A stretch of DNA of 64,000 nt, taken from Streptomyces agglomeratus (lineage in GTDB: Bacteria; Actinomycetota; Actinomycetes; Streptomycetales; Streptomycetaceae). The notes under the pieces were generated by a model. It was not told the DNA's origin and did not search any database. It was given only the letters and a program-made list of their open reading frames with translations. The stretch's first letter is position 1, and each line of letters opens with the position of its first letter. Location of the stretch: NCBI RefSeq assembly GCF_001746415.1, contig NZ_MEHJ01000001.1, positions 930,001-994,000 on the forward strand, in the 5' to 3' direction. This document shows positions 1 to 64,000 of this stretch, piece after piece. A program made the translations under genes and the position numbers.

Positions 1-464
1 GGCTTGCCGCGGCCGATGAGGACGGGATGGATGTACAGCCGGTACTCGTCGATCAGGCCGTGGCGCCTGAAGGACGCGGCGAGGTCGGCGCCACTGAGCA
101 CCATGTCCGCGCCGGGCCGCGCCTTCAGCGCCATGATCTCGTCGACGACGACGTCCCGCACGACGGTGGTGTTCCAGTCGGCACGCTCCAGCGTCCTGGA
201 GAACACGAATTTCGGCATGTCCCGCCAGATGCGGGCGAACTCGGCCACCGGCCGGGGGCTCGCGGGGTCGGCGTCGGCCGTCGGCCAGAAACCGGCCATG
301 AGCTCGTGGGTGACCCGCCCGCTCAGGAAGGCGCCCTTCGCGGCGAGCTCTTCGTTGGCATGGCTGTGCAGTTCCTCGTCGACCAAATGCCAGTCGATCT
401 GGCGTTCGGGCCCTTCGATGAATCCGTCGAGGGACACCGACATCCACAGGATGATCTTCCTCAT
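1..464 (-). CDS. RibD C-terminal / dihydrofolate reductase-like protein (C-terminus cut by window edge)
   Basis: The reverse strand encodes a protein beginning MRKIILWMSVSLDGFIEGP, the classical N-terminus of the RibD C-terminal (dihydrofolate reductase-like) superfamily, in which SxSLDGF lies next to the NADPH site. About 154 codons are visible before the sequence leaves the window, and a DMVLSGADLAASF stretch followed by DEYRLYIHPVLIGRGKP matches the usual C-terminal half, so only a few tens of residues are missing. The ATG at 464 is preceded by GAAGG. Members reduce pteridine- or pyrimidine-like substrates with NADPH, but most actinobacterial stand-alone copies have no known substrate. Confidence 0.85.
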   Translation of the reverse strand, partial: MRKIILWMSVSLDGFIEGPERQIDWHLVDEELHSHANEELAAKGAFLSGRVTHELMAGFWPTADADPASPRPVAEFARIWRDMPKFVFSRTLERADWNTTVVRDVVVDEIMALKARPGADMVLSGADLAASFRRHGLIDEYRLYIHPVLIGRGK

Positions 465-563
465 CACGGGCCCTTCGCCGGAGTGGTCAGGGCTCGCAGA
501 TGCGGACGGCGTGAGGTGCGGGGACCCTGTAGGGGTGGGGGCGATCAGCTAGGAGGCTAGCCC

Positions 564-764
564 ATGTCCATGATGGACAAGCTCAAGCAGATGATGAAGG
601 GCCACGAGTCGCAGGCCGAAAAGGGCGTCGACAAGGCGGGCGACGCCATCGACGACCGGACCCAGCGCAAGTACAGCGGCCAGGTCGACACGGGCCAGGA
701 CAAGCTGAGGGACCAGCTCGGCCGGGACCAGAGCCCGGGCCAGGACCGGCCGCCGCAGCCCTGA
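564..764 (+). CDS. Small MT0933-family antitoxin-like protein
   Basis: This 66-residue hydrophilic protein starts MSMMDKLKQMMKGHESQAEK and continues with GVDKAGDAIDDRTQRKYSGQ, a pattern typical of the MT0933 antitoxin family (Rv0909-like) common in actinobacteria. A strong AGGAGG lies seven bases before the ATG. In mycobacteria the relative is the antitoxin partner of a toxin gene, but here no toxin is adjacent: the neighbours are the divergent reductase and a convergent DUF2165 gene. It may therefore be an orphan or have another role. Family membership is likely; toxin neutralisation is not shown. Confidence 0.75.
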   Translation: MSMMDKLKQMMKGHESQAEKGVDKAGDAIDDRTQRKYSGQVDTGQDKLRDQLGRDQSPGQDRPPQP

Positions 765-780
765 CCCCGGTCGGCGCTTC

Positions 781-814
781 GGTGAGGGCGGGACATCCGT
801 GTCCCGCCCTCACC
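781..814. terminator. Bidirectional terminator hairpin
   Basis: A perfect 15-bp inverted repeat (781-795 with 800-814) closed by a four-base loop lies between the convergent ends of the small antitoxin-like gene (764) and the DUF2165 gene (851). The position and stem strength fit a shared terminator. There is no T tract, as is common in Streptomyces. Confidence 0.7.
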
Positions 815-850
815 GCTTCATGTCCCGCCCGCACCGCCTGCTTCCCACTC

Positions 851-1438
851 CTACCGCGTGCTTCCCTCCGTCACCGCCCGCTTCTCCCCCTCACCGTGGC
901 GCTCCTCCCCCGGGTCCCGCCGGCCCTCCACGGCCGCCAGATGCACGACCACCAGCACCAGGCCGGCGACGAGGAAGTTCCTGGTGGCGGCCTCCAGGCC
1001 GTTCCAGTCGGCGGACTGCCACATGGCGAACCACTCGCCCCCGATGGCTATGAACCCCGCGCCGAAGAGCAGCAGCACCATCACGAGGCCGTGGGTCGCC
1101 AGGCGCTTCGCCCGGCCGAACCCGCCGCCGCGCAGCGCCGTCACCCACTGGCAGGCCGCCACGGTCAGGACGAGCGCTGCCACGGTTTCCCACCCGATGA
1201 TGGCGATGTACGCGATGTCCTGCACCGTGGCCGAATCGATGGACCTCCACATGAGGTCCTCGTCCTTGAAGGTCGTGTCCATCGCCAGAACGTGCCGTAC
1301 GAACTGCTGGTTCGTACCGAAGTCGGTGATGTTCCCGAAGGCGACGAGCGCCATGTAGAGCGCGACCGTCGCCACGAGCGCCGTCGCGGCGACGGCGAGA
1401 GGCTGGGCGGCGCGGGAGCGGGTGTTCTTCACTGTCAT
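851..1438 (-). CDS. DUF2165 family small integral membrane protein
   Basis: The 195-residue product shows four hydrophobic segments: residues 13-33, about 77-97, about 114-134 and about 146-166. A conserved FGNITDFGTNQQFVRHVLAMD block follows the first helix, and GWETVAALVL opens the second. This arrangement, including the WRSID stretch before helix two, is that of the DUF2165 (predicted small integral membrane protein) family, whose function is unknown. The ATG at 1438 has GAGG upstream. The last 25 residues are charged and rich in Glu and Arg, so the C-terminus is probably cytoplasmic. It is convergent with the preceding small gene and shares its hairpin terminator. Confidence 0.8.
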   Translation of the reverse strand: MTVKNTRSRAAQPLAVAATALVATVALYMALVAFGNITDFGTNQQFVRHVLAMDTTFKDEDLMWRSIDSATVQDIAYIAIIGWETVAALVLTVAACQWVTALRGGGFGRAKRLATHGLVMVLLLFGAGFIAIGGEWFAMWQSADWNGLEAATRNFLVAGLVLVVVHLAAVEGRRDPGEERHGEGEKRAVTEGSTR

Positions 1439-1606
1439 GTGTACCTCGGCGTCGGGGTGTTGAGAGACGTGCGTACGAGTGTCCCGGATTCTCCGCGGCT
1501 GTGAAGGTGGCCCGTTCCAACCCTGGCAGTCTTGACCTGCTCACGTCATAATTCGGGGGCCGATCGGGCGGTCGGCGATCACTGGCCGACCGAGGGGGAC
1601 CCACGG

Positions 1607-2521
1607 ATGAGCGTGGACCGGCGCAGCTTTCTCACCGGAGCGGCGGCGCTCTCCGCGACCGCCCTGCTCGGACTGCCGAAGGCCACCGCGGCGCCTCGGG
1701 CCCTGTCCGTACAGGACTGGATGGCGGGCCTCGACGACAGCACACCCTTGGGGCGGCTGACCGTCCCGGGCACCCACGACTCGGGTGCGCGCGTCGGCGG
1801 CCCCTGGGTGGCGTGCCAGAACACCTCCGTGGCCGAGCAACTCCGCAGCGGCATCCGCTTCCTGGACGTACGGTGCCGGGTCACCGGAGACTCCTTCGCC
1901 ATCCATCACGGCGCGTACTACCAGAACCTGATGTTCGGCGATGTGCTCGTCGCCTGCCAGGACTTCCTGCTCGCCCGCCCCTCCGAGACAGTCCTGATGC
2001 GCGTCAAGCAGGAGTACTCGTCGGCGGCCGACGCGGAGTTCCGCCGGATCTTCGACCTCTACCTGGACGGCAAGGGCTGGCGGCCGCTCTTCCGGATCGA
2101 CGCGGCCCTGCCGGCGCTGGGGCAGGCCCGGGGCAGGGTCGTACTGCTCGCCGACAACGGCGGACTGCCCGGGGTCCGGTACGGGGACGCGGCGCTCTTC
2201 GACATCCAGGACGACTACATGGCCGAGCCGGGCGCCAAGTACCCCCAGATCGAAGCCCACTTCCGCAAGGCCGCGCAGCAGCCCGGCAAACTGTTCCTCA
2301 ACTACGTCAGCACGTCGGCGCTGCTGCCGCCCCGCTGGAACTCCGACCGGCTCAACCCCAGGGTGCACAGCTTCCTCGACGGCGCCGAGGCAGGCGGCTG
2401 GACCGGCCTGGGTGTGGTCCCGATGGACTTCCCGAACACCCGTCCGGGGCTGGTCGAGTCCCTCATCCGCCACAACGCCTGGCAGGGCTTCGGCCGTCCG
2501 ACGGCGAAGGGGGCGAGGTAG
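1607..2521 (+). CDS. Secreted phosphatidylinositol-specific phospholipase C-domain protein
   Basis: This 304-residue protein opens with a twin-arginine signal (DRRSFLTGAAALSATALLG) and an AAP cleavage region near residue 29, so it is probably exported by Tat. The PI-PLC X domain follows: LTVPGTHDSGARV carries the first catalytic His (about residue 57) and FAIHHGAYYQ the second (about residue 100), with GIRFLDVRCR between them. The C-terminal half (DYMAEPGAKYPQIEAHFRKA, then NYVSTSA) is typical of bacterial PI-PLC-like enzymes. The ATG at 1607 lies a few bases after GAGGGGGA. It should cleave phosphoinositide-type head groups outside the cell. The exact substrate is not known. Confidence 0.88.
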   Translation: MSVDRRSFLTGAAALSATALLGLPKATAAPRALSVQDWMAGLDDSTPLGRLTVPGTHDSGARVGGPWVACQNTSVAEQLRSGIRFLDVRCRVTGDSFAIHHGAYYQNLMFGDVLVACQDFLLARPSETVLMRVKQEYSSAADAEFRRIFDLYLDGKGWRPLFRIDAALPALGQARGRVVLLADNGGLPGVRYGDAALFDIQDDYMAEPGAKYPQIEAHFRKAAQQPGKLFLNYVSTSALLPPRWNSDRLNPRVHSFLDGAEAGGWTGLGVVPMDFPNTRPGLVESLIRHNAWQGFGRPTAKGAR

Positions 2522-2573
2522 GGGACGGGCGAGGAAGCGGCGGACGGGCGCCCCCACGCGAACGCGGGCAGCG

Positions 2574-2660
2574 AACGCGCAGACCGGGGGCGGAGAGAAC
2601 GAACGCGCGAACCGGGGGCTGAGAGCCAACGCGCAGACCGGAAGCGGAGAGTGAACGCGC
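2574..2660. repeat. Three 26-28 bp imperfect tandem repeats in a 337-bp gene-free gap
   Basis: The gap 2522-2858 after the phospholipase gene holds three tandem copies beginning AACGCGCRRACCGG (2574, 2602 and 2628), followed by a fourth partial copy at 2654. I see no reading frame with coding character and no clear hairpin terminator in this gap. The remainder (2661-2858) looks like ordinary spacer leading into the DUF998 gene. Confidence 0.6.
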
Positions 2661-2858
2661 ACCGCACGCGGTCCTGCCGGCGCGCAGCAATCGCTCCTCC
2701 ACCCGGGTGAAACCGGTCGTCAGGTCCTGGACTGGCCACGCCCGGCCAGCTAAACCAGCGGCGATGACCATGCCTCTTCCGCGTGCAGGCGCCGCGGCTG
2801 CGTTCAGCGACCCGGGCGCCCCGCCGGCGCGCGTCGCCACGACCGCCGGAGCGTCTCG

Positions 2859-3644
2859 ATGGACCTGACCCGCGACACCCCGGACGCGCTCCGGCAGCCA
2901 GCACCGCCCTTACGGCTCCACCGGCCGGCCCGCGGACGGCGGAGACTCACGGCGGCCGTGCTGACCGGCGCGGCACTGCTTTACAACGGCTGGCTCCTGG
3001 AGCTGTCGCTGCCGACCGGCCTGGACTACCGGCATTCCTACGTGAGCGAGCTCTTCGCCGCCGATCAGCCCTTCCGGGCACTGTTCGGCGGCATGGAGGC
3101 CGCCTGCGCCGCACTCGTCATGGCGGGCGCTCTCCTGGCCCGCGATCTGCTTCCGGACGCCGCGGCCCGGACCGGCTGGTGGGCACTGTTCGGATTCGGT
3201 ACGTCGTCACTGGCCGACGTACTGCTGCCCATGGGTTGCGCACCCTCACTGGAACCGGACTGCCAGGCCGTACATCCCTGGCACACCGTCACGAGCGGGC
3301 TGGTGCACTTCTTCCTCTTCGCCTCCATGGTGGCCTTCTGCGTGGCGGCGGCGCCGACCCCCTCCCGCGCGCCGGTGATCCGCCGCTGGGGCCCGCGACT
3401 GCTGGCCGGGGCGATGGTGTCCGCCGTCACCACCGTCGGCCCGCTGATCGGCCATCCCGGCTGGCACGGTGTGCCGCAGCGGGCACATGTCCTGCTGGTG
3501 GGGCTGTGGTTCGCGCTCCTCGCCCGTGAGGTGGCGGCACCGGACGGGACCGGGCCGGGCGCACCGTACGCGGCGGCCGGTTCACCGGCGGTCGCCGAAC
3601 CGGGGCAACACCCGGAGAGCCGGCCGGCCGGCCGCACTCCCTGA
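2859..3644 (+). CDS. DUF998 family membrane protein
   Basis: The 261-residue product has about six hydrophobic segments and the DUF998 layout: an early helix (LTAAVLTGAALLYNGWLLE), the motif YRHSYVSELFAADQPFRALFGG just after it, and later SLEPDCQAVHPWHTVTSGLVH. The SYVSEL block and the Cys/His pair in DCQAVHPWH are characteristic of the family, which has no established biochemical role. GGAG lies seven bases before the ATG. The C-terminal 40 residues are a low-complexity Pro/Gly/Ala tail. The DMT transporter remnant begins 28 bases downstream, and the two may be co-transcribed. Confidence 0.8.
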   Translation: MDLTRDTPDALRQPAPPLRLHRPARGRRRLTAAVLTGAALLYNGWLLELSLPTGLDYRHSYVSELFAADQPFRALFGGMEAACAALVMAGALLARDLLPDAAARTGWWALFGFGTSSLADVLLPMGCAPSLEPDCQAVHPWHTVTSGLVHFFLFASMVAFCVAAAPTPSRAPVIRRWGPRLLAGAMVSAVTTVGPLIGHPGWHGVPQRAHVLLVGLWFALLAREVAAPDGTGPGAPYAAAGSPAVAEPGQHPESRPAGRTP

Positions 3645-3672
3645 TTTTCCGGCGAACCGGAGGAACCGCCGC

Positions 3673-4539
3673 GTGGCATCCGTACTCTCCGTGCTGTTCG
3701 CCGTGCTCACGGCGGTGGGCAACGCAACCGGCACGGTGCTCCAGCGGATCGCCGCGCGGCGCGTACCGCCGGGTGACGCGTTCAGCTTCCGGCTCATCCC
3801 TCACCTGGTGCACAGCGCGGCGTGGCTCGGCGGGATCGCCGTCATCGTCGTGGCCGCGGCGTGCCAGGCGCTGGCCCTGACCCTGGGGTCGATGTCGCTG
3901 GTCCAGCCCATCCTCGTGAGCGAACTGCCGTTCACCCTCCTGATCGCCTGCATGGTCTCCCGGCGTCCGCTCCCCGCGGCCGGCTGGGCGGCGGCGGGGA
4001 TGATCGCCGCCGGCCTCGGTCTCGCCCTGGCCGCGGCGTCCCCGTACGAACGCCACTCCCCGTCACGCCGGGCGTGTGGGCAGTGACCCTGCTGACGACG
4101 GGGGTGTCATGACCTTGTGCGTACTGGCCGCCCTGCCCGGCCGCGCGGTATGGCGCGCGCGGCGCTGTTCAGTTCGGCTTCCGCGATCGGTTACGCGCTG
4201 ACGGCCACGTTGATGAAGTTCTCCACGACCACGTTCGAACAGCACGGGTTCGGCGCGTTCCTGGCCTGCTGGCAGACCTATGGCTTCGTGGCGGCGGGCG
4301 CGTGCTCCCTCTTCCTGCTCGCCAACGCCATGGAGTCCGGCCCCCTGGTGGCCTCCCAGCCCGCTCTCACGCTGGGAGAGGCACTGGTCAGCGTGGCGCT
4401 CGGGATGCTCGTGTACGGAGACGAGGTGCGTACGGGGTGGTGGCTGATCCCGGAAGGCATCGGCGCGGTGATGGTCACCTGGGGCGTACTGCTCCTGCCC
4501 AGAGTCAGGACGGAGGATCAGGACGCGTCCGCGACCTGA
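3673..4539 (+). pseudogene. DMT-superfamily transporter, broken by stacked frameshifts
   Basis: The first part, read from a GTG at 3673, gives VASVLSVLFAVLTAVGNATG and four further hydrophobic segments typical of EamA/DMT transporters, up to about 4060. The homologous reading then moves to the next frame back (TPGVWAVTLLTTGV, about 4063-4107), again to another frame (VMTLCVLAALPGRAVW, about 4106-4157), and finally returns to the first frame (GMARAALFSSASAIGYALT to 4539). Three single-base losses within about 100 bases would explain this, and together they restore the frame. Both halves keep normal codon use, so the change is recent or is an assembly error. As written, no full-length transporter can be made. 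Confidence 0.75.
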
Positions 4540-4638
4540 CCGGTGCGGCGGGCCGCTCGTGTCGAGCCGTCATGCCGGATTCCGGCCGGAACCCCTCTTC
4601 TGCCATGCCCGGATGGCGCAATAGCCGCATATGCCCCT

Positions 4639-4666
4639 TTGATGGACCAAAGCGTGCGTCTAGGTG
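4639..4666 (+). promoter_or_regulatory. Candidate vegetative promoter for the 4723 gene
   Basis: TTGATG (4639-4644) and TAGGTG (4661-4666) are separated by 16 bases, about 56 bases before the proposed ATG at 4723. The match to a sigma-70-like promoter is moderate. No operator-like palindrome is visible beside it. Confidence 0.4.
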
Positions 4667-4722
4667 GCGCACGACAACCGAACGGTGTGTGCCACCGGAA
4701 GTACGGCGAACGGAGCCGCGCC

Positions 4723-5979
4723 ATGACAACCGATCCGACCATGTCCCCCACGCCCAGCAACGACGACCGCTCGCAGCCGCCCGACGAAGCGGCCGCCGCC
4801 CGCACCGCCGCTGCCTACGCGGCGGCCATGGACGAGGCGAAGGCGTCCCCGAGCGTGACGCCCGCGAACGAGACCACCGCGCGTGTGGCATCCGCGAACG
4901 AGACCCAGGCGCGTGCGGCCCCCGCGAACGAGGCCGCCGCACGTCCGGCACCGGCGAGTGCGCCGGCCACGGGTGTGACGACCCCGGGCGCACCGGCCGC
5001 GAACGGGACGGTCGCAGACGAGACCGGCGGGCCCCAGGGCTCCGCTCCGGACTCCAGCGAGGAGCCCATAAGGACTCTGCTCTGGACGGCGGCCACCTGC
5101 CGGCCACTGGAGGAAGTCGCCGCGCTGGTCAGTCTGCTCAAGCGGACCGGGGAAGTCCCCAGCCCCGGCGACGAGGCGCTGCGCGCGGCCGCCGTGGCCC
5201 GCCCGCTGGACGAGGTGCGGCAGCTGGTCGCCATGCTCGCCGAACACCCGCACGAGATCGACGAGGCGGACACGACGCTGCGCGCGGCCGCCGTCGGCAG
5301 GCCGATCGAGGACGTGGCGCAGTTGGTGAGCATCCTGGGCCACGAGGACAGCGACCACCACCGTTCCCCGGCCGGGGAGGCCACTGCCGCCGACAGGAAA
5401 CGGGCGAAGCCCGAAGTCACGGCGACACCGCTCGCCGATGGCGGCCGCGGCGCCGACGGCAGGCAGGCCGCCGCCGGCGCACCGCCGAGCAGCCGCCCGG
5501 CGCGGCCCACCGTCGGCCCCCGGGGCGTCATGCCGTCCGTCGGCGACGCGCTCGGCGCGGGCTCCGGCGGTGACAATCCGTCACCGGCCCTCCGTTCCGT
5601 ACTGCGATGGCCGGCCGCCGTTCTGCTCTTCGCCTGTGGCGTCATCCACCTGCCGACGGACTTCGCGCACCTGCGCTCCGGCGGCTACGCGGACGCGTTG
5701 GCGATCGCCGTCACCGTGCTCTGCCTGGTGTTCGGCGTCTGGCTGGCCGTACGCGACACCCTGCGCGTCTGGGCGGCGAGCGCCGCGACGGCCATCGGCA
5801 TCGTCGCCCTGCACGCACTGGCGAGCGTCGGCACGGTGGACCTGCTGGACAGCAGCCTGGGTGAATCCTTCGCATGGGCGGACGCCGCAGCGGTGTCCTG
5901 CGCCGCCGTGGGCGCGGTCCTCGCCGGTTCGGCCCTGCTGCGCCGCCAGAAGGAACCCGACGCGGCAAACGGCGCCTGA
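4723..5979 (+). CDS. Repeat-containing protein with four C-terminal membrane segments
   Basis: The 418-residue product has three parts. Residues 1-115 are low-complexity Ala/Pro/Thr with repeated ANE units. Residues about 118-215 hold three copies of a roughly 40-residue unit with the cores CRPLEEVAALVSLL, ARPLDEVRQLVAML and GRPIEDVAQLVSIL. After a second Gly/Ala/Pro linker come four hydrophobic segments (about 290-410) starting LRWPAAVLLFACGVIHLPTD. I chose the ATG at 4723 because GGAG lies just before it and the upstream in-frame sequence looks non-coding. I do not recognise a named family. The layout suggests a membrane-anchored protein with a helical repeat domain on one side. Confidence 0.7.
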   Translation: MTTDPTMSPTPSNDDRSQPPDEAAAARTAAAYAAAMDEAKASPSVTPANETTARVASANETQARAAPANEAAARPAPASAPATGVTTPGAPAANGTVADETGGPQGSAPDSSEEPIRTLLWTAATCRPLEEVAALVSLLKRTGEVPSPGDEALRAAAVARPLDEVRQLVAMLAEHPHEIDEADTTLRAAAVGRPIEDVAQLVSILGHEDSDHHRSPAGEATAADRKRAKPEVTATPLADGGRGADGRQAAAGAPPSSRPARPTVGPRGVMPSVGDALGAGSGGDNPSPALRSVLRWPAAVLLFACGVIHLPTDFAHLRSGGYADALAIAVTVLCLVFGVWLAVRDTLRVWAASAATAIGIVALHALASVGTVDLLDSSLGESFAWADAAAVSCAAVGAVLAGSALLRRQKEPDAANGA

Positions 5980-5988
5980 CGACCACCT

Positions 5989-6035
5989 CGGCGCCGGTGA
6001 GGGCGGCCGCGTCCCGGCCGCCCTCACCGGCGCCG
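5989..6035. terminator. Strong terminator hairpin
   Basis: A perfect 21-bp inverted repeat (5989-6009 with 6015-6035) with a five-base loop begins ten bases after the stop of the 4723 gene and ends 76 bases before the PhoD-like gene. Its core GGTGAGGGCGG is also present in the terminator at 781-814. Confidence 0.8.
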
Positions 6036-6111
6036 CCGTCGGGGCACCGGGGCCCGCACCACTCGGATGCAGCGATCAAGAACGCCGCGAAACGGGCATA
6101 TCACGCGGCAT

Positions 6112-7734
6112 ATGAACAGCCATCAGCCAGAACTGCGCGCCGCCGTACGGCGTCTGGGACGCCGTCATTTCCTCACCCTCACCGCGGCCGCCGCCGCACT
6201 CGCCTTCGCCACCGAGCTGCCGGCCGCCGGCGCGGCGAGCGTTCCCGAGCTGGACGCCAGGAAGATCACGGAGAACCCGTTCACCCTGGGCCTCGCCTCC
6301 GGAGACCCGCTTCCCGACAGCGTCGTGCTGTGGACGCGGCTCGCTCCGCGCCCCCTCGAACCCGACAGCGGCCTCCCCGAGAAGCGGGTCGTGGTCACCT
6401 GGGAACTCGCCCACGACGAGATGTTCCTGCGCCCCGTGAGGGGCGGCACCGTCACGGCCCATCCCGAGTTCGACCACACCCTTCATGTCGAGGTCCCGGG
6501 GCTCGATCCGGACCGTCCGTACTACTACCGGTTCCGCACCGGGGCCTGGGCCAGCCCCACCGGCCGCACCCGCACCGCGCCCGCCGCCGACACGGCCAAG
6601 TCGCAGCTGAAGCTGGCCGCCGTGGCCTGCCAGGCGTACCACCACGGCTACTACACCCCGTACAGGCACCTCGCCGGCGAGGACCTGGACCTGGTCGTCC
6701 ACCTCGGCGACTACCTGTACGAGTACGCCGTCGACAGCGCCGGCGGCGCCCGTGGCTACACCGACCGCCTGCTGCCGGCCCACTTCGACCGCGAGGCGAT
6801 GACACTCGCCGACTACCGGCTGCGGTACGCCCTGTACAAGTCCGACCCGGACCTCGCCGCCGCGCACGCCGCGCACCCGTTCGTCGTCACCTGGGACGAC
6901 CACGAGACGGAGAACAACTACGCGGGCGGGAGGTCCGAGAACAACGACCCGCCCGAGGAGTTCCTGCTGCGGCGCGCCGGTGCCTACCGGGCGTACTGGG
7001 AGAACCAGCCCCTGCGCGCCCCGCAGCGGCCCCGTGGCCCCGACATGCGGCTCTACCGGCGGCTGACGTTCGGCCGACTGGCGCAGTTCGACATCCTCGA
7101 CACCCGTCAGTACCGCTCGGAGCGGGCTTACGGGGGTGGCTGGCACAAGTCCGGCCCGGAGTCCGAGGCCGCCTCCCGCACCATGACCGGCGAGACGCAG
7201 GAGCGCTGGCTGCTCGACGGGTGGAAGGGCTCCGGCGCGACCTGGAACGTCGTACCGCAGCAGGTCACCTTCGCGCGCAGGCGCGACGTACCGACCGCCG
7301 ATTTCAAGCTCTCCATGGACGCCTGGGACGGCTACCCCGCCGCGCGGAAGCGGTTCCTCGACGGCGCCGAAGCGGCCGGCGTCCAGAACCTGATGGTGCT
7401 GGACGGTGACGCCCATGTGGGATACGGCTTCGACCTGAAGAAGGACTTCGACGACCCGGACTCGCGGACCGTCGCCACCGAGATCTCCACCACCTCGGTC
7501 TCCAGTGGCAAGGACGGCGCCGACAAGCCGGCCAACTTCGACAGCCTCGTCCAGGCGAACCCGCACCTCAAGTTCTACAACGGCCGCCGCGGATACACGG
7601 TCATCACGCTGGGCACGGACCGCGCGCGGGCGGACTTCAGGACCGTCTCCGAGGTCACCAGGCCCGGCGGGACGCTCACCACAGCCGCCTCGTTTGTCAC
7701 CGAGGCCGGTCGGCCGGGCCTCATCCCGGCCTGA
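6112..7734 (+). CDS. phoD: PhoD-like alkaline phosphatase/phosphodiesterase, Tat-exported
   Basis: This 540-residue protein starts with a long twin-arginine signal (LGRRHFLTLTAAAAALAFA, cleavage near AGAAS). The N-terminal PhoD domain includes FTLGLASGDPLPDSVVLWTRLAP, and the metallophosphatase core has the metal-ligand blocks VVHLGDYLYEY and VTWDDHETENN plus LDGDAHVGY near the C-terminus. PhoD enzymes are Ca/Fe-dependent, secreted, and release phosphate from mono- and diesters. Length and domain order match Streptomyces PhoD. The ATG at 6112 was preferred to one 15 codons upstream because it places the RR motif near the N-terminus, though neither has a strong ribosome binding site. I saw no PHO box that I could defend. 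Confidence 0.88.
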   Translation: MNSHQPELRAAVRRLGRRHFLTLTAAAAALAFATELPAAGAASVPELDARKITENPFTLGLASGDPLPDSVVLWTRLAPRPLEPDSGLPEKRVVVTWELAHDEMFLRPVRGGTVTAHPEFDHTLHVEVPGLDPDRPYYYRFRTGAWASPTGRTRTAPAADTAKSQLKLAAVACQAYHHGYYTPYRHLAGEDLDLVVHLGDYLYEYAVDSAGGARGYTDRLLPAHFDREAMTLADYRLRYALYKSDPDLAAAHAAHPFVVTWDDHETENNYAGGRSENNDPPEEFLLRRAGAYRAYWENQPLRAPQRPRGPDMRLYRRLTFGRLAQFDILDTRQYRSERAYGGGWHKSGPESEAASRTMTGETQERWLLDGWKGSGATWNVVPQQVTFARRRDVPTADFKLSMDAWDGYPAARKRFLDGAEAAGVQNLMVLDGDAHVGYGFDLKKDFDDPDSRTVATEISTTSVSSGKDGADKPANFDSLVQANPHLKFYNGRRGYTVITLGTDRARADFRTVSEVTRPGGTLTTAASFVTEAGRPGLIPA

Positions 7735-7820
7735 CGGAAGCAGGTCGTCCGCCGATGGACCCGCCGGGGCGCGGGCAGTTATCAGCCGCGCCGCACGGGT
7801 ACTCCTAACCCGCGACGCCC

Positions 7821-7839
7821 GCAGTCCGTCAAGGACTGC
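7821..7839 (+). terminator. Hairpin after the PhoD-like gene
   Basis: GCAGTCC (7821-7827) and GGACTGC (7833-7839) form a 7-bp stem with a five-base loop about 90 bases downstream of the phosphatase stop. It could be a weak terminator or a protein-binding site. Confidence 0.4.
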
Positions 7840-7865
7840 CGACACCCAGGAACGAGGTGTGCGCA

Positions 7866-7922
7866 ATGACCCGCGAGGGCGAGGCCGCCGACACCCCCGC
7901 CCGCCGCAAGCGCCACAGGTGA
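7866..7922 (+). CDS. Possible 18-residue peptide, unrecognised
   Basis: A short frame reads MTREGEAADTPARRKRHR with GAGGTG seven bases before its ATG. It is followed by a 12-base direct repeat (GCCACAGGTGAC at 7911 and 7935) that runs into the leader of the next gene. The basic C-terminus and good ribosome binding site are the only support. It may be a leader peptide for the 7964 gene or chance. Confidence 0.2.
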   Translation: MTREGEAADTPARRKRHR

Positions 7923-7963
7923 CGCGACCGGTGACGCCACAGGTGACCCGAAAGGCGGCTCAT

Positions 7964-8212
7964 GTGATCACCGAGGAGCACGTCAGGGACCTTCTGCGCC
8001 CGCGCGACGACGAGCCGGTGCTGGTGGTCGTCAGCGGCCGGGCCCGGGTGATCCCGGCGAGTGATCTGGACACCGGCGACTTCCGCGGCGCCCTGGAGGT
8101 GGCGTCGGCGAAGGACCTGGAGCGGCGTATCGGCACCGGGTCCCCGTCCGACCAGGACATCACGACGCTGGCCGGCGTACTGAACACCACCGTCGCGGAA
8201 CTCGGCGCCTGA
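7964..8212 (+). CDS. Small conserved-looking acidic protein, unknown function
   Basis: From GTG 7964 this frame encodes 82 residues starting [20 protein letters not shown] and ending [16 protein letters not shown]. The codons show the strong third-position GC of real genes here. GAAAGG lies about ten bases before the start. GTG codons at 7931 and 7943 in the same frame are alternatives. The sequence has a short beta-hairpin-like [13 protein letters not shown] segment and no membrane segments. I do not recognise the family. It stands alone between PhoD and the glycosyltransferase. Confidence 0.6.
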
Positions 8213-8376
8213 GCACGCGGCAGCCGTGCGGGTGCGGGCCGTTTCACCCTGTGCCGCATGCGTCCTCCCCCGGCGCCGCCGTCACCCGTGTGGAGTGCCT
8301 GGGACGGCCTTCCGGCCGTCCCCGCGATCCACTGGAGGCGGCAGCGCGTGTACCGGGAAGAAGCACATGGAGTGAA

Positions 8377-9363
8377 ATGACCATGGTTCAGATTTCGATC
8401 GTCGTGCCGTGCTACAACGAAAGCGAGGTGCTCAGGGCGTTTCACGAGGCCCTCGTCGACGCTCTGGAGCCGATCGGCACGACCTTCGAGATCTGCTATG
8501 TCGACGACGGCAGCGGCGACGACACGCTCGTGATCATCAAGGGCCTCGCCGGGACCGACGGGCGGGTGCGCTACGCCTCCTTCAGCCGCAACTTCGGCAA
8601 GGAATCCGCCATGCTCGCGGGCATGCGCATGTCCCGGGGCGCCGCGGTCGTCCTCATGGACGCCGACCTCCAGCACCCGCCCGAATTCATACCGCGCATG
8701 CTGGCGCTACACCAGCACGGGTACGACCAGGTCGTCGCGCAGCGCGACCGCGCGCACGAAGGGGCGCTGAAAAGCGCGGTCTGCCGCGCCTACTACCGTC
8801 TCGTACGCCGCTGCATGAACGTCGAGATCGTGAACGGGGCCGGCGATTTCAGGCTCCTGTCCCGCCGGGCCGTCGATTCGCTCCTGTCGCTTCCCGAGAG
8901 CAATCGCTTCTCCAAGGGCCTCTTCTCCTGGATCGGCTTCGAGACGGTCGGCTTCACGTACGAGAACGTCCGGCGGGCGGCCGGGAAGTCCAAGTGGAGC
9001 GGCAGGCATCTGCTGAACTACGGCATCGACGGGCTGATCTCCTTCAACAGCCGCCCGCTGCGCCTGGCCATCCACACGGGGCTGTGGCTCTTCCTGTCCG
9101 CGCTCGTCTACGCGCTGTGGATCATCGCCAACGTCGTACTGGACGGCGTGGAGACCCCCGGCTACGCGACCCTGATCACCGCCGTCGTCGCTCTCAGCGG
9201 CATCCAGCTCGCCACCCTCGGTGTCATCGGCGAGTACGTGGGGCGGATCTATGACGAGTCGAAACGCCGCCCGCACTACGTGGTCCGTGAGACGGACGAG
9301 TCCGCCGCGGTGCTGAGCTCCAACCTCTCCCTGGCCGCCGGACAGGCGCGGCCGGAGGTATGA
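8377..9363 (+). CDS. GtrB/DPM1-like polyprenyl-phosphate glycosyltransferase (GT2)
   Basis: The 328-residue product has a GT-A GT2 domain at residues 5-230: [20 protein letters not shown] at the start, [11 protein letters not shown] at the nucleotide site, and [16 protein letters not shown] with the DxD-like DAD motif. Two membrane segments follow (about 233-256 and 268-292), then the [15 protein letters not shown] tail typical of DPM1/GtrB enzymes. These transfer a sugar from a nucleotide donor to polyprenyl phosphate on the inner membrane face. GGAG precedes the ATG at 8377. The stop overlaps the next start by four bases (ATGA), so it is translationally coupled to the GtrA gene. Confidence 0.9.
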
Positions 9364-9815
9364 ACGCCCGGGGCCTGCGCCAGTTCGCCGCCTTCGCCGC
9401 GATCGGTGTCGTCAACACGGCCGTCTACTACGCCGTGTACGCCTCGCTGAACATCTGGCTGCCGTATCTGTTCGCCCACGGTGCGGGCTGGGCGGTGAGC
9501 ATCGTCGGGTCGTTCCTGCTCAACTCGTACGTCACCCTTCGTACGAAGCCGACCTGGCGCGCGTTCGTCCGCTATCCCCTGTCGGCCGTGGCCAACGTCG
9601 TGGGCAGCGGCATCCTCCTGTACGTCGCCGTGAGCCGGTTCGGCCTGCCCGAGAACGTCTCCGCGCTCGCCGCCGGTGTCCTCGTCACACCGCTGTCGTT
9701 CCTGGTCGCGCGGTGGGCCATCACCTCGGGAGCGGCCGCCACCCGGGCCTCCGGGGAGGCGGAGCGGCCGCCGGGGGCCGAGTCGCGGGTCACGGAAGCC
9801 GAGTCGAATAAGTGA
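9360..9815 (+). CDS. GtrA family membrane protein (lipid-linked sugar flippase candidate)
   Basis: A 151-residue protein with four hydrophobic helices begins [18 protein letters not shown], the hallmark N-terminal motif of GtrA, and contains [13 protein letters not shown] between helices two and three. GtrA proteins are thought to flip polyprenyl-linked sugars made by GtrB across the membrane. The start overlaps the stop of the GT2 gene, so the two are an operon. Its last 26 bases overlap the 3-prime end of the convergent DUF6056 gene. Confidence 0.9.
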
Positions 9816-11358
9816 CCCGGTCCAGGTGGTAGTAGTCGGCGACACAGCCCGCCGGCCAGCTGTTGCGTCCCTTGCCGCTGAACGGCTCCAGAGTCCCGGC
9901 CACCGAGAGCGGCGTGTAGGGCGCCGTCCTGGCGCCCTTCGCCGCCTGCCCACGCAGGTACTGGTCCTGTCGTTCCCACATCTGGGCGCGCACGCGCATG
10001 TCGTGCCCCAGATCATGGAGCGGAACGGCCAGCCCCGCGACCGTCACGGCGCACACCGTGGCGGCGGCCGCCGTCGCCACGCCCGTCCTCCACGCGCGCC
10101 GGCGCAGCGCGCGTCCCAGGAACGCTCCGGCGCCGGCCAGGAGCACGACGTACAGCAGGAGGTAGTCGTTCCAGGTCCGCTGGGCGGTCACCACACGGGC
10201 GCCGAAGACGGGATACGTGATGACGGTGCAGAGGTAGCCCGAGACCAGGAAGGCCAGCGCGCCGAAGGCCGTCCACAGCAGGGGCCGGACCGGCAGGAGG
10301 ACCGGTGACCTTCCTTCCGGGCCACGTGGCCTTCCTTCCGGGCCGCGTGACCTGCCTTCCCGGCCGCTCGCCAGCAGCCCCAGCAGCACCCCGGCCGCGA
10401 CGGCTCCCGCGTACTGCCAGGTCGTGAAGACGGTCTCCAGGATGTGTACGTACGCGCGCAGCGACGACTTCAGCGACTCCGGGGCGATCATGGAGGTGGT
10501 TTCGAGGCCGAACCGCTCGCGCCTCCTGCGTCCTCCGGGCGATGTCATCAGTACGAGCGTTCCGATGGCGATCCCGGCCATGCCGGTGAGGGCCCACCAG
10601 CGGGCGGCGACGAGGGCCCTGTCGGTGAAGACCCAGCGGCCGAGCAGTACGACGCCCGCGAGCACCACGAGGCAGACCACCGACGCCTCCTCGGACAGCG
10701 TGCCCATGAACACGCCGGACAGGAGCACGACGGCCAGGGCGGCGATCCTGCCCCGGCGTCCGCGCGCCAGCAGCAGCGGCAGGGCCGCCGCGCAGGCCAG
10801 AACGGGCGCCAGAGTGTGCGATACGGAGGCGGCGGGCCAGTAGAACGTCTTGTACGTATTGGGCGTGGCGAAGAGGAAGACCGCCGTGATCATGGAGGCG
10901 ACCAGCAGCGGGACACCGCGCGGCACCGCAAGGCCGGCCCTGCGCAGCACCTGGGCGGTCAGCGCCCACAGCACGGCCAGCATCAGTGCCCCGCTGATCA
11001 GGGCGAACCACTGATGGCCGGCGACCGGGAACTGCGCGTACATCCCGACGAGCAGGCCGTTGCCGATCCGGCCGTTGTCCGTGACGTAGAACTTCTCGAC
11101 CATCCCCCAGACGCCCAGCTCGCGGACCTTGGGCAGGAAGCACCACTCGTCCGCGCTGGGCCTGACGTAGCGCCCCAGGTACGCGCCCGCTGTGAGCAGT
11201 CCCAGGAGCAGCACGCAGAGCACCGTCGTGCAGAGGGTCGTCGTGCAGAGGGTCGTCGACGACCGGAGGAGTCCTCGGTCCTCGCCGCTCCCCCGCTCCG
11301 GACCGCCACCGCCGGGTACCGGTTCGCGCGGAATGGCGACACCCGGTGCAGCCGTCAC
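9790..11358 (-). CDS. DUF6056 family polytopic membrane protein (GT-C-like)
   Basis: This 522-residue protein has about 11-12 hydrophobic segments. After the first helix it has [24 protein letters not shown], followed by [15 protein letters not shown], a layout seen in DUF6056 and other GT-C-like surface-polymer proteins, where an acidic motif in the first outer loop is catalytic. A tandem RGPEGR stretch lies between helices. The GTG at 11358 has AGAGGAGA upstream. Its convergence with, and 26-bp overlap of, the GtrA gene suggests it is the dedicated transferase that uses the flipped sugar, but that is inference from position and fold class. Confidence 0.75.
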
Positions 11359-11600
11359 AAGGTCTCCTCTTCACCGCCGGAATCAGGAGCGGATCACCTG
11401 TCCACCGCTCGGCATCGTGACCGGCGGGGCCGCGTCCGGCGGGAAGCCCACGCCGCCGGACGCCCCGTTTGCGTCCAATGGAGCAACCGGTAAATGCGGC
11501 GTAGGCGTGTGCGACGGGGGCCCGGTCGGCGAAGATGTGGCTGTCACCTGTCACCTGTCACTCACCAACTCACCCGTCCGAGCGAGGAGCGTCCGCGCAG

Positions 11601-12680
11601 ATGCCCACTTCCGGTCCCGGTTCCGGCGCACGGCCGCCGACGATCGCCGATGTCGCCCAGGCCGCCTCGGTGTCGCGGACGACTGTCTCGCATGCCCTGA
11701 ACGGGATCGGCAAGGTCGACCCCCGGACCCGCGAGCGCATCAAGAAAGTCGCAGCCGAGCTCGGATACCGGCCCAATCTGCGCGCCCAGCGGCTGCGGCG
11801 GGGGCAGGCGAAGGCGATCGCGCTCGCCTCGTCGATGCCGTTCGCGGTGGCCGGCGGACCGTCCCGGCTCGGCTTCTACATGGAGGTCGCCGCGGCCGCC
11901 GCCGAGCGGGCCCTCGTGCACGGCTACGCGCTCGTGCTCGTACCGCCCGTGCAGTCGGGTTCGGCGCTGTACTCCCTGGACATCGACGGCGCCGTCGTCG
12001 TCGAACCCGACGAGAACGACGCCGCCGTGGCGCAGCTGAGGGAGCGTCACCTGCCGTACGTGGCGCTCGGTCGGCCGGTGTCGCCCGGCGACGACGCCCC
12101 GTACGTCGACCTGCGCGGCGGCCGCGTCGTGGAACTGCTGCTGGAACACCTCCGGGAGCAGGGGGCGCGCCGTCCGGCGCTGATCATCGGAGCCGGTGCC
12201 CGCCATTCGGCGGTCGATGCCCGCGCCGCGTTCGAACGCGCGGCCGCCGCCCACGGCTGGGACCCCGTCGTCGCGACGGCTCCAGAGGAGGGCGGTGAGC
12301 AGGCGGGGTACGAGAGCTGCGCCGCACTGCTGGCCGACCACCCGGAGACCGACGCGGTGTGCGCGCTCGTGGACGCCTTCGCGGTGGGCGCCGTACGGGC
12401 GGTCCGGGACAGCGGCCGGAGCATCCCCGACGACGTCATGGTCGTCACCCGGTACGACGGTCTGCGGGCCAGGACCTGCGAACCTCCGCTGACCGCCGTA
12501 GACCTGCACCTCGACCGGGCGGCCGCCGACGCCGTGGAACTGCTGCTGGGCCGGCTGGGCGGCGCGGCGGACGCCGGGGGCGGCCCCGGCGCGGCTGCGA
12601 CGGGCGCGGGGGTCGCGACGGTGCCGGAGCCCCGTGTGATCCCCCGCGCCTCGTCGCTGCGCGTCACGGCGCGAGCATGA
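11601..12680 (+). CDS. LacI family transcriptional regulator
   Basis: The 359-residue protein starts with a LacI helix-turn-helix: TIADVAQAASVSRTTVSHAL, then YRPNLRAQRLRRG at the hinge. A periplasmic-binding-protein-like effector domain follows (FYMEVAAAAAERALVHGYAL, IDGAVVVEPD). The ATG at 11601 has GAGGAG upstream. It is convergent with the TauE/amidohydrolase/permease operon and its stop overlaps the end of the exporter gene by 17 bases. The palindrome at 16383-16402 in front of that operon fits a LacI-type operator, so this is its likely regulator. The ligand is unknown, plausibly a purine or related heterocycle. Confidence 0.9.
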   Translation: MPTSGPGSGARPPTIADVAQAASVSRTTVSHALNGIGKVDPRTRERIKKVAAELGYRPNLRAQRLRRGQAKAIALASSMPFAVAGGPSRLGFYMEVAAAAAERALVHGYALVLVPPVQSGSALYSLDIDGAVVVEPDENDAAVAQLRERHLPYVALGRPVSPGDDAPYVDLRGGRVVELLLEHLREQGARRPALIIGAGARHSAVDARAAFERAAAAHGWDPVVATAPEEGGEQAGYESCAALLADHPETDAVCALVDAFAVGAVRAVRDSGRSIPDDVMVVTRYDGLRARTCEPPLTAVDLHLDRAAADAVELLLGRLGGAADAGGGPGAAATGAGVATVPEPRVIPRASSLRVTARA

Positions 12681-13374
12681 GCACCGCCCCGGAGACGAGG
12701 GCGAAGACCAGTACGAGCAGGCGCATCCTGCGGGCGTCGAAGCGGTGGTGCACCAGACGGCTCAGCCAGGCTCCCCCCGCCAGCGCGGGCAACAGCAGCG
12801 CCACCCAGCCCAGTTGGGCCGGACTGCCCTGCCCGGTCGCGAACAGCAGGGCGAGCGAGGCCACTTCGCCGACGAGGAAGCACACCGCGACCGTGGAGCG
12901 CAGCTCCGCGGGCGGCCGGTGCTGGTAGACGAGTGCCAGGGGCGGTCCGCCGACCCCGGTGGCGGTCTCCGTCAGACCGGTGACCGCCCCGGCGGCGACG
13001 TACGCGCCACGGCCGGGGGTGAACGCCGGGGCGGCGAGGCTCACCACCGCGGCGAGCACGGTGGCCGCTCCGACGAACAGGCCGAGGCTGCGGTCCGGGA
13101 CGGCCCACAGCAGGATGAGCCCGCCCGGTGTGGCGGCCAGCCGCGCCGCGGTGATCCAGCTCGCTCCGCGCAGGTCCAGGGAGTGCCGTTCGCGCCACGC
13201 GACGTACAGGTTGAGAGGGATCATCGACGCGAGGACGAACACCGGGACCAGCGTGGGATCGAGCAGTCCGGCCACGGGCGCGACGATCAGCGCGAAGCCG
13301 AGACCGCTGCTCCCCTGGACGAACGCCGCGACGGCGACGGTCGCCGCGAGGATCACCATCGTCTCCGTATTCAC
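12664..13374 (-). CDS. TauE/SafE (TSUP) family membrane transporter
   Basis: The 236-residue product has seven to eight hydrophobic helices and the TSUP signature near the start: AAFVQGSSGLGFALIVAPVAGLL. A second repeat-like half begins GAVTGLTETATGVGGPPLALVY, matching the duplicated TauE/SafE fold. Members export sulfite, sulfoacetate or other organic anions. The GTG at 13374 overlaps the stop of the amidohydrolase (GTGA), so the two are translationally coupled. Here it may export a product of the amidohydrolase pathway. Substrate not determinable from sequence. Confidence 0.85.
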   Translation of the reverse strand: MNTETMVILAATVAVAAFVQGSSGLGFALIVAPVAGLLDPTLVPVFVLASMIPLNLYVAWRERHSLDLRGASWITAARLAATPGGLILLWAVPDRSLGLFVGAATVLAAVVSLAAPAFTPGRGAYVAAGAVTGLTETATGVGGPPLALVYQHRPPAELRSTVAVCFLVGEVASLALLFATGQGSPAQLGWVALLLPALAGGAWLSRLVHHRFDARRMRLLVLVFALVSGAVLMLAP

Positions 13375-14849
13375 TGGGCCGTGCTCCGCTCGGCCGCGGC
13401 GTGCCGCGCGGCCGTGGACGTGGGGTGGGCGCGGGTCACGGGGGCCCGCGACAGTACGTCCCGGCTCAGTTCGGCGGCCCGCCGTACCAGGGCCGGCCCG
13501 TCCCAGTCGAGCGGCCAGCCGCGCCACAGGCGCAGCCGGCCGGCGACGAAGACGGCGGTGATCTGATCGCGGTTGCCGCGCCGTACCAGCTCCCACGGCA
13601 GGTCCCAGGACAATCGCATCTCCGGACCGCTCACGTCCACGAGCAGGAAGTCGGCGGCGGCGCCCTCGGCTATCCGGCCGGTACGGGCGCCGAGCCCGAC
13701 GGCGTCGGCGCCACCCCGGCTCGCGTGCTCCAGCCAGGTCCAGCCGGCGCCGCAGGAGGAGTCCCCCGTGGCCAGTCCGTACGCGAGCCGCTGGGCGAAC
13801 TCGGCGGCCTCGGTCAGGCGGAACGCGTCTCCCCGGGTTCCGTCCGTGCCCAGCCCGAACCGGATCCCGCGCTCGGCCATGGTGGTCGCCGGCGCCACCG
13901 CGTTGCCCTTCCAGGCACTGGCGACGGGGTTGTAGCTCACCGCCGCTCCGGAGCCGGCGAGCAGGGTCAGTTCGTGCGGGGTGAGCAGGGTGGCGTGCGC
14001 GGCCAGCAACTGCGGCCCGAGCGCGCCCACTTCGTGGAGGTACTCCAGCGGGCGCAGCCCGTGTTCGACCAGGGAGCGTTCCACGGCGGCGAGATGCTCG
14101 TTGACGTGGATCTGGACGACGGCTCCCGCCGACTCGGCCAGCCGGGCGGTGTCGCGCAGGGTGCGGGCCGTCGCCGCCTCCGGGACGGAGACGGCGAGGG
14201 ACGGGTGGATCAACTCCTCGGTGCAGTACCGGACGAGGTGCTTCTCGGCATGGGCGAGGATCGTCGTGGTGTCGGCGTCGCTGTCGGTGTCGTTGCAGAC
14301 GAGGCCCAGTACGCACCGGATCCCCGCGTCACGGGCGGCCGCGGCCACCAGCTCCACGTCCACCGGCGCCCGGGTGCCCGCCTCGGCGACGGTGGTGAAG
14401 CCGCCGCGCAGCGACTCCAGCGCGGCGAGCTTCGCGGCGACGTACACGCCTTCCTCGTCGAGAGCGCCCTCCAGGGGCACCCACAGCCTGCGGAAGATCT
14501 CGGAGGGCTCACCGAAGGCCAGGGCGGCGCCGAAGGTCTGGGTGAGGTGGTGGTGGGCGTCGACGAATCCCGGCATCAGGATGTGTCCGCGCAGCCGTAC
14601 GGGCGTCAGGTGCGGGTACGTCCGCTCCAGCTGTTCGGCCGGTCCGACCGCGAGGAAGGTGGAGCCGCTGACGACTGCCGCGTAGTGGTCCATCGGACCG
14701 TCGGGGGTCAGGACCAGGTCGGGAGCGAGGAGCAGAGGGCCGTCGACGCGCAGGCGGTCGGGGGCCGGGCCGGGCGGACGGACTGGGTGACGCAGGTCGG
14801 CCGGGTCGGTCGGGCAGGAGAGGTCGGTCGGGTCGGGCAGGTCGGTCAT
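13371..14849 (-). CDS. Amidohydrolase family metal-dependent deaminase/hydrolase (TRZ/ATZ type)
   Basis: The 492-residue enzyme has the amidohydrolase barrel signatures in order: ILMPGFVDAHHHLTQ (metal HxH, about residues 93-107), GGFTTVAEAG, VVQIHVNEHLA (third His), LLAAHATLLTPHE (fourth His) and GLGTDGTRGD (metal Asp). Spacing fits the guanine deaminase/chlorohydrolase/8-oxoguanine deaminase group. The first 20 residues are a low-complexity Asp/Pro/Thr tract encoded by short tandem repeats. GGAAAG precedes the ATG. It sits between an NCS2 nucleobase permease and a TauE exporter, so a purine, pyrimidine or triazine substrate is likely. Specificity is inferred only. Confidence 0.85.
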   Translation of the reverse strand: MTDLPDPTDLSCPTDPADLRHPVRPPGPAPDRLRVDGPLLLAPDLVLTPDGPMDHYAAVVSGSTFLAVGPAEQLERTYPHLTPVRLRGHILMPGFVDAHHHLTQTFGAALAFGEPSEIFRRLWVPLEGALDEEGVYVAAKLAALESLRGGFTTVAEAGTRAPVDVELVAAAARDAGIRCVLGLVCNDTDSDADTTTILAHAEKHLVRYCTEELIHPSLAVSVPEAATARTLRDTARLAESAGAVVQIHVNEHLAAVERSLVEHGLRPLEYLHEVGALGPQLLAAHATLLTPHELTLLAGSGAAVSYNPVASAWKGNAVAPATTMAERGIRFGLGTDGTRGDAFRLTEAAEFAQRLAYGLATGDSSCGAGWTWLEHASRGGADAVGLGARTGRIAEGAAADFLLVDVSGPEMRLSWDLPWELVRRGNRDQITAVFVAGRLRLWRGWPLDWDGPALVRRAAELSRDVLSRAPVTRAHPTSTAARHAAAERSTAQ

Positions 14850-14874
14850 CGGGCTCTTTCCGGTGCGGGTGCGG

Positions 14875-16314
14875 TCAGGAGTGCTGGGCGGGGGCGGGTT
14901 CGCCCGCCCCCGCGTCGGCCTGGGCCGGGACGGTGGCGGCGGGGGCTTGCGCGCGTGCGAACCGCGGCCGTACGTGGTGGAAGAGGATGTTGAGTACGGC
15001 GGCGACGAACGCCCCTACGGCGACGCCGCTTTCGAGCAGGATCCGGACGCCGGGCGCGAAGCCGCCGTACACGCCGGGAATGAGGATCGGCAGCAGCCCC
15101 AGGGCGATGGCGACGGCGCAGATGAACGTGTTCGTGTGCTGGTCGAGGTCGGCGCGTCCGAGCATCTGCACGCCGAGGACCGTGATGACGGCGAAGACGA
15201 CCATCGCGGTACCGCCGACGACGGCGGACGGGACGACGCTGATGGCGCGCGTGACCGGTGCGAGGAAGCCGATGGCGATGAGCACCACGCCGGCGGCGGC
15301 CGTGACGTACCGGCTGCGCACGCCGGTGACGCGGACGATGCCGATGTTCTCGCCGCTGGTCACCATGAGCGGCAGGCCGAAGAAGCCGCCGAAGAGGGAG
15401 GTGAGCGCGTCGCCCCGGATGGTCTTGGGGACGTCCTCGCGCTTGTCGATGTCCTTGCCGACGGCCTCCGCGTTGATGACGGTCTGACCGGTGGCCTCGG
15501 CCATGGAGGCGAGGCTGTAGAGCATCAGCGGCAGCGCGGCGAGCAGGTTGAACTCGGGTGAGCCGAACGGCAGCAGCTCGGGAACGCTCAGGAGGCCGCC
15601 CGCGGCCGCGCGGCCGGCGTCGACGGCGCCCAGCACGAACGCCAGGGCCGTACCGGCGATCAGGCCCAGCATGACGGCGAGTTGCCGCAGTACGCCGGTG
15701 AACAGCCAGTAGAAGGCGACGGTGAAGCCGATCGTCGCCAGGCCGAGCAGGAGGTTGGTGGTGTCGGCGAAGCCGGGCTGCCCGGGCCGGCCGGTGACGA
15801 GCAGCGCGCCGACCTTGACCAGGTTGACGCCGACGATGACGATCATCGTGCCGATGACGAGGGCGGGGAAGAACGCGAGCAGCCGGGAGAAGACCGGCAG
15901 TACGACGAAGTAGAAGGCCGCGGTGATGATCACCGCGCCGCTCGCGGTGGGGAGACCGTGCTGTTCGGCGATGGCCAGGAAGAGGATGAGCGGCGCGCCG
16001 CCGGGCAGCATGACGAACGGCAGTCTGGGGCCGAACTTCCACGGCCCGAGGGACTGGATCAGGCTGCCGATCCCGGAGAGCAGGAAGGCCGCCGAGAGCA
16101 GGTCGACGGTCAGACCGGGGTCGAGGCGCAAGGTCGCGCTCATCAGGAAGATCGCCGAGATGGGGGTCGCGGCCATGACGAGTACGTGCTGGATGCCGAA
16201 GAGCAGGATTCTGCCGATCGGGCGGGATTCGTCCACGGGGTGGATCGGTTCGCGGCTGGTCGACTCGGGGTCGGTCGACGAGGGGTGAAGGGACGCGGGG
16301 CGGGGACTGGGCAC
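14875..16314 (-). CDS. NCS2 family nucleobase (uracil/xanthine) permease
   Basis: The 479-residue product has 12-14 hydrophobic segments and NCS2 signatures: LLFGIQHVLVMAATPISAIF in the first helix, the LPFVMLPGGAPLI block, SMAEATGQTVINAEAVGKDI carrying the conserved acidic substrate residue, and GLPLMVTSGENIGIVRVTGV containing the NCS2 motif. Such permeases import uracil, xanthine or related bases with protons. I chose GTG 16314 because GGAG lies seven bases before it. Starts at 16377 (ATG) or 16389 (TTG) would place the palindrome at 16383-16402 inside the gene. It is first in an operon with the amidohydrolase (25 bases away) and the exporter. Confidence 0.9.
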   Translation of the reverse strand: MPSPRPASLHPSSTDPESTSREPIHPVDESRPIGRILLFGIQHVLVMAATPISAIFLMSATLRLDPGLTVDLLSAAFLLSGIGSLIQSLGPWKFGPRLPFVMLPGGAPLILFLAIAEQHGLPTASGAVIITAAFYFVVLPVFSRLLAFFPALVIGTMIVIVGVNLVKVGALLVTGRPGQPGFADTTNLLLGLATIGFTVAFYWLFTGVLRQLAVMLGLIAGTALAFVLGAVDAGRAAAGGLLSVPELLPFGSPEFNLLAALPLMLYSLASMAEATGQTVINAEAVGKDIDKREDVPKTIRGDALTSLFGGFFGLPLMVTSGENIGIVRVTGVRSRYVTAAAGVVLIAIGFLAPVTRAISVVPSAVVGGTAMVVFAVITVLGVQMLGRADLDQHTNTFICAVAIALGLLPILIPGVYGGFAPGVRILLESGVAVGAFVAAVLNILFHHVRPRFARAQAPAATVPAQADAGAGEPAPAQHS

Positions 16315-16382
16315 GTTCGAGCTCCGTTCGGCTCGCTCCGGGTTCGACCGTGATCCGGCCCGGGACGGGGGCCACATCGACT

Positions 16383-16402
16383 CGGCCAAATCGATTTGGC
16401 CG
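16383..16402. promoter_or_regulatory. Perfect 20-bp palindrome, candidate LacI-family operator
   Basis: CGGCCAAATCGATTTGGCCG is a perfect palindrome 69 bases upstream of the permease start. Its centre AATCGATT matches the LacI-family pattern AANCGNTT with a central CpG. The only LacI regulator in the window is encoded at 11601, facing the same operon. The operator role is inferred. Confidence 0.6.
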
Positions 16403-16554
16403 CCAGTATGTGAGGGCCCGGGAGGCGCGTCAAGGGATGCGGCACGGCCCCTTTTCCGGCGAACGGGTGGTTGTACGGCCGCATGGCTTCATGTCCGGCA
16501 GAGGCCGGGCAAGCGTTCGTCCGAACGGTTTCGAGCCAAGGAATGGTGTGGTTG

Positions 16555-16971
16555 ATGACCGAATACGAGCGTTCACGCACAATGCCCGCACTGCCCGAGC
16601 ACGTCTTCGACCAGGCGGCCAACGTGGACCAGCTGGACCAGTGGCTGCCGGAGGCGCTGCATGTGCGCGCCGGGGAACTGCCCGCCGTCACCGTCCACGA
16701 GGACCGCACCGACGAGGACACCTCGGCGCTCCTGCGCGCCCAGAAGGAGCAGATGCGGCTGGAGTGGGGCACCAGGGACGAGGGCAGCTACACCGGGTGG
16801 CTCCAGGTGGCCGGTATCGGCAGCGGCGCCACCGAGGTGACGGTGCACCTCTCCTTCTTCGCGGAGGACCACGACCCCGGCGCGGAGGCCGTGAACGCCG
16901 CACTCGACCAGAGCCTCGAGCGCCTGGAGCACCAGGTGCGGCTTCGCGTCGACGGCGGCGGCGCCGGCTGA
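16555..16971 (+). CDS. SRPBCC (START/Bet v1-like) family protein
   Basis: A 138-residue protein begins MTEYERSRTMPALPEHVFDQ and continues NVDQLDQWLPEALHV. This is the beta1-alpha1 region of SRPBCC proteins, in which the helix-grip fold binds hydrophobic ligands. It ends with a long amphipathic helix (NAALDQSLERLEHQVRLRV), also typical. The ATG at 16555 has AAGGAA about 12 bases upstream; an ATG at 16543 is an alternative. It is divergent from the permease operon. The ligand is unknown. Confidence 0.8.
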   Translation: MTEYERSRTMPALPEHVFDQAANVDQLDQWLPEALHVRAGELPAVTVHEDRTDEDTSALLRAQKEQMRLEWGTRDEGSYTGWLQVAGIGSGATEVTVHLSFFAEDHDPGAEAVNAALDQSLERLEHQVRLRVDGGGAG

Positions 16972-17010
16972 GCGTCTCGCGGCGCACCTGAATATCTGTC
17001 GTGGCGACGA

Positions 17011-17039
17011 TAGACATGCGAGTCCCGCGTAGGTAGGGT
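17011..17039 (+). promoter_or_regulatory. Promoter of the MerR-type gene
   Basis: TAGACA (17011-17016) and TAGGGT (17034-17039) are separated by exactly 17 bases, a good match to the Streptomyces vegetative consensus. Transcription would start near 17046, about 344 bases before the MerR start codon. Confidence 0.6.
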
Positions 17040-17113
17040 TCCTCCCGTAGTCAACGAAGTCGGTGAAACGAAGTCCAGCGAAGCGCGCCGGCGTCGAACC
17101 GGCGGACCACTAC

Positions 17114-17284
17114 ATGAACCAGCAGTACCGAACCAGAAGAAACGAGAGAGGAGCAGACGCCATCAGGATCGCCCGGGCGAAGACCCATTCCGCTCGGGTA
17201 CCGCAGGCCCCGGATTGGAAGGTGGTCCCCGGTCACGCATTCACGATCCCCGCACGTCCGGCCTCCCAGGCGGATACGCGGTAA
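17114..17284 (+). CDS. Possible 56-residue leader peptide, unrecognised
   Basis: An ATG at 17114 opens a frame starting MNQQYRTRRNERGADAIRIA and ending at a TAA at 17284. The peptide is basic and polar. No ribosome binding site precedes the ATG, while a good AGAGGAG (about 17147) stands before an ATC at 17162 in the same frame, as if a former start codon had changed. I do not recognise it. It lies within the leader of the MerR gene and could be a leader peptide or a decayed gene. Confidence 0.25.
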   Translation: MNQQYRTRRNERGADAIRIARAKTHSARVPQAPDWKVVPGHAFTIPARPASQADTR

Positions 17285-17332
17285 CAGAAAGCCGGCGCAG
17301 CCCAGAGCCGGCAGATGGTGTTGAAACCCCTC

Positions 17333-17364
17333 GGGGCCCCGGTGCCGTACGGCACCGGGGCCCC
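17333..17364. repeat. Perfect 32-bp GC-rich palindrome before the MerR gene
   Basis: Both strands read the same across 17333-17364, with half-site GGGGCCCCGGTGCCGT. It ends 25 bases before the MerR start codon. As RNA it would fold into a very stable stem, which could act as terminator, attenuator or ribosome-site block. As DNA it could bind a dimeric regulator. Confidence 0.75.
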
Positions 17365-17389
17365 TCGACGCGTCCTAGAAGAGGTGCAA

Positions 17390-17716
17390 ATGACGCAAGA
17401 AACCCATCCGCATTCCCCCACCGACCGACTCGACGACGACGACTACCCGGCGTACACCATGGGCCGCGCCGCCGAGATGATCGGCGCCACGCCCGGATTC
17501 CTGCGCGCCGTCGGCGAGGCCCGGCTCATCACTCCCCTGCGGTCGGAGGGCGGCCACCGCCGCTACTCCCGCTACCAGTTGCGCATCGCGGCCCGCGCAC
17601 GCGAACTCGTCGACAGCGGTACGCCGATCGAGGCCGCCTGCCGCATCGTCATCCTAGAAGACCAGCTCGAAGAAGCCCTGCGTCTCAACGAGGAACTGCG
17701 CAAGCCCACGGGGTAA
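17390..17716 (+). CDS. Short MerR-type helix-turn-helix regulator
   Basis: The 108-residue protein has a MerR DNA-binding domain at about residues 23-90: PAYTMGRAAEMIGATPGFLR forms the helix-turn-helix, and GGHRRYSRYQLRIAARARE is the MerR wing motif. The last 20 residues are a helix (IVILEDQLEEALRLNEELRK) that probably dimerises it. There is no separate effector domain, so it resembles the short HspR/BldC-sized group rather than classical metal-sensing MerR. GAGG precedes the ATG. The gene sits behind a long structured leader and a strong promoter. Its target is unknown. Confidence 0.85.
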   Translation: MTQETHPHSPTDRLDDDDYPAYTMGRAAEMIGATPGFLRAVGEARLITPLRSEGGHRRYSRYQLRIAARARELVDSGTPIEAACRIVILEDQLEEALRLNEELRKPTG

Positions 17717-17820
17717 GGACGCCCCGATGGACCGATTGCCGCTTCAACCACTGGGACAGGTCTGCCGGATCGCAGGAAGGATGCCGAGCGCCGAAAATGG
17801 CGTATGTACGGCATATGTGT

Positions 17821-17851
17821 GGCCGCGCGCCGCGTGTACGGCGGCGCGGCC
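17821..17851 (+). terminator. GC-rich hairpin after the MerR gene
   Basis: GGCCGCGC (17821-17828) pairs with GCGCGGCC (17844-17851), and an inner GCCG/CGGC extends the stem with one bulged base. It lies about 105 bases after the MerR stop and 45 bases before the next small gene. Confidence 0.5.
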
Positions 17852-17895
17852 GCGACGGCAAACCCGGCAGACTTCCACCAGTGAGGACCACTGCG

Positions 17896-18054
17896 ATGAG
17901 TGAGCAGTCACCTTCCCAGGCAGAGGGCGAGCGCGAAGGCGAGAGGCACGAAGACATACGCCAGACAACCCCTTCCCAGGCGGAGGGGGAGCGGGACGAC
18001 ACCGACGAGAAGGAGTCGCAGGAGCTCGGCCCCGGACAGGGCCGGACCGAGTAG
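17896..18054 (+). CDS. Small acidic protein with an internal duplication, unknown function
   Basis: The frame encodes 52 residues. The unit PSQAEGER occurs twice (residues 5-12 and 26-33) and the DNA of the two copies is nearly identical. Glu, Asp, Gln and Lys make up most of the sequence, so it is probably disordered. GAGG lies about nine bases before the ATG. I do not recognise a family. It resembles small, highly charged stress-associated proteins only in composition. Confidence 0.55.
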   Translation: MSEQSPSQAEGEREGERHEDIRQTTPSQAEGERDDTDEKESQELGPGQGRTE

Positions 18055-18169
18055 TCGCCCGCCTTAGCGGTACAGCCACCGGTCGCTCGGGATGTTCCCG
18101 ACGAACCGCCCCCGGCGCGGGCGCGGCCAATGGCGTACGGGCAGCCCGTGGAGTACGGGCTCGGCGGCG

Positions 18170-18574
18170 TCAGGGGGTCCGGGACCTGATCAGGTCTTCC
18201 AGTGTCGTGTCGTGCGGGAGCTGTCCGCCCGGGGTCAGCTTGTCGACCGCCTGCGGCAGGACCTGAGCGAGCTGATCGGCCGCCTCGTCCGTCGGCAGCC
18301 CGGCTTCCCGGGCCACCTCCTCCAGCGTGTCCGGCGGCAGCGCCTGTGCGAGCTGCGCGCCGTCGACGGGCTCGTTGGCGCCCGCGCCCACCCATGAGTG
18401 GGCCTGATGACCGAGACCCCCCTCACCGAGCGCGGCCAGCAGTCCGTCCAGCGGATTGCCGCTTCCCGCCGTGCTGCCGCCGAGTGAGCCCAGCAGCGAG
18501 CCGAGGAGGCCCGCCCTTCCGTCGGCTCCTCCCAGCAGCCCTCCGAACAGACGCCCCAGATCCTCTCCCGCCAC
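18170..18574 (-). CDS. YidB/DUF937 family protein
   Basis: The 134-residue protein begins VAGEDLGRLFGGLLGGADGR, with a Gly/Leu-rich repetitive first half. It continues GLGHQAHSWVGAGANEPVDG and ALPPDTLEEVAREAGLPTDE. This HSWVGxGxNxP signature plus a C-terminal helix (ADQLAQVLPQAVDKLTPGG) is the YidB family, of unknown function and related to DUF937. The GTG start at 18574 has a strong AGGAAAGGG upstream. It is divergent from the coiled-coil protein gene at 18755. Confidence 0.85.
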   Translation of the reverse strand: MAGEDLGRLFGGLLGGADGRAGLLGSLLGSLGGSTAGSGNPLDGLLAALGEGGLGHQAHSWVGAGANEPVDGAQLAQALPPDTLEEVAREAGLPTDEAADQLAQVLPQAVDKLTPGGQLPHDTTLEDLIRSRTP

Positions 18575-18754
18575 GGTCAGCCCTTTCCTCGTCAGCCGGC
18601 ATACGGAGGCGTACGGCAGCCCCCGGCCGATCGTCCCACCCGTCCGCCTGTCGGATCTTCCGCCGCGCGACACATCACCCGGATACCGGCGCGCGCTACG
18701 CCGACCGGCAATCCCCGGGCGGCGCTCCGGGCCCGGCGGGGCAGATGATGGCGT

Positions 18755-19621
18755 GTGGACCTGGAGAGCGTCATCGACGAGCTGTACGGGCTGCCCCCGG
18801 CCCGGTTCACCGCCGCCAGGAACGAGCGCGCGGCGGCGGCCCGTACGGCGGGCGACCGCGAGCTGGCGGGGCGGATCCAGACGCTGCGGCGCCCGACGCT
18901 TTCGGCGTGGGCCGGCAATCTGCTCGTACGCGCGCAGCCGGAGCAGGTCCAGCCCCTGATCAGCCTCGGCGAAGCCATGCGCCAGGCACACCGCGATCTC
19001 GACGGCGGGCAGTTGCGAGAACTGGTCCGCCGGCAGCACGACCTGGTCGGCGCGCTGGCCCGGCAGGCGAAGCGGCTGGCCGCCGAAGCCGGCCACCCGG
19101 TCAGCGAGGACGTACTGCACGAGATCGAGGGCACGCTGCACGCCGTCCTCGCCGACCCGGACGCCGCACAGGAGTGGGCCGCGGGCCATCTCACCAAACC
19201 GCTCAGCCCGCCGGTCGGCTTCACCGCCGCCACCGCCCCTTCCGGCCCGGCCCCTTCCACCGGTCGCCGCGTCGGCGCCTCCGCCGCCGAGGCCAGGAAG
19301 AAGGAACAAAAACAAGAACAGGAACAGGAGAGGCAGAAGGAGCGGCTCGCCCGGCTCGCGCGGGCCGAGGAGGAGGCCACGGAGGCCGAGCGGCGAGCCC
19401 GTGACTCCGAGGCGGAACTGGCGCGGGCCGAGGCCGCGTTGCGGGAGGCGGAGGACGAGGTCGCCACCCTGTCCCAGCAGTTGCAGGAGGCCCAGGAGCG
19501 GCGGAAGGCCGCCCGCGAGGAGACCGTGGCCGCGCGGGGCACGGCAGGGAAAGCGCGCACAGCCGCCCGCGAGGCCCGTCGCCGCGCCGAGAACGCCGCC
19601 AGGAGGACGGACGGGCCGTGA
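18755..19621 (+). CDS. Coiled-coil protein of unknown function
   Basis: The 288-residue product opens VDLESVIDELYGLPPARFTA and contains ARNERAAAARTAGDRELAGR, a pattern found in many Streptomyces hypothetical proteins. Residues about 170-280 are a long coiled coil extremely rich in Glu, Ala, Arg and Gln (a QEQEQERQKE run, then heptads of A/L/E/R). No membrane segment or enzyme motif is visible. The start is GTG 18755. It may be a structural or scaffold protein. Function unknown. Confidence 0.75.
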   Translation: MDLESVIDELYGLPPARFTAARNERAAAARTAGDRELAGRIQTLRRPTLSAWAGNLLVRAQPEQVQPLISLGEAMRQAHRDLDGGQLRELVRRQHDLVGALARQAKRLAAEAGHPVSEDVLHEIEGTLHAVLADPDAAQEWAAGHLTKPLSPPVGFTAATAPSGPAPSTGRRVGASAAEARKKEQKQEQEQERQKERLARLARAEEEATEAERRARDSEAELARAEAALREAEDEVATLSQQLQEAQERRKAAREETVAARGTAGKARTAAREARRRAENAARRTDGP

Positions 19622-19705
19622 ACGCGGCCAGGAGAGCGGACGCGGCCGCGACGAAGGCGGCCGACGGGGTATGCGGCCGGATTTACGCCCTGATGTCAGC
19701 CGGGC

Positions 19706-20101
19706 CTAGGGCAGTTCGACCGTCTCGATGCCCGGGTTCATCTTGTGCAGCTCGGCCGGCCGGTCGGTGATAACGGGCCACCCCGGACGGCGCAGAGCCA
19801 GGTGCCCGGCGTGGGCGGTGGCGAGATCGACCTGGGCCATGGTCGCGAGTTCGGCGACCGCCAGGGCGGCCGGACGGTCGAGGCCGTGGAACTCGAAAAC
19901 CGGGGCGGCCAGCGCGAGGTCGACCTGCTCCCGTCGGCGGGGCGAGATGTCGTGGCCGATGAGACCGGCGGCGAGAGCCGTGGTGGGGACGTACAGGACC
20001 TGGATCTGCTCGACCGAGACCACGACCCGGGCCACCATGAAGGGGCGCCCGAGGGCGAGTTGCCTTATGGCGCCGGTGTCGAGGATGTACCCGCCGATCA
20101 C
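19706..20101 (-). CDS. PIN-domain toxin (VapC-like)
   Basis: The 131-residue protein starts MIGGYILDTGAIRQLALGRP, where the first acidic residue of the PIN active site (D8) sits in the usual YxxDTxA setting. Further acidic positions appear in GLDRPAALAVAEL, in QVDLATAHAGHLAL and in PVITDRP near the end, giving the expected VapC order, though spacing is somewhat atypical. PIN toxins cleave RNA. The start overlaps the stop of the upstream ribbon-helix-helix gene by four bases, the normal arrangement for a toxin-antitoxin pair. Confidence 0.8.
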   Translation of the reverse strand: MIGGYILDTGAIRQLALGRPFMVARVVVSVEQIQVLYVPTTALAAGLIGHDISPRRREQVDLALAAPVFEFHGLDRPAALAVAELATMAQVDLATAHAGHLALRRPGWPVITDRPAELHKMNPGIETVELP

Positions 20102-20370
20102 GCGGCCGCGCCCGCTTCGTCATCGCCGCGCCGGTCGGAGGCCCGCGCCCACTCCACGGCCTCGGCCCACTGCTCGGTGCTGGTCCGCTCGACCTCCGCG
20201 GCCCAGCCCTCGATGATGCGCTGGGCGCGCTCTTCGCGGCCGAGGCGCTCTTCGACCGCCTCGGTCACGTACGCCGACACGGACTCGATGCGCTTCTCCT
20301 TGGCGAGCCTTCTCAGCGCGGCCGCGCTCTCCGCCGGGATCGTGATCGTCACGCGTTCCTTGTCCGTCAT
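20098..20370 (-). CDS. Ribbon-helix-helix antitoxin (CopG-like)
   Basis: The 90-residue protein has an N-terminal RHH domain: ERVTITIPAESAAALRRLAK forms the beta strand and first helix, and RIESVSAYVTEAVEERL the second. The acidic C-terminal part (IIEGWAAEVERTSTEQWAEA) would wrap the toxin. It is translationally coupled to the PIN gene and probably represses the pair. AT-rich GTACGACCGTATGC just upstream (about 20380-20393) could be part of its operator. Confidence 0.8.
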   Translation of the reverse strand: MTDKERVTITIPAESAAALRRLAKEKRIESVSAYVTEAVEERLGREERAQRIIEGWAAEVERTSTEQWAEAVEWARASDRRGDDEAGAAA

Positions 20371-20393
20371 ACAGCCAGCGTACGACCGTATGC

Positions 20394-20441
20394 GTCGGTC
20401 CGGCAGGGGGAAGCGTCAACGCGTCCCCCTGCCGGACCGAC
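20394..20441. terminator. 18-bp perfect inverted-repeat terminator
   Basis: Bases 20394-20411 pair perfectly with 20424-20441 around a 12-base loop. It begins 15 bases past the end of the DUF2267 gene (minus strand) and lies just upstream of the toxin-antitoxin pair, so it insulates the two. Confidence 0.8.
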
Positions 20442-20455
20442 AGGGCGATACCGGC

Positions 20456-20860
20456 TCAGGCGGCAGCCGGAGCCAGTTCCGCTCGGCCGAAGAGCAGGGC
20501 GTAACCCCGTGGCAGCGCCGCAGTGATGCGCCGGGTGAGGTCGTCACCGGCGCAGTCGGCCAGGACGCCGAGTACGGAACTCACTCCCCAGCGTGCGGCG
20601 GGGGGTGTGAGCCCGCCCAGTCTCGCCGCGACGGCCTCGACGAACTCCGGCGCGGTCAGGGACCGCACTGCCGGGCTCTGCCGGGCGAGGATGACGGCCG
20701 CCTCGACAGGCAGCAGGCGCACCAGTTCGCGGCGTACATCACCACTGGTATGCGTGCCCAGCACAGTCAGTACGGTGCGCAGGATGCGCTCCGCCTCGGC
20801 ATCGGTGGTGTACTGCCCCGAGACGCGGACCTGCTGTACGAGTTCCTTCCACCGCATCAC
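20456..20860 (-). CDS. DUF2267 family protein (copy 1)
   Basis: The 134-residue helical protein starts MMRWKELVQQVRVSGQYTTD and shows the DUF2267 layout. A DAEAERILRTVLTVLG helix is followed by RRELVRLLPVEAAVILARQS, then FVEAVAARLG and a C-terminal RITAALPRGYALLFGRAEL. The family is often found among stress genes; its function is unknown. It is a paralogue of the next gene, with the same GYxLLFGR ending. Two palindromes lie in its upstream region. Its terminator is the hairpin at 20394-20441. Confidence 0.85.
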   Translation of the reverse strand: MMRWKELVQQVRVSGQYTTDAEAERILRTVLTVLGTHTSGDVRRELVRLLPVEAAVILARQSPAVRSLTAPEFVEAVAARLGGLTPPAARWGVSSVLGVLADCAGDDLTRRITAALPRGYALLFGRAELAPAAA

Positions 20861-20897
20861 TGTGGCTACCTGCCTCTCTGCTGTTTTTGGGTGATGA

Positions 20898-20945
20898 CCG
20901 GACGATGTCCGGGTGGTGACTGGTCGGTGACCGATCGGTACCGAT
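20898..20945. promoter_or_regulatory. Two palindromes upstream of the first DUF2267 gene
   Basis: CCGGACGATGTCCGG (20898-20912, six-base arms) and ATCGGTACCGAT (20934-20945, perfect) lie 38-85 bases upstream of the ATG at 20860. The second is embedded in direct repeats ACCGAT. They are candidate operator sites. Confidence 0.4.
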
Positions 20946-21041
20946 TGGTGTCGAATTCAGCATGCCTTCTCTCGGGGAAGGCAGCACCTTATGTGCGGGC
21001 TCGTCCGGCCGCCGTGCCGACTCCGCCGAACGCCCCACAGC

Positions 21042-21437
21042 TCACGTCGGCTGGGGGCGGCCGAAGAGGAGGTCGTAGCCCGGGGGCAGCTGGAGCAGGA
21101 CTCGCCGCATCAGCTCGTCGTCGGCCGCGTCGGCGACGACACTCAGGACGGCGCTGACGTCCCACTTCGCCGTCTCCTCCGTGGCGCCCTCGATCCACGC
21201 CGCCGTCGCCCGCACGAACCGCTGCGGTCCCAGCGGCTCGGCGGCCGGCAGCGGGTTGAGCAGCAGCAGCGCACACGTCTCCGGCAGCCGGGCGGCGAGC
21301 TCGGACCGCTCGGAGCCCACAACGTGCGCGCCCAGGAGGGCGATCACCACGCGGGTCGCCCGCTCGGCTTCCTGCCGTGAGGAGTACTGACCTCGTTCCT
21401 GAACGGCGGACAGGAACGCGTCCCACTTCATCACCAT
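21042..21437 (-). CDS. DUF2267 family protein (copy 2)
   Basis: The 131-residue protein starts MVMKWDAFLSAVQERGQYSS and ends LQLPPGYDLLFGRPQPT. It has the same helix order as the neighbour at 20456 (EAERATRVVIALLGAHV, then RSELAARLPETCALLLL) and clear residue identity at matching positions, so the two arose by duplication. AGAGGG precedes the start; the in-frame ATG two codons later is an alternative start. The Hsp20 gene lies upstream on the same strand, suggesting a stress role, but this is inferred from location. Confidence 0.85.
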   Translation of the reverse strand: MVMKWDAFLSAVQERGQYSSRQEAERATRVVIALLGAHVVGSERSELAARLPETCALLLLNPLPAAEPLGPQRFVRATAAWIEGATEETAKWDVSAVLSVVADAADDELMRRVLLQLPPGYDLLFGRPQPT

Positions 21438-21507
21438 GCCGCCGGCCCTCTTTTCTTACGCGCTTGTCCTGCTCGGCTCGCGCCCGCCCGTGGCGGGCCG
21501 GGAAAAC

Positions 21508-21539
21508 GGGCGGGACCCGGCCGCGGCCGGGTCCCGCCC
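21508..21539 (-). terminator. Perfect 32-bp palindromic terminator after hsp20
   Basis: The sequence 21508-21539 is a perfect palindrome with half-site GGGCGGGACCCGGCCG. On the minus strand it begins nine bases after the Hsp20 stop and is followed by GTTTT, so it fits an intrinsic terminator. Confidence 0.8.
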
Positions 21540-21547
21540 CTCCGGGT

Positions 21548-21973
21548 TCAGCCGCCGATCTCCTTGGGGCCGCCGCCCCCGGTGATCGAGATCTTGCGCG
21601 GCTTGGCCTGCTCCGCCACCGGAACGGTCAGGCGCAGCACGCCGGCGTCGTACGACGCGTCGATGCGCTCGGTGTCCAGCGTCTCGCCCAGGAACATCTG
21701 GCGGCTGAAGGAACCCGTCAGCCGCTCGGCGATCAGGACCTCCGCGCCCTCGCCAGCGCGGGAACGGCGCTCGGCCTTCACGGTCAGCACGTTCCGCTCG
21801 ACGTCGAGGTCGATCGACTCGGGGTCCACACCGGGCAGGTCGAGTTCGACGACGAAGGTGTCGCCTTCCCGATAGGCGTCCATCGGCATGGCCGCCGGCC
21901 TCGCGGTGGTGCCCATCAGCTGCTGGGTGAGGCGGTCGAGTTCACGGAAGGGGTCGGTACGCATGAGCATCAT
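21548..21973 (-). CDS. Small heat-shock protein, Hsp20/alpha-crystallin family
   Basis: The 141-residue chaperone begins [20 protein letters not shown], the usual N-terminal helix, followed by the alpha-crystallin domain: [39 protein letters not shown] and [13 protein letters not shown]. The end is [19 protein letters not shown], which contains the conserved A-x-x-x-G-V-L-x-L motif. Hsp20 proteins hold unfolded proteins during stress without ATP. AAAGGAG precedes the ATG. A good promoter lies 46-74 bases upstream, overlapping a short inverted repeat CTTGTCAAG that may bind a heat-shock repressor. Confidence 0.92.
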
Positions 21974-22018
21974 TGGTCACTCCTTTCCCGGATACGGGAT
22001 GCACATGGCGACAACACC

Positions 22019-22047
22019 TATATAGCTCGCCGCAGCAAACTTGACAA
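22019..22047 (-). promoter_or_regulatory. Promoter of the Hsp20 gene
   Basis: On the minus strand TTGTCA (22047-22042) and TATATA (22024-22019) are spaced by 17 bases. TATATA is unusually AT-rich for this genome. The -35 box lies inside the inverted repeat CTTGTCAAG, so a repressor bound there would block the promoter. Confidence 0.7.
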
Positions 22048-22107
22048 GCCCCCGCTCAATCCCGTCGTGTCTCATCTCCCGCTGGAGACGGCGGTGCGCG
22101 GGGAGGG

Positions 22108-22197
22108 CATGGGCGACGGGCCTGACGCGGGGCCGGACATGAGCGACGGCTCTGTCGCCGGGGCAGGCATGGGCGACGGCCCTGACGCCGGGGCGGG
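22108..22197. repeat. Three tandem 30-bp repeats
   Basis: Units at 22108-22137, 22138-22167 and 22168-22197 each begin CATGRGCGACGG and have the same length, with several substitutions. They lie in the gap between the Hsp20 promoter and the SRPBCC stop. The 30-bp period would be ten codons, but neither strand gives a convincing gene. Confidence 0.7.
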
Positions 22198-22222
22198 CGT
22201 CAGGGCCGTCCGTACGCGCACG

Positions 22223-22684
22223 TCAGCCGCCGGGCCGGATGCGGCCGCGCCAGGAACCGGACTCACCGCCGCGGTGCTCCACGAACTCCTTGAACCGCCG
22301 CATGTCTCCCTTGACCCGCCGGTCGATCATGCCGGTCATGTCCGCGGCCTTCTCGGCCGGGCCGCTCGTGTCCACGTCCATCACGAGCTCTACCCGGGTG
22401 TGCGTGTCGTCGAGGCGCTGGAACCGCACCATGCCCTTCTGGTGCGTGTCGCCGCCGGTGGTACGCCAAGTGATCCGCTCGTCGGGAAGCTGGTCGACGA
22501 TCTCGGTGTCGAATTCCCGCTTCACCCCGCCCATCTTCGTGGTCCAGTGGTTGTGGCGGTCGTCGATCTGCCTGACCTCCTCCACCCCCTCCATGAAGTT
22601 CGGAAACTCCTCGAACTGCGTCCACTGGTTGTAGGCGGTACGGACGGGGACCTCGACCTCTACCGTCTCCTTCACCGTGCTCAT
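22223..22684 (-). CDS. SRPBCC family (cyclase/dehydrase-like) protein
   Basis: The 153-residue protein starts MSTVKETVEVEVPVRTAYNQ and continues WTQFEEFPNFMEGVEEVRQI, the strongly conserved first helix of polyketide cyclase/dehydrase-like SRPBCC proteins. WRTTGGDTHQKGMVRFQRLD and RVKGDMRRFKEFVEHRGGES complete the helix-grip fold. AGGAGGAGG precedes the ATG at 22684. Similar proteins are common near stress genes in actinobacteria; the ligand is not known. It is downstream of the FUSC gene on the same strand. Confidence 0.85.
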   Translation of the reverse strand: MSTVKETVEVEVPVRTAYNQWTQFEEFPNFMEGVEEVRQIDDRHNHWTTKMGGVKREFDTEIVDQLPDERITWRTTGGDTHQKGMVRFQRLDDTHTRVELVMDVDTSGPAEKAADMTGMIDRRVKGDMRRFKEFVEHRGGESGSWRGRIRPGG

Positions 22685-22774
22685 CTGCGCCTCCTCCTGG
22701 TGACGCGCGGCAGCGTGCCTGCCGCGCGGATCTTGGCACAGCAGCGGGTACCCGGTCGCCGCCCGGCTACCCGC

Positions 22775-24007
22775 CTAGTCGAGGTGCTCTTCGGGCAGCT
22801 CCCGCGAGCGGCCGAGGCGCAGCCGGCCCCGCAGCTTGTCGACCACCGGGTACTTCTCCCGTTGCTCACGGGACTGACGGTCCAGCTCCTCCACCAGCCG
22901 CATGGACCGCTTCTCCACGTCCAGCTCGTCGAGGATCCGGTCGATCTCGGCGAGCAGCGCGCCGTGCAGCTGCCACTGGCGCGGATGCTCCTTCACGCCG
23001 TCGAGGAGCAGGTGGGCCACGATCTCGCGGCTGGCGCGACTCGCGGCGAGCTCCCTGAGGAGCCGCTCCTCCGCCTCCTCCGCGTTGACGCTGACCTGTG
23101 TGGTGATCAGTACGGCGAAACTCTCGATCGCACGGGCCATGTGGGTGAACAGCTCCGTCAGGGCGGTGGCGATCTCCTCGGGGAAGAGCGGTTCGTCCGT
23201 ACGGGCCTTGGCCAGGTCGGTCAGGGTGCGGCACGCCGTACGGAGCACCACCGCCGAGATCTCCAGGGTGTCCAGGCCGGTGCGCAGCACGACGCGGAAG
23301 AGCAGCCCTTCCTTGACCCGGGGGTTCAGCCGGAGGCTGTCCTCCGCCTGCCGCAGGGACGCGTCCACCTCGACGATGTCGTGGTCCAGCCGGCGCGCCT
23401 CGTGCAGCGCCTCCGCGGCCTCCGCGACCGTCGTGTGGCCACGCACCTCCTCGCCCAGGTGCATCAGCAGGTCCCGCATGCGGCCCGCGAGCCCCTCGAT
23501 GGCCGCGCTGGCGGGCTGCACCCAGACCGGTGGCGCGAACAGGACGTTGAAGAGCAGCCCGACGACCGCCCCGATCAGTGTCTCCAGGACCCGGTCCCAG
23601 GCCGTCGCGGCCACCCGCGTCACCCCGAGCACCAGCATGGCGCTGATGGCCACCTCGGGGACGAACTCACCGGCCTTGACGAAACGGCCGATGGTCAGCG
23701 AAGCGAGAATGATCAGCCCGAGGCTCCACCAGCTCAGCCCGACCAGTGAACTGAAGCCGATGGCGATGACCACGCCGGCCACCACGGAGTTCATGCGGCG
23801 CATGCTGGTGGTGAGTGTCGCGTACAGGGTGACCTGGACGACGAGCAGCGCGGTCAGCGGGGCGGTCAGCGGCGCCGGTTCGCTGCTCAGCATCAGGGCG
23901 ACGACGTAGGAGATCACGGCGGCGACGGTGGACCTGACGGTCTGTACGACCACGGGTTCCTTGTGCCACCGCACGAGGTTCAGCAGAGGGTCGGTAACTT
24001 CAGGCAC
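22775..24007 (-). CDS. FUSC/aromatic acid exporter family membrane protein
   Basis: The 410-residue product has a six-helix N-terminal membrane domain (residues about 18-165) that starts KEPVVVQTVRSTVAAVISYV and includes TTSMRRMNSVVAGVVIAIGF, as in FUSC and aromatic-acid exporters. A long cytoplasmic helical part follows (VEVDASLRQAEDSLRLNPRV and on). I chose GTG 24007, which has GAGGGG upstream. The family exports aromatic carboxylates or similar compounds; the substrate here is unknown. It ends in a charged helix rich in Arg and Glu. Confidence 0.8.
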   Translation of the reverse strand: MPEVTDPLLNLVRWHKEPVVVQTVRSTVAAVISYVVALMLSSEPAPLTAPLTALLVVQVTLYATLTTSMRRMNSVVAGVVIAIGFSSLVGLSWWSLGLIILASLTIGRFVKAGEFVPEVAISAMLVLGVTRVAATAWDRVLETLIGAVVGLLFNVLFAPPVWVQPASAAIEGLAGRMRDLLMHLGEEVRGHTTVAEAAEALHEARRLDHDIVEVDASLRQAEDSLRLNPRVKEGLLFRVVLRTGLDTLEISAVVLRTACRTLTDLAKARTDEPLFPEEIATALTELFTHMARAIESFAVLITTQVSVNAEEAEERLLRELAASRASREIVAHLLLDGVKEHPRQWQLHGALLAEIDRILDELDVEKRSMRLVEELDRQSREQREKYPVVDKLRGRLRLGRSRELPEEHLD

Positions 24008-24058
24008 TCTGGGCTTGTTCCCCTCTCCCCCACACAGGCCCCATCGGTTGTCAATCAC

Positions 24059-24096
24059 CCGTGCGCCCGCCCCAGGGGGACGGGGCGGGCGCACGG
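24059..24096. terminator. 15-bp perfect inverted-repeat terminator
   Basis: Bases 24059-24073 pair with 24082-24096 around an eight-base loop, immediately after the stop of the secreted barrel protein (minus strand, ending at 24108). Confidence 0.75.
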
Positions 24097-24107
24097 CGTA
24101 CCGCTCG

Positions 24108-24611
24108 TCAGTCGTCGAGCGTCACGCGCAGCTTTGCGTAGTCGCCGTGGAAGACGGCCTCGACCTGCCCCTCGGCGTCCTCGTACTTGCCGGTGCCGCC
24201 GGTGATCGCCGCGTCGCCGCCGTACGGGCCGGAGCGGTGGTGATCGATGGTGCCGCTCACGGTGATGCTGCCGCCGTCGGTGCGCAGCACGCTCTGGCAC
24301 TGCGCGACGACGCTGTGGGGCGTCACCTCGACAGCGCTGCAATGGGCGGTGGCGTCACCGATCTTCTTGCCGGGCTTGCCCTTCTTGAAGTCGTACAGGT
24401 ACGCGTACGACGTCCAGTCGGAGCCCTTGCGCAGCGAGCGCGGCAGGCTGTCCGAGTGCTTGTGCGCCAGCCAGTTGAGCACCTTCGCCTTGGACTCCGC
24501 CTTCGGCGCGGGGGCTGCGTGGGCGGGGAGGGCGAGGGCGCCCGTGACGGTCATCGCCATGGCGGCGGTGCTCACCGCGGCGGACAGCCGGCGGGCACGG
24601 ATGCGGAGCAT
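24108..24611 (-). CDS. Secreted allene oxide cyclase/dirigent-like barrel protein
   Basis: The 167-residue protein has a Sec signal peptide (ARRLSAAVSTAAMAMTVTGA, cleavage at AHA-AP about residue 32). The mature part shows SYAYLYDFKKGKPGKKIGDA, CSAVEVTPHSVVAQCQSVLR and AAITGGTGKYEDAEGQVEAV. The GGTGxYxxAxG motif is characteristic of allene-oxide-cyclase/dirigent-type beta barrels. Two cysteines in the mature part could form a disulphide. GGAGG precedes the ATG at 24611. Bacterial members have no established activity. Confidence 0.8.
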   Translation of the reverse strand: MLRIRARRLSAAVSTAAMAMTVTGALALPAHAAPAPKAESKAKVLNWLAHKHSDSLPRSLRKGSDWTSYAYLYDFKKGKPGKKIGDATAHCSAVEVTPHSVVAQCQSVLRTDGGSITVSGTIDHHRSGPYGGDAAITGGTGKYEDAEGQVEAVFHGDYAKLRVTLDD

Positions 24612-24887
24612 GGAACCTCCAGGAGATGAGAGTGGGACCGCCCGGCCCCCGAGGGGCGACGGGCGAAAGTGCGAGCCCACCTCAACGCATGCCGGCCTGT
24701 TCCGGTGATCGCCACGGGCGCGGAGTCACCCGCCTGGTTGCGTACCGTCACCCCTTCGGCCTTCGCCACCTGCCGCCGCACACGCGTGCGGGAGCCCCCG
24801 GTGCGGCGGCACGCAGCGCGCGGGGCGACGAATGACTGGATACCGTAAAAAACCGGACCAATCATTCGAGCAGGAGAGAGCGAAACG

Positions 24888-25683
24888 ATGGCCGTGCAAC
24901 CAGAGGGCACCCCGTGCTGGGCGGACGCGATGTTCACCGACGTGGAGGGCGCCAAGAGTTTCTACGGCGACGTACTGGGCTGGACGTTCGGTGAGAGTTC
25001 GTCGGAGTTCGGCAACTACACGCAGGCCTACTCGGACGGCAAGGCGGTGGCCGCCCGTCGTGCCGCCGATGCCCGGCCAGGACAGCCCGTCGGCCTGGTG
25101 CCTGTACTTGGCGTCGCCGGACGTCACCGCCACCGCACAGAAGATCCGGGACAACGGCGGCGAGGTGCTGATGGAGCCGATGCAGGTCGGCGACTTCGGC
25201 TCCATGCTGATCGCGAAAGACCCCAGCGGTGCGGCGTTCGGCGTCTGGCAGGCGGGCACGCACGAAGGATTCGAGAAGCGCGGTGAGCCGGGTGCGTACG
25301 CCTGGGCCGAGGTCTTTACCCGCGACCCCGAGAAGTCCGACGCCTTCTTCCCCGCCGTCTTCCCTTACAGCGTGCAGCGGATGGAAGACGACGCCATGGA
25401 CTTCAAGGTCTTCAATGTCGGCGACGACTCCGTCCTGGGCCGGATGACGATGACGGAGGAGTTCCCGCCCGAGATCCCGCCGTACATCCAGGTGTACTTC
25501 ACCGTGGAGGACTGCGACGCGGCGGTGTCCAAGGCGACCGCGCGCGGCGGCGCGCTGCACTTCGGGCCGATGGACAGCCCGTTCGGCCGGTTCGCGGCGC
25601 TCACGGACCCGCAGGGTGCGGCGTTCGCCGTGATCGACATGAAGACGACGAAGGGCGAGATGCCGAAGATGACGGCCGCCTGA
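24888..25683 (+). pseudogene. Two-domain VOC (glyoxalase-like) protein with a +1 frameshift
   Basis: From ATG 24888 the first frame gives a VOC domain start (PCWADAMFTDVEGAKSFYGD, VLGWTFGESSSEFGNYTQAY). After GKAVAA, at 25050-25057, homology continues in another frame as VVPPMPGQDSPSAWCLYLAS and runs to the stop at 25683, including the second domain (YAWAEVFTRDPEKSDAFF). One extra C in GCCGCCCGTC explains the switch. Full-length relatives in Streptomyces are single genes of about 265 residues and belong to the bleomycin-resistance/dioxygenase superfamily, mostly of unknown substrate. The gene is otherwise intact, so a base-call error is as likely as decay. AGGAGAG precedes the start. Confidence 0.8.
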
Positions 25684-25740
25684 CGCGACGCGGCCGCAAG
25701 CCCCGGCCCGTCGGCAACGTCCGGCGGTGGTGGTGGCGCC

Positions 25741-25775
25741 GCTGCCCGGTCCCGCTCGGAGCGGGGCCGGGCAGC
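25741..25775. terminator. Bidirectional terminator between VOC and chaplin genes
   Basis: Bases 25741-25755 pair with 25761-25775, with one G-T type mismatch and a five-base loop. It lies between the convergent ends of the VOC gene (25683) and the chaplin gene (25783). Confidence 0.75.
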
Positions 25776-25782
25776 GCGGTGA

Positions 25783-26019
25783 CTACTTGTTGAAGCAGTG
25801 GTTGCCGACGGCCGGGTTGAGCAGGCCGATGATGTTGACGGTGTTGCCGCAGACGTTGATCGGGGCGTGGATCGGGATCTGGATGAGGTTGCCCGAGAGC
25901 ACACCGGACGAGTGCTTGACCTTGCCCTCGGCGTAGGCGTCGGCGAGGGCGGAGCCCGCGCCGCCGAGGACGGCGGAGGCGGCCAGGGCGGTGGCGGCGA
26001 TCGCGGTGCGGATACGCAT
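25783..26019 (-). CDS. Short chaplin (hydrophobic aerial-hyphae surface protein)
   Basis: The 78-residue protein has a Sec signal (residues 1-26, ending SALA-DA) and one chaplin domain: SGVLSGNLIQIPIHAPINVC then GNTVNIIGLLNPAVGNHC. The two cysteines (NVCGN and NHCF) form the disulphide of the short chaplin group. Chaplins assemble into amyloid-like films that lower surface tension and coat aerial hyphae and spores. AGGAGAG precedes the ATG. There is no sortase signal, so it is the secreted rather than wall-anchored type. A long inverted repeat lies 97 bases upstream. Confidence 0.93.
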   Translation of the reverse strand: MRIRTAIAATALAASAVLGGAGSALADAYAEGKVKHSSGVLSGNLIQIPIHAPINVCGNTVNIIGLLNPAVGNHCFNK

Positions 26020-26115
26020 GTTGCTCTCCTAGAGAAGGATCGGGCACGCTCGTGCGCGCCCGCTGGAGAGGCTTCCCCTGACACATGATCAGCTCCGCGG
26101 CCCCACCCGGACGGA

Positions 26116-26139
26116 CGCGCATGTTCACGCACATGCGCG
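26116..26139. promoter_or_regulatory. Inverted repeat upstream of the chaplin gene
   Basis: CGCGCATG (26116-26123) and CATGCGCG (26132-26139) form perfect eight-base arms separated by eight bases, in the 269-bp divergent space between the chaplin and the protein phosphatase genes. It could be an operator for either gene. No match to a known sigma-BldN promoter was seen. Confidence 0.4.
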
Positions 26140-26288
26140 CAAGCGGGCGGCGTACGGAGGAGGCACCGGCCCTGCCCCGGCCGGGCGTTCACCGGCGTGC
26201 TGTATGCGGGGGTCCCGGGTCCCGGCGTCGGAGCGCGGCCCACCGACCGGGTTTTCCTACGCGTTCCGGGCGCCCATAGGCTGGGCCC

Positions 26289-26726
26289 ATGGCCGAGAAG
26301 TGGAGCCCGTCCGACGCCGGAGTCATGAGACTGCCCTCCGGCCTGCTCGTGCGCGGCCGGAGGCTGCGCCGTCCGCTCCCGCCGGGGCCGTCGCCGTCCT
26401 TCGCCGTCCACCTGCTGGGCAGGGAGCCCGCGGCCACGGCGTGGGAGGCCCGCTGGGTGCGCTGGCCCGATTTCCGGCTCCCGCACGACCGTCGGCAGGC
26501 CGCGGAGGTACTGCGTGAAGCCCTGGAGCGGGCGGCCGACGAGCGCGTGGAGATCGCCTGCGGCGGCGGTCGCGGACGCACCGGGACGGCGCTGGCGTGC
26601 CTGGCCGTCCTGGACGGGGTACCGGCGGACGAGGCGGTGGCGTACACGCGCCGGCACTACCACCCGCGCGCTGTGGAGACACCCTGGCAGAAACGCTTCG
26701 TACTGCGCTTCCGAGACGGCGCGTAA
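26289..26726 (+). CDS. Protein-tyrosine phosphatase family protein
   Basis: The 145-residue protein carries the phosphatase P-loop VEIACGGGRGRTGTALACLA, with the catalytic Cys and the Arg six residues later (CX5R followed by TG). WVRWPDFRLPHD upstream matches the WPD-type acid loop, and AVAYTRRHYHPRAVETPWQ is the following helix. It is a small dual-specificity or PTP-like phosphatase, shorter than the usual 160-180 residues at the N-terminus. The ATG at 26289 follows a poor ribosome binding site. The substrate is unknown. Confidence 0.85.
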   Translation: MAEKWSPSDAGVMRLPSGLLVRGRRLRRPLPPGPSPSFAVHLLGREPAATAWEARWVRWPDFRLPHDRRQAAEVLREALERAADERVEIACGGGRGRTGTALACLAVLDGVPADEAVAYTRRHYHPRAVETPWQKRFVLRFRDGA

Positions 26727-27211
26727 CGCTGCTCGGCCGACATCGGGCCGAGCAGCGGGCCCAGGTGGTCCGCCGGGAACGGGGAGACCGAGGGCGCCCG
26801 GACTTGAAGACGGCGGTCAGCCCCGTGCCGTCAGGGAGTCCGCTCACCGCCGCCCCGGGACGGGCCTTCGTGGCCGGCCACGCAGTCCGTACAGCCTCCC
26901 CGGTCCGCGTGGCGTCGCACGGCAAGATCCGTTCACGGCTATCGCAGGTGCGGGCCCGGACGCGCGCGAACGCTCACCGGCGGACGGACGGCCGAGCGCT
27001 CCGCCGGGAACAGCACCGGCCTGTGGTCACAGCCTGTGTGGTCACGAGTCGGGCGGTCACGAGTCGGGCGGTGACGAAGGGCCCGGACGGTCGGGACTTT
27101 GGTCCCGTGTTGGGCGCTTTCCGGGCGGACACACCCAAATCAGATGGCAGAGGACCCGTTCCCGCGCCGCCCGGTCCGCCGGCGCCGCGGGAGCGACAGG
27201 GAAGGAAGAGA
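26727..27211. other. 485-bp gene-free region with tandem repeat and DosR-like box
   Basis: I see no convincing gene here. It contains a 15-bp unit (GTCACGAGTCGGGCG) repeated at 27041-27055 and 27056-27070, with a partial third copy, and a DosR-like palindrome at 27093-27106. The promoter of the 27212 gene is probably in the last 150 bases. Confidence 0.55.
27093..27106 (+). promoter_or_regulatory. DosR/DevR-like binding box
   Basis: GGGACTTTGGTCCC matches the mycobacterial dormancy box core GGGACTWWAGTCCC at 13 of 14 positions and is an inverted repeat. It lies 106 bases before the 27212 start. Streptomyces have a DosR homologue (OsdR) controlling oxygen and stress genes, so this may be its site. 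No other copy was noticed in the window. Confidence 0.5.
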
Positions 27212-27715
27212 ATGCGTTGGATCGCGTGTGCCAGAGCTCAACTCAAGCGGGCAACCGACGCGTTGTTCCCACCCCGTACCGCCACGCGAGAACCGGCCTC
27301 GGACGCGTTGCTCGTACGGGCACCCACCGGAGGGGAGTGCTGGCACTGGGTCGAGCGTCGGCAGATCAGCTGGCGGATCACGGGGGGCCTGGGGCATCCG
27401 TGCTGCGTCCTGCTGGAGCGCAGGACGGAACAGGGAAAGTGGTCCGAGGCCGCGGTGCTCGCCTCGCAGGTGGACCCCCGCGCCCTGCGGGCTTCCGTGG
27501 TGGTTCCTGAACTGCCCGAGGGGCCGTACCGCGTACGCATCACGTCGCCCGAGCTGCCGTACGACGCGTGCAGTCCGCCCCTGATCATCAGCCACAACGG
27601 CACGGTCGACCTCCCCCGCGACTTCACGTTGAGGAAGCCCGGTTTCATGGGCGCACGACGGCTGGCGGCCGAGAACGAACAGCCGGTAAGCCGCTCAGGC
27701 CGGTTCGCCGGCTGA
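27212..27715 (+). CDS. Small beta-sandwich (Kre9/Knh1-like) protein, unknown function
   Basis: The 167-residue protein has no signal peptide. Residues about 35-135 read VRAPTGGECWHWVERRQISW, then RITGGLGHPCCVLLERRTEQ and later LPEGPYRVRITSPELPYDAC ahead of SPPLIISH. This spacing of a W-rich start, ISWRITGG strand, LLER strand, PEGPYRVRITS and SPPLxI resembles the Kre9/Knh1-type Ser-Thr-rich surface domain. The resemblance is by eye and weak in single residues. AAGGAAG precedes the ATG at 27212. The DosR-like box upstream suggests oxygen or stress control. Confidence 0.6.
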   Translation: MRWIACARAQLKRATDALFPPRTATREPASDALLVRAPTGGECWHWVERRQISWRITGGLGHPCCVLLERRTEQGKWSEAAVLASQVDPRALRASVVVPELPEGPYRVRITSPELPYDACSPPLIISHNGTVDLPRDFTLRKPGFMGARRLAAENEQPVSRSGRFAG

Positions 27716-28039
27716 CCACCGGCCGACTTCGCCGAGTTACCTCCTGATGTGCCGGGGAGCGGCGCCCTGGCCCCCCAGGCGACCCCGAGCGGAAGCCCTG
27801 TCCGCCAGCCGCCCCGTCCCCGTCTTCGCGGTTCCCACCGGCTAACCCGCGGCGCGCCCCCTGCCCCGCTGGTTCGCCCCCAGCCCCCTGCCCGGAAGAA
27901 AACACGTCCCCCGCAAGCAACCCCGGGCGGGCAGGAGCCGTCTTGATCCACAGCAGGACGGTCCGCCGACCATGACCGGCGGCCCTCCCCCCACAGATTC
28001 CCGCGACACCAGGGTTCGCAGGTCAGGCCGCTATACACT

Positions 28040-28053
28040 GCACGTATACATGC
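28040..28053. promoter_or_regulatory. Near-perfect palindrome before the TPR gene (within a 388-bp gap)
   Basis: GCACGTATACATGC (12 of 14 symmetric) lies 51 bases upstream of the ATG at 28104, in an AT-richer patch with two TATAC boxes, so it may be an operator in the promoter of the TPR/polyprenyl synthase operon. The rest of the gap 27716-28039 shows no gene or clear hairpin. Confidence 0.35.
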
Positions 28054-28103
28054 TGTGCATAGTCGCCCCGCGCCACTGCCCTGGCCGCGCACGAAAGGCA
28101 CTC

Positions 28104-29189
28104 ATGCACAGCAAGGCATTCGCGCCGGAGTACCAAGGCGCCCTCACCGCGCTGTCGGTGAACTCCTCTCTGACGGACGTACTGGAAAAGGGCATCCAGA
28201 ACCTGAGAGCGGCCGAAGCAGCCGGTGCGCAGCGGGAGGTGGCACGGTCGGGGCTCGCCGTGGCCGAGGCGCACCGCCGGCTGGGCAACATCGAGGAGGC
28301 GGACCTGGCCTGGAAGGCCAGTTACCGCGCCGCCCGTGCGGCGGGCGACCTCGGAGCGATGGCCTGGGCCCTGTGGAGCGGCGGAACGCTCGCCCGCCAG
28401 CGTGGCGCGCTCGCGCTGGCCTTCCGGCTGCTGGGGCTCGCCGCCGACCTGGGCAAGCGGGGCGGGGACGTCGTGGCCCGCGGCTACTCCCTCGCCGGTC
28501 TCGCGGAGACCGGGCGCATACAGGGCGACTACCAGGCGGTCGCCGCTCTGCACGAGCAACTGCTCGCCGAAGCGCGCAAACGCGGCGAGGCCCGGCACAC
28601 CGTATGGGCGCTGGAGGGCATCGCGCAGATACACCGCAACACCGGCTCGTACGACACGGCCCTCGCCATGTTCGAGGAGGCGGCCGAGATCGCCGGCGCG
28701 GCCGACGACCGGCGCGGCCGGGCCTGGGCCCTGCGCGGCATGGCTGACATCGTTTCCCTTCGGGACGACCCCGAGCGGGCCCTGGCCCTGCTCGGCGAGG
28801 CCGAAGTCACGTGCCGTGAGATGAAGTTGTCCAGCGCGCTCGCCTACAACCACAAGATGCGTGCCAATGTGCTCTACCGTGCCCGCCGTTACGAAGAGGC
28901 CCGGCAGGTGTATGAGCAGGCCCTCGCGGAGTTTCGCGCCATGAGCGAGCCGCGGGGCGAGGCGCTCGCGCGGCTCGGGCTAACGAAGGCCCGCGCCCAC
29001 CTCGGCCGGGACCAGGCCGAGACAGCCGCCGAGCTGGGCGAGTTGCGGCGTACACTCGACCGGATCGGCCTGCGCCACGCGCGGGACATGGTCGACAAGG
29101 CCCACGCCGAACTCGGCGTACTCCCGCTGGAGACGCCGGTCGCCACCCCGGTCGCCGCCGCGCCGGACCAGGAGGGCGAGCGACGATGA
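28104..29189 (+). CDS. Tetratricopeptide repeat protein
   Basis: The 361-residue protein is almost entirely tetratricopeptide-like helix pairs, for example GLAVAEAHRRLGNIEEADLA, WALWSGGTLARQRGALALAF, EGIAQIHRNTGSYDTALAMF and NVLYRARRYEEARQVYEQAL. There is no helix-turn-helix, enzyme or membrane part, so it is a protein-binding scaffold. GAAAGG lies seven bases before the ATG. Its stop overlaps the polyprenyl synthase start (ATGA), implying coupled translation and a shared task, perhaps scaffolding isoprenoid enzymes. That role is inferred. Confidence 0.85.
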   Translation: MHSKAFAPEYQGALTALSVNSSLTDVLEKGIQNLRAAEAAGAQREVARSGLAVAEAHRRLGNIEEADLAWKASYRAARAAGDLGAMAWALWSGGTLARQRGALALAFRLLGLAADLGKRGGDVVARGYSLAGLAETGRIQGDYQAVAALHEQLLAEARKRGEARHTVWALEGIAQIHRNTGSYDTALAMFEEAAEIAGAADDRRGRAWALRGMADIVSLRDDPERALALLGEAEVTCREMKLSSALAYNHKMRANVLYRARRYEEARQVYEQALAEFRAMSEPRGEALARLGLTKARAHLGRDQAETAAELGELRRTLDRIGLRHARDMVDKAHAELGVLPLETPVATPVAAAPDQEGERR

Positions 29190-30247
29190 CGGTGCCCGTG
29201 ACTGCCCCGGCCACCGCGCCGCAGATCCTCGCCCGCTGCCGTGAGCTCGTACGGCCGGCGCTCACCGTGGCGGTGGAGCGCATGCATCCCTGGCCGGCCG
29301 AGATGGCGGCCTTCTCGTTCGGCTGGAGCGAAGTGGGCGGCGCACCCGTCCCCGGCCCGGGCCCCGGCTCGCGCGGCAAGGGAGTGCGCCAAGCCCTCAC
29401 GGTGCTGTGCGCGGAGGCAGCGGGCGGCCGTGGTGAGGACGCGGTGGTCGGCGCGGTGGCGGTCGAGCTGATCCACACGTTCTCGCTCCTGCACGACGAC
29501 ATCATGGACGGTGACGAGACCCGGCGGCAGCGGGCGAGCGTGTGGAAGGCGTACGGTACGGGCCCCGCGGTGCTGGCGGGCGACGCGCTGTTCGCCCTGG
29601 CCGTGGAGACACTGGCCGCCTCTCGGAACGTACACAGCGGGGCGGCGGTGCGGCACTTGGCCGCCACGCTGAACGACCTCGTGCGCGGCCAGGCCGACGA
29701 CCTGCTCTTCGAAGCCCGGCCCTGGAGAGGCCCGGGGGCGGTGTCCCCGCAGGAGTACCGGTCGATGGCCGGCCACAAGACGGGCGCGCTGCTCGGGTGC
29801 GCGGCCGGCCTGGGCGCCGTGCTGGCCGGGGCACCGGCCGCAACGGCCGACGTACTCGCCGCGGCGGGGCGGCATCTCGGGGTGGCGTTCCAGGCGGTGG
29901 ACGACCTGCTGGGCATCTGGGGCGATCCGCGGGTCACGGGGAAGCCGGTGCACAGTGATCTCCGCCGGCTGAAGAAGACCTACCCCGTCATCGCGGCGCT
30001 CTCCACGGACAGCCCGGCCGCACGGCAGCTCGTCGCGCTCCTCGCGTCGGGCAGTCCCCTCGACGACGCGGGAGCCCGCCGGGCCGCCGGACTCGTCGAG
30101 GAGGCGGGCGGGCGCGACGCCACGCTTGCCGAAGCGCGCCGCCATCTGGACAGCGCGCGCGCATGCCTGACGAGCGTCCCGCTGGCCCCGGCGGCGGTCG
30201 GTGACATCCTCACGCTCCTGCCGTTCCTCGTCGACCGCCGGATGTGA
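29186..30247 (+). CDS. Polyprenyl (geranylgeranyl/farnesyl-type) diphosphate synthase
   Basis: The 353-residue protein has the trans-prenyltransferase signature. The first aspartate-rich motif is FSLLHDDIMDGDETRRQR (DDxxD), and the second region is HLGVAFQAVDDLLGIWGD (DDxxxxxGD), with GHKTGALLG between them. It should elongate allylic diphosphates with isopentenyl diphosphate. The two residues before the DDIMD motif are Leu and His, so the product chain cannot be fixed by eye. It is coupled to the TPR gene. No terpene cyclase or carotenoid gene is in the window. Confidence 0.9.
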   Translation: MTVPVTAPATAPQILARCRELVRPALTVAVERMHPWPAEMAAFSFGWSEVGGAPVPGPGPGSRGKGVRQALTVLCAEAAGGRGEDAVVGAVAVELIHTFSLLHDDIMDGDETRRQRASVWKAYGTGPAVLAGDALFALAVETLAASRNVHSGAAVRHLAATLNDLVRGQADDLLFEARPWRGPGAVSPQEYRSMAGHKTGALLGCAAGLGAVLAGAPAATADVLAAAGRHLGVAFQAVDDLLGIWGDPRVTGKPVHSDLRRLKKTYPVIAALSTDSPAARQLVALLASGSPLDDAGARRAAGLVEEAGGRDATLAEARRHLDSARACLTSVPLAPAAVGDILTLLPFLVDRRM

Positions 30248-30294
30248 CGGTCGACGAGCCGGATGCCACGGTCGACGAGGATGTGACGGTCGAC

Positions 30295-30350
30295 GCCGAC
30301 CGTACGGGGGCACGCCGACCGTACGGGGGGACGCCGACCTTAGGGGGGAC
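30295..30350. repeat. 19-bp tandem repeats downstream of the prenyl synthase
   Basis: Three units starting GCCGACC (30295, 30314, 30333) follow the synthase stop, preceded by three copies of ACGGTCGACG (30247-30295). They fill the gap to the TetR stop (30357) and may serve as a weak terminator region. Confidence 0.55.
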
Positions 30351-30356
30351 GGGCCG

Positions 30357-30944
30357 TCAGTCGCGGGCTGGCGCGCGGCTGCTGGAACCGGCGGAGTCCA
30401 GTTCCAGCAGCATGCGTGCCGCCGACCGGGCGTGGTCGGCCGCACCGCTGTCCCCCGAGACTGCGGCTGTGGTGATCGCGCCCTCGACGAGGAGGAGGAG
30501 CGGGTCGGCCAGCCGGGCGGAGTGGCCCGCCTCGCTCACCAGGCCCGCCAGATAGCCCTTCAGGGCGTCGACGTGGTCGCGGGCGGCGGCGGCGACGGCA
30601 TCGGATGTGGCACCGAGCTCACCGAAGGAATTGACGAAGGCGCAGCCACGGAATCCGGGTTCCCGGAACCACGTCCGCAGCCAGTCGAAGACCGCCAGGA
30701 TCCGCTGCTCGCCGAGGGGATGGGCCTCCGCGTGGCGCGCCAGTGAGGCCCGCCAGCGCACGTCGCGCCGCCGCAGGTACGCCTCAACGAGGTGGTCCTT
30801 GGAGGGAAAGAGCTGGTAGAGGCGCTTGAGGGACGCCCCCGAGGCGTCGCGGACCTCGGCCATGCCGACCGCTTGCAGCCCGCGTCCGTAGAAGAGCGCC
30901 TCGGCGGCGTCGAGGATGCGGGTCTCTTGTGCCGCGGCTTCCAT
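30357..30944 (-). CDS. TetR/AcrR family repressor
   Basis: The 195-residue protein has a TetR helix-turn-helix at residues about 8-55: TRILDAAEALFYGRGLQAVG, then VRDASGASLKRLYQLFPSKD and HLVEAYLRRRD. The helical ligand domain continues with WLRTWFREPGFRGCAFVNSF and ALKGYLAGLVSEAGHSARLA. AGGGGGAA precedes the ATG. It is divergent from the SnoaL-like gene at 31045. Two 18-bp sites of the same type lie between them, one inside the promoter, so it probably represses that gene and perhaps itself. Confidence 0.9.
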   Translation of the reverse strand: MEAAAQETRILDAAEALFYGRGLQAVGMAEVRDASGASLKRLYQLFPSKDHLVEAYLRRRDVRWRASLARHAEAHPLGEQRILAVFDWLRTWFREPGFRGCAFVNSFGELGATSDAVAAAARDHVDALKGYLAGLVSEAGHSARLADPLLLLVEGAITTAAVSGDSGAADHARSAARMLLELDSAGSSSRAPARD

Positions 30945-30957
30945 GAACCGTTCCCCC

Positions 30958-30986
30958 TTGCCAGAGAATCATTGTTCTCCTACGCT
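30958..30986 (+). promoter_or_regulatory. Promoter of the SnoaL-like gene
   Basis: TTGCCA (30958-30963) and TACGCT (30981-30986) are spaced by 17 bases. The 17-base spacer is almost entirely occupied by operator 1. Confidence 0.65.
30963..30980. promoter_or_regulatory. TetR operator 1 (in the promoter spacer)
   Basis: AGAGAATCATTGTTCTCC has the layout GAGAA-N6-TTCTC and matches operator 2 in length and arm sequence. It lies exactly between the -35 and -10 boxes, so a bound dimer would exclude RNA polymerase. Confidence 0.65.
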
Positions 30987-31001
30987 AACGCCTCAGACGA
31001 A

Positions 31002-31019
31002 GGAGAATGCCCATTCTCC
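31002..31019. promoter_or_regulatory. TetR operator 2 (near the SnoaL-like start)
   Basis: GGAGAATGCCCATTCTCC is a perfect inverted repeat (seven-base arms, four-base centre). Its centre is 39 bases from that of operator 1, and it lies between the promoter and the ribosome binding site of the 31045 gene. Confidence 0.7.
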
Positions 31020-31044
31020 CCATGCGAAGGTGTGAAGGAGACGC

Positions 31045-31467
31045 ATGACGTCCGACAAGAGGCCGCCGTTCCCGCCGTTCACCGACGAGACGGCCCAGCA
31101 GAAGGTCCAAGCGGCCGAGGACGCCTGGAACAGCCGGGAGCCCGAACGCGTGGCCCTCGCGTACACGGAGGACTCCGAGTGGCGCAACCGCGACACGTTC
31201 CTGCGCGGACGGGCGGAGATCGTGGACTTCCTTCGCGACAAGTGGCAGCGCGAGCTCGACTACCGCCTACGCAAGGAGCTGTGGGCCTTCACGGACGACC
31301 GGATTGCCGTCCGCTTCGAGTACGAGTGGCACAACGAAGAGGGCCAGTGGTTCCGCAGCTACGGCAACGAGAACTGGGAGTTCGACGAGGACGGCCTGAT
31401 GCGACGGCGCTACGCGAGCATCAACGACCTCCCCATCGGGGCCGATGAGCGGCGCGTAGCGGTCTGA
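31045..31467 (+). CDS. SnoaL-like (DUF1348/NTF2 fold) protein
   Basis: The 140-residue protein reads [20 protein letters not shown] then [20 protein letters not shown], followed by [20 protein letters not shown] and [20 protein letters not shown]. This matches the nuclear transport factor 2-like DUF1348 family, closely related to SnoaL. AAGGAG precedes the ATG by five bases. Its promoter overlaps a TetR operator, so it is probably induced by a small molecule. The fold usually binds or isomerises hydrophobic ligands; the reaction is not known. Confidence 0.88.
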
Positions 31468-31544
31468 GGCGCCGTCCGGGCCGAACGCCCGGCGCGGACG
31501 GTCGGCGTACGGGCGCTGGGGTCTCGTCTCGGCGTACCGTCGGG

Positions 31545-31817
31545 TCAGCCGGGCCACGTCCCGGTCAGGCGGCGTACCGCCGTGGCTCCTCCGCGGTCCA
31601 CCGCCGCCTTGACCGCGGCGAAGATCGCACCTTGCAAGGCAGCGGCGATGACGACCTCCCGCCAGCCGCGCTCCTCGTCGGTCGCATCGGGGGCGTCCTC
31701 GTCGTGGCCGGTGACCTTCCACAGCTGCTTGAAGACCGCGCCGGCCAGGGCGCCGCTCAGCGCGCCCAGGACCAGACCGAGCGGCTTGTAAGCAATCTTC
31801 GACGCTTTCACCAGCAC
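31545..31817 (-). CDS. DUF4235 family membrane protein
   Basis: The 90-residue protein starts MLVKASKIAYKPLGLVLGAL then SGALAGAVFKQLWKVTGHDE, with a further hydrophobic helix (WREVVIAAALQGAIFAAVKA) near the end. The pattern KPLGLxxGxxxGxxAGxxFKxxWK is the DUF4235 signature. It is the last gene of the holin/DUF3618/DUF4235 operon and its start overlaps the DUF3618 stop by ten bases. Function unknown, but the trio is common in Streptomyces and is probably an envelope unit. Confidence 0.88.
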   Translation of the reverse strand: MLVKASKIAYKPLGLVLGALSGALAGAVFKQLWKVTGHDEDAPDATDEERGWREVVIAAALQGAIFAAVKAAVDRGGATAVRRLTGTWPG

Positions 31818-32242
31818 CTCGCCCCGCGCCGTGAAGCGACGACGATCACGGCGATCGCCGCCGCCAGACCGGCGAACACGAGCAGATTGCGGTTACGGCC
31901 GGCGTGGCCGCCCTGACCGCCCATACCGGACGCCGCGTCCCTGTTGTGCCTCCTGCGCCCCAGCCCGTGAGCGGTCTCCGTCAGCTGATCGCCCGCCGAG
32001 GCCACCTTTTCCCTTACCGGCTCCGGGGTCTTGTCGTGCGCGGTATGGAGGGCATGGGCAGCCTTGTCGTGCATCATGCCCTTGACCTTGGCGGCCTTCT
32101 GCTGGGCCTGCGCCTTTACGTCGGCCTTGGCGGCCAGTGCTTCGACCGTCCGGCCGAGTTCCTGCCGGGTCTTCTCCACCTGGGCCCGCAGTTCGTCCGG
32201 AGTGAGTGAGGAACCGCCGTCGCCCTTTGACTTGTCCGTCAT
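31808..32242 (-). CDS. DUF3618 family protein with C-terminal membrane anchor
   Basis: The 144-residue protein contains SSLTPDELRAQVEKTRQELG then RTVEALAAKADVKAQAQQKA, the DUF3618 signature (P-x-E-L-R-x-x-V-x-x-T-R-x-E-L-G). A Lys/Ala/His-rich helix follows, and one membrane segment (LLVFAGLAAAIAVIVVASR) is near the end. It is translationally coupled on both sides: its start overlaps the holin-like stop by four bases and its stop overlaps the DUF4235 start. The repeated Ala/Lys helix suggests it lines the membrane or binds an envelope polymer, which is inference. Confidence 0.85.
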   Translation of the reverse strand: MTDKSKGDGGSSLTPDELRAQVEKTRQELGRTVEALAAKADVKAQAQQKAAKVKGMMHDKAAHALHTAHDKTPEPVREKVASAGDQLTETAHGLGRRRHNRDAASGMGGQGGHAGRNRNLLVFAGLAAAIAVIVVASRRGARCW

Positions 32243-32658
32243 CGCCGTGCCCTCTCCTTGATCTCGGCCACGTCCGCCTTGATGCTGTGGATGGCCTGCT
32301 CCGGGGTGGCGGGAGTGGCCTTGCCGACCTGCTTCTTGCCCACCAGGCCGAGCAGCGCCGCCAGAAGGAGCAGGGCGGCGGTGACGACCAGCGCGGACAG
32401 CCACAGCGGCCACACCAGGTCCAGGGCCACGATCGCGGTGGTCACCGCGGCCAGCAGAGCGACAAAGCCCACCACACCGGCTCCGCCCAGCAGGCCGCCG
32501 CCGCGTCCGAAACGTTTCCCCTTCTGCCGCATCTCGGCCTGCGCCAGGCGCAGCTCCTGCCGCATCAGCTGGGAAATCTGTTCCGACGCGTGCTTGACCA
32601 GGTCACCCACCGATTCCTCGGCGTCCCTGTAGGGCGGTTGGCCCGCTGACGTGCTCAT
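32239..32658 (-). CDS. Phage-holin-family (Actinobacterial holin-X type) membrane protein
   Basis: The 139-residue protein reads AEESVGDLVKHASEQISQLM then RQELRLAQAEMRQKGKRFGR, followed by two membrane helices (LLGGAGVVGFVALLAAVTTA and WLSALVVTAALLLLAALLGL) and a helix with KADVAEIKERARR. This is the putative holin-X/superfamily III layout. Despite the name these chromosomal proteins are not tied to a prophage and no phage genes are nearby. First gene of a three-gene operon. I chose ATG 32658, with AGGTCACG upstream. Confidence 0.8.
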   Translation of the reverse strand: MSTSAGQPPYRDAEESVGDLVKHASEQISQLMRQELRLAQAEMRQKGKRFGRGGGLLGGAGVVGFVALLAAVTTAIVALDLVWPLWLSALVVTAALLLLAALLGLVGKKQVGKATPATPEQAIHSIKADVAEIKERARR

Positions 32659-32980
32659 CGTCGTGACCTGCCTTTCCTTGCCGCTTCTCGGCCCGCGCCG
32701 GACGTGGCGACGGCGAGGGGCCCCGCTGGTGGTGGCTGTCATCTCAAGTCGTAACGCCTACCGGGAGCGCCCGCCAGCCGACAGGCCCGCGCCCGGGACG
32801 AAGATCCACCCCGTCACTCGCATCCTTGGAACCATTCGAACCATTCGAACCGCTCCTCGGCGCGCGGTCGGCCACCCGGCAACCGCTACCTGGCGCGCGG
32901 CCTGCCACCCGGGTCGGCGAGCAGCCGTGCCGGCGGCCCAGGGGGCCGCACCCGTGCAGCGGTGCGGCCGGGCCGCCCTC
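32659..32980. other. 322-bp gene-free gap with a terminator and short repeats
   Basis: A 9-bp unit (GAACCATTC) is repeated at 32829-32837 and 32838-32846 with a partial third copy. A hairpin GGCCGCACC/GGTGCGGCC (32944-32969) just after the PAP2 stop is a plausible terminator. The promoter of the holin operon must also lie here, but I could not fix it. No gene seen. Confidence 0.5.
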
Positions 32981-33637
32981 CTACACGATCGCGCGGGCCA
33001 GCAGCTTGGGCGCGTGATGCACCAGCAGCGCGCTGCCGACGCCAATAGCGGCGCCCGCCGCCACATCGCTGGGGTAGTGCGCTCCGGTATGCACCCTCTC
33101 CAGAGCCACCATCGCGGCGGGAACCGCCGCTGCCGCACCCAGCCACGGCGAAGTCAGGCCGACCGCGACGGAGAAACCCACGGCGGCGGCGGTGTGCCCG
33201 GAGGGGAAGGACGAGCTATCCGGCCGGTCCTCGACATCGTCGTGCGGGATCATGTCGGCCGGCGGGCGGCGCCGCTCGTACAGCTGCTTGCACACCGCGT
33301 TCGCGATCACCTGCGCACAGAGCATGCCGGCCACTCCCCCGGCCGCGGCCTTGCGTTCCGACACGCCGCCGACGGCAGCCATGGTGACGGCCGCGCCCCA
33401 CCAGAGTTTGGTGCGCTCGGCGGCCGACTCCACGGCGGGCAGTGCCTTGCGGGCCCAGGCCGAGTCCCACGAGGCGGCCCGGTGGGTGAGTTGCCGGTCG
33501 ACGCGGCGAAGGTGGTTGAGGAAACGTGTCGCGGCCTCTTTCGGCCGTATGGTGCCGGTTCGGTCAGCCCCTGGGGCCGCGTGGGCTCCGTCGGGTCCGT
33601 CAGGTCCGCCGGCATCCCGGCTCAGGCGTTGCAGCAC
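32981..33637 (-). CDS. PAP2-family membrane phosphatase
   Basis: The 218-residue product has the three PAP2 motifs: KQLYERRRPPADM (K-x6-RP), SSSFPSGHTAAAVGFSVAVG (PSGH) and VALERVHTGAHYPSDVAAG (R-x5-H-x3-D, with a Glu in place of the usual Ser). Five hydrophobic segments surround them. Such enzymes dephosphorylate lipid phosphates such as undecaprenyl pyrophosphate or phosphatidic acid at the outer membrane face. The GTG at 33637 lies two bases after the stop of the YihY gene, so it is in an operon with it. Confidence 0.9.
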   Translation of the reverse strand: MLQRLSRDAGGPDGPDGAHAAPGADRTGTIRPKEAATRFLNHLRRVDRQLTHRAASWDSAWARKALPAVESAAERTKLWWGAAVTMAAVGGVSERKAAAGGVAGMLCAQVIANAVCKQLYERRRPPADMIPHDDVEDRPDSSSFPSGHTAAAVGFSVAVGLTSPWLGAAAAVPAAMVALERVHTGAHYPSDVAAGAAIGVGSALLVHHAPKLLARAIV

Positions 33638-33639
33638 AG

Positions 33640-34725
33640 TCAGTCGTTGCCCATCCGCTTGCGGTCCTCATCTGTCCACTTGCGCGTGTCACGCGGCTCT
33701 ACGTAGGGCTCCTCGTCGCTGGGGTGGCCGCCGACGATGGCGCGCTCACGGGTCATCTCGGCGTCGAACTCGAGCCCCAGCAGGATCGCCAGGTTCGTGA
33801 TCCACAGCCACACCAGGAAGATGATCACACCGGCCAGGGTGCCGTACGTCTTGTTGTACGAAGCAAAGTTCGCCACGTACAACGCGAAGCCCGCCGAGGC
33901 GATCAGCCAGAGCACCAGAGCCAGGAAGCTGCCGGGGGTGACCCACCTGAAGCCGCGGCCGCGGGCGTTCGGCGACGCCCAGTACAGCAGCGCGATCATG
34001 ATGGTGACCAGCACGACGAGGACAGGCCACTTCGCGATCGACCAGACGTTCAGGGCCGTGTCGCCGATCCCCAGGGTCCTACCCAACTGCTTGGCGAGAG
34101 CGCCGGAGAACACCACGATCAGCGCGCTGACGCAGGCAAGAATCATCAGTGCCAGCGTCAGGACCACACGCAGTGGCGTGATCTTCCAGACCGGCCGGCC
34201 TTCGGGGATGTCGTAGACGGCATTGGAGGTGCGGATGAACGCAGCCACGTAGCCGGACGCCGACCAGAGCGCGCCGAGGAGACCGACGATCGCCAGGATC
34301 GAACCCGTACCGCTGCCGCTGGCCTGGAGCTGCTCGACGGCACCGGTGATGATGTCGCGCGCGGCACCGGGCGTCAGCTTCGCGATGTTGTCCAGGACGC
34401 TCTTGGTCGCCGACTCGCCCGCGATGCCCAGGATCGACACCAGCACCAGCAGTGCGGGGAACAGCGCGAGGATCCCGTAGTACGTCAGAGCGGCGGCCCG
34501 GTCGGTCAGCTCGTCGTCCTTGAACTCCGCCAGCGTCCGCTTCAGCACCGCGCCCCATGACTGCTTGCCCATCTGGGTGGGCTTGTCGGGAGCGTTCCGT
34601 TCCACCTGGGGGTCCGGTCCCGCACGTCTGGCGGGCTCCGCCCCCGCTCCGGCATCCGCTGGGCGGTGCTCGCGGTCACGGCCGTGTTCGTCGTCCCCAT
34701 GCTCTTGCTGCCACTTCGATGCCAT
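33640..34725 (-). CDS. YihY/BrkB family membrane protein
   Basis: The 361-residue protein has a polar N-terminal 55 residues, then TLAEFKDDELTDRAAALTYY (the YihY/virulence factor BrkB opening), six hydrophobic segments and the signature ASYNKTYGTLAGVIIFLVWL near the end, where the family motif YxxxYGxLGxVxxxLxW occurs. The tail (EEPYVEPRDTRKWTDEDRKR) is hydrophilic. Family members are inner-membrane proteins of debated transport function. Co-transcribed with the PAP2 gene. Confidence 0.9.
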   Translation of the reverse strand: MASKWQQEHGDDEHGRDREHRPADAGAGAEPARRAGPDPQVERNAPDKPTQMGKQSWGAVLKRTLAEFKDDELTDRAAALTYYGILALFPALLVLVSILGIAGESATKSVLDNIAKLTPGAARDIITGAVEQLQASGSGTGSILAIVGLLGALWSASGYVAAFIRTSNAVYDIPEGRPVWKITPLRVVLTLALMILACVSALIVVFSGALAKQLGRTLGIGDTALNVWSIAKWPVLVVLVTIMIALLYWASPNARGRGFRWVTPGSFLALVLWLIASAGFALYVANFASYNKTYGTLAGVIIFLVWLWITNLAILLGLEFDAEMTRERAIVGGHPSDEEPYVEPRDTRKWTDEDRKRMGND

Positions 34726-35049
34726 GACCTACGAGTAACCGGAAATCGCTGGTTCTGCACGCGGAGACCGTCATGAATTACAAGGATTACGTCAGAATTC
34801 TTCGCCATTGAAGTGCTTCAGGCCGCTTCCAGGCGTCACCCGGCTGCCTCAGCGGCAGGCTGCTGCACCCGCGTCGCACCCGCCGTCGCACGCTCTGGGT
34901 GGGTGCCCAGTTCGTCGTCCGGCATTCCTGGCCGGCCCGCCCGCCCGACACCGACGGTCCGGCCGGGCGGGGGAATCACGGCGGAGCGCCTCGGGAACGC
35001 ATGGAATTCTCCTTTGACTGCATTCACTTTCTGAAGCAATCATCCGGGT
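34726..35049. other. 324-bp divergent intergenic region
   Basis: This AT-richer region separates the YihY gene from the methyltransferase. It includes GGATTACGTCAGAATTC near 34785 and the methyltransferase promoter at 35014-35042. No reading frame with coding character was seen. Confidence 0.5.
35014..35042 (+). promoter_or_regulatory. Promoter of a possibly leaderless methyltransferase gene
   Basis: TTGACT (35014-35019) and CAATCA (35037-35042) are spaced by 17 bases. Only seven bases separate the -10 box from the ATG at 35050, and no ribosome binding site is visible, so transcription could begin at the A of ATG. The -10 box is a weak match. Confidence 0.45.
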
Positions 35050-35811
35050 ATGTCACGCACCTTTGACGCACTCGTATCCGAGGCCGAGGCCGTCTCCGTG
35101 GACGGCTGGGACTTCTCCTGGCTCGAAGGGCGGGCCACCGAACAGCGCCCCTCGTGGGGCTACCAGCGCACGATGAGCGTGTACTTGGCCCGCGCGTCCG
35201 CCGCGCTCGACATCCAGACCGGCGGTGGGGAAGTCCTGGCCGGAGCGCCGAAGCTGCCGCCCACGATGGTGGCTACGGAGTCGTGGCCGCCGAATGTCGC
35301 CAAGGCGACCAGGCTGCTGCACCCGCTCGGCGCCGCTGTGGTCGCGGATTCGGACGAACCGCCGCTGCCGTTCGCAGACGGGGCTTTCGACCTGGTGACC
35401 AGTCGGCACCCGGCGACGGTGTGGTGGGAGGAGATCGCCCGCGTCCTCCAGGGCGGCGGCACGTACCTCTCCCAGCACGTCGGTCATTCCAGCGTCTTCG
35501 AACTCGTCGAGTACTTCCTCGGTCCGCAGCCGGAGGAAGTCCGCCGCGCGCGTCACCCCGACGACGAACGCCGGGACGCCGAGGCCGCGGGCCTGGAAGT
35601 GGTCGATTTGCGCTTCGAGCGGCTGCGGATCGAGTTCTTCGACATCGGCGCGGTGATCTACTTTCTCAGGAAAGTGATCTGGATGGTCCCCGGTTTCACC
35701 GTCGACCAGTACCGCGACCGGCTGCGGGAGCTGCACGACATGATCGAGAGCGAGGGGCCCTTCGTGGCTCATTCGACCCGCTTCCTCATTGAGGCCCGTA
35801 AGCCCGTCTGA
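35050..35811 (+). CDS. SAM-dependent methyltransferase (class I)
   Basis: The 253-residue protein has a class I methyltransferase core: ALDIQTGGGEVLAGAPKLPP (motif I, GxGxGE-like, about residue 55), PPNVAKATRLLHPLGAAVVA, PLPFADGAFDLVTSRHPATV (motif II) and WWEEIARVLQGGGTYLSQHV (motif III). C-terminal parts include FFDIGAVIYFLRKVIWMVPG, as in rRNA- or small-molecule methyltransferases of actinobacteria annotated simply as methyltransferase. No ribosome binding site precedes the ATG, matching the leaderless promoter. The substrate is unknown. Confidence 0.85.
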   Translation: MSRTFDALVSEAEAVSVDGWDFSWLEGRATEQRPSWGYQRTMSVYLARASAALDIQTGGGEVLAGAPKLPPTMVATESWPPNVAKATRLLHPLGAAVVADSDEPPLPFADGAFDLVTSRHPATVWWEEIARVLQGGGTYLSQHVGHSSVFELVEYFLGPQPEEVRRARHPDDERRDAEAAGLEVVDLRFERLRIEFFDIGAVIYFLRKVIWMVPGFTVDQYRDRLRELHDMIESEGPFVAHSTRFLIEARKPV

Positions 35812-35858
35812 GCCGCGTTCTCGCGCCCCTCGTCCTGCTGCCCGCTGCTTGCTGCCTG

Positions 35859-36320
35859 CTACCCGAAGAATCCGGCGCTGTGGAGATAGAGCGCGACAAC
35901 GCCCGCGACGCAGAACAGGACGACCCAGGAGCTGAAGCTCGTGTGTCTCCGCCGGCGCCGCAGCTTGGCGGACCGGCGGGACGCCTTGGAGCGGCCGGCG
36001 CGCGCCGGGCCGGGCACGCGCGGCGCCGCATCGACCGCGGCCTCTGCGAGCAGGCGGCGGCAGGTCGCGGCGAGCTCTGCCGTTCCGGCGACGAGCGGCA
36101 CTATCGCCTCCGAACGCGCCGGGGCCGTTGTGCCGCCGTCGAGAATGCGGCCGGCGCGGACGAGGATCTCGCCGCGGCCACCGGCGGGAGCGAGACTGAT
36201 CCAGCGCTGCACGTGCTCCCCGCGGATGACCACGCCGCCAGCCCGGTCCCGGTAGACGGTGTGCTCCCGCCACAGCACTTCCGCCAACTCGCTTGCGGTG
36301 TCCCTCAGTTGCCCACTCAC
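35859..36320 (-). CDS. Hypothetical protein with C-terminal membrane anchor
   Basis: From GTG 36320 (AGGGGGA upstream) the 153-residue protein begins VSGQLRDTASELAEVLWREH and has RDRAGGVVIRGEHVQRWISL. A very basic stretch (RSKASRRSAKLRRRRRH) precedes a single C-terminal membrane helix (SSWVVLFCVAGVVALYLHSA). I do not recognise the family. It lies 115 bases downstream of tpg on the same strand. The basic patch beside a membrane anchor could bind DNA or phospholipid head groups, which is speculation. Confidence 0.6.
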   Translation of the reverse strand: MSGQLRDTASELAEVLWREHTVYRDRAGGVVIRGEHVQRWISLAPAGGRGEILVRAGRILDGGTTAPARSEAIVPLVAGTAELAATCRRLLAEAAVDAAPRVPGPARAGRSKASRRSAKLRRRRRHTSFSSWVVLFCVAGVVALYLHSAGFFG

Positions 36321-36435
36321 GCGTCCCCCTCGCCCTACGGCACCTTGATCGAGCAAAGCACTCTAGCGGCAGGTACACACCAACTCTGCCCCGGGGCTCG
36401 GGTCCTGCTGAGCAGCCGAGGCGAACGGGGGAGAA

Positions 36436-36996
36436 CTAGCGGTAGTCGACTTCGACGTAGTCGATGTCGTTCAGCTCGACTTGCAGGCCGGGTGCCCGGC
36501 GCCCCCGGTCCTTGAAGTACTCCTCTTGAAGCCCTTCGGCGGCGATGCGCTGCAATTGCTGCTCGGTCGCGCCCGCTGCCTGCGCGTCGAAGAGACGGCT
36601 CGCGTACGCGGGCGGCAGGTGCTGGGTGATCAGCCTCAGCCTGCTGTCGTCCGTAGTGCCCGGCGCCGCTGTGAAACCGAACCGCGCGCGGGTCTCGATC
36701 ACGATGCCTGTGGTACTGGCAGCCTGCTTCTTGGCGCGCTCACGGACCCTGGGCTGCCAGTCCTTGGCCACTTCCGCGACCAGACGGGTGGCGAGGTCCC
36801 TGCGCGGCCGCTTGAATTGGCCTTTGAGGTAACGCTCCACTGTCCGCTGCGAGATCCCGAGCCGCTCGGCCACCGCCTTGGTGGAGCCTTTCTCGTGCTT
36901 CACCAGGAACCGCATCTGCGCCTGCGCCGACTTGGGCAGGGGCCGGGTGAACGTATTCGCTTCGGCCTTGTCGAGGCTGTCGCCCAGGATGCCCAT
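36436..36996 (-). CDS. tpg: Telomere terminal protein Tpg
   Basis: This 186-residue protein matches Streptomyces terminal proteins in length and sequence: GDSLDKAEANTFTRPLPKSA, then AQMRFLVKHEKGSTKAVAER, the helix-turn-helix LGISQRTVERYLKGQFKRPR, and ETRARFGFTAAPGTTDD. Tpg is covalently joined to the chromosome 5-prime ends and primes end-patching. From memory, the linked residue in known Tpg is a threonine near position 114; here T114 and T115 lie in APGTTDD. The gene starts 17 bases after tap, on the same strand, as in known tap-tpg operons. Its presence implies a linear replicon. Confidence 0.93.
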   Translation of the reverse strand: MGILGDSLDKAEANTFTRPLPKSAQAQMRFLVKHEKGSTKAVAERLGISQRTVERYLKGQFKRPRRDLATRLVAEVAKDWQPRVRERAKKQAASTTGIVIETRARFGFTAAPGTTDDSRLRLITQHLPPAYASRLFDAQAAGATEQQLQRIAAEGLQEEYFKDRGRRAPGLQVELNDIDYVEVDYR

Positions 36997-37013
36997 CGTT
37001 GACCCCTACTCCC

Positions 37014-39200
37014 CTATTCGCCGTCGGCCGACGCGTCGCTGCCCTTGATGTGCCGCGCAGGGTTGTGGCCCTGGTCGAGCATGTGAACGGCCCACATCAT
37101 CGGCTGGCTTCCCTCGCACTTGACCATCCCCGGCGAGACGCCGAGCCGGAACCCTCCGGGGAGCGGCTTGTCGTCGGGTGTGCGGGGCAGGAAATCCAGC
37201 GGCGAAGGGCCGTCGGACAGGTACACCGCGCAGTCCGAGAGAACCGCGATCGGAAAGAGGCCGACTGTTGCGATCTTGAGCATCTTGCGGTGCATGTTGA
37301 TCCGGGCGGCAGAGATCACGGCGGCGCGGATGTCGGGCCGCCAGGTGGGGCGTTCCAGCGCCGGCCAGCGTTCTCCGGGCCGGTAGCCGAGCCCCTGCGG
37401 CCGCTCGCGGAGCTTGCCGATGCCGCCCTTTACCGTTGACTTGATGGCCGACAGGACCGCGGCCTGTCCGGCGTCGACCTGCTTGTGCTGGTCCATCGCC
37501 TTGAGGAAGTCGGCCTCGTCCATCGAGGATACGACACCCAGCTCCGCCATGGTGATCATGTAAGCGTCGCGCAGCCGGGTGTACCAGGCGTCCAGATACG
37601 CGGCGTGCTCGCGCCGGACGTACGCCTCGGCGGGCCGCACCTGGTGCCCGAGTTCAACGGCGTAGGCAACGGTCGGCGTCGCGTACCAGGCGGGGCCTGA
37701 AGGCCGTACCCCGTGCGGGGTGAACGGGTTCGGGAGGCGGGGGTCGATCTCGATGTGCGACAGGTCGACGAGCCAGCTGCCGGGCAGCTTGGGATCGAAC
37801 TCCGGGTTGTTGATGTGCACAGCGGGGCCGAGGCCGACGTTCAGCCGGTTCGCGGCGGCCGCGAACGCCATGTTGACGTCGATTCCCACCGCGTAGGGCT
37901 TCGTGCACTCCTCGTCGGTGAGCAGCTCGGGATCACGGATCCACTCGTAGGCCTCCTCGTCGAGGACCTCTGCCGGGGTGCGCCGGTGCCCGCGCGGGTA
38001 CAGCGCGGCGACGACGGGGTGTTCGTCCGGGGCTTCCGGCGGCGCGGGGTCCACCGGGGCGGTGAGTGAACCGGGGTTCGGACCGGACGACCACGCGCCG
38101 GTCGTGGCGTCCTTGACCGCGCGGGTGGGCGGACGCAGGGCGGTCATCAGCTCCAGGCCGGACACCGCGCAGGAGCCGCGCGGGGTGATGACCCTCGTGG
38201 CGTACGTGCCCAGAACCTGGGCGAGTTCCGCCGCCGGGAGGTGGGCGGCGTCGCCCCAGGCGCGGGCGTCGAGAGCACCCCAGGGCACGATCGCGAACTG
38301 TACGCACTGGCGCGAGCCGCCCTGCGCCGGGCGGTAGACCCTGGCCCACGGGCCGAAACCGCGCCTGGTCGTCTTCCACTTCGCCCTGGCGATCTGCTTG
38401 TTCACCTTGTGGTCCTCGGGAAGGCGCAGACCCCGCCGGTCCTCCAGGCCCTCCGGGAGGCCGAGGCGCTCGGCTGCCGCGGCGGTGATGACGACCAGGG
38501 GGTCGGCGTCCCTGCCGTTGCGATTCAGCCGGGGCGCTCCCAGGCGCGCCTCGGTGAGGGTCCATTCGACCAAGGCGGGGACGGTGGTGGCCGGGCAGTC
38601 GAGCACAAGACCGCCGACGCAGTACGCCGATCCGTCGCCGTCCAGCACCGCGAGCGGACCATTGGCGAAACGCGGATCGACCGCTGCGGCGGTGGGGGCT
38701 GGTTCCCTTGCCGCCGAGTTCCGGACGGGCGGGCGTCGCGTCGCCGCCGGCGTCTTGCGGAGCGGGGGCGGCGCAGCGGGCGTCGCGACGGACGCTTCCA
38801 CCGACGGCTCGGAGGCGACCGGCGGTTCCGGCGCGGAAGGAGCGACCGGTGCGGGGACGGGAGCGGCCGGTGCGGGAGCGGCGGGTCCGGGGGCGGGAGC
38901 GGCCGTGGTCTGCGGCTCGGCCTCCACGGCCTCGGTTCGCGGTGCGGGGGCGGCTGCCAGTTGGGTGGCGATGCCTTCCAGGAGCTTGGCGTAGGCGGCC
39001 CGAGTGGTGCCCTGCGGTTCGCTGCGGCCGGCTTCCCACCCGGCCACGGTCGTCCGGGTCACGTCGAGCGCGCCGGCGATCTCGGTCTGCGTGAGGCCGT
39101 ACGCGGTGCGCAGCCGGGCGCGCTCGGCGGGTTCGGGCAGGTGAGTGCGGCGCGGCCCGGCCTTCAGGAGGGCGTCGACGGGGTCGGGCTTGCTCGCCAT
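37014..39200 (-). CDS. tap: Telomere-associated protein Tap
   Basis: The 728-residue protein begins with an XRE-type helix-turn-helix (LRTAYGLTQTEIAGALDVTR, then TTVAGWEAGRSEP). An Ala/Pro-rich linker (about 85-170) follows, and then a large conserved body including FANGPLAVLDGDGSAYCVGG, KPYAVGIDVNMAFAAAANRL, LPGSWLVDLSHIEIDPRLPN and IGKLRERPQGLGYRPGERWP. This is the Streptomyces Tap architecture; the usual length is about 740. Tap binds the telomeric 3-prime overhang and recruits Tpg. It lies upstream of tpg, 17 bases apart. The N-terminal helix-turn-helix could also make it a self-regulator. Confidence 0.93.
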   Translation of the reverse strand: MASKPDPVDALLKAGPRRTHLPEPAERARLRTAYGLTQTEIAGALDVTRTTVAGWEAGRSEPQGTTRAAYAKLLEGIATQLAAAPAPRTEAVEAEPQTTAAPAPGPAAPAPAAPVPAPVAPSAPEPPVASEPSVEASVATPAAPPPLRKTPAATRRPPVRNSAAREPAPTAAAVDPRFANGPLAVLDGDGSAYCVGGLVLDCPATTVPALVEWTLTEARLGAPRLNRNGRDADPLVVITAAAAERLGLPEGLEDRRGLRLPEDHKVNKQIARAKWKTTRRGFGPWARVYRPAQGGSRQCVQFAIVPWGALDARAWGDAAHLPAAELAQVLGTYATRVITPRGSCAVSGLELMTALRPPTRAVKDATTGAWSSGPNPGSLTAPVDPAPPEAPDEHPVVAALYPRGHRRTPAEVLDEEAYEWIRDPELLTDEECTKPYAVGIDVNMAFAAAANRLNVGLGPAVHINNPEFDPKLPGSWLVDLSHIEIDPRLPNPFTPHGVRPSGPAWYATPTVAYAVELGHQVRPAEAYVRREHAAYLDAWYTRLRDAYMITMAELGVVSSMDEADFLKAMDQHKQVDAGQAAVLSAIKSTVKGGIGKLRERPQGLGYRPGERWPALERPTWRPDIRAAVISAARINMHRKMLKIATVGLFPIAVLSDCAVYLSDGPSPLDFLPRTPDDKPLPGGFRLGVSPGMVKCEGSQPMMWAVHMLDQGHNPARHIKGSDASADGE

Positions 39201-39221
39201 ACGGTGCTCGCTCCTTCGGTC

Positions 39222-39578
39222 TCAGTCGTTGTCGGTCGCGGATGTGCGCTGCGGGGCGGCGTCGAGGAACTCCCGCAAGTGCCGGCCTGTGAGGATACGG
39301 GCGGGATTGCGGCCCGGGGGCAGCGGAAGCCGGCGCCCCAGAGCCCACTGGAACCGGGCGGCGGGGGCGAGGTCGAAGGCGTACTTGCCGCCCGCGGTGG
39401 CGTCCGGCTCGGACCCGACGATCCGGAAAGCGCCGACGCAGACGCCGCCGTCGACGAAGGCCAGCAGGAAGTCACCGTGCTTCCCGATGGTCTGCGTGGA
39501 GAAGCGCCACCAGCGGGCCGCTCCTTCCGCCACGGTCTGGCCCCGACGAAGCGACTGCCTCACGTCCACCGCGAGCAT
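39222..39578 (-). CDS. Small gene upstream of tap, unknown function
   Basis: From ATG 39578 (GGGGGAG upstream) this frame encodes 118 residues starting MLAVDVRQSLRRGQTVAEGA and containing RWWRFSTQTIGKHGDFLLAF, DGGVCVGAFRIVGSEPDATA and GRNPARILTGRHLREFLDAA. It ends 21 bases before tap on the same strand, so it is probably the first gene of a tap-tpg operon. I do not recognise a family. The short beta-strand-rich middle with a Trp pair might bind nucleic acid. The operon link is the only functional hint. Confidence 0.65.
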   Translation of the reverse strand: MLAVDVRQSLRRGQTVAEGAARWWRFSTQTIGKHGDFLLAFVDGGVCVGAFRIVGSEPDATAGGKYAFDLAPAARFQWALGRRLPLPPGRNPARILTGRHLREFLDAAPQRTSATDND

Positions 39579-39624
39579 CCGTCCACTCCCCCGTCCCGTG
39601 CCTTGCTCTTGTTCCTTCCGCACC

Positions 39625-39648
39625 GATCCGATCCGATCCGATCCGATC
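39625..39648. repeat. GATCC microsatellite before the tap operon
   Basis: Four and a half tandem GATCC units lie 47-70 bases upstream of the ATG at 39578, in the leader or promoter of the tap operon. Such short repeats can change copy number. Confidence 0.7.
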
Positions 39649-39667
39649 GTAGCTCAGACCAACACGT

Positions 39668-39683
39668 TTTATCGGCCGATAAA
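39668..39683. promoter_or_regulatory. Perfect 16-bp palindrome upstream of the tap operon
   Basis: TTTATCGGCCGATAAA is a perfect palindrome in an unusually AT-rich patch, 90 bases before the first gene of the tap-tpg operon. It is a strong candidate operator, possibly for the helix-turn-helix of Tap or Tpg. No regulator binding is known from the sequence. Confidence 0.6.
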
Positions 39684-39876
39684 TGGGTCGCCGATGTGGC
39701 GTTGGCTTTAGGGAGGGGGCGAGAAACCAGTCGTCGTCTCACTGCTCAGGCAGAACGCGTCCGGGCCCGGCCGCGTCCCACCGCCCCGCCACCGCCTCTC
39801 AGCGTTCGGGCGAGCTTGAGCCGTGGTCAGAGCCCCTTCCGCTCCCGTGATCAGGCATCGTCATGACGCTGCCGGA

Positions 39877-40743
39877 TCACGGGACGCCTTCTTGCGGCGC
39901 AGCCAAGCGCGCAGCCCCTGGGACGTTTCGGAGTGGGGCGGAGGAAGCGGCCGGCCGGTCTCCGGGCGCGGCGCGGTCCTCGCGCGCCTCGTCCAGGAGC
40001 AGCGCGAGACTCACCCGCTGCCAGAGGATCTCGTCCGGGTCGTCAGCCGGCAGCAGCCGGTCCATGGCCTCGCGGGCGGCCGGTGATTCTCCGTGGCGCT
40101 CCACGAGTCCCGGCCGGAGCTTGTTGAGGTAGGCGCGCTCGTAGGGGTCGTCGACGACCTCCGCGAGCTGGAAGGGGTCGAGGACGGAACTGGTGATCGC
40201 CGCCTGCTCCCAGGGGTCTTGCGTCTGTCGCGTCAGCAGGCTCAGACGCCGGCTCCGCCAGTTGCGGGCCCGGCGGTCCTCCCCCGCGTCGAGCACAGCG
40301 CGCATCTTCGGCGGCGTCCGGCCGGTGAGCAGCCCGGGCTGCCGGGTGGCGAACTCCTGCAATTCTTCGGCGAGATACAGCCACACGACCGCCCGGTAGC
40401 GATTGAGGTAGAACTGCACGGGCGTGATGTATCCGGCGCGTGCCGGCTTGCCGAAGCGGACGGGGCTGATGTCCATCAGCTGTGCGTCAGTGGTGCCCAC
40501 GGTCCGCACGCGCTCACGCAGCGTTTCCTGATTCCGGTCCGCCGCCTGAAGCCGGTCCACCTCCTCGCGGGCGATCCGACGGTGGCTGCCGTCGGCGTCG
40601 ACCGTGGTGCGGACGTGACCCAGCAGGACGGCGAGGTCGAACTCACTCCGCCTCAAACCGAGTTCATGGAGGGCGCGGACCACGGACAGCGGCTTGCCCG
40701 CCTGTGCCGCGACAGCGGTGCGGTGTGCTTCCTGTACGGACAT
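39877..40743 (-). CDS. DUF6397-like protein
   Basis: The 288-residue protein starts MSVQEAHRTAVAAQAGKPLS and contains VVRALHELGLRRSEFDLAVL then LGHVRTTVDADGSHRRIARE, VDRLQ and further blocks such as LMDISPVRFGKPARAGYITP and VQFYLNRYRAVVWLYLAEEL. I associate this ARELGLxxxEFxLAVxLGxVRT pattern with the DUF6397 family of Streptomyces, of unknown function; the N-terminal part resembles an excisionase-like helix-turn-helix. GGGGAGA precedes the ATG. It ends 299 bases upstream of the tap operon start (39578), on the same strand. Confidence 0.65.
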   Translation of the reverse strand: MSVQEAHRTAVAAQAGKPLSVVRALHELGLRRSEFDLAVLLGHVRTTVDADGSHRRIAREEVDRLQAADRNQETLRERVRTVGTTDAQLMDISPVRFGKPARAGYITPVQFYLNRYRAVVWLYLAEELQEFATRQPGLLTGRTPPKMRAVLDAGEDRRARNWRSRRLSLLTRQTQDPWEQAAITSSVLDPFQLAEVVDDPYERAYLNKLRPGLVERHGESPAAREAMDRLLPADDPDEILWQRVSLALLLDEAREDRAAPGDRPAASSAPLRNVPGAARLAAPQEGVP

Positions 40744-40851
40744 GATCGTCTCCCCGTGAGATGCGAATACTCTCGGTGACGACCGTAACCTGATCGGCGC
40801 GTTGCCCGCCCGGCCTGTGGACAACTTCCGGGCCGGGCGAGTACGCGCAGG

Positions 40852-41265
40852 TCAGAGCTCGCTTCCGGCAGCGAGTCCCGGCTGCCTCGCGGCAACGCCC
40901 AGGTGCTCGCCGACGCGGTTGACGAGGAGCGTCATCTCGTACGCGACCTGACCGATGTCGGCTTCGGCGGCGCTCAGCACGCACAGACAGCTGCCGTCGC
41001 CCGCCGCGGTGACAAAGAGAACTCCTTCGTCGAACTCGACCATCGTCTGGCGGACCTTTCCGGCGTGGAAGTGCCGGCCCGACCCCTTGGCGAGGCTGTG
41101 CAGTCCGGACGACACGGCGGCCAGGTGCTCGGCGTCCTCCCGTGCCAGCCCTGTGCTCGCCCCGGTCACCAGGCCGTCATTGGACAGCACCAGTGCGTGT
41201 CGTACGTGCTCGACCCGGCTGGTCAGGTCGTCCAGAAGCCAGTCGAGTCCCTTGTCCAACGCCAT
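40852..41265 (-). CDS. Second roadblock/LC7 protein of the conservon
   Basis: The 137-residue roadblock/LC7 protein starts MALDKGLDWLLDDLTSRVEH and has [40 protein letters not shown] and VRQTMVEFDEGVLFVTAAGD in the order seen in CvnB proteins. It is a close paralogue of the roadblock gene at 42606. GGGGAGG precedes the ATG. It is the distal gene of the conservon cluster, after the GTPase. It may be a second MglB-like GTPase-activating partner. Confidence 0.88.
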   Translation of the reverse strand: MALDKGLDWLLDDLTSRVEHVRHALVLSNDGLVTGASTGLAREDAEHLAAVSSGLHSLAKGSGRHFHAGKVRQTMVEFDEGVLFVTAAGDGSCLCVLSAAEADIGQVAYEMTLLVNRVGEHLGVAARQPGLAAGSEL

Positions 41266-41400
41266 GTCGCGGCCTCCCCGTTCATTTGTTCCCCGTTGTC
41301 CTGGTCGCTGACCAGACTTCCCCACGGAGGTCGTCGCGGCAAGCACGTGTTTCACCTGAGCTGGAGGGAGTGGTGGGGAATTGGGCGTACTGGGGACGGT

Positions 41401-42006
41401 TCAGCCGACGGTGTCGAGGAGCCGGGCGGTGTGCATCCTTCCCGCGTACTCAACAAGACGCACCAGTACCTCCTTTCCCGAATCGCGGTCCCTCGCGTCG
41501 CACAGCACGACCGGTGTCCCCCGGTCGAGGTCGAGGGCGCGCGACACGTCGTGCGCGCCGTACGTCCGTGATCCGGCGAAGCAGTTGACCGCTACGACGA
41601 AGGGGATACGGCGGTGCTCGAAGTAGTCCACGGCCGGGAAGCAGCCCTCCAGCCTGCGCGTGTCCGCCAGGACGACGGCCCCCAGAGCGCCCTGGGACAG
41701 TTCGTCCCAGAGGAACCAGAACCGGTCCTGCCCCGGCGTGCCGAAGAGATAGAGCGAGAGCCCGGACCTGATGGTGATGCGCCCGAAGTCCATGGCGACG
41801 GTCGTGGTTGTCTTGTGGTCGACGCCTCCCGTGTCGTCCACTGTCTGGCCGGCCTCGCTGAGCCGTTCTTCGGTACGCAGTGGGCGGATCTCGCTGACGG
41901 CGCCGACAAGGGTGGTCTTGCCGACCCCGAAGCCGCCGGCGACCAGGATCTTCAACGCGAGGGCGGCCGACGAGTCGGCCTTGTCGTCAGAGTGCTCGGA
42001 ACCCAT
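41401..42006 (-). CDS. Conservon small GTPase (CvnD-like)
   Basis: The 201-residue protein has a GTPase fold: ALALKILVAGGFGVGKTTLV (P-loop GxxGVGKT, about residues 17-33), the switch stretch TTTTVAMDFGRITIRSGLSL, LFGTPGQDRFWFLWDELSQG (DxxG-equivalent) and VVAVNCFAGSRTYGAHDVSR (NxxG-type). This is the MglA-like, ATP/GTP-binding CvnD group, which cooperates with the roadblock protein. A 153-bp gap containing a 15-bp inverted repeat separates it from the DUF742 gene, wider than in most conservons. Confidence 0.9.
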   Translation of the reverse strand: MGSEHSDDKADSSAALALKILVAGGFGVGKTTLVGAVSEIRPLRTEERLSEAGQTVDDTGGVDHKTTTTVAMDFGRITIRSGLSLYLFGTPGQDRFWFLWDELSQGALGAVVLADTRRLEGCFPAVDYFEHRRIPFVVAVNCFAGSRTYGAHDVSRALDLDRGTPVVLCDARDRDSGKEVLVRLVEYAGRMHTARLLDTVG

Positions 42007-42082
42007 CGATCACTTCTCTCAGGAGAACAGTCGGCATCGGTACGTCCCCGGCACGTCAACAAAGTCTGTGTGAAGGGGATTA

Positions 42083-42097
42083 CGTGCGGTCCGCACG
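42083..42097. promoter_or_regulatory. 15-bp inverted repeat in the C-D gap
   Basis: CGTGCGG and CCGCACG flank a single T (42083-42097), 77 bases before the GTPase start. It may be an operator or a weak terminator after the DUF742 gene, allowing separate control of the GTPase gene. Confidence 0.4.
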
Positions 42098-42159
42098 AGT
42101 CGGGGCAGTCAAGGCGGTCAGGCGGTAGACGGGATCGGTACGGGTGGGCACGGTCGGGG

Positions 42160-42573
42160 TCAGAGCGCTCGCAGGCCCTCGATCACCTCTTTCAGGATCC
42201 GCTCGTCCGGCAGCTGCGCGGGCGGCACCGGCCTGCTGACCTCGATGTAACCGGCTTCCAGGAGGTCTCCGAGGAGCACGCGGACCACGCCGACCGGCAG
42301 GTCAGCGCCGGCCGAGAGTTCCGCGACGGACTGGGTCTCCAGGCGGCAAAGCTCCACCAGGGCGCGGTGTTCGGGGCCGAGCAGCGACTCCTCGGCGCTG
42401 CCCGGCGCGTTCCCGGCAAGGTCGACCAGCGCGATGAAGTCGAACCGCGCCCCACCGGGGCCGGGCTCGGTCCGGCCGCCGGTCATCGCGTACGGGCGCA
42501 CCAGGGGGCCCGCTTCGGCGTCGTACCAGTGGCTTCCCTGATGGGTGGGGTCGGTGGCTCTGTCCTCGGTCAT
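42160..42573 (-). CDS. Conservon DUF742 protein (CvnC-like)
   Basis: The 137-residue protein reads GPLVRPYAMTGGRTEPGPGG then FDFIALVDLAGNAPGSAEES, LGPEHRALVELCRLETQSVA and ELSAGADLPVGVVRVLLGDL. The RPYxxTGGR block and a C-terminal winged-helix-like half (ADLPVGVVRVLLGDLLEAGY) are the DUF742 signature of conservon C proteins. GAAGG precedes the ATG. It follows the roadblock gene by 32 bases. Confidence 0.9.
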   Translation of the reverse strand: MTEDRATDPTHQGSHWYDAEAGPLVRPYAMTGGRTEPGPGGARFDFIALVDLAGNAPGSAEESLLGPEHRALVELCRLETQSVAELSAGADLPVGVVRVLLGDLLEAGYIEVSRPVPPAQLPDERILKEVIEGLRAL

Positions 42574-42605
42574 GTGCGGTGCCCGCCTTCTGTGCGGTCG
42601 TACGG

Positions 42606-43046
42606 TCAGCCCGCGGCCGGTGGCTGCGCGGTGATGCGCGGCGGCGTGTACAGGTGCTCGCCGACCCGCTTGACCAGCCGGGCCATTTCGTAGGCGATGA
42701 GGCCGATGTCGGCTGTGGCGGAGCTCAGGACGGCCAGGCAGGACCCGTCGCCGGCCGCGGCGACGAACAGCAGGCCGTCGTCCATCTCCACCAGCGTCTG
42801 GCGTACGTCACCCACGCGGAAGTGACGTCCCGCCCCCTTGGCGAGGCTGTGGAAGCCCGACGCCACGGCTGCCAGATGTTCGGCGTCCTCCCGGTTGAGC
42901 GCGCTCGACGCGCCTACGGCCAGGCCGTCGTTCGACAGCACGACCGCGTGCCGCACTTCGCTGACCCTGGCCGCCAGGTCGTCGAGCAGCCAGTCGAGTT
43001 CGCCGGAACCATCGGTGGTGCCGGTCGTCCTCTCGTGCTCGATCAT
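42606..43046 (-). CDS. Conservon roadblock/LC7 protein (CvnB-like)
   Basis: The 146-residue protein has the same roadblock/LC7 layout as the 40852 gene: GSGELDWLLDDLAARVSEVR, HAVVLSNDGLAVGASSALNR, EDAEHLAAVASGFHSLAKGA and VRQTLVEMDDGLLFVAAAGD. GGAG precedes the ATG, and its start overlaps the stop of the sensor kinase by four bases, so the two are translationally coupled. Roadblock proteins work with the GTPase as an MglB/MglA-like switch. Confidence 0.92.
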   Translation of the reverse strand: MIEHERTTGTTDGSGELDWLLDDLAARVSEVRHAVVLSNDGLAVGASSALNREDAEHLAAVASGFHSLAKGAGRHFRVGDVRQTLVEMDDGLLFVAAAGDGSCLAVLSSATADIGLIAYEMARLVKRVGEHLYTPPRITAQPPAAG

Positions 43047-45583
43047 TCGTGGTCTCCTTCGCTGCCGCGGGTCCACCCGCTGCGGTAGGCCGTCATTCGG
43101 TCCCTTGCCTGTTCCGGGGTGCGTCCCGGTTCGTCGTCACCGTCGGCAGGGCCCGCCGGACACGGATCGGGCGGCGGCGGTGCTTCCCGCAGTTGTGGGA
43201 CGAGGCTGGCCTGCCGGACCCTTCTCGGGAGGCCGCTTTCGTCGTTCCCGGGAACGTCCGGTTCCGCGATGCGGCTGTGCAGGCGCAGTGCCCTGGCTCC
43301 GGACGGCTGCTGTGGTTGCGGCTCCGGTGGCGGCTGGACCGCGAGGGCGGGGCGCGGCGCCTGTGCGGTGGAGGCGTACGCGTCCGTACGGGAAGGGCTC
43401 GGACCGGGCACGAGAACCGGTCCCGGCCGGGGCGCCCTCTCATCCTTGCGCGGAAGGCCGTTCTCGTGTTCCGTGCGAACCGATGTCCGTTGCGCGGCCC
43501 CTCCCTTGGTGGCGGGGCTCTGGAGCAGCGCGATGGGCAGTAGTACGACGGCCGTCGTACCACCGTACGGGGAGTCGCGCAGCTGGACTTTGATGCCGTG
43601 CCGGGAGGCGAGCCGGCTGACCACGAAGAGGCCGAGCCTGTCGCTGTCGAAGAGGTCGAGCGCTTCGGACTGTTCGATCCTCCGGTTCGCCGCGGACAGG
43701 GATTCCTTGCCCATGCCGAGACCGCGGTCCTCGATCTCCAGGGCGTACCCGTTGCCCACCGGTTCGCCGGTGACGCGCACCTTGGTGTGCGGCGGGGAGA
43801 ACTGGGCGGCGTTCTCGACGAGTTCGGCGAGAAGGTGGGTGAGGTCGGCGACGGCGGTGCCCGCGACAGCCGCTTCCGGCAGCGGACGCACCTCCACGCG
43901 CGCGTAGTCCTCGATCTCGGAGACGGCGGCGCGTACGACGTTGGTGAGCGGTACCGGCATGCGCCAGGCACGTCCCGGAGCGGCTCCGGACAGGATGATC
44001 AGGCTCTCCGCGTGTCTGCGCATCCGGGTGGTGAGGTGGTCGAGGCGGAAGAGGTCGCCGAGCTCGCCGGGATCGTCGGCGCGGCGTTCCATGGCGTCGA
44101 GCAGGTTGAGCTGGCGGTGGACGAGGACCTGGCTGCGCCTTGCCAGGTTGACGAAGATTCCCGATACACCGCTGGCGAGTTCGGCGCGTTCCACGGCGGC
44201 GCCGACGGCCGCGCGGTGCACCGTGTCGAGGGCTTCGCCGACCTGGCCGATCTCGTCGTCCGCGGGCGGCCGCCGGGGGGCTTCCGTCCCGATGTCGATC
44301 TCTTCACCGGCACGGAGCCTGTCCATCGCGTCGGGCAGCTTGCACCGGGCGATCTCCAGTGCGCTGTTGCGCAGGCTGACGAGTTCGACGACGAGCCCCC
44401 GGCCGATGCGTACGGAGATGACGAGGGAGGCGGCGACGGCCCCGAGTCCCAGGAGCACGGCCGCTCCGGCGGGTGTGAGCACACCGTGGGCGAGCGGATC
44501 GGCGCGCACCGGAGCGTTCCTGTCGGCCTGCGTCCCGATTTCGCGCATGGAGCGCTGGACGGCCGTGTACGCGCGTTCCCAGGTGGCGGCGGGGACGGCC
44601 CGGGCGGCCTTTCGGCCGGGCGGCGCGGCGATCACCTTGTCCTCGGCGGCGAGTAGCTCGCCGTAGGCGCTCTCACCGGTGAGTGAACGCCAGGACGCGC
44701 GCTCGGTGTCCGGCAGGTCGGCGACGGAGGATTCGGTCAGGTTCCTGCGCGTCTCCGCCGCTCCGGTGAACTGGCTCTGCCGCTGCGCGTCGAAGGTGCG
44801 GCCGAGCTGGGCGGAGGAGAGCAGCGCGTCCTCGCGTGCCAGCATTTCACCAGCCCGTGCGAACTCGAGGAGGACACGTGCGTCGGTCCCCGGCCGGGCG
44901 TCCTGGATGCCGGTGAGCGCCCCTGTGACGCCGAACGCGTCCTGGATGGTCCGCGTGTACTGCGCGTACGCCGTGTCCCAGTCGGCGGTGCGGTCGAGGA
45001 CACGGGTGCGCAGGGCGCTAAGACGTTCCGTACCGGACACGAAGGTGCGGAGTCTGGTCGCCACCGTGTCCGGAAGGTCCGCGCCGTCGGCGACGGTGTG
45101 TCCGTCGCCGAGCCGGAGTCTGTCCGCCGCGCGGTCGGTGCGTCCGGCCTGTTGCTCCAGCGTGTCCGCGCGGTCGTCGTCAGGGGCGGCCAGGAAGCGA
45201 ACGGCGGCGCGGCGTTCCGCCTGGAGTTCGGCGACGGTGGTGGCGACGGGTACGCGGACGTCTTCGTCGACGCGCCGCAGCTGTTGCTGTGCGGCCACGT
45301 CCTGCGCGGTCGTGACGGTGGCGAAGGCCCAGAGGGCGAGCAGGGAGACTACGGGCACCATGAGGAGCGAGACGATTTTCGCCCGCACGGTTCTCGGGCG
45401 CAGTCGCCACCGCTCCCGGGGGGCTGCTGCCGTGTGCTTCCGGGTGTCGGCGCGTTGTTGCGCGCCGAGGGACGCGTCGGTGTGCTCGTCGGCGGGGGGA
45501 CCCGCGTGCGCCCGTCGTCCACGCGCCGGCGGCGCGGGCCGGGAGGGTGTTTCGGCGCCCGGGGTCCTGCGGGGTCTGCGCAT
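43043..45583 (-). CDS. Conservon NIT-domain sensor histidine kinase (CvnA-like)
   Basis: The 846-residue protein begins MRRPRRTPGAETPSRPAPPA and has a first membrane helix (VSLLMVPVVSLLALWAFATV). A large extracytoplasmic NIT-type helical domain follows (LRRVDEDVRVPVATTVAELQ, AERRAAVRFLAAPDDDRADT). Next come a second helix and HAMP-like segment (about 320-400) and the kinase core with VELVENAAQFSPPHTKVRVT (N box). The ATPase G boxes EIEDRGLGMGK and DRLGLFVVSRLASRHGIKVQ come next. A Pro-rich C-terminal tail follows. I chose ATG 45583, with GAGGAGG upstream. It starts the A-B-C-D cassette. Confidence 0.9.
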   Translation of the reverse strand: MRRPRRTPGAETPSRPAPPARGRRAHAGPPADEHTDASLGAQQRADTRKHTAAAPRERWRLRPRTVRAKIVSLLMVPVVSLLALWAFATVTTAQDVAAQQQLRRVDEDVRVPVATTVAELQAERRAAVRFLAAPDDDRADTLEQQAGRTDRAADRLRLGDGHTVADGADLPDTVATRLRTFVSGTERLSALRTRVLDRTADWDTAYAQYTRTIQDAFGVTGALTGIQDARPGTDARVLLEFARAGEMLAREDALLSSAQLGRTFDAQRQSQFTGAAETRRNLTESSVADLPDTERASWRSLTGESAYGELLAAEDKVIAAPPGRKAARAVPAATWERAYTAVQRSMREIGTQADRNAPVRADPLAHGVLTPAGAAVLLGLGAVAASLVISVRIGRGLVVELVSLRNSALEIARCKLPDAMDRLRAGEEIDIGTEAPRRPPADDEIGQVGEALDTVHRAAVGAAVERAELASGVSGIFVNLARRSQVLVHRQLNLLDAMERRADDPGELGDLFRLDHLTTRMRRHAESLIILSGAAPGRAWRMPVPLTNVVRAAVSEIEDYARVEVRPLPEAAVAGTAVADLTHLLAELVENAAQFSPPHTKVRVTGEPVGNGYALEIEDRGLGMGKESLSAANRRIEQSEALDLFDSDRLGLFVVSRLASRHGIKVQLRDSPYGGTTAVVLLPIALLQSPATKGGAAQRTSVRTEHENGLPRKDERAPRPGPVLVPGPSPSRTDAYASTAQAPRPALAVQPPPEPQPQQPSGARALRLHSRIAEPDVPGNDESGLPRRVRQASLVPQLREAPPPPDPCPAGPADGDDEPGRTPEQARDRMTAYRSGWTRGSEGDHE

Positions 45584-45650
45584 GGCCTCCTCGTTCCGGA
45601 TACGGGTCGTGCTGCTGGGTGACGCGGTACGGCGAGCGCCCGGCGGTGTT

Positions 45651-46430
45651 CTAGGGAACGGCCGTTTCTGCCGGCCGTTCGGCGGAGGCGTTGACGTAGG
45701 CGGCGCGCTCGCGCGCCGTGGGCGAGAGTGCGACAAAGGCGGCGGTGAGGAAGAGGTACGACCCCAGTCCCACGGCGAGGGGGAAGACGAACTGCATGGC
45801 CGTGGCCCCCGGCAGGTCCTGGCCCGAGGGACTGACCCGGACGCTGACGGCGGCCATTCCCGTGTAGTGCATGCTGCTGACCGCCGCTCCCATGACGAGG
45901 GAGGCGACAGCGACCGCGACCGGCGACTTGATGTTCAGGGCCGCCCACAGGGCGGCGGTCGCGGCGACGATCGCGATGACAACGGACAGGGCGACGAGCG
46001 CCGGGTCGTACGAGACCGAGCCGTGGAGGCGCAGCGCGGCCATTCCGAGGTAGTGCATGCTCGCCACGCCCAGCCCGGTGGTCAGGCCGCCGAGGAGCAG
46101 CGCCCTGCCGCGGTCGCGGCCGTACCCGACCGCGAACACTCCGGCGCCGACGACGAGCATCGCGACGAGCAGACTGAGGACCGTCAGGGGCACGTTGTAG
46201 TGGATTTCGGTGCCGGTGACGCCGAAACCGAGCATCGCTACGAAGTGCATGGTCCAGATGCCGGTCCCGATGGCGGAGGCCCCGGTGATCAGCCAGTTGC
46301 GACGCGAGCGCCCGCTCGCATCGAGCGCTCGCACGGTGCACCGCAGGGCGAGGGCGGCGCCGATGACGGCCATCGCGTACGACAGCACGGGTGTCAGCCA
46401 GCCGAAGGTGGCGTGGTCCAGGTGTCCCAT
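45651..46430 (-). CDS. MHYT-domain membrane sensor protein
   Basis: The 259-residue protein has seven membrane helices. The MHYT motif occurs three times in its usual form at the outer ends of helices: WTMHFVAMLGF, SMHYLGMAALRL and SMHYTGMAAVSV. MHYT domains are thought to sense diatomic gases through metal bound by these Met and His residues. There is no GGDEF or kinase part, so it acts through another protein. It lies 67 bases upstream of the conservon kinase on the same strand and may pass a gas signal to that system. Confidence 0.92.
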   Translation of the reverse strand: MGHLDHATFGWLTPVLSYAMAVIGAALALRCTVRALDASGRSRRNWLITGASAIGTGIWTMHFVAMLGFGVTGTEIHYNVPLTVLSLLVAMLVVGAGVFAVGYGRDRGRALLLGGLTTGLGVASMHYLGMAALRLHGSVSYDPALVALSVVIAIVAATAALWAALNIKSPVAVAVASLVMGAAVSSMHYTGMAAVSVRVSPSGQDLPGATAMQFVFPLAVGLGSYLFLTAAFVALSPTARERAAYVNASAERPAETAVP

Positions 46431-46607
46431 GGCCCAGGGACGCTAGTCCTGAAGGGGGCGCGTTCCGGGAGCGCATTTCGAAAGCTGCCCGAATATGACA
46501 GAGATACGTTCCCGAACGACCGCACCGCGCTCGAACGTGCGCACCGCACCTGCGTTGAAGTCGCCGGATTTTCAGAGGAACCGAAGGATCTGGGGGACGA
46601 TGTGCGC

Positions 46608-47207
46608 ATGGCCGACGACCACACGCACGTTCAGGAATTCTTCACGGCCCGCGCCGCGGACTGGGACACCCGTTTCCCGGACGACGGACCGGCCTACGCC
46701 GCCGCGGTGTCCGGCCTCGGGCTGCGGGCGGGTGACGCCGTGCTCGACGCCGGCTGCGGCACGGGGCGTGCGCTGCCCTTCCTGCGCGAAGCCGTGGGCC
46801 CCGCGGGCTCGGTGCTGGGCGTCGATCTGACCCCGGCGATGCTGGAGGCGGCCGTGCACGCGGGCCGCCACAGCGCCGCGCGGCTGCTCGTCGCCGATGT
46901 GGCCCGGCTGCCTGTGCGCACGGGCGCCCTGGACGCCGTCTTCGGTGCCGGGCTGATCTCCCACCTCCCCCGGCCGGCCGAGGATCTGCGCGAGCTGGCC
47001 AGGGTGGTGCGGCCCGGCGGACTGCTTGCGCTGTTCCATCCCATCGGCCGGGCGGCCCTCGCGGCTCGCCAGGGGCGGCAGATCACCGCGGACGACCTGC
47101 GCGCCGAGCCCAGGCTCCGCCCGCTGCTGGCGGGTTCCGGGTGGCGGATGACGTCGTACACCGACGAGGACGACCGGTTCCTGGCACTCGCCCTGCGCGA
47201 GGAGTGA
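46608..47207 (+). CDS. Class I SAM-dependent methyltransferase
   Basis: The 199-residue protein has a complete class I core: GDAVLDAGCGTGRALPFLRE (motif I), GSVLGVDLTPAMLEAAVHAG, RLLVADVARLPVRTGALDAV (motif II) and ELARVVRPGGLLALFHPIGR (motif III). It opens MADDHTHVQEFFTARAADWD, as in short methyltransferases of the UbiE-like group. GGGGGA lies about ten bases before ATG 46608; GTG 46602 is a possible alternative. It is convergent with the MpaB-like gene. The substrate is unknown. Confidence 0.85.
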   Translation: MADDHTHVQEFFTARAADWDTRFPDDGPAYAAAVSGLGLRAGDAVLDAGCGTGRALPFLREAVGPAGSVLGVDLTPAMLEAAVHAGRHSAARLLVADVARLPVRTGALDAVFGAGLISHLPRPAEDLRELARVVRPGGLLALFHPIGRAALAARQGRQITADDLRAEPRLRPLLAGSGWRMTSYTDEDDRFLALALREE

Positions 47208-47237
47208 GCAAGGAACCGCAGCGCCCCGGCCGCGTCG

Positions 47238-48140
47238 TCACTCGGCGGCGGCAGCCGACGGCCGGGTGCGCGGGACTGGGCAGCCGCCCGTCCCGGGAGT
47301 CGGGAACGTCCCCAGATTCGCGACCGTGTAGCCGCCGGGGTAGCTCCTGATCTCGGGGTTCTGACGGGCGTAGTGCGGCGTGCCGCGCGGGGGCAGCAGG
47401 CGCACGGCGCGGGCGCGCAGCCGCAGCGCGCCCCGGACCACCGCCCGGGCGGCCGGCGGCGGTGCGTCATAGCGGAAGGCTCGCAGGAGCGCGTCGTCGA
47501 GGAGAGCGATGCTTGCGCGGCGTACCAGGGGCGCGAGGGGGCGGGGATACCAGGACGCCATGAGCGCGAGGGTCGCGTCCGAGACCGTACGCGCCCCTTC
47601 GTCCCAGCCGAAGTGCTCGGCCTCGTACGTGTCGAGGCAGCGCTCGAACTCCTCGAAGGACCGCGGGAGATCGGTGATGCCCATGTGCTTGCCGAGCACG
47701 CGGTAGTACGTGGCGGAAGCCCGCAGCTCGTGGTCCGACAGCCGTCGCCAGCCGTAGGAGTCGATCCAGCGCTTCGGCATGACGACGAACGTGCAGAGCA
47801 CATAACGCATGTCTTCATTGCTGATGTCGTAGCTGCGGTGCATCTGGTTGATGCGGCGGATGGCGGTGCGACCGTCCTCGCTGTCGAAACCGTGCTCCAC
47901 AACGGTGTCCAGGAGCAGCGCGGTGTCGTCGTAGCGCTTCTGGGAACGGCCGGTCAGCTCCGCCGTCTCGGCCAGGAGACGGCCGATGCTGGGGACGGCG
48001 TACGTGCGGTAGAGGGCGAGCTCCAGTGCGCGGGTGTAGTCCCAGGGGAACTCGTACGTCGCTGTGAGCCGGTAGATCGTCAGAAAGTCCGTTTCCGGGT
48101 CGAGCCGCCGGATCTCTTTCAGCCGGTCGTATCGCTTCAA
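47238..48140 (-). CDS. Oxygenase MpaB family (DUF2236) protein
   Basis: The 300-residue helical protein has KRYDRLKEIRRLDPETDFLT, IYRLTATYEFPWDYTRALEL, QKRYDDTALLLDTVVEHGFD and NEDMRYVLCTFVVMPKRWID. This matches the MpaB/latex-clearing-like DUF2236 family, heme-binding oxygenases. The YEFPWD and RYDDTALL blocks are characteristic. I chose a TTG start at 48140 because GGGGGA lies about nine bases upstream and homologues begin here; the reading frame extends to 48218. Usual substrates (rubber, terpenoid side chains) cannot be predicted. Confidence 0.8.
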   Translation of the reverse strand: MKRYDRLKEIRRLDPETDFLTIYRLTATYEFPWDYTRALELALYRTYAVPSIGRLLAETAELTGRSQKRYDDTALLLDTVVEHGFDSEDGRTAIRRINQMHRSYDISNEDMRYVLCTFVVMPKRWIDSYGWRRLSDHELRASATYYRVLGKHMGITDLPRSFEEFERCLDTYEAEHFGWDEGARTVSDATLALMASWYPRPLAPLVRRASIALLDDALLRAFRYDAPPPAARAVVRGALRLRARAVRLLPPRGTPHYARQNPEIRSYPGGYTVANLGTFPTPGTGGCPVPRTRPSAAAAE

Positions 48141-48205
48141 CGCACCGTCCCCCTTCTGTCGCCGGGTGTCCAACTCTACGTTGGGAGGGCACACATGAAG
48201 GATCC

Positions 48206-48538
48206 GTGATCCAACCACGCAGGTGGAAGGTGGTCCGCGTGTTCGACACCGTACGGAACAGACTTCGCAAGCATCTGGGACCGCGTCCGGGCGGTGCGCA
48301 GCGGGTGCCCCCTCCGACGCGTCAGCACAACATCTTCGAGGCGGCCGCGGTGTACGTGTCCGCGTGTGCGGAGGACGACGAACCGCGGATCGAGGAGGCG
48401 GCCGGCTGGGTGTCGCCGGAGGCGCTCTCGTTCGGTGTCAACGAACTGGCGTGCCGGGCGGTCATCGCGCTCGCGCGGGAGCGTGACGAGACACCCCAGA
48501 ACGTGGCCCGGTCTCTCCTGGGCCTCCCGGCCGCCTGA
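48206..48538 (+). CDS. Hypothetical protein with helical core
   Basis: The 110-residue protein starts at GTG 48206, with AAGGAT just before it, or possibly at a later in-frame GTG. The basic N-terminal part (RRWKVVRVFDTVRNRLRKHL) is followed by NIFEAAAVYVSACAEDDEPR, IEEAAGWVSPEALSFGVNEL and LACRAVIALARERDETPQNV, which look like three helices. I do not recognise it. It is divergent from the MpaB-like gene. Confidence 0.6.
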   Translation: MIQPRRWKVVRVFDTVRNRLRKHLGPRPGGAQRVPPPTRQHNIFEAAAVYVSACAEDDEPRIEEAAGWVSPEALSFGVNELACRAVIALARERDETPQNVARSLLGLPAA

Positions 48539-48617
48539 CGCCGGTCGGCCGGGGACCTCGACGACGGGGTTACTCACTGGTTAGGGTGCGCCGACGACCG
48601 ATCCGAAGGAGGGCGCC

Positions 48618-49442
48618 GTGACCGGGCCGGACACCGACACCGACACCGCCGCGAGTGCCGAGGACGCCGAGGACGCACTGTTCGTGCTGACCGCGGTGCT
48701 GCTGACGCCCGCGCAGTTCCCGAGCGTCCTCGGGGACGACTATCCGCAGGCATGTGCGGCGCTCGGTCTCGAGCCGTACGCCGACGGGTACGGCCTGGTG
48801 CTCGGCCAGGACGGCACCGGGGCGCGGTGGACGGTGGTGATCGACGACGTGTCGCTGGTGGCGGTCGCCATCGCGTCCTGGGACTGCGGCATGGAGTACG
48901 ACCTGTCGCCCGACGAGCGCACCGTAGTGGCCGGTCTGCCGGGCTGGCCGCTCCCGCTCGCGGTGGCCGCTCCGGGCATACCGGACCCGCACGACCCCGT
49001 TCCCGGGAACGGAGCGGACGGCGCGAACGAGCCGTCCCTTCTCACGCCGCCCGACACCGACACCTGGGGCCCGGCCCAGCGGCGGCTCGGTGCCGACGAG
49101 ATCGCGCTCCAGTGGGCGGCCTGGCGCGAGCAGATCGACGACGCGGAGACGTTCGTGGCCCCCGGCGACAACCCGCACGCCGGGGTGCGCCGTGTGATCG
49201 AGGATCTGCACGGCTACGTGGACGCCCCGCCTCCGCCGGGGCGGGTGCGCTCGACCTTCGCGTCCGGTCAGGCGCGCACCCTTCGGGCCGACGGTCCCGG
49301 CTGGTCCGTGGTCGCCAGGACCGACGACATCGCGTTCGTTCTGCTGGACGACGAACCCGGTGAGGTACTGCCGGTCGGCCGGGGGCCCGAGCTCCCCGGT
49401 CTGCTGGCGGCGCTCGACAAGATCGCCGTACGCCCCGCCTGA
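48618..49442 (+). CDS. Hypothetical protein, conserved-looking two-domain
   Basis: The 274-residue protein has an acidic Thr/Asp-rich first 20 residues, then ALFVLTAVLLTPAQFPSVLG, ALGLEPYADGYGLVLGQDGT and RWTVVIDDVSLVAVAIASWD. A second part begins QRRLGADEIALQWAAWREQI and ends VARTDDIAFVLLDDEPGEVL. Good codon bias and AAGGAGGG before the GTG support it. No membrane segment or enzyme motif is visible. The family is not recognised. Confidence 0.7.
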   Translation: MTGPDTDTDTAASAEDAEDALFVLTAVLLTPAQFPSVLGDDYPQACAALGLEPYADGYGLVLGQDGTGARWTVVIDDVSLVAVAIASWDCGMEYDLSPDERTVVAGLPGWPLPLAVAAPGIPDPHDPVPGNGADGANEPSLLTPPDTDTWGPAQRRLGADEIALQWAAWREQIDDAETFVAPGDNPHAGVRRVIEDLHGYVDAPPPPGRVRSTFASGQARTLRADGPGWSVVARTDDIAFVLLDDEPGEVLPVGRGPELPGLLAALDKIAVRPA

Positions 49443-49648
49443 CGGGCACCGCCCTGCCGGTGCCCGTCCGCCTCACGTCCTTGCGTCCGCCCGCAGCGCG
49501 TACCGGCCTGCGGGCAGGGGCGCTTCGGTGGACGGCACCCATGCCGGTGCCTCGCGGCGTGTGGGCCGGGCCCATGGCCGTACCCGGCGATACGGCAGCA
49601 CGATGTGGCGCTGCGCCCCTCTTCCCGCAGCAAACCCGGAGGCTTCCC

Positions 49649-51019
49649 ATGCGCCTGTCCAGAGGCGTCCCGCTCGCCGCCGCACTTCTCATGGTGCTGA
49701 CCACCGTCGGCACCACCGACGCGGAGGCCCTTGTCACCGAGACCAGCTCTTGTACGCGGCCGGACCTTCCCCGCGTGCCGGGAGCAGAACATCAACGGGT
49801 GGCATGCCTTCCCGACCTGACCACCGCGGGGCTGGCCGGCACGGCGTACACCGACATCGCCGACCAGGCGGGGCTGTCCGCGAAGGGCACGAAGAACCCC
49901 TCCGGTGTGCCGGGGACGCAGATCGACGGCTACTTCCCCGACGATTCGCGCTTCAACGCCACCCACGGGTGGCGGCACGACGCCCAGTTCGTCATCCGGA
50001 TGCCGGAACGCTGGAACGGCGGTCTCGTGGTCACCGGTGCACCTGGTACGCGCAGGCAGTACGCGACGGACGCTCTCATCTCCGACCACGTGCTGGCGCA
50101 GGGTTACGCGTACGCGGCGACCGACAAGGGGAACAGCGGCCCGGACTTCTACAAGGACGGCCGCAGGCCCGGCGACGCGGTGGCGGAGTGGAACCGGCGT
50201 ACGACGGAGCTGACGCGCGCCGCCCGCAGGACCCTCGCGCAGTGGTACGGACACGCGCCCCGGCGTACGTACATGACCGGCATCTCCAATGGTGGCTACC
50301 TGACCCGCTGGCAGCTGGAGAACCACCCCGGGCTCTACGACGGCGGGGTCGACTGGGAGGGTGCCCTGTGGACCGCCGACGGCGGTGGTCTCCTCGGTTC
50401 GCTGCCGGTCACCGTGGCCCGGAGCCTGGGCCGCGCACAGGACGAGGATCTGCTGAAGGCCGGGTTCGCTCCCGGCTCGCGGTTCCTGTGGCCGTACCAC
50501 GAGAAGGCGTACTGGGGTCTGACGCAGAAGATCTACCGCGCGGAGTTCGATCCGTCGTACGACCCGGCCTGCCCCGGGCCGTCGGCCGGTGCGACGCTGC
50601 CCGAGATCCTCGCGCCCTGTGCGTCGGACGCGGACTACGACTACGCGGCACGTCCGGAGTCCGTGCACCGCGCGGTGGGACGGGTCGCGCTGACGGGGCG
50701 GATCGGCAGGCCGATGATCACGCTGCACGGTGACCTGGACACCCTCCTGCCGATCGCCACCGACTCCGACGTCTACGAGCGGATGGTGACGCAGCGGGGC
50801 CGGTCCCGGCTGCACCGCTACTACACCGTCGAGGGCGGGACCCATGTCGACTCGCTCCACGACACGTATCCCGACCGTCTGCGGCCGGTCCTGCCCTGTT
50901 ACCGCTCCGCGTTCACCGCGCTCGTGGCCTGGGTGGAGGACGGGTCCGTTCCGCCCACGGACCGGACGATCGCCAGGCCGGCGGGCGGCGACGTGGTCAA
51001 CACCTGTGCGCTGAGCTGA
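49649..51019 (+). CDS. Secreted tannase/feruloyl esterase-like alpha/beta hydrolase
   Basis: The 456-residue protein has a Sec signal peptide (residues 1-26, LSRGVPLAAALLMVLTTVGT). The mature enzyme shows VIRMPERWNGGLVVTGAPGT (oxyanion region), GYAYAATDKGNSG, the nucleophile elbow TYMTGISNGGYLTRWQLENH (G-x-S-x-G-G) and, near the end, HGDLDTLLPI and EGGTHVDSLH carrying the catalytic acid and His. This resembles tannase/feruloyl esterase and hydroxybutyrate oligomer hydrolase relatives. CGGAGG precedes the ATG. Substrate not assignable. Confidence 0.85.
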   Translation: MRLSRGVPLAAALLMVLTTVGTTDAEALVTETSSCTRPDLPRVPGAEHQRVACLPDLTTAGLAGTAYTDIADQAGLSAKGTKNPSGVPGTQIDGYFPDDSRFNATHGWRHDAQFVIRMPERWNGGLVVTGAPGTRRQYATDALISDHVLAQGYAYAATDKGNSGPDFYKDGRRPGDAVAEWNRRTTELTRAARRTLAQWYGHAPRRTYMTGISNGGYLTRWQLENHPGLYDGGVDWEGALWTADGGGLLGSLPVTVARSLGRAQDEDLLKAGFAPGSRFLWPYHEKAYWGLTQKIYRAEFDPSYDPACPGPSAGATLPEILAPCASDADYDYAARPESVHRAVGRVALTGRIGRPMITLHGDLDTLLPIATDSDVYERMVTQRGRSRLHRYYTVEGGTHVDSLHDTYPDRLRPVLPCYRSAFTALVAWVEDGSVPPTDRTIARPAGGDVVNTCALS

Positions 51020-51032
51020 GCCGAGCCTGAGC

Positions 51033-51575
51033 TCAGACCTGCTCCAGGGGACGGTGCGGCTCCGCGGGCAGGACCACCCGGACCTGGTCGCCGGGCCGCA
51101 CCTCGCCGCCCGTCCGGACGATGCTCATGATCCCGGCCTTGCGCACGATGTTGCCCGCCTCGTCCCGGCCGACGACCTGCTTCAGGAGGCCGTCCTGGAA
51201 GGCGTCGATCTGGAGGCACGGGTTGCGCAGGCCCGTGACCTCCACGACGGCTTGCTCACCGACGTGCAGCAGGGTGCCTTCCGGAAGCCCGAGCAGGTCG
51301 ATTCCACTGGTGGTGATGTTCTCGCCGAGCTGCCCCGGCTCGACCGTGAAGCCCTCCCGGAGCAGCTCGGCGAACAGTTCCGCATGTATGAGGTGCACCT
51401 GGCGCAGGTTCGGCCGAGTGGGGTCCTGCGCGACCCGGGAACGGTGCTTGACCGTGATTCCCGCGTGCACGTCGCCTTCCACACCGAGACCGGCCAGCAG
51501 CGTGATGCTGTCCCTGTTCGGCTTGGTGAACGAGTACTCGCCGTTGCTGCTGACCGCCGTGACTGTGCCGCTCAT
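51033..51575 (-). CDS. MOSC-domain protein
   Basis: The 180-residue protein has the MOSC layout: GTVTAVSSNGEYSFTKPNRD, LLAGLGVEGDVHAGITVKHR, LRQVHLIHAELFAELLREGF, VEPGQLGENITTSGIDLLGL and the conserved-Cys region VTGLRNPCLQIDAFQDGLLK. MOSC proteins bind molybdenum-cofactor-type sulfur or similar ligands and are often fused to or paired with sulfurtransferases; none is adjacent. GGGGAG precedes ATG 51575. It is convergent with the esterase gene, 13 bases apart. Confidence 0.9.
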   Translation of the reverse strand: MSGTVTAVSSNGEYSFTKPNRDSITLLAGLGVEGDVHAGITVKHRSRVAQDPTRPNLRQVHLIHAELFAELLREGFTVEPGQLGENITTSGIDLLGLPEGTLLHVGEQAVVEVTGLRNPCLQIDAFQDGLLKQVVGRDEAGNIVRKAGIMSIVRTGGEVRPGDQVRVVLPAEPHRPLEQV

Positions 51576-51641
51576 CGTGCGGAACTCCCCTCTTCCGTGC
51601 CGGTACTTGATCCGTCCCAGACCCTGTCCCGGCACGGTTGT

Positions 51642-51709
51642 GAGCGGGCTCAACCGCCGAGCGGGCTCAACCGCCGAGCGGGCTCAGCGGCCGAGCGGGC
51701 TCAGCGGCC
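51642..51709. repeat. Four 17-bp tandem repeats overlapping the end of a small gene
   Basis: Units at 51642, 51659, 51676 and 51693 begin GAGCGGGCTCA. The first two end ACCGCC and the last two GCGGCC. The last unit covers the final codons and stop of the 60-residue membrane protein (51701), so the repeat lies in its 3-prime region. Confidence 0.75.
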
Positions 51710-51883
51710 GATCTGCTTGCGGGAGATCCCGCGCAGCCGGCGGCGCTGGGAGCTGTCCAGCATCAGATACGCCGCGACCGGCACACCAATCATGATCAGC
51801 AAGCCGGGCCAGAACCCGACTAGGATCATCAGGGCGATCCCCACGACCACCCCGCCGGCGGCCACCTTCGCGCTCTTCGACAT
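51701..51883 (-). CDS. 60-residue membrane protein, unknown function
   Basis: The protein starts MSKSAKVAAGGVVVGIALMI and has one or two helices (GIALMILVGFWPGLLIMIGV, PVAAYLM), followed by a basic tail (SSQRRRLRGISRKQ). AAGGAGG precedes the ATG at 51883. The gene lies 83 bases after the desaturase stop and may belong to its operon. It is not recognised. Confidence 0.65.
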   Translation of the reverse strand: MSKSAKVAAGGVVVGIALMILVGFWPGLLIMIGVPVAAYLMLDSSQRRRLRGISRKQIGR

Positions 51884-51966
51884 CTTCGACGCCTCCTTCG
51901 CGGCTGTTGCCGCTTCATGCTCCGGTAACGTGCGCGCCCGCGCCACAGTTCCGCCGCGCGTGACCG

Positions 51967-53055
51967 CTAGACGGCCGCCTCCTGCGGCGACCTGTCGGTC
52001 CCGTCCGTCCCGTCGGTGCCGTCGGTCCTGAGTGGTGCGCCGACATCGTGCATGTGCGTCAGTGCCTGCCGGTAGGAATCGATCAGGCCGGTCTCCGCGT
52101 ACGACACCCCGAGCGCCTCGCAGTGCGCACGCACCAGCGGCTGGGCGAGCCGCAGATTCGGTCGCGCCATGCTCGGGAAGAGGTGGTGCTCTATCTGGTA
52201 GTTCAGGCCGCCGAGGAACCAGTCGGTGAGTATCCCGCCGCGCACGTTGCGGGAAGTCACGACCTGCCGGCGCAGGTGGCCCCAGCGCTCGCCGTCGGGG
52301 TCCGGCATCTCCATGCCCTTGTGGTTGGGCGCGAACGCCATGCCCAGGTGGAGGCCGAACAGCGCGTGGTGCAGCAGCGCGAACACGACGGCCTTGCCGG
52401 GCGACATGACGGCGAGCAGGAACGCGAAGTACCCGGCGAGGTGCACCACGAGCAGCGAGCCCTCCAGTACGCGTGCACGCACCGGCTGGCGGCGCAGGTA
52501 CTGAAAGCCGTAGATCTTCAGGGCGAAGCCTTCGAGCAGCAGCATCGGGAAGAACAGGCGCGCCTGATTGCGGGTGAGCCAGCGGGCGAACCCCTCGCGC
52601 TGTTCGGCCTGCTTCTGCGTCCAGACCAGTGCTCCCACGCCGACATCGGGGTCCTTGTCGATGTGGTTGGGGTTCGCGTGGTGGCGTACGTGCTTGTCGT
52701 TCCACCACGCCTGATTCATGCCGAGCAGCAGATTGCTGTGGACGAGGCTGACAGCGAGGCTCACCCTGCGGCTGCCGGTTATCTGCGCGTGGCCCGCGTC
52801 GTGGGCGACGAAGGCGGTACGCGCCCACAACACGGTCAGGGGAAGGGCGAACGTGAGCACCCACCAGGAGTCACCGACGAGCACCATGCCGGCGACGACG
52901 ACGGCCATGGCGAGCAGGTTGGACGCGATTCCCAGCGCGTACCAGCCGGTGCGCCGCTTCAGGAGCCCCTGCTCTCTGGCGCTGCGCAGGAGCGGGGCGA
53001 AGTCGCTCCCCGAGGTGCCTGTCGTGGGTTCCGCGACAGTGGCGGCCTGGGGCAT
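51967..53055 (-). CDS. Membrane fatty acid desaturase
   Basis: The 362-residue protein has the three histidine boxes of acyl desaturases: FVAHDAGHAQI (HDAGH), NDKHVRHHANPNHID (HxxHH) and GLNYQIEHHLFPSM (QIEHH). Four membrane helices lie around them. The QIEHH box with an aliphatic prefix is typical of front-end or sphingolipid-type desaturases and of Streptomyces delta desaturases. The C-terminus carries a short TDG repeat encoded by a microsatellite. A short inverted repeat TGACCATGGTGTCA (53118-53131) lies about 65 bases upstream. Introduces a double bond into membrane lipid acyl chains. Confidence 0.9.
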   Translation of the reverse strand: MPQAATVAEPTTGTSGSDFAPLLRSAREQGLLKRRTGWYALGIASNLLAMAVVVAGMVLVGDSWWVLTFALPLTVLWARTAFVAHDAGHAQITGSRRVSLAVSLVHSNLLLGMNQAWWNDKHVRHHANPNHIDKDPDVGVGALVWTQKQAEQREGFARWLTRNQARLFFPMLLLEGFALKIYGFQYLRRQPVRARVLEGSLLVVHLAGYFAFLLAVMSPGKAVVFALLHHALFGLHLGMAFAPNHKGMEMPDPDGERWGHLRRQVVTSRNVRGGILTDWFLGGLNYQIEHHLFPSMARPNLRLAQPLVRAHCEALGVSYAETGLIDSYRQALTHMHDVGAPLRTDGTDGTDGTDRSPQEAAV

Positions 53056-53258
53056 GGGGGTCTCCGGTGTGTAGGACCTGGCTCTGAGCTCATGAAACTA
53101 CGCACCGGGCACCTTGATGACCATGGTGTCAGCACCCGGGTTCCGGTGGTGCCAGCACCAACCGCACGCAGTGGGGGCAGGTGCACGTCCGCCGTCGGGA
53201 TGCTGTACTCTCGCGACCTCGGAACCGACTAGTCAAATTTGAGGAATTCGGCATCGCT

Positions 53259-56222
53259 GTGCACCAGCCTCCTGCTGCGAAGCTCTTCGAGATCTCCGAA
53301 CTCGCCCGATGCTCCGTGGTCTTCCTCCCGGGGGATCCGGCACGCACCGGCGCGGTGGCCTTCTGGCGCGCCGACGGGAGCGCGCCTCCCGCCGCTCCCG
53401 GCACGGTCGGGGAGCTGACCGTCGTCACGGACGGCGCCACGCCGCGGACCGTGCCGGCCCTGCTCCTGCCGGTACGGGACGCTCTGCCGGTCCTCACGAG
53501 GGCCCGCGCGTACGCGGGCGCCGACCCCGCCGCGGCGTTCTGGGGGGCGGCCGCACTCGTGGCACTTCAGCTGGCCGCTCGCGGGCTGCTCCTGCCGGGG
53601 CTGAGCCCCGGCGACCACGATGCCTGGCGGGCCGGGCCGCTCACCCCCGAGGACCAGGAACGGGTGCGCCGGCTGGCGGCCTCGATGCCGCCCGGCGCGC
53701 ACGCCGTACCGGTCGATGCCTCGGAACGGCCGCTGCGGCTGCCCGTTCCCGAGCGGCTCCTGCGCGCGTTCCTCGACGCGGTCGCGGACGGGCTGCCGCG
53801 AACGCCGGCCGCGGCGACGGCCGCCGCCGGTCCCGCGTACGCCGGTGCAGAGCCGCAGCGGTTGCCCGAGCAGCGTGCCTGGGCCGCGGATGTCGCCGCC
53901 GGGCACGACGCGGGCGTACGGATCTCCCTGAGGGTGGAGCTGTCCGGGCTCGCACCGGGCCGCGCCGGAGACGAACACGGGAACGCTCCGGAGCACGGAC
54001 CTGGGGACCCTGCGAGCGGACCTGAGGACAGACTCGGGAACGGCCTTCAGGACGGCGCGCGGCCCGCCTTCCGTGTCGTTCCCCAGATGCACAGTGTCAG
54101 CGATCCCTCGCTGGTCGCGGACACCGCCGAGGTATGGGCCGGCACAGGACACGCCGGTGCGGCGTTCGGGCCGCGCGCCCGCATGGACGCGTTGCTGGCG
54201 CTCCGCCGCGCCGCCCGCGCCTGGCCGCCGCTGGCCCCGCTGCTGTCGGCTGCCGTACCGGACGCCGTCGAACCGGCGGACGAGGAGATCACCGAACTCC
54301 TCGGCGGGGCCGCACGGGCACTCGCCGCCACCGGAGTGCAGGTGCACTGGCCTAAGGACCTGGCACGGGAACTGACGGCGCGCGCCGTCGTGGGGCTGCC
54401 CGGCGAGGACGAGGACGAGGGGCCCGGACATCCGGAGAGGCCGCACTCAGGCATGCCGTCCCTCCTGTCGCCCGACGCCCTGCTCGCGGTCAACTGGCGT
54501 TTCGCGCTGGGCGGTCAACAGCTCACGCGGCAGGACCTCGACCGGTTGGCGGAGGCCACCAGGCCGGTGGTCCGGCTGCGCGATCAGTGGGTGCTCGTCG
54601 ACCCCGACGACGCCCGCCGCGCGCGGGAGAGCCGGGACCGCAAGGTCAGCCCCATCGACGCGCTCAGGGCCGCGCTGACGGGCCGCACCGAGCTGGACGG
54701 CCGGCAGGTCGAAGTACAGGCCACGGGCCGGCTGGCGCGCCTGCGGGAGCTCATCGCCGATCCGGAGCGGGTGGGACACGAGGCGGTCGCACAGCCCGCC
54801 GCCCTGGCGGCGACGTTGCGCGACTACCAGTTGCGCGGACTGAACTGGCTGCACCGCATGACGTCCCTGGGTCTCGGCGGCGTCCTCGCCGACGACATGG
54901 GCCTCGGCAAGACCATCACCCTCATCGCCCTCCATCTGCACCGCCAGACCGACGAACGCACCGCCGGTCCCACTCTGGTGGTGTGCCCCACGTCCCTCAT
55001 GGGCAACTGGCAGCGCGAAATCGAGAGGTTCGCTCCCGGAACCCCGGTACGCCGGTTCCACGGCGCCTCGCGCACGCTCGACGCCCTTGCCGACGGGGAG
55101 TTCGTCCTCACGACGTACGGCACGATGCGGCTCGACGCCGCGCGGCTGGGCGGGAGGGAGCCGTGGGGCATGGTCGTCGCCGACGAGGCGCAGCACGTCA
55201 AGAACCCGTTCTCCGCGACCGCGAGGCAACTGCGCACCATCGACGCCCACGCGCGCGTGGCGCTCACCGGCACGCCGGTGGAGAACAACCTGTCCGAGCT
55301 GTGGGCCATCCTCGACTGGACGACACCCGGACTGCTCGGCCGGCTCGGAACGTTCCGCAGGCACTACGCGGAGTCCGTCGAGGGCGGCGACGACCCCGCC
55401 GCCGCCGAGCGCCTCTCCAAGGTCGTACGACCGTTCCTTCTGCGGCGCCGCAAGTCCGATCCCGGGATCGCCCCGGAACTGCCGCCGAAGACGGAGACCG
55501 ACCACGCCGTCTCGCTCACAACGGAACAGGCCGGCCTGTACGAGGCGGTAGTCCGTGAGACGCTCACCGAGATCTCGCAGGCGCAAGGGTTCGCCCGGCG
55601 AGGGCTCGTCGTGAAGCTGCTCACCGCGCTTAAGCAGATCTGCAATCACCCCGCGCAGTACATGAAGGAGCCGCAGCCCCTGATCGCAGGCCGGTCAGGG
55701 AAGCTGGAGCTGCTGGACGAGCTGCTCGGGACCATCCTGGCCGAGGGCGCGAGCGTGCTGGTGTTCACGCAGTACGTGCAGATGGCGAGGCTGCTGGAGA
55801 AACACCTGGCAGCGCGCGGCACGGCCACCCGGTTCCTCCACGGAGGTACGCCCGTGCCCGAACGGGATGTCATGGTGCGGCAGTTCCAGGACGGTGAGGT
55901 GCCGGTCTTCCTGCTGTCCTTGAAAGCGGCCGGTACGGGGCTCAATTTGACGAGGGCCGCGCATGTCGTGCACTACGACCGGTGGTGGAACCCGGCGGTC
56001 GAGGCGCAGGCCACGGACCGGGCGTACCGCATCGGACAGACCCAGCCGGTGCAGGTGCACCGGCTGATCGCCGAGGGGACCATCGAGGACCGGATCGCGG
56101 CGATGCTCGCGCGCAAGAATGAGCTAGCGGACGCCGTTCTCGGGAACGGCGAGTCCGCGCTCACGGAACTGACCGACGCCGAGCTGGCGGATCTGGTGGA
56201 GCTGCGAGGGGGCACGCGATGA
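53259..56222 (+). CDS. SNF2-family DEAD/DEAH helicase with HepA-like core
   Basis: The 987-residue protein starts at GTG 53259, with GAGGA about 13 bases upstream. The N-terminal 450 residues contain the SNF2-associated region. The ATPase core has VLADDMGLGKTITLIALHLH (Walker A, about residue 550), VVADEAQHVKNPFSATARQL (DEAQ, about 640), ALTGTPVENNLSELWAILDW (motif III) and, in the C-terminal half, VFLLSLKAAGTGLNLTRAAH and DRAYRIGQTQPVQVHRLIAE (motifs V and VI). It should translocate on duplex DNA or remodel DNA-protein complexes. Its stop overlaps the SWIM-gene start (ATGA), so the two are coupled. Confidence 0.92.
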   Translation: MHQPPAAKLFEISELARCSVVFLPGDPARTGAVAFWRADGSAPPAAPGTVGELTVVTDGATPRTVPALLLPVRDALPVLTRARAYAGADPAAAFWGAAALVALQLAARGLLLPGLSPGDHDAWRAGPLTPEDQERVRRLAASMPPGAHAVPVDASERPLRLPVPERLLRAFLDAVADGLPRTPAAATAAAGPAYAGAEPQRLPEQRAWAADVAAGHDAGVRISLRVELSGLAPGRAGDEHGNAPEHGPGDPASGPEDRLGNGLQDGARPAFRVVPQMHSVSDPSLVADTAEVWAGTGHAGAAFGPRARMDALLALRRAARAWPPLAPLLSAAVPDAVEPADEEITELLGGAARALAATGVQVHWPKDLARELTARAVVGLPGEDEDEGPGHPERPHSGMPSLLSPDALLAVNWRFALGGQQLTRQDLDRLAEATRPVVRLRDQWVLVDPDDARRARESRDRKVSPIDALRAALTGRTELDGRQVEVQATGRLARLRELIADPERVGHEAVAQPAALAATLRDYQLRGLNWLHRMTSLGLGGVLADDMGLGKTITLIALHLHRQTDERTAGPTLVVCPTSLMGNWQREIERFAPGTPVRRFHGASRTLDALADGEFVLTTYGTMRLDAARLGGREPWGMVVADEAQHVKNPFSATARQLRTIDAHARVALTGTPVENNLSELWAILDWTTPGLLGRLGTFRRHYAESVEGGDDPAAAERLSKVVRPFLLRRRKSDPGIAPELPPKTETDHAVSLTTEQAGLYEAVVRETLTEISQAQGFARRGLVVKLLTALKQICNHPAQYMKEPQPLIAGRSGKLELLDELLGTILAEGASVLVFTQYVQMARLLEKHLAARGTATRFLHGGTPVPERDVMVRQFQDGEVPVFLLSLKAAGTGLNLTRAAHVVHYDRWWNPAVEAQATDRAYRIGQTQPVQVHRLIAEGTIEDRIAAMLARKNELADAVLGNGESALTELTDAELADLVELRGGTR

Positions 56223-57605
56223 ACGACCGCGACGACCACTGGGACGACCACCGGGACGACGGCCGGGACGAAGGCCGGGACCTCGACAGGGGCGAAGGCA
56301 GCGGGAGCAGGGACGGCACACGTGAACGGCGCGCGGAGGAGCGCACCTTCGACGCCATGCCTCCCGCCCGGGGTCGCGGTTTCGCGCGGACCTGGTGGGG
56401 CCGTGCGTGGATGAAGGCGCTGGAGGACACCGCGCTCGACGGCGAACAGCTCAGAAGGGGCCGTAAGTACGCGCGTGAGGGAGCGGTCGGCGCCGTGTCG
56501 GTGCGCCCGGGACGGATCACGGCGGTCGTACGGGAGCTGGACGGTACGGCGTACCGCGCCGACGTCCTGTTGCAGCGGCTGAGCGGCGACGACTGGGACC
56601 GTTTCCTCGGTATGACGGTCGAGCGGGCCGGTCATGTCGCGGCGCTCCTGGACCGGGACATGCCGCCCCATCTCGTGGAGGACGCGGCAGCGGCCGGCGT
56701 CGATCTCCTGCCCGGCATCGGAGATCTGGAGCCCGAGTGCTCGTGCGACGCGTGGGACCACTGCCCGCACACCGCGGCGCTCTGCTACCAGGTGGCGCGC
56801 CTGCTGGACCTGGACCCCTTCGTGCTGCTCCTGATACGCGGGCGCGGCGAGCGGGAACTGCTAGACGAGCTACAGGTACGCAGCGCCGCCCTGGCGTCGC
56901 CGCAGAGGGCCACCCGGGGGCGCGGCGGCGCGCGCGCCGGAGGGCGTACGGGCCGAGCGGGCGTTCGCGGCACGCGACACGCTGCCGCCGCTGCCCGCTC
57001 CGCCACTGCTCCCCTGCGAGCCGGGCAGGCCGCCCACCCTGGACACCGAGACGCCACCCGCGCCCGGGATCGACGTCGCGGCGCTGGAGTTTCTGGCCTC
57101 GGACGCGGCGCTGCGTGCGCACCGCCTGCTGGCAGCGGCACTGTCCGCCGGACACGAACAGCACCCGGTGGAGGAGGAACTGCCGGCGGAGCAGGACGCC
57201 GTACGGCTGGCGGCCGGGGGGCCCGGAGCGCGGATCGCCGCCCGGCTTGCGTCGGGTTCCGGACGGGACCGGGCCGACCTCGCCCTGGCGGTACGGGCCT
57301 GGCAGTACGGCGGCCGTGCCGCGCTCGCCGTGCTGGAGGAGGAGTGGTCGCCGGAGCCCGAGGCGCTCGCGCGCGCCCGTACGCAGCTCGCGGAGGCTTG
57401 GGACGAGGACGAGGAAGAGGCACGCCCGCGGTTGCGTGCCCGGTTGAACCGCTGGACCGTCGTCGGTACGGACGCCCAGTTGCGGTACGGGCGTCACGGG
57501 CGCTGGTGGCCGTACCGAAAGGAGCGGGGCCGGTGGACGCCCGCCGGCCCGGCCTGCCAGGATCCGGCGGCGGCACTCGCCACCGTACTGCTGAGCGTCG
57601 GCTGA
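56219..57605 (+). pseudogene. SWIM zinc-finger protein gene with a +1 frameshift
   Basis: From ATG 56219 the frame gives an acidic first 40 residues, then FARTWWGRAWMKALEDTALD and GRKYAREGAVGAVSVRPGRI, and the SWIM finger EPECSCDAWDHCPHTAALCY (CxC...CxH), up to about 56920. Homologous coding then continues in another frame: RAERAFAARDTLPPLPAPPL, through DAALRAHRLLAAALSAGHEQ and RPRLRARLNRWTVVGTDAQL, to the stop at 57605. One extra base, probably in GGGGGCGCGG (about 56924-56935), explains it. SWIM proteins pair with SNF2 helicases and likely bind DNA. The break may be an error. Confidence 0.78.
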
Positions 57606-57723
57606 CGGACTGCCGGTCTCCCGGCGACGCCCTCCCGTCGCCGGGGGGCCTCCGGAACGTCGCCAGAAGCGCCGCAGCCGCTCGCACCACCGGATGCCGT
57701 GCTGCGATGCCACCGGACGTCCG

Positions 57724-57778
57724 GCAGGTGCCCGCTCCCGCACGGCGCGCTGTGCGGCGTACGGGAGCGGGCACCTGC
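57724..57778. terminator. 17-bp perfect inverted-repeat terminator
   Basis: Bases 57724-57740 pair perfectly with 57762-57778 around a 21-base loop, about 120 bases after the SWIM gene stop. Confidence 0.75.
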
Positions 57779-57799
57779 TGCATCCGTATCCGTGTCCGC

Positions 57800-57842
57800 A
57801 CGCGCTCCCGCACCGTTCCCGTACGCGCTCCCGCACCGTTCC
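57800..57842. repeat. 20-bp direct repeat in the betaine operon upstream gap
   Basis: ACGCGCTCCCGCACCGTTCC occurs at 57800-57819 and again at 57823-57842 (period 23). The rest of the 454-bp gap (57606-58059) contains the hairpin at 57724-57778 and no convincing gene. The operon promoter lies in its last 150 bases, with no clear match to a known box. Confidence 0.65.
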
Positions 57843-58059
57843 AGCACACGTCCCGTACAGGATGGGGGACGCCTGGCGGGCGTGTGCGCGGACCAGTCTC
57901 CCGGTGACCGTTCCGCCGGATGACGGCTTCCGTACTGCGGACGGGGCCGCGCCTCCTTACTGTCGTTCCCAGGGCGCTGTCTGTCGGTCAAGCACCGCGA
58001 GGGCGTGACCCGACAGGGCGCCGCCCGGGTGCCCGCCCATCCGACCCTGAGGAGCCCCC

Positions 58060-59529
58060 ATGCCGGAGCTGTTCATCGGTGGCAAGTGGACCGCCGCCGC
58101 CGACGGGGGGGTTCGCGAGATCCGCTGCCCGGCCGACGGCACCCTGGTGGCGACTGTCGACGAGGCCGGCCCCAAGGACGTGTCGGCGGCGATCGCCGCC
58201 GCCCGTGACGCCTTCGACCGAGGCCCCTGGCCGACGGCTCCGGCCGACGAGCGCGGACAGCTGCTCCTGCGCGTGGCCGAGCTGCTGGAACGCGACAAGG
58301 ACGCGTTCGCACGAGCCGAATCCCTGGACACCGGGAAGCGGCTCGTCGAGAGCGGGTACGACATGGACGACATCGCCCATTGTTTCCGCTACTTCGGCAA
58401 CCTGACGGCCTCCGGCGGCGCCGACCGGATCGTCGACACGGGCAACACGGGCGTCGACAGCCGAGTGGTGCACGAACCGGTGGGCGTGTGCGCGCTGATC
58501 ACCCCGTGGAACTACCCGCTGCTCCAGACCGCCTGGAAGGTCGCTCCCGCGATCGGCGCAGGCAACACGTTCGTCCTGAAGCCCAGCGAGCTGACGCCGC
58601 ACACCGCAGTCATGCTGATGAAGCTGCTGGCCGAGGCGGGCCTGCCGGACGGAGTGGCCAACCTCGTGCTGGGCGCCGGACCGACCGCGGGCGCGCCCCT
58701 GACCGAGGACCCGCGGGTCGACATGGTGTCGTTCACCGGCGGACTCGTCACCGGACGGCGCATCATGGCGGCCGCCGCCCCGACGGTGAAGAAGGTCGCT
58801 CTGGAGCTGGGCGGCAAGAACCCGAACATCGTCTTCGCCGACGCCGACTTCGAGGCCGCAGTCGACTACGCCCTCATGGCGATCTTCCTGCACTCCGGCC
58901 AGGTCTGTTCGGCAGGGGCTCGGCTGCTGGTCCAGAACGAGCTGCACGACGCGTTCGTCGACGAACTGGTCGAACGCGCCCGAGCGATCCCGCTCGGTGG
59001 CCCCTTCGACCAGAACGCCCGCACCGGACCGCTGATCTCGGCCGCGCACCGCGAAAAGGTCGAGGCGTACGTGGCGGCGGGGCTGGCCGAAGGGGCGGTA
59101 CTGCGTTGCGGGGGCGCCCGGCCGGACGACCCGGCCCTTCAGGACGGTTTCTACTACCTGCCGACCGTGCTGGACGACTGCACCCCGGACATGTCGGTCG
59201 TACGCGACGAGTCGTTCGGCCCGGTGCTCACCGTCGAGCGGTTCCGCGACGAGGCGGAGGCTGTCGCGCTGGCGAACGACACCGTCTACGGGCTGACCGG
59301 CGCGGTCTGGACCGAGGACGTGGCGCGCGGTCAACGGGTGGCGTCCCGGGTGCGGGCCGGAACCCTGTGGATCAACGACTTCCATCCGTACGTGCCCCAG
59401 GCCGAATGGGGCGGAATGAAGCAGTCCGGCTTCGGCCGGGAACTCGGCCCCGCAGGGCTGGCCGAATACCAGGAGGCCAAACACATCTGGCGCAACCTCG
59501 CGCCCAGCCCGCTGAGGTGGTTCGAATGA
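58060..59529 (+). CDS. betB: Betaine aldehyde dehydrogenase
   Basis: The 489-residue ALDH-fold enzyme has WNYPLLQTAWKVAPAIGAGN (cofactor helix), VALELGGKNPNIVFADADF with catalytic Glu near residue 249, and FLHSGQVCSAGARLLVQNEL with catalytic Cys near residue 283. RDESFGPVLTVERFRDEAEA closes the core. Neighbouring choline oxidase makes betaine aldehyde its expected substrate: NAD-dependent oxidation to glycine betaine. GAGGAG precedes the ATG. Its stop overlaps the permease start, so the operon is tightly coupled. The specificity is from context plus strong family match. Confidence 0.9.
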   Translation: MPELFIGGKWTAAADGGVREIRCPADGTLVATVDEAGPKDVSAAIAAARDAFDRGPWPTAPADERGQLLLRVAELLERDKDAFARAESLDTGKRLVESGYDMDDIAHCFRYFGNLTASGGADRIVDTGNTGVDSRVVHEPVGVCALITPWNYPLLQTAWKVAPAIGAGNTFVLKPSELTPHTAVMLMKLLAEAGLPDGVANLVLGAGPTAGAPLTEDPRVDMVSFTGGLVTGRRIMAAAAPTVKKVALELGGKNPNIVFADADFEAAVDYALMAIFLHSGQVCSAGARLLVQNELHDAFVDELVERARAIPLGGPFDQNARTGPLISAAHREKVEAYVAAGLAEGAVLRCGGARPDDPALQDGFYYLPTVLDDCTPDMSVVRDESFGPVLTVERFRDEAEAVALANDTVYGLTGAVWTEDVARGQRVASRVRAGTLWINDFHPYVPQAEWGGMKQSGFGRELGPAGLAEYQEAKHIWRNLAPSPLRWFE

Positions 59530-61124
59530 GCGCGGAAACCGCCGGCAGGGGTCCGGGAGATCCGGAGCCCGACATCCCGTCCCGGACCCAGACCCAGCAG
59601 GACGACGACGCCCTGGGGGAGCTCGGCTACCGCCCGGAGCTCAAGCGCACCCTCGGCAACTTCCACACCTTCGCCGCCGGGATCAGTTACATCTCGATCC
59701 TGACCGGCACCTTCCAGCTGTTCTACTTCGGCGTCAGCTTCGGCGGACCCGCCTACTGGTGGTCGTGGCCGATGGTCTTCGCCGGCCAACTGATGGTGGC
59801 CCTGTGCTTCTGCGAGCTGGCCGCCCGCTATCCGGTCGCCGGCTCCGTCTACAACTGGGCGAAGACCATGGGCGGCCCGCACGTCGGCTGGCTCGGCGGC
59901 TGGATGATGATGACGGCCACCATGGTGACCCTCTCGGCCGTGGCGCTCGCCTACCAGATCACCCTTCCCCAGATCGACAGCTGGTTCCAGTTCGTGGGCG
60001 ACGGCAGCGGCAAGAACGACGCGGCCGCCAACGCCGTCCTCCTCGGTACGATGCTCATCCTCTTCTCCACCGTCGTCAACGCCTTCGGTGTGCAGCTCAT
60101 GGCCCGGATCAACTCGGCCGGCGTGTTCATCGAACTGATCGCCGCCGTCGCCCTGATCATCTTCCTGGCCGCGCACATCACCCGCGGCCCCAGCAGCGTC
60201 CTGACGGAGACGTACGGACTGGGCGGTGATCAGAGCCTCGGGTACTTCGGTGCCTTTCTGACCGCCTCGCTGGCCTCCGCGTACGTCATGTACGGCTTCG
60301 ACACGGCGTCCTCGCTGGGCGAGGAGTCCCACAACCCGAGCCGCAACGCGCCGCGCGCCATTCTCCGGGCCCTCGTCGCCTCCTTCCTCATCGGCGGGCT
60401 GATCCTGCTGTTCGCCCTGATGGCCGTACCGGACCTGGAGGCGGAGGAGCTGTCCTCGGGCGGTCTCCAGTACGTCGTCCTGGAGACCCTCGGCTCGACC
60501 ATCGGTGAGATCTTCCTGTGGTGCGTCGTCATCGCCATCACCGTGTGCGTGCTGGCGGTCCATGCGGCGGGCATCCGGCTGATGTTCGCCATGGCGCGGG
60601 ACAACAACCTGCCCGCCGGCTCGGTACTCGCCCGGGTCAGCCCCCGCTTCCAGACGCCCGTCGTTCCCGCCGTCCTGATCGGTGTCGTGGGTGTGGTCAT
60701 CCTGGTGATCAACATCAACCAGCCACAGATCTTCTCGGTGATCACGAGCATCGCGATCATCATGATCTACCTGGCCTATCTGCTCGTCACCGGTCCCATG
60801 CTGATCAAGCGACTGCGCGGTGACTGGCACCCGGCCGAGGGCAGCTTCACGCTCGGGAGGTTCGGGCTTCCCGTCAACATCGTCGCCGTGCTGTGGGGCG
60901 CCGCCATGTCGATCAACCTCGCATGGCCCCGCGCGGAGGTGTACAACGCCACGGGACCGCAGCACTGGTACCTGCGGTGGGGCGCGTTCCTCTTCATCGG
61001 CATCGTCGCGCTCGGCGGCTTCGCGTACTACTGGTTCGTACAGCGGCACAACACCGGCGTACTGGACGAGCACCGCTTCGAGACGGCCGAGGCACCGCCG
61101 CCGCCCCCGTCCTCCGCACCCTGA
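59526..61124 (+). CDS. APC-superfamily permease (choline/amino acid-type transporter)
   Basis: The 532-residue protein has 12 membrane segments, an acidic Gln-rich first 30 residues and ELKRTLGNFHTFAAGISYIS, then ILTGTFQLFYFGVSFGGPAY in the first helices. AYVMYGFDTASSLGEESHNP is the APC helix-6-to-7 signature. It is coupled by ATGA overlap to the betaine aldehyde dehydrogenase gene and followed 38 bases later by choline oxidase, so choline import is the likely role. Its family (amino acid/polyamine) differs from the usual BCCT or ABC choline importers. Confidence 0.88.
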   Translation: MSAETAGRGPGDPEPDIPSRTQTQQDDDALGELGYRPELKRTLGNFHTFAAGISYISILTGTFQLFYFGVSFGGPAYWWSWPMVFAGQLMVALCFCELAARYPVAGSVYNWAKTMGGPHVGWLGGWMMMTATMVTLSAVALAYQITLPQIDSWFQFVGDGSGKNDAAANAVLLGTMLILFSTVVNAFGVQLMARINSAGVFIELIAAVALIIFLAAHITRGPSSVLTETYGLGGDQSLGYFGAFLTASLASAYVMYGFDTASSLGEESHNPSRNAPRAILRALVASFLIGGLILLFALMAVPDLEAEELSSGGLQYVVLETLGSTIGEIFLWCVVIAITVCVLAVHAAGIRLMFAMARDNNLPAGSVLARVSPRFQTPVVPAVLIGVVGVVILVININQPQIFSVITSIAIIMIYLAYLLVTGPMLIKRLRGDWHPAEGSFTLGRFGLPVNIVAVLWGAAMSINLAWPRAEVYNATGPQHWYLRWGAFLFIGIVALGGFAYYWFVQRHNTGVLDEHRFETAEAPPPPPSSAP

Positions 61125-61162
61125 ACCCACCGGACCACCGAACCTGTACGCCTGGAGAAGCG

Positions 61163-62758
61163 ATGCGCGCAGAGAGCCCCCTGGCCGCGTACGACTACGT
61201 GGTGGTCGGCGGCGGAACAGCCGGCGCCGTCGTCGCCGCGCGGCTGACCGAGGACCCGGACGTCACCGTCTGCGTGGTGGAAGCCGGGCCTTCGGACGTC
61301 GGCGACGACAACATCCTGCGGCTGGACCGCTGGATGGCCCTGCTGGAGTCGGGTTACGACTGGGACTACCCGGTGGAGCCCCAGGAGAACGGCAACAGCT
61401 ACATGCGGCACGCGCGGGCCAAGGTGCTCGGCGGCTGTTCCTCCCACAACTCCTGCATCGCCTTCTGGGCACCGGCCGAGGACCTCGACGAGTGGGGCGC
61501 GCTGGGCTGCACGGGCTGGAGCGCCGCCGACTGCTTCCCCCTCTACCGCCGCCTGGAGACCAACGACGCGCCCGGCGACCACCACGGCCGCTCGGGCCCC
61601 GTGACGATCCGTACCGTCCCGCCCAAGGACCCGTGCGGCGCGGCGCTGCTCGAAGCGTGCGTGGCCGCCGGCATCCCCACCACGCCGTTCAACAGCGGTA
61701 CCACGGTCGTGCGCGGCGCCCACTGGTTCCAGATCAATTGCCGTCCGGACGGCACCCGTTCGTCGGCATCGGTGTCGTACCTCCACCCGGTCCTCGGCAA
61801 GCGGCCGAACCTGGAGGTACGTACGGGTCTCCAGGCCAGGCGGCTGCTGTTCGACGACGGCCCCGACGACGGCACGGGCAGCGGCTCGGCCGGCCGGCGC
61901 TGCACGGGCGTCGAGTACCTGGAGCCCGACACCATTCACACCGGCGCGGTCACGGCCAGGCGCGAGGTGATCGTGGCCTGCGGCGCCATCGACTCGCCGA
62001 AGCTGCTCATGCTGTCGGGCATCGGGCCGGCCGGGCATCTGCGCGAGTGCGGTGTGGAGGTGCGGGTCGACTCCCCCGGCGTCGGTTCCAACCTCCAGGA
62101 CCACCCGGAGGGCGTGATCATGTGGGAGGCGAAGCAGCCCATGGTCACGTCGTCCACCCAGTGGTGGGAGATCGGAATCTTCGCGGACACCGAACCGGGG
62201 CTCGACCGGCCTGACCTGATGTTCCATTACGGCTCGGTGCCGTTCGACCTGAACACGTACCGGCGCGGCTATCCGACGACGGACAACGCCTTCTGTCTCA
62301 CGCCGAACGTCACACGGGCGCGTTCCACGGGAACGGTCCGGCTGCGTACCCGGGACTACCGGGACAAGCCGAAGGTCGATCCGCGCTACTTCACGCACGA
62401 GCACGACATCCGCGTGATGACGCACGGTCTGCGGCTCGCGCGCGAGATCGCCGCCCAGGCCCCGATGGCCGGCTGGACGGGGGCCGAACTCGCACCCGGC
62501 CCGGAGGCCACGACCGACGACGAGCTGTTCGCGTACATCCGCCAGACCCACAACACCGTCTACCACCCGGCGGGCACCGTGCGGATGGGCGCGGTCGACG
62601 ACGCCGGCTCGCCGCTCGATCCGCAGCTGCGGGTCAAGGGGGTCACGGGACTGCGGGTGGCCGACGCGTCCGTGATGCCGTTCCTGCCGGCGGTCAACCC
62701 GTGCATCACGACGATGATGATCGGCGAGAAGTGCGCCGACCTGCTGAGAGCGACCTGA
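61163..62758 (+). CDS. codA: Choline oxidase (GMC flavoenzyme)
   Basis: The 531-residue GMC oxidoreductase begins YDYVVVGGGTAGAVVAARLT (FAD dinucleotide motif). It has the choline-oxidase hallmark VLGGCSSHNSCIAFWAPAED around the His that covalently holds FAD, PPKDPCGAALLEACVAAGIP, QPMVTSSTQWWEIGIF, and the active-site parts HNTVYHPAGTVRMGAVDD and PAVNPCITTMMIGEKCADLL. These match soluble choline oxidase, which oxidises choline in two steps to glycine betaine with O2. It lies last in the betaine operon. GGAGAAG precedes the ATG. The combination gives osmoprotectant synthesis. Confidence 0.93.
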   Translation: MRAESPLAAYDYVVVGGGTAGAVVAARLTEDPDVTVCVVEAGPSDVGDDNILRLDRWMALLESGYDWDYPVEPQENGNSYMRHARAKVLGGCSSHNSCIAFWAPAEDLDEWGALGCTGWSAADCFPLYRRLETNDAPGDHHGRSGPVTIRTVPPKDPCGAALLEACVAAGIPTTPFNSGTTVVRGAHWFQINCRPDGTRSSASVSYLHPVLGKRPNLEVRTGLQARRLLFDDGPDDGTGSGSAGRRCTGVEYLEPDTIHTGAVTARREVIVACGAIDSPKLLMLSGIGPAGHLRECGVEVRVDSPGVGSNLQDHPEGVIMWEAKQPMVTSSTQWWEIGIFADTEPGLDRPDLMFHYGSVPFDLNTYRRGYPTTDNAFCLTPNVTRARSTGTVRLRTRDYRDKPKVDPRYFTHEHDIRVMTHGLRLAREIAAQAPMAGWTGAELAPGPEATTDDELFAYIRQTHNTVYHPAGTVRMGAVDDAGSPLDPQLRVKGVTGLRVADASVMPFLPAVNPCITTMMIGEKCADLLRAT

Positions 62759-62944
62759 CGGGCTGGGGGCGGTGGGCCCGGCCCGCATTTCCCGCCTGGC
62801 TGGCGCTTCCCGCCCAACCCGCACTTCCCGCCGGCCCACGCTTCCCGCCCAGCCCGACACGGCGACAGCGCGCTCCCATTCCGGGGCGCGAAGCCGCCGT
62901 ATCGTCTCCCGCGGACGCGGTGCGGTCCTGTGGACGCCGACCGC

Positions 62945-63358
62945 TCAGTTGTCGACTTCCTGGTTGAAGTCGTTCTCGCACGCCTCACGTTCGCTCTGCG
63001 TCTCGGCCTGCTTGACGCAGTCGTCGAAGTTCTTGAACTCCTCGGAGTTGAGGATCGACGCGCCGATCGCGATGATCACGACGGACGCGATCAGTCCCAG
63101 TGCGCCGAGCACCGCACCGATGATCGACATCATGCCGTGGGGTGCCCGGCCCCCACGTGCCTTGCGTGCGCCGATGATCCCGAAAATCACTGCCAGCAGG
63201 CCCAGCACGATCCCGCCGAAGACGGTCCAGAAGAGGAGGATCGCAGCGACGCCGAGCACCAGCGCGGCGACCGCCAGGCCGTTGCTCCGCTTCACGGCCG
63301 GGTCCGGGGAAGTCTGCCCGTAGTCGTTCGGCGTCTGGGGGTGGTTGGAGAAGGACAC
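62945..63358 (-). CDS. DUF4190 family membrane protein
   Basis: The 137-residue protein starts at GTG 63358 and has a polar Asn/Pro/Gln N-terminus (SNHPQTPNDYGQTSPDPAVK). Two membrane helices follow: LAVAALVLGVAAILLFWTVF then GGIVLGLLAVIFGIIGARKA, and MMSIIGAVLGALGLIASVVI. The pattern LAVAALVLGVxAxxxFW...GxxARKA is the DUF4190 signature. A Cys-containing helical tail follows. Function unknown, probably an envelope protein. It is convergent with the choline oxidase gene. Confidence 0.85.
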   Translation of the reverse strand: MSFSNHPQTPNDYGQTSPDPAVKRSNGLAVAALVLGVAAILLFWTVFGGIVLGLLAVIFGIIGARKARGGRAPHGMMSIIGAVLGALGLIASVVIIAIGASILNSEEFKNFDDCVKQAETQSEREACENDFNQEVDN

Positions 63359-63480
63359 GCCATCACACTCATCTCTGCTTCCATGCCTACGAGTTGCCGT
63401 ACGTGCCCCTAGTGCCCCGGCGCCGACAACGAATGCGCCCCCTGGATACCGCCTCGGTCGTCGTACGGCACGAGACCACC

Positions 63481-63523
63481 GGGCAGCCGGGCAAGCCGGG
63501 CAGGCGGGCAGGCGGGCAGGCGA
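63481..63523. repeat. 8-9 bp tandem repeats (GGGCAGGC-type)
   Basis: About five copies of GGGCAGGC/GGGCAAGCC units lie in the gene-free gap 63359-63864. The gap also contains the 18-bp duplication at 63596. No gene was supported in it. Confidence 0.6.
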
Positions 63524-63595
63524 GCCGGTCCCCGTACCGGGGCCTCACCCGGTGATCATCGGGGCGGTGGAGTCCGGTGGTCCGGGCGTCCGGCC

Positions 63596-63631
63596 GCCAG
63601 GTGGACTCCGGCGGCCAGGTGGACTCCGGCC
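63596..63631. repeat. 18-bp direct tandem repeat
   Basis: GCCAGGTGGACTCCGGC occurs at 63596 and 63614, in a 506-bp gap with no convincing gene. The repeat has no hairpin character. Confidence 0.6.
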
Positions 63632-63864
63632 GCCCGGTCGCCTCCGCCGACCCGGTCGCCCCCGGCCTCCGCGCAGTGCCGAAGAGCGGTCCCGGACCGG
63701 CAGGGCGAGGATGGGTATGTGGAGTGCCTCGCGCCGGGCCGGCGCCGGGGCAGTCCGCCGCCGGTGCCCCGGGGGCGTGGGCGCGCCGCCCGGTGCGGTA
63801 GGCCTGAGCCCGGGTCCGGGCCGAAACGCGTACTCCCGGCCGTTCGAGAGGGGGCGGGTCGCGG

Positions 63865-64000
63865 ATGGATGAGCAGACGCCGATCGGGGAGCTGATCAGC
63901 GGGGCGGCCCAGGACGCCGGAGGGTGGCTGGGTGCCCTGGAGGTCGCACAGGTGGCCACCAGCCCCGATGGGACGATCGTGCGGTGGAACCACGTCGCGC
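63865..64000 (+). CDS. PAS-domain protein, N-terminal fragment cut by window edge
   Basis: ATG 63865 opens a frame running to the window end with no stop: MDEQTPIGELISGAAQDAGG then WLGALEVAQVATSPDGTIVR and WNHVA. The last part (SPDGTIVRWNHVA) is the first beta strand pair of a PAS domain, as in many Streptomyces PAS/PP2C-type regulators. Only 45 residues are visible. What follows in the full gene, such as a SpoIIE phosphatase, cannot be seen. Confidence 0.7.
   Translation, partial: MDEQTPIGELISGAAQDAGGWLGALEVAQVATSPDGTIVRWNHVA

Follow-up and report, generated by a model that had tools for sequence, protein, structure and literature searches.

As described in the portion of PMC4513846 available to us, the telomere operon of Streptomyces comprises the genes tap and tpg, which raises the question of what a third, small gene is doing directly ahead of tap in Streptomyces agglomeratus. 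The window analyzed here is a 64,000-nucleotide stretch of this genome (contig NZ_MEHJ01000001.1, positions 930,001 to 994,000), and it contains the following features, numbered from its first nucleotide:

39222-39578, minus strand: q118, a 118-aa open reading frame and predicted first gene of the tap-tpg operon
37014-39200, minus strand: tap, 728 aa (NCBIfam NF047542, 1107 bits against a curated cut-off of 600)
36436-36996, minus strand: tpg, 186 aa (NCBIfam NF047541, 304 bits against a curated cut-off of 90)
39668-39683, no strand assigned: a perfect 16-bp palindrome, TTTATCGGCCGATAAA, operator-like and upstream of q118
39646-39651, minus strand: TACGAT, a putative -10-like hexamer proposed from its conservation

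A preliminary description of this locus had proposed a 118-residue gene 21 bases ahead of tap, a Tpg of 186 residues with an APGTTDD segment, and a Tap of 728 residues with an XRE-type domain, and our analysis confirmed each of these. The gaps are 21 nt between q118 and tap (39201-39221) and 17 nt between tap and tpg (36997-37013), the latter two genes are adjacent on the same strand and exceed their curated NCBIfam cut-offs, Tpg contains the APGTTDD segment, and the Pfam/NCBIfam search gave an HTH_3 match in Tap. Residues 1-85 of this Tap belong to the 'GPRR...PQG' HTH subtype, the one that accompanies q118. No Pfam or NCBIfam model matched q118 itself at E <= 1, and across 39 members of its family just two Pfam matches arose, both at chance level. 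One homologue, P0009, has a weak match to a phage protein family of unknown function (phrog_21034, E 0.003). An Rfam scan of 35-41 kb found no RNA element at the gathering score.

The q118 gene is real, as it has 40 homologues at E <= 0.01 in a protein database search, its residues M1 to D5 are kept in at least 90% of 41 aligned rows, and its dN/dS is 0.09-0.15 against four close relatives (L004, L005, L006, and L010). Of these homologues, 38 are 65-97% identical across at least 90% of its length. In a comparison of flank conservation that left out loci L089-L091, q118 was the most conserved part relative to six g27 loci, with identities of 73-81% for q118, 59-62% for the Tap HTH, 55-60% for the Tap body, and 44-50% for Tpg. 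Relative to L084, L085, and L040 it was less conserved (72-75%) than both the Tap HTH (77-86%) and the Tap body (79-81%).

To place q118 among streptomycetes, we counted strong matches in 394 genomes of the family, and found a Tap above the curated cut-off in 246 of them and q118 in at least 10; the q118 counts are lower bounds, as the best 11 candidates were scored per genome and the best 8000 in the profile search. Among the candidates scored in 61 relatives, q118 was found in its own genome, plus two weak matches. Most genomes with Tap thus lack q118, and we rejected the idea that it is a conserved telomere protein of streptomycetes. The reverse association is strict: tap or its remnant directly follows q118 on the same strand in all 17 strong loci examined, and no free-standing intact copy occurs among them, with gene context judged for those homologues whose DNA was retrieved. 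The preliminary description had reasoned that the gene might have a role in the module if it were conserved next to tap in other strains, and that its absence there in nearly all of them would speak against such a role. Taken literally, the genome count falls on the side of absence, while the part of the claim that survives is the constant presence of tap beside q118. Locus L078 extends just 137 nt upstream of tap and therefore cannot show a q118. Weak matches of 21-26 bits in G381, G308, G339, G057, and G438 were set aside, as their reading frames and rescoring make them look like chance. A 33-bit match over 35 residues in G036 resembles a decayed q118, and the only Tap-like matches nearby are weak (E 0.002 and 0.017). 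A prophage origin of q118 was also considered and rejected, as annotated phages had no match to it and viral contigs had no match to its peptide pattern.

The stop codon of q118 and the start codon of tap overlap by 4 nt (GTGA or ATGA) in four loci (L086, L087, L088, and L091), and in the other nine loci with a reliably placed tap start the gap is 3-31 nt. The overlaps argue for a single operon of q118 and tap, and it is likely from the gene layout that q118, tap, and tpg are transcribed together. Upstream of q118, TTTATCGGCCGATAAA has a single match within two mismatches in its own 9.13-Mb genome, at the q118 promoter. Its core, TTTATN6ATAAA, is found exactly upstream of q118 in 13 of the 16 loci with a full-length q118 (the exceptions being L089, L091, and L092), and every match to it among all loci compared sits at a q118 locus. 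In a scan of 13 genomes, the five exact copies of the palindrome were all at q118 promoters, and G439 has a match within two mismatches away from q118. TACGAT lies 16 nt after the palindrome, and its distance to CCGATA, a weak -35-like element within the palindrome, is 18 nt. TANNNT occurs at exactly that distance in 11 of the 13 palindrome-bearing loci, L084 and L085 having TTGGAA in its place, and a consensus scan for sigma-70 promoters returned none, TACGAT included. Because the palindrome adjoins q118, one deletion would remove both, and their co-occurrence does not imply that q118 binds the palindrome. Among scanned taps of other HTH subtypes, 25 of 52 have an exact 7-nt direct repeat just upstream, with copies 8-25 nt apart, a count made without a shuffled control.

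To which part of Tap, then, is q118 tied? In a tree of the Tap N-terminus, all 14 scored Taps that accompany q118 fall in one HTH clade together with seven others (SH-aLRT 100), although this tree was built from 85 columns and raised a long-branch warning, and its rows are not independent, five N-terminal domains being identical. Seven Taps have this HTH subtype but neither q118 nor the palindrome. On the tree of the Tap body, the HTH type that goes with q118 is scattered, requiring seven changes, and a single clade for it is rejected (AU p 0.0002); this tree used 65 of 81 rows (16 rows without q118 were dropped to shorten the search) with LG+G4 and a quick search. Five loci (L007, L018, L037, L118, and L123) were outside the trees because the tap N-terminus is missing, cut, or in another frame, as were the decayed taps L030-L033, L094/L025, and L097, along with loci that duplicated or partly covered places already represented. 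We therefore rejected a tie of q118 to the Tap body. Instead, q118, the 16-bp palindrome, and one Tap N-terminal HTH subtype behave as a cassette, and the trees indicate that this cassette is exchanged between different Tap bodies.

Profile comparisons provide a first indication of what kind of protein q118 is. The one named family outside tap operons that the q118 profile clearly reaches is that of Dietzia P0043 (NZ_CP027239), a 165-aa protein that differs from q118 in having a C-terminal extension and being encoded on a circular plasmid, with no tap among its annotated neighbours within 6 kb. Using hhalign, q118 matched this plasmid family at 98.4% (E 1e-14), which in turn matched a family resembling the C-terminal domain of CMoRE/PD-T4-3 at 97.2% (E 3e-11). 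CMoRE/PD-T4-3 is a defence nuclease whose C-terminal domain binds 5hmC and for which its authors reported no homologues. The direct comparison of q118 with the CMoRE-like family gave a score of 28.8, which none of 200 column shuffles reached, but a probability of only 40%, and W, F, and NP positions align between q118 and the CMoRE domain (PDB 9u75 and 9u7u). Against solved structures, the q118 profile found no match, and the Dietzia and combined q118-Dietzia profiles found weak unrelated chains only, the CMoRE chains not among them; the PADLOC model for PD-T4-3 matched neither q118 nor the Dietzia protein. By these alignments, q118 is a stand-alone domain and, via an intermediate family, a distant relative of the modification-sensing C-terminal domain of CMoRE/PD-T4-3.

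Several known systems help to delimit what is unusual here. The archetypal Streptomyces operon (NF047542/NF047541) likewise has tap then tpg side by side, as far as the accessible text of PMC4513846 goes; the window locus differs in adding q118 as first gene and the 16-bp palindrome, and in its position, some 0.97 Mb in from the left end of the contig. The Type II tap-tpg set, in the part of PMC7205883 available, has three ORFs as well, but its third is a 648-aa HTH protein (an alternative Tap) beside a truncated tap, whereas that of the window is a small reader-like protein. In contrast to CMoRE/PD-T4-3, q118 stands alone, without a nuclease, in a telomere operon.

As q118 is rare but accompanies one Tap HTH type and is distant kin to a modified-base reader, the telomere module probably has in it a DNA-binding partner or regulator rather than a general telomere protein. 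Our preferred reading, to which we give a probability of roughly one half, is that q118 is a small base-reader-like DNA-binding protein that works in a cassette with the palindrome and its cognate Tap HTH, setting the level of Tap and Tpg. Its foremost DNA target would be the palindrome at the promoter of its own operon, bound by q118 alone or jointly with the Tap HTH, and such binding would set the amounts of both proteins by autoregulation, in a response that perhaps tracks the state of the DNA ends. Palindrome binding, autoregulation, and any sensing are all suggestions drawn from comparative data. The preliminary description had offered a third component of end-patching or a regulator; the regulator fits better than a general third component, given the conserved palindrome, the Tap HTH link, and the finding that the first primer reaction was achieved in vitro with just Tap and Tpg (in the part of PMC4513846 at hand).

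The main rival is action at telomeres, in which q118 would be a true third end-patching component in this subtype, binding telomeric DNA or a base mark with the Tap HTH at chromosome ends and not at the promoter. The position of q118 before tap in all 17 strong loci, its link to the Tap HTH, and its DNA-reader-like domain are all compatible with this, and Tap is reported to bind telomere palindromes II and III (PMC4513846, same portion). In G488, a q118 genome, the two chromosome ends were compared over 300 nt and are identical, which is what terminal inverted repeats of a linear chromosome would give. We nevertheless consider this rival unlikely, as most genomes with Tap lack q118, Tap and Tpg sufficed for primer synthesis, q118 goes with the HTH and not the Tap body, and the palindrome is single in its own genome and lies at the promoter. 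This last point is tempered by the assembly, which probably stops short of the telomeres: comparing the 20 kb at either end of contig C1 gave just a 137-nt match at 71% and no terminal inverted repeat.

In some type II toxin-antitoxin operons, a small gene precedes one for an XRE-type HTH protein, and the operator is palindromic. The layout at q118 is similar, so that q118 might ride along neutrally or selfishly, or form a toxin-antitoxin pair in which the Tap HTH is the antitoxin, but its close conservation under purifying selection, the absence of a match to any Pfam/NCBIfam toxin family, and the lack of a free-standing intact copy in the strong loci make this very improbable. It is somewhat less far-fetched, though still improbable, that q118 is a modification or self-recognition guard, detecting DNA that is modified or foreign in the manner of the CMoRE domain and tuning the module when invasion or conjugation occurs. 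Where the architecture of relatives can be read, it is of a type IV restriction-like kind, as in GIY-YIG proteins in Rhodococcus and Bosea, an annotated HNH endonuclease in Arcobacter, and a stand-alone copy adjoining a DUF262 protein in Synechocystis. Against this, q118 has no fused GIY-YIG nuclease, being 118 aa long and without a PADLOC match, and the 5hmC contact named for CMoRE, the main-chain O of Y127 (PMC12923530), falls before the equivalent stretch: Y127 is chain position 132 (an offset of 5, from Y17/Y19/Y31), and q118 begins at approximately position 143 by transitive alignment, so that the contact segment is absent from it.

Beyond the preferred reading of q118 as a DNA-binding regulator, the homology means that the CMoRE domain is no longer confined to one defence nuclease but belongs to a family of more varied architecture and perhaps more varied roles, and q118 offers a small, concrete target for studying the regulation or targeting of bacterial telomere proteins. 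A more speculative idea, which we regard as rather doubtful, is that q118 reads DNA ends or base marks together with its cognate Tap HTH, so that end-patching in some streptomycetes would be coupled to the state of the DNA, chemical or structural. If true, this would mean that chromosome-end maintenance has recruited a defence-type domain for reading modifications.

The q118, tap and tpg genes were borne out as laid out in the preliminary description: the gene for the 118-residue protein (q118), the telomere-associated protein gene (tap) and the terminal protein gene (tpg) are consecutive on the same strand, with gaps of 21 nt between q118 and tap and 17 nt between tap and tpg. Its identification of Tap and Tpg also held, while q118 matched no Pfam or NCBIfam model. 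The features are as follows:

39668-39683, upstream of q118: palindrome TTTATCGGCCGATAAA
39222-39578, minus strand: q118, open reading frame, first of three
37014-39200, minus strand: tap, above the curated NCBIfam cut-off (NF047542)
36436-36996, minus strand: tpg, above the curated NCBIfam cut-off (NF047541)

The window spans 930,001-994,000 of contig C1 (8,325,022 bases), and within its own 9.13-Mb genome this is the sole tap above cut-off. A second tap on C1 (7744559-7746684, L097) is in pieces in several frames, and a small tpg fragment lies at 7.87 Mb of the same contig. Contig C2 (741 kb) carries two extra tpg genes above cut-off, at 440196-440795 (L098) and 468024-468569 (L099), the latter following an ORF that by eye resembles a phage or plasmid primase-helicase; tap was not found on C2.

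Homologues of q118 are few: a search of 5.8 billion proteins gave 40 with E <= 0.01, and a profile search gave 42. Matches occurred in 3 of 61 relatives (strong in the own genome only), in 8 of 392 genus genomes (three full-length, in the own genome, G138 and G109; one partial, in G114; four weak) and in 11 of 394 family genomes, 10 of them strong. Tap was above cut-off in 246 of these 394, and 378 had some Tap match. As nine of the ten strong-q118 genomes also have Tap above cut-off (G138 judged by E-value), roughly 9 of the 246 genomes of this kind carry q118; the tenth, G439, has Tap remnants only. Among 374 plasmid records with a Tap match (E <= 1e-20), one, NZ_CP107787, has a close q118, again in the order q118-tap-tpg. 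The conservation beside tap raised in the preliminary description thus fails as a general rule, but its converse stands: tap or a tap remnant directly follows q118 on the same strand at all 17 strong q118 loci. Each place was counted once (the window, L004, L005, L006, L010, G138, plasmid L040, G505, G488, G489, G499, G455, three in G458, G439 and G114), with L006 and L083 taken as the same place, and L010 and L093 likewise. At 13 of the 17, tap is in a single open frame. There is one frame change in L010, the comparison in G138 is limited to the first 133 tap residues, tap in G439 is reduced to a short start running into the tpg end, and G114 has a partial q118 and a tap in several frames. 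The q118 frame continues into tap in L085 (G488), the q118 stop and the tap start share four bases (GTGA or ATGA) in L086, L087, L088 and L091, and 3-31 nt separate the two genes at the remaining loci for which a spacing could be assigned. The flanking genes on both sides are conserved in L004, L005, L006 and L010, and similarity to the window is confined to the module in L040, L084, L085, L086, L087, L088, L092 and L094. The module is therefore long established in the window's clade and occupies unrelated positions in other genomes. In the NBC_00564 linear plasmid (L040, 1-7587), the module is immediately preceded by genes annotated as TniQ family, helicase-associated, AAA family ATPase, integrase and TnsA-like.

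The palindrome, as TTTATN6ATAAA, is exact in 13 of the 16 loci with full-length q118 and absent in exact form from L089, L091 and L092, and every match among the compared loci falls at a q118 locus. In 11 of the 13 palindrome loci a -10-like TANNNT lies exactly 16 nt past it; L084 and L085 have TTGGAA there instead. A consensus promoter scan returned nothing, so we infer a putative promoter here from conservation only. The 16-mer has a single match within two mismatches in the own genome. Across 13 genomes, five exact copies were found, all at putative q118 promoters, as are the nearest matches of G109 (one mismatch) and G489 (two mismatches); G439 has one two-mismatch match on another contig, away from q118. 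At three mismatches, matches in the 13 genomes were scattered at about the level of a reversed control, with none in G499, G455, G458 or G036. A tandem array of GATCC, with four perfect units plus one variant, lies between the window's -10-like site and q118 (39625-39649) and has no counterpart upstream of q118 in the other loci compared.

In a tree of 81 Tap N-termini (85 columns), the 14 accompanied by q118 and seven others, all from one group of genomes (g27), form one branch (SH-aLRT 100) marked by GPRR and PQG motifs in the HTH. For this tree treekit flagged the low column number and the joining of long branches. The remaining 60 had no q118 match (L078 being incapable of showing one). 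On a tree of 65 Tap bodies, the remainder of the protein, the GPRR HTH type needs seven changes and q118 itself six, and a single GPRR clade, as defined from the N-terminal tree, was rejected (log-likelihood 921 lower, AU p 0.0002). This scatter places a predicted exchange point between HTH and body. The bodies of L091 and L040 pair with those of L122 and L008, respectively, both without q118. Identity between the window and six g27 loci is 73-81% for q118, 59-62% for the HTH, 55-60% for the body and 44-50% for Tpg, whereas against L084, L085 and L040 q118 (72-75%) is not better conserved than the HTH (77-86%), body (79-81%) or Tpg (72-79%).

Seven Taps of the GPRR type have neither q118 nor the palindrome. 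One of them, L111, is without the palindrome despite having the recognition helix of L087, which has it, a hint that the palindrome is tied to q118 and not to the HTH by itself, although a single deletion could have removed both. In L111 (1096-1452) and at the same place in L112, both g27 loci with GPRR-type taps, another small protein fills the first-gene slot (118 residues in L111); it is coiled-coil plus winged-helix-like by eye and unrelated to q118. Among the q118-less taps (L008-L131), in roughly the 130 nt upstream, those of other HTH clades have short words repeated immediately ahead of the gene that differ by clade, such as GTACGC (11 or 22 nt spacing), GGGTTAA (13 nt) and TTAGATC (12 nt). 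In a count made without a shuffled control, 25 of 52 taps of other HTH clades (by clade 5/13, 12/15, 5/15, 3/3 and 0/6) had a 7-nt word repeated exactly at a distance of 8-25 nt, as did 1 of the 7 GPRR-type taps that lack q118. These clade-specific repeats suggest that Tap HTH subtypes may bind their own promoters.

Distant relatives connect q118 to the C-terminal domain of the defence nuclease CMoRE (PD-T4-3). A Dietzia plasmid protein scored 40 bits against the q118 profile (1000 shuffles, 6.5 or less), and in a class-wide search of 246 genomes the combined profile reached P0055 (24 bits; E 6.5e-5, calculated for a single genome). P0055 matches PDB 9u75 residues 155-258 (E 9e-6) and PADLOC PD-T4-3 (E 2e-7). 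A 9u75-like family was built from P0055 plus six plasmid proteins, among them a full-length 9u75 homologue from Bosea (E 7e-69); hhalign gave 97.2% between this and the Dietzia family and 98.4% between the Dietzia family and q118. The direct alignment of q118 with the 9u75-like family gave 40% and a score of 28.8; none of 200 column shuffles scored above 23.8, and an unrelated Tap HTH alignment scored 14.6. Against solved structures the q118 profile had no match, and the Dietzia and combined profiles found weak unrelated chains only; neither q118 nor the Dietzia protein matched PD-T4-3 in PADLOC. The CMoRE domain binds 5hm-dCTP, according to PMC12923530, and has a named contact, Y127; q118 begins after the Y127 segment, so 5hmC binding by q118 is not implied. 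The paper also states that no homologues of the domain were found by sequence or structure, whereas we found similar domains in several architectures: stand-alone beside a DUF262 gene on a Synechocystis plasmid (L147, 1132-1521), and within an Arcobacter protein annotated as an HNH endonuclease and GIY-YIG proteins of Rhodococcus and Bosea (L148, 1141-1884; L149, 454-1539; L150, 829-1548).

The preliminary description had offered q118, if conserved beside tap, as a possible third component of end-patching or a regulator. Action at telomeres is the main rival reading. PMC4513846 reports that Tap and Tpg are by themselves able to prime synthesis in vitro, so the basic reaction does not require q118 in the system used in that study. 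A described third tap-tpg gene or tap promoter was sought in open-licence literature, including passages of PMC7205883 and PMC8743542, and q118 was not found; as this covers open-licence papers, its absence in print is not proven. Most likely, q118 is a predicted DNA-binding partner or autoregulator, which would act within a cassette made up of the palindrome, q118 and the Tap HTH.
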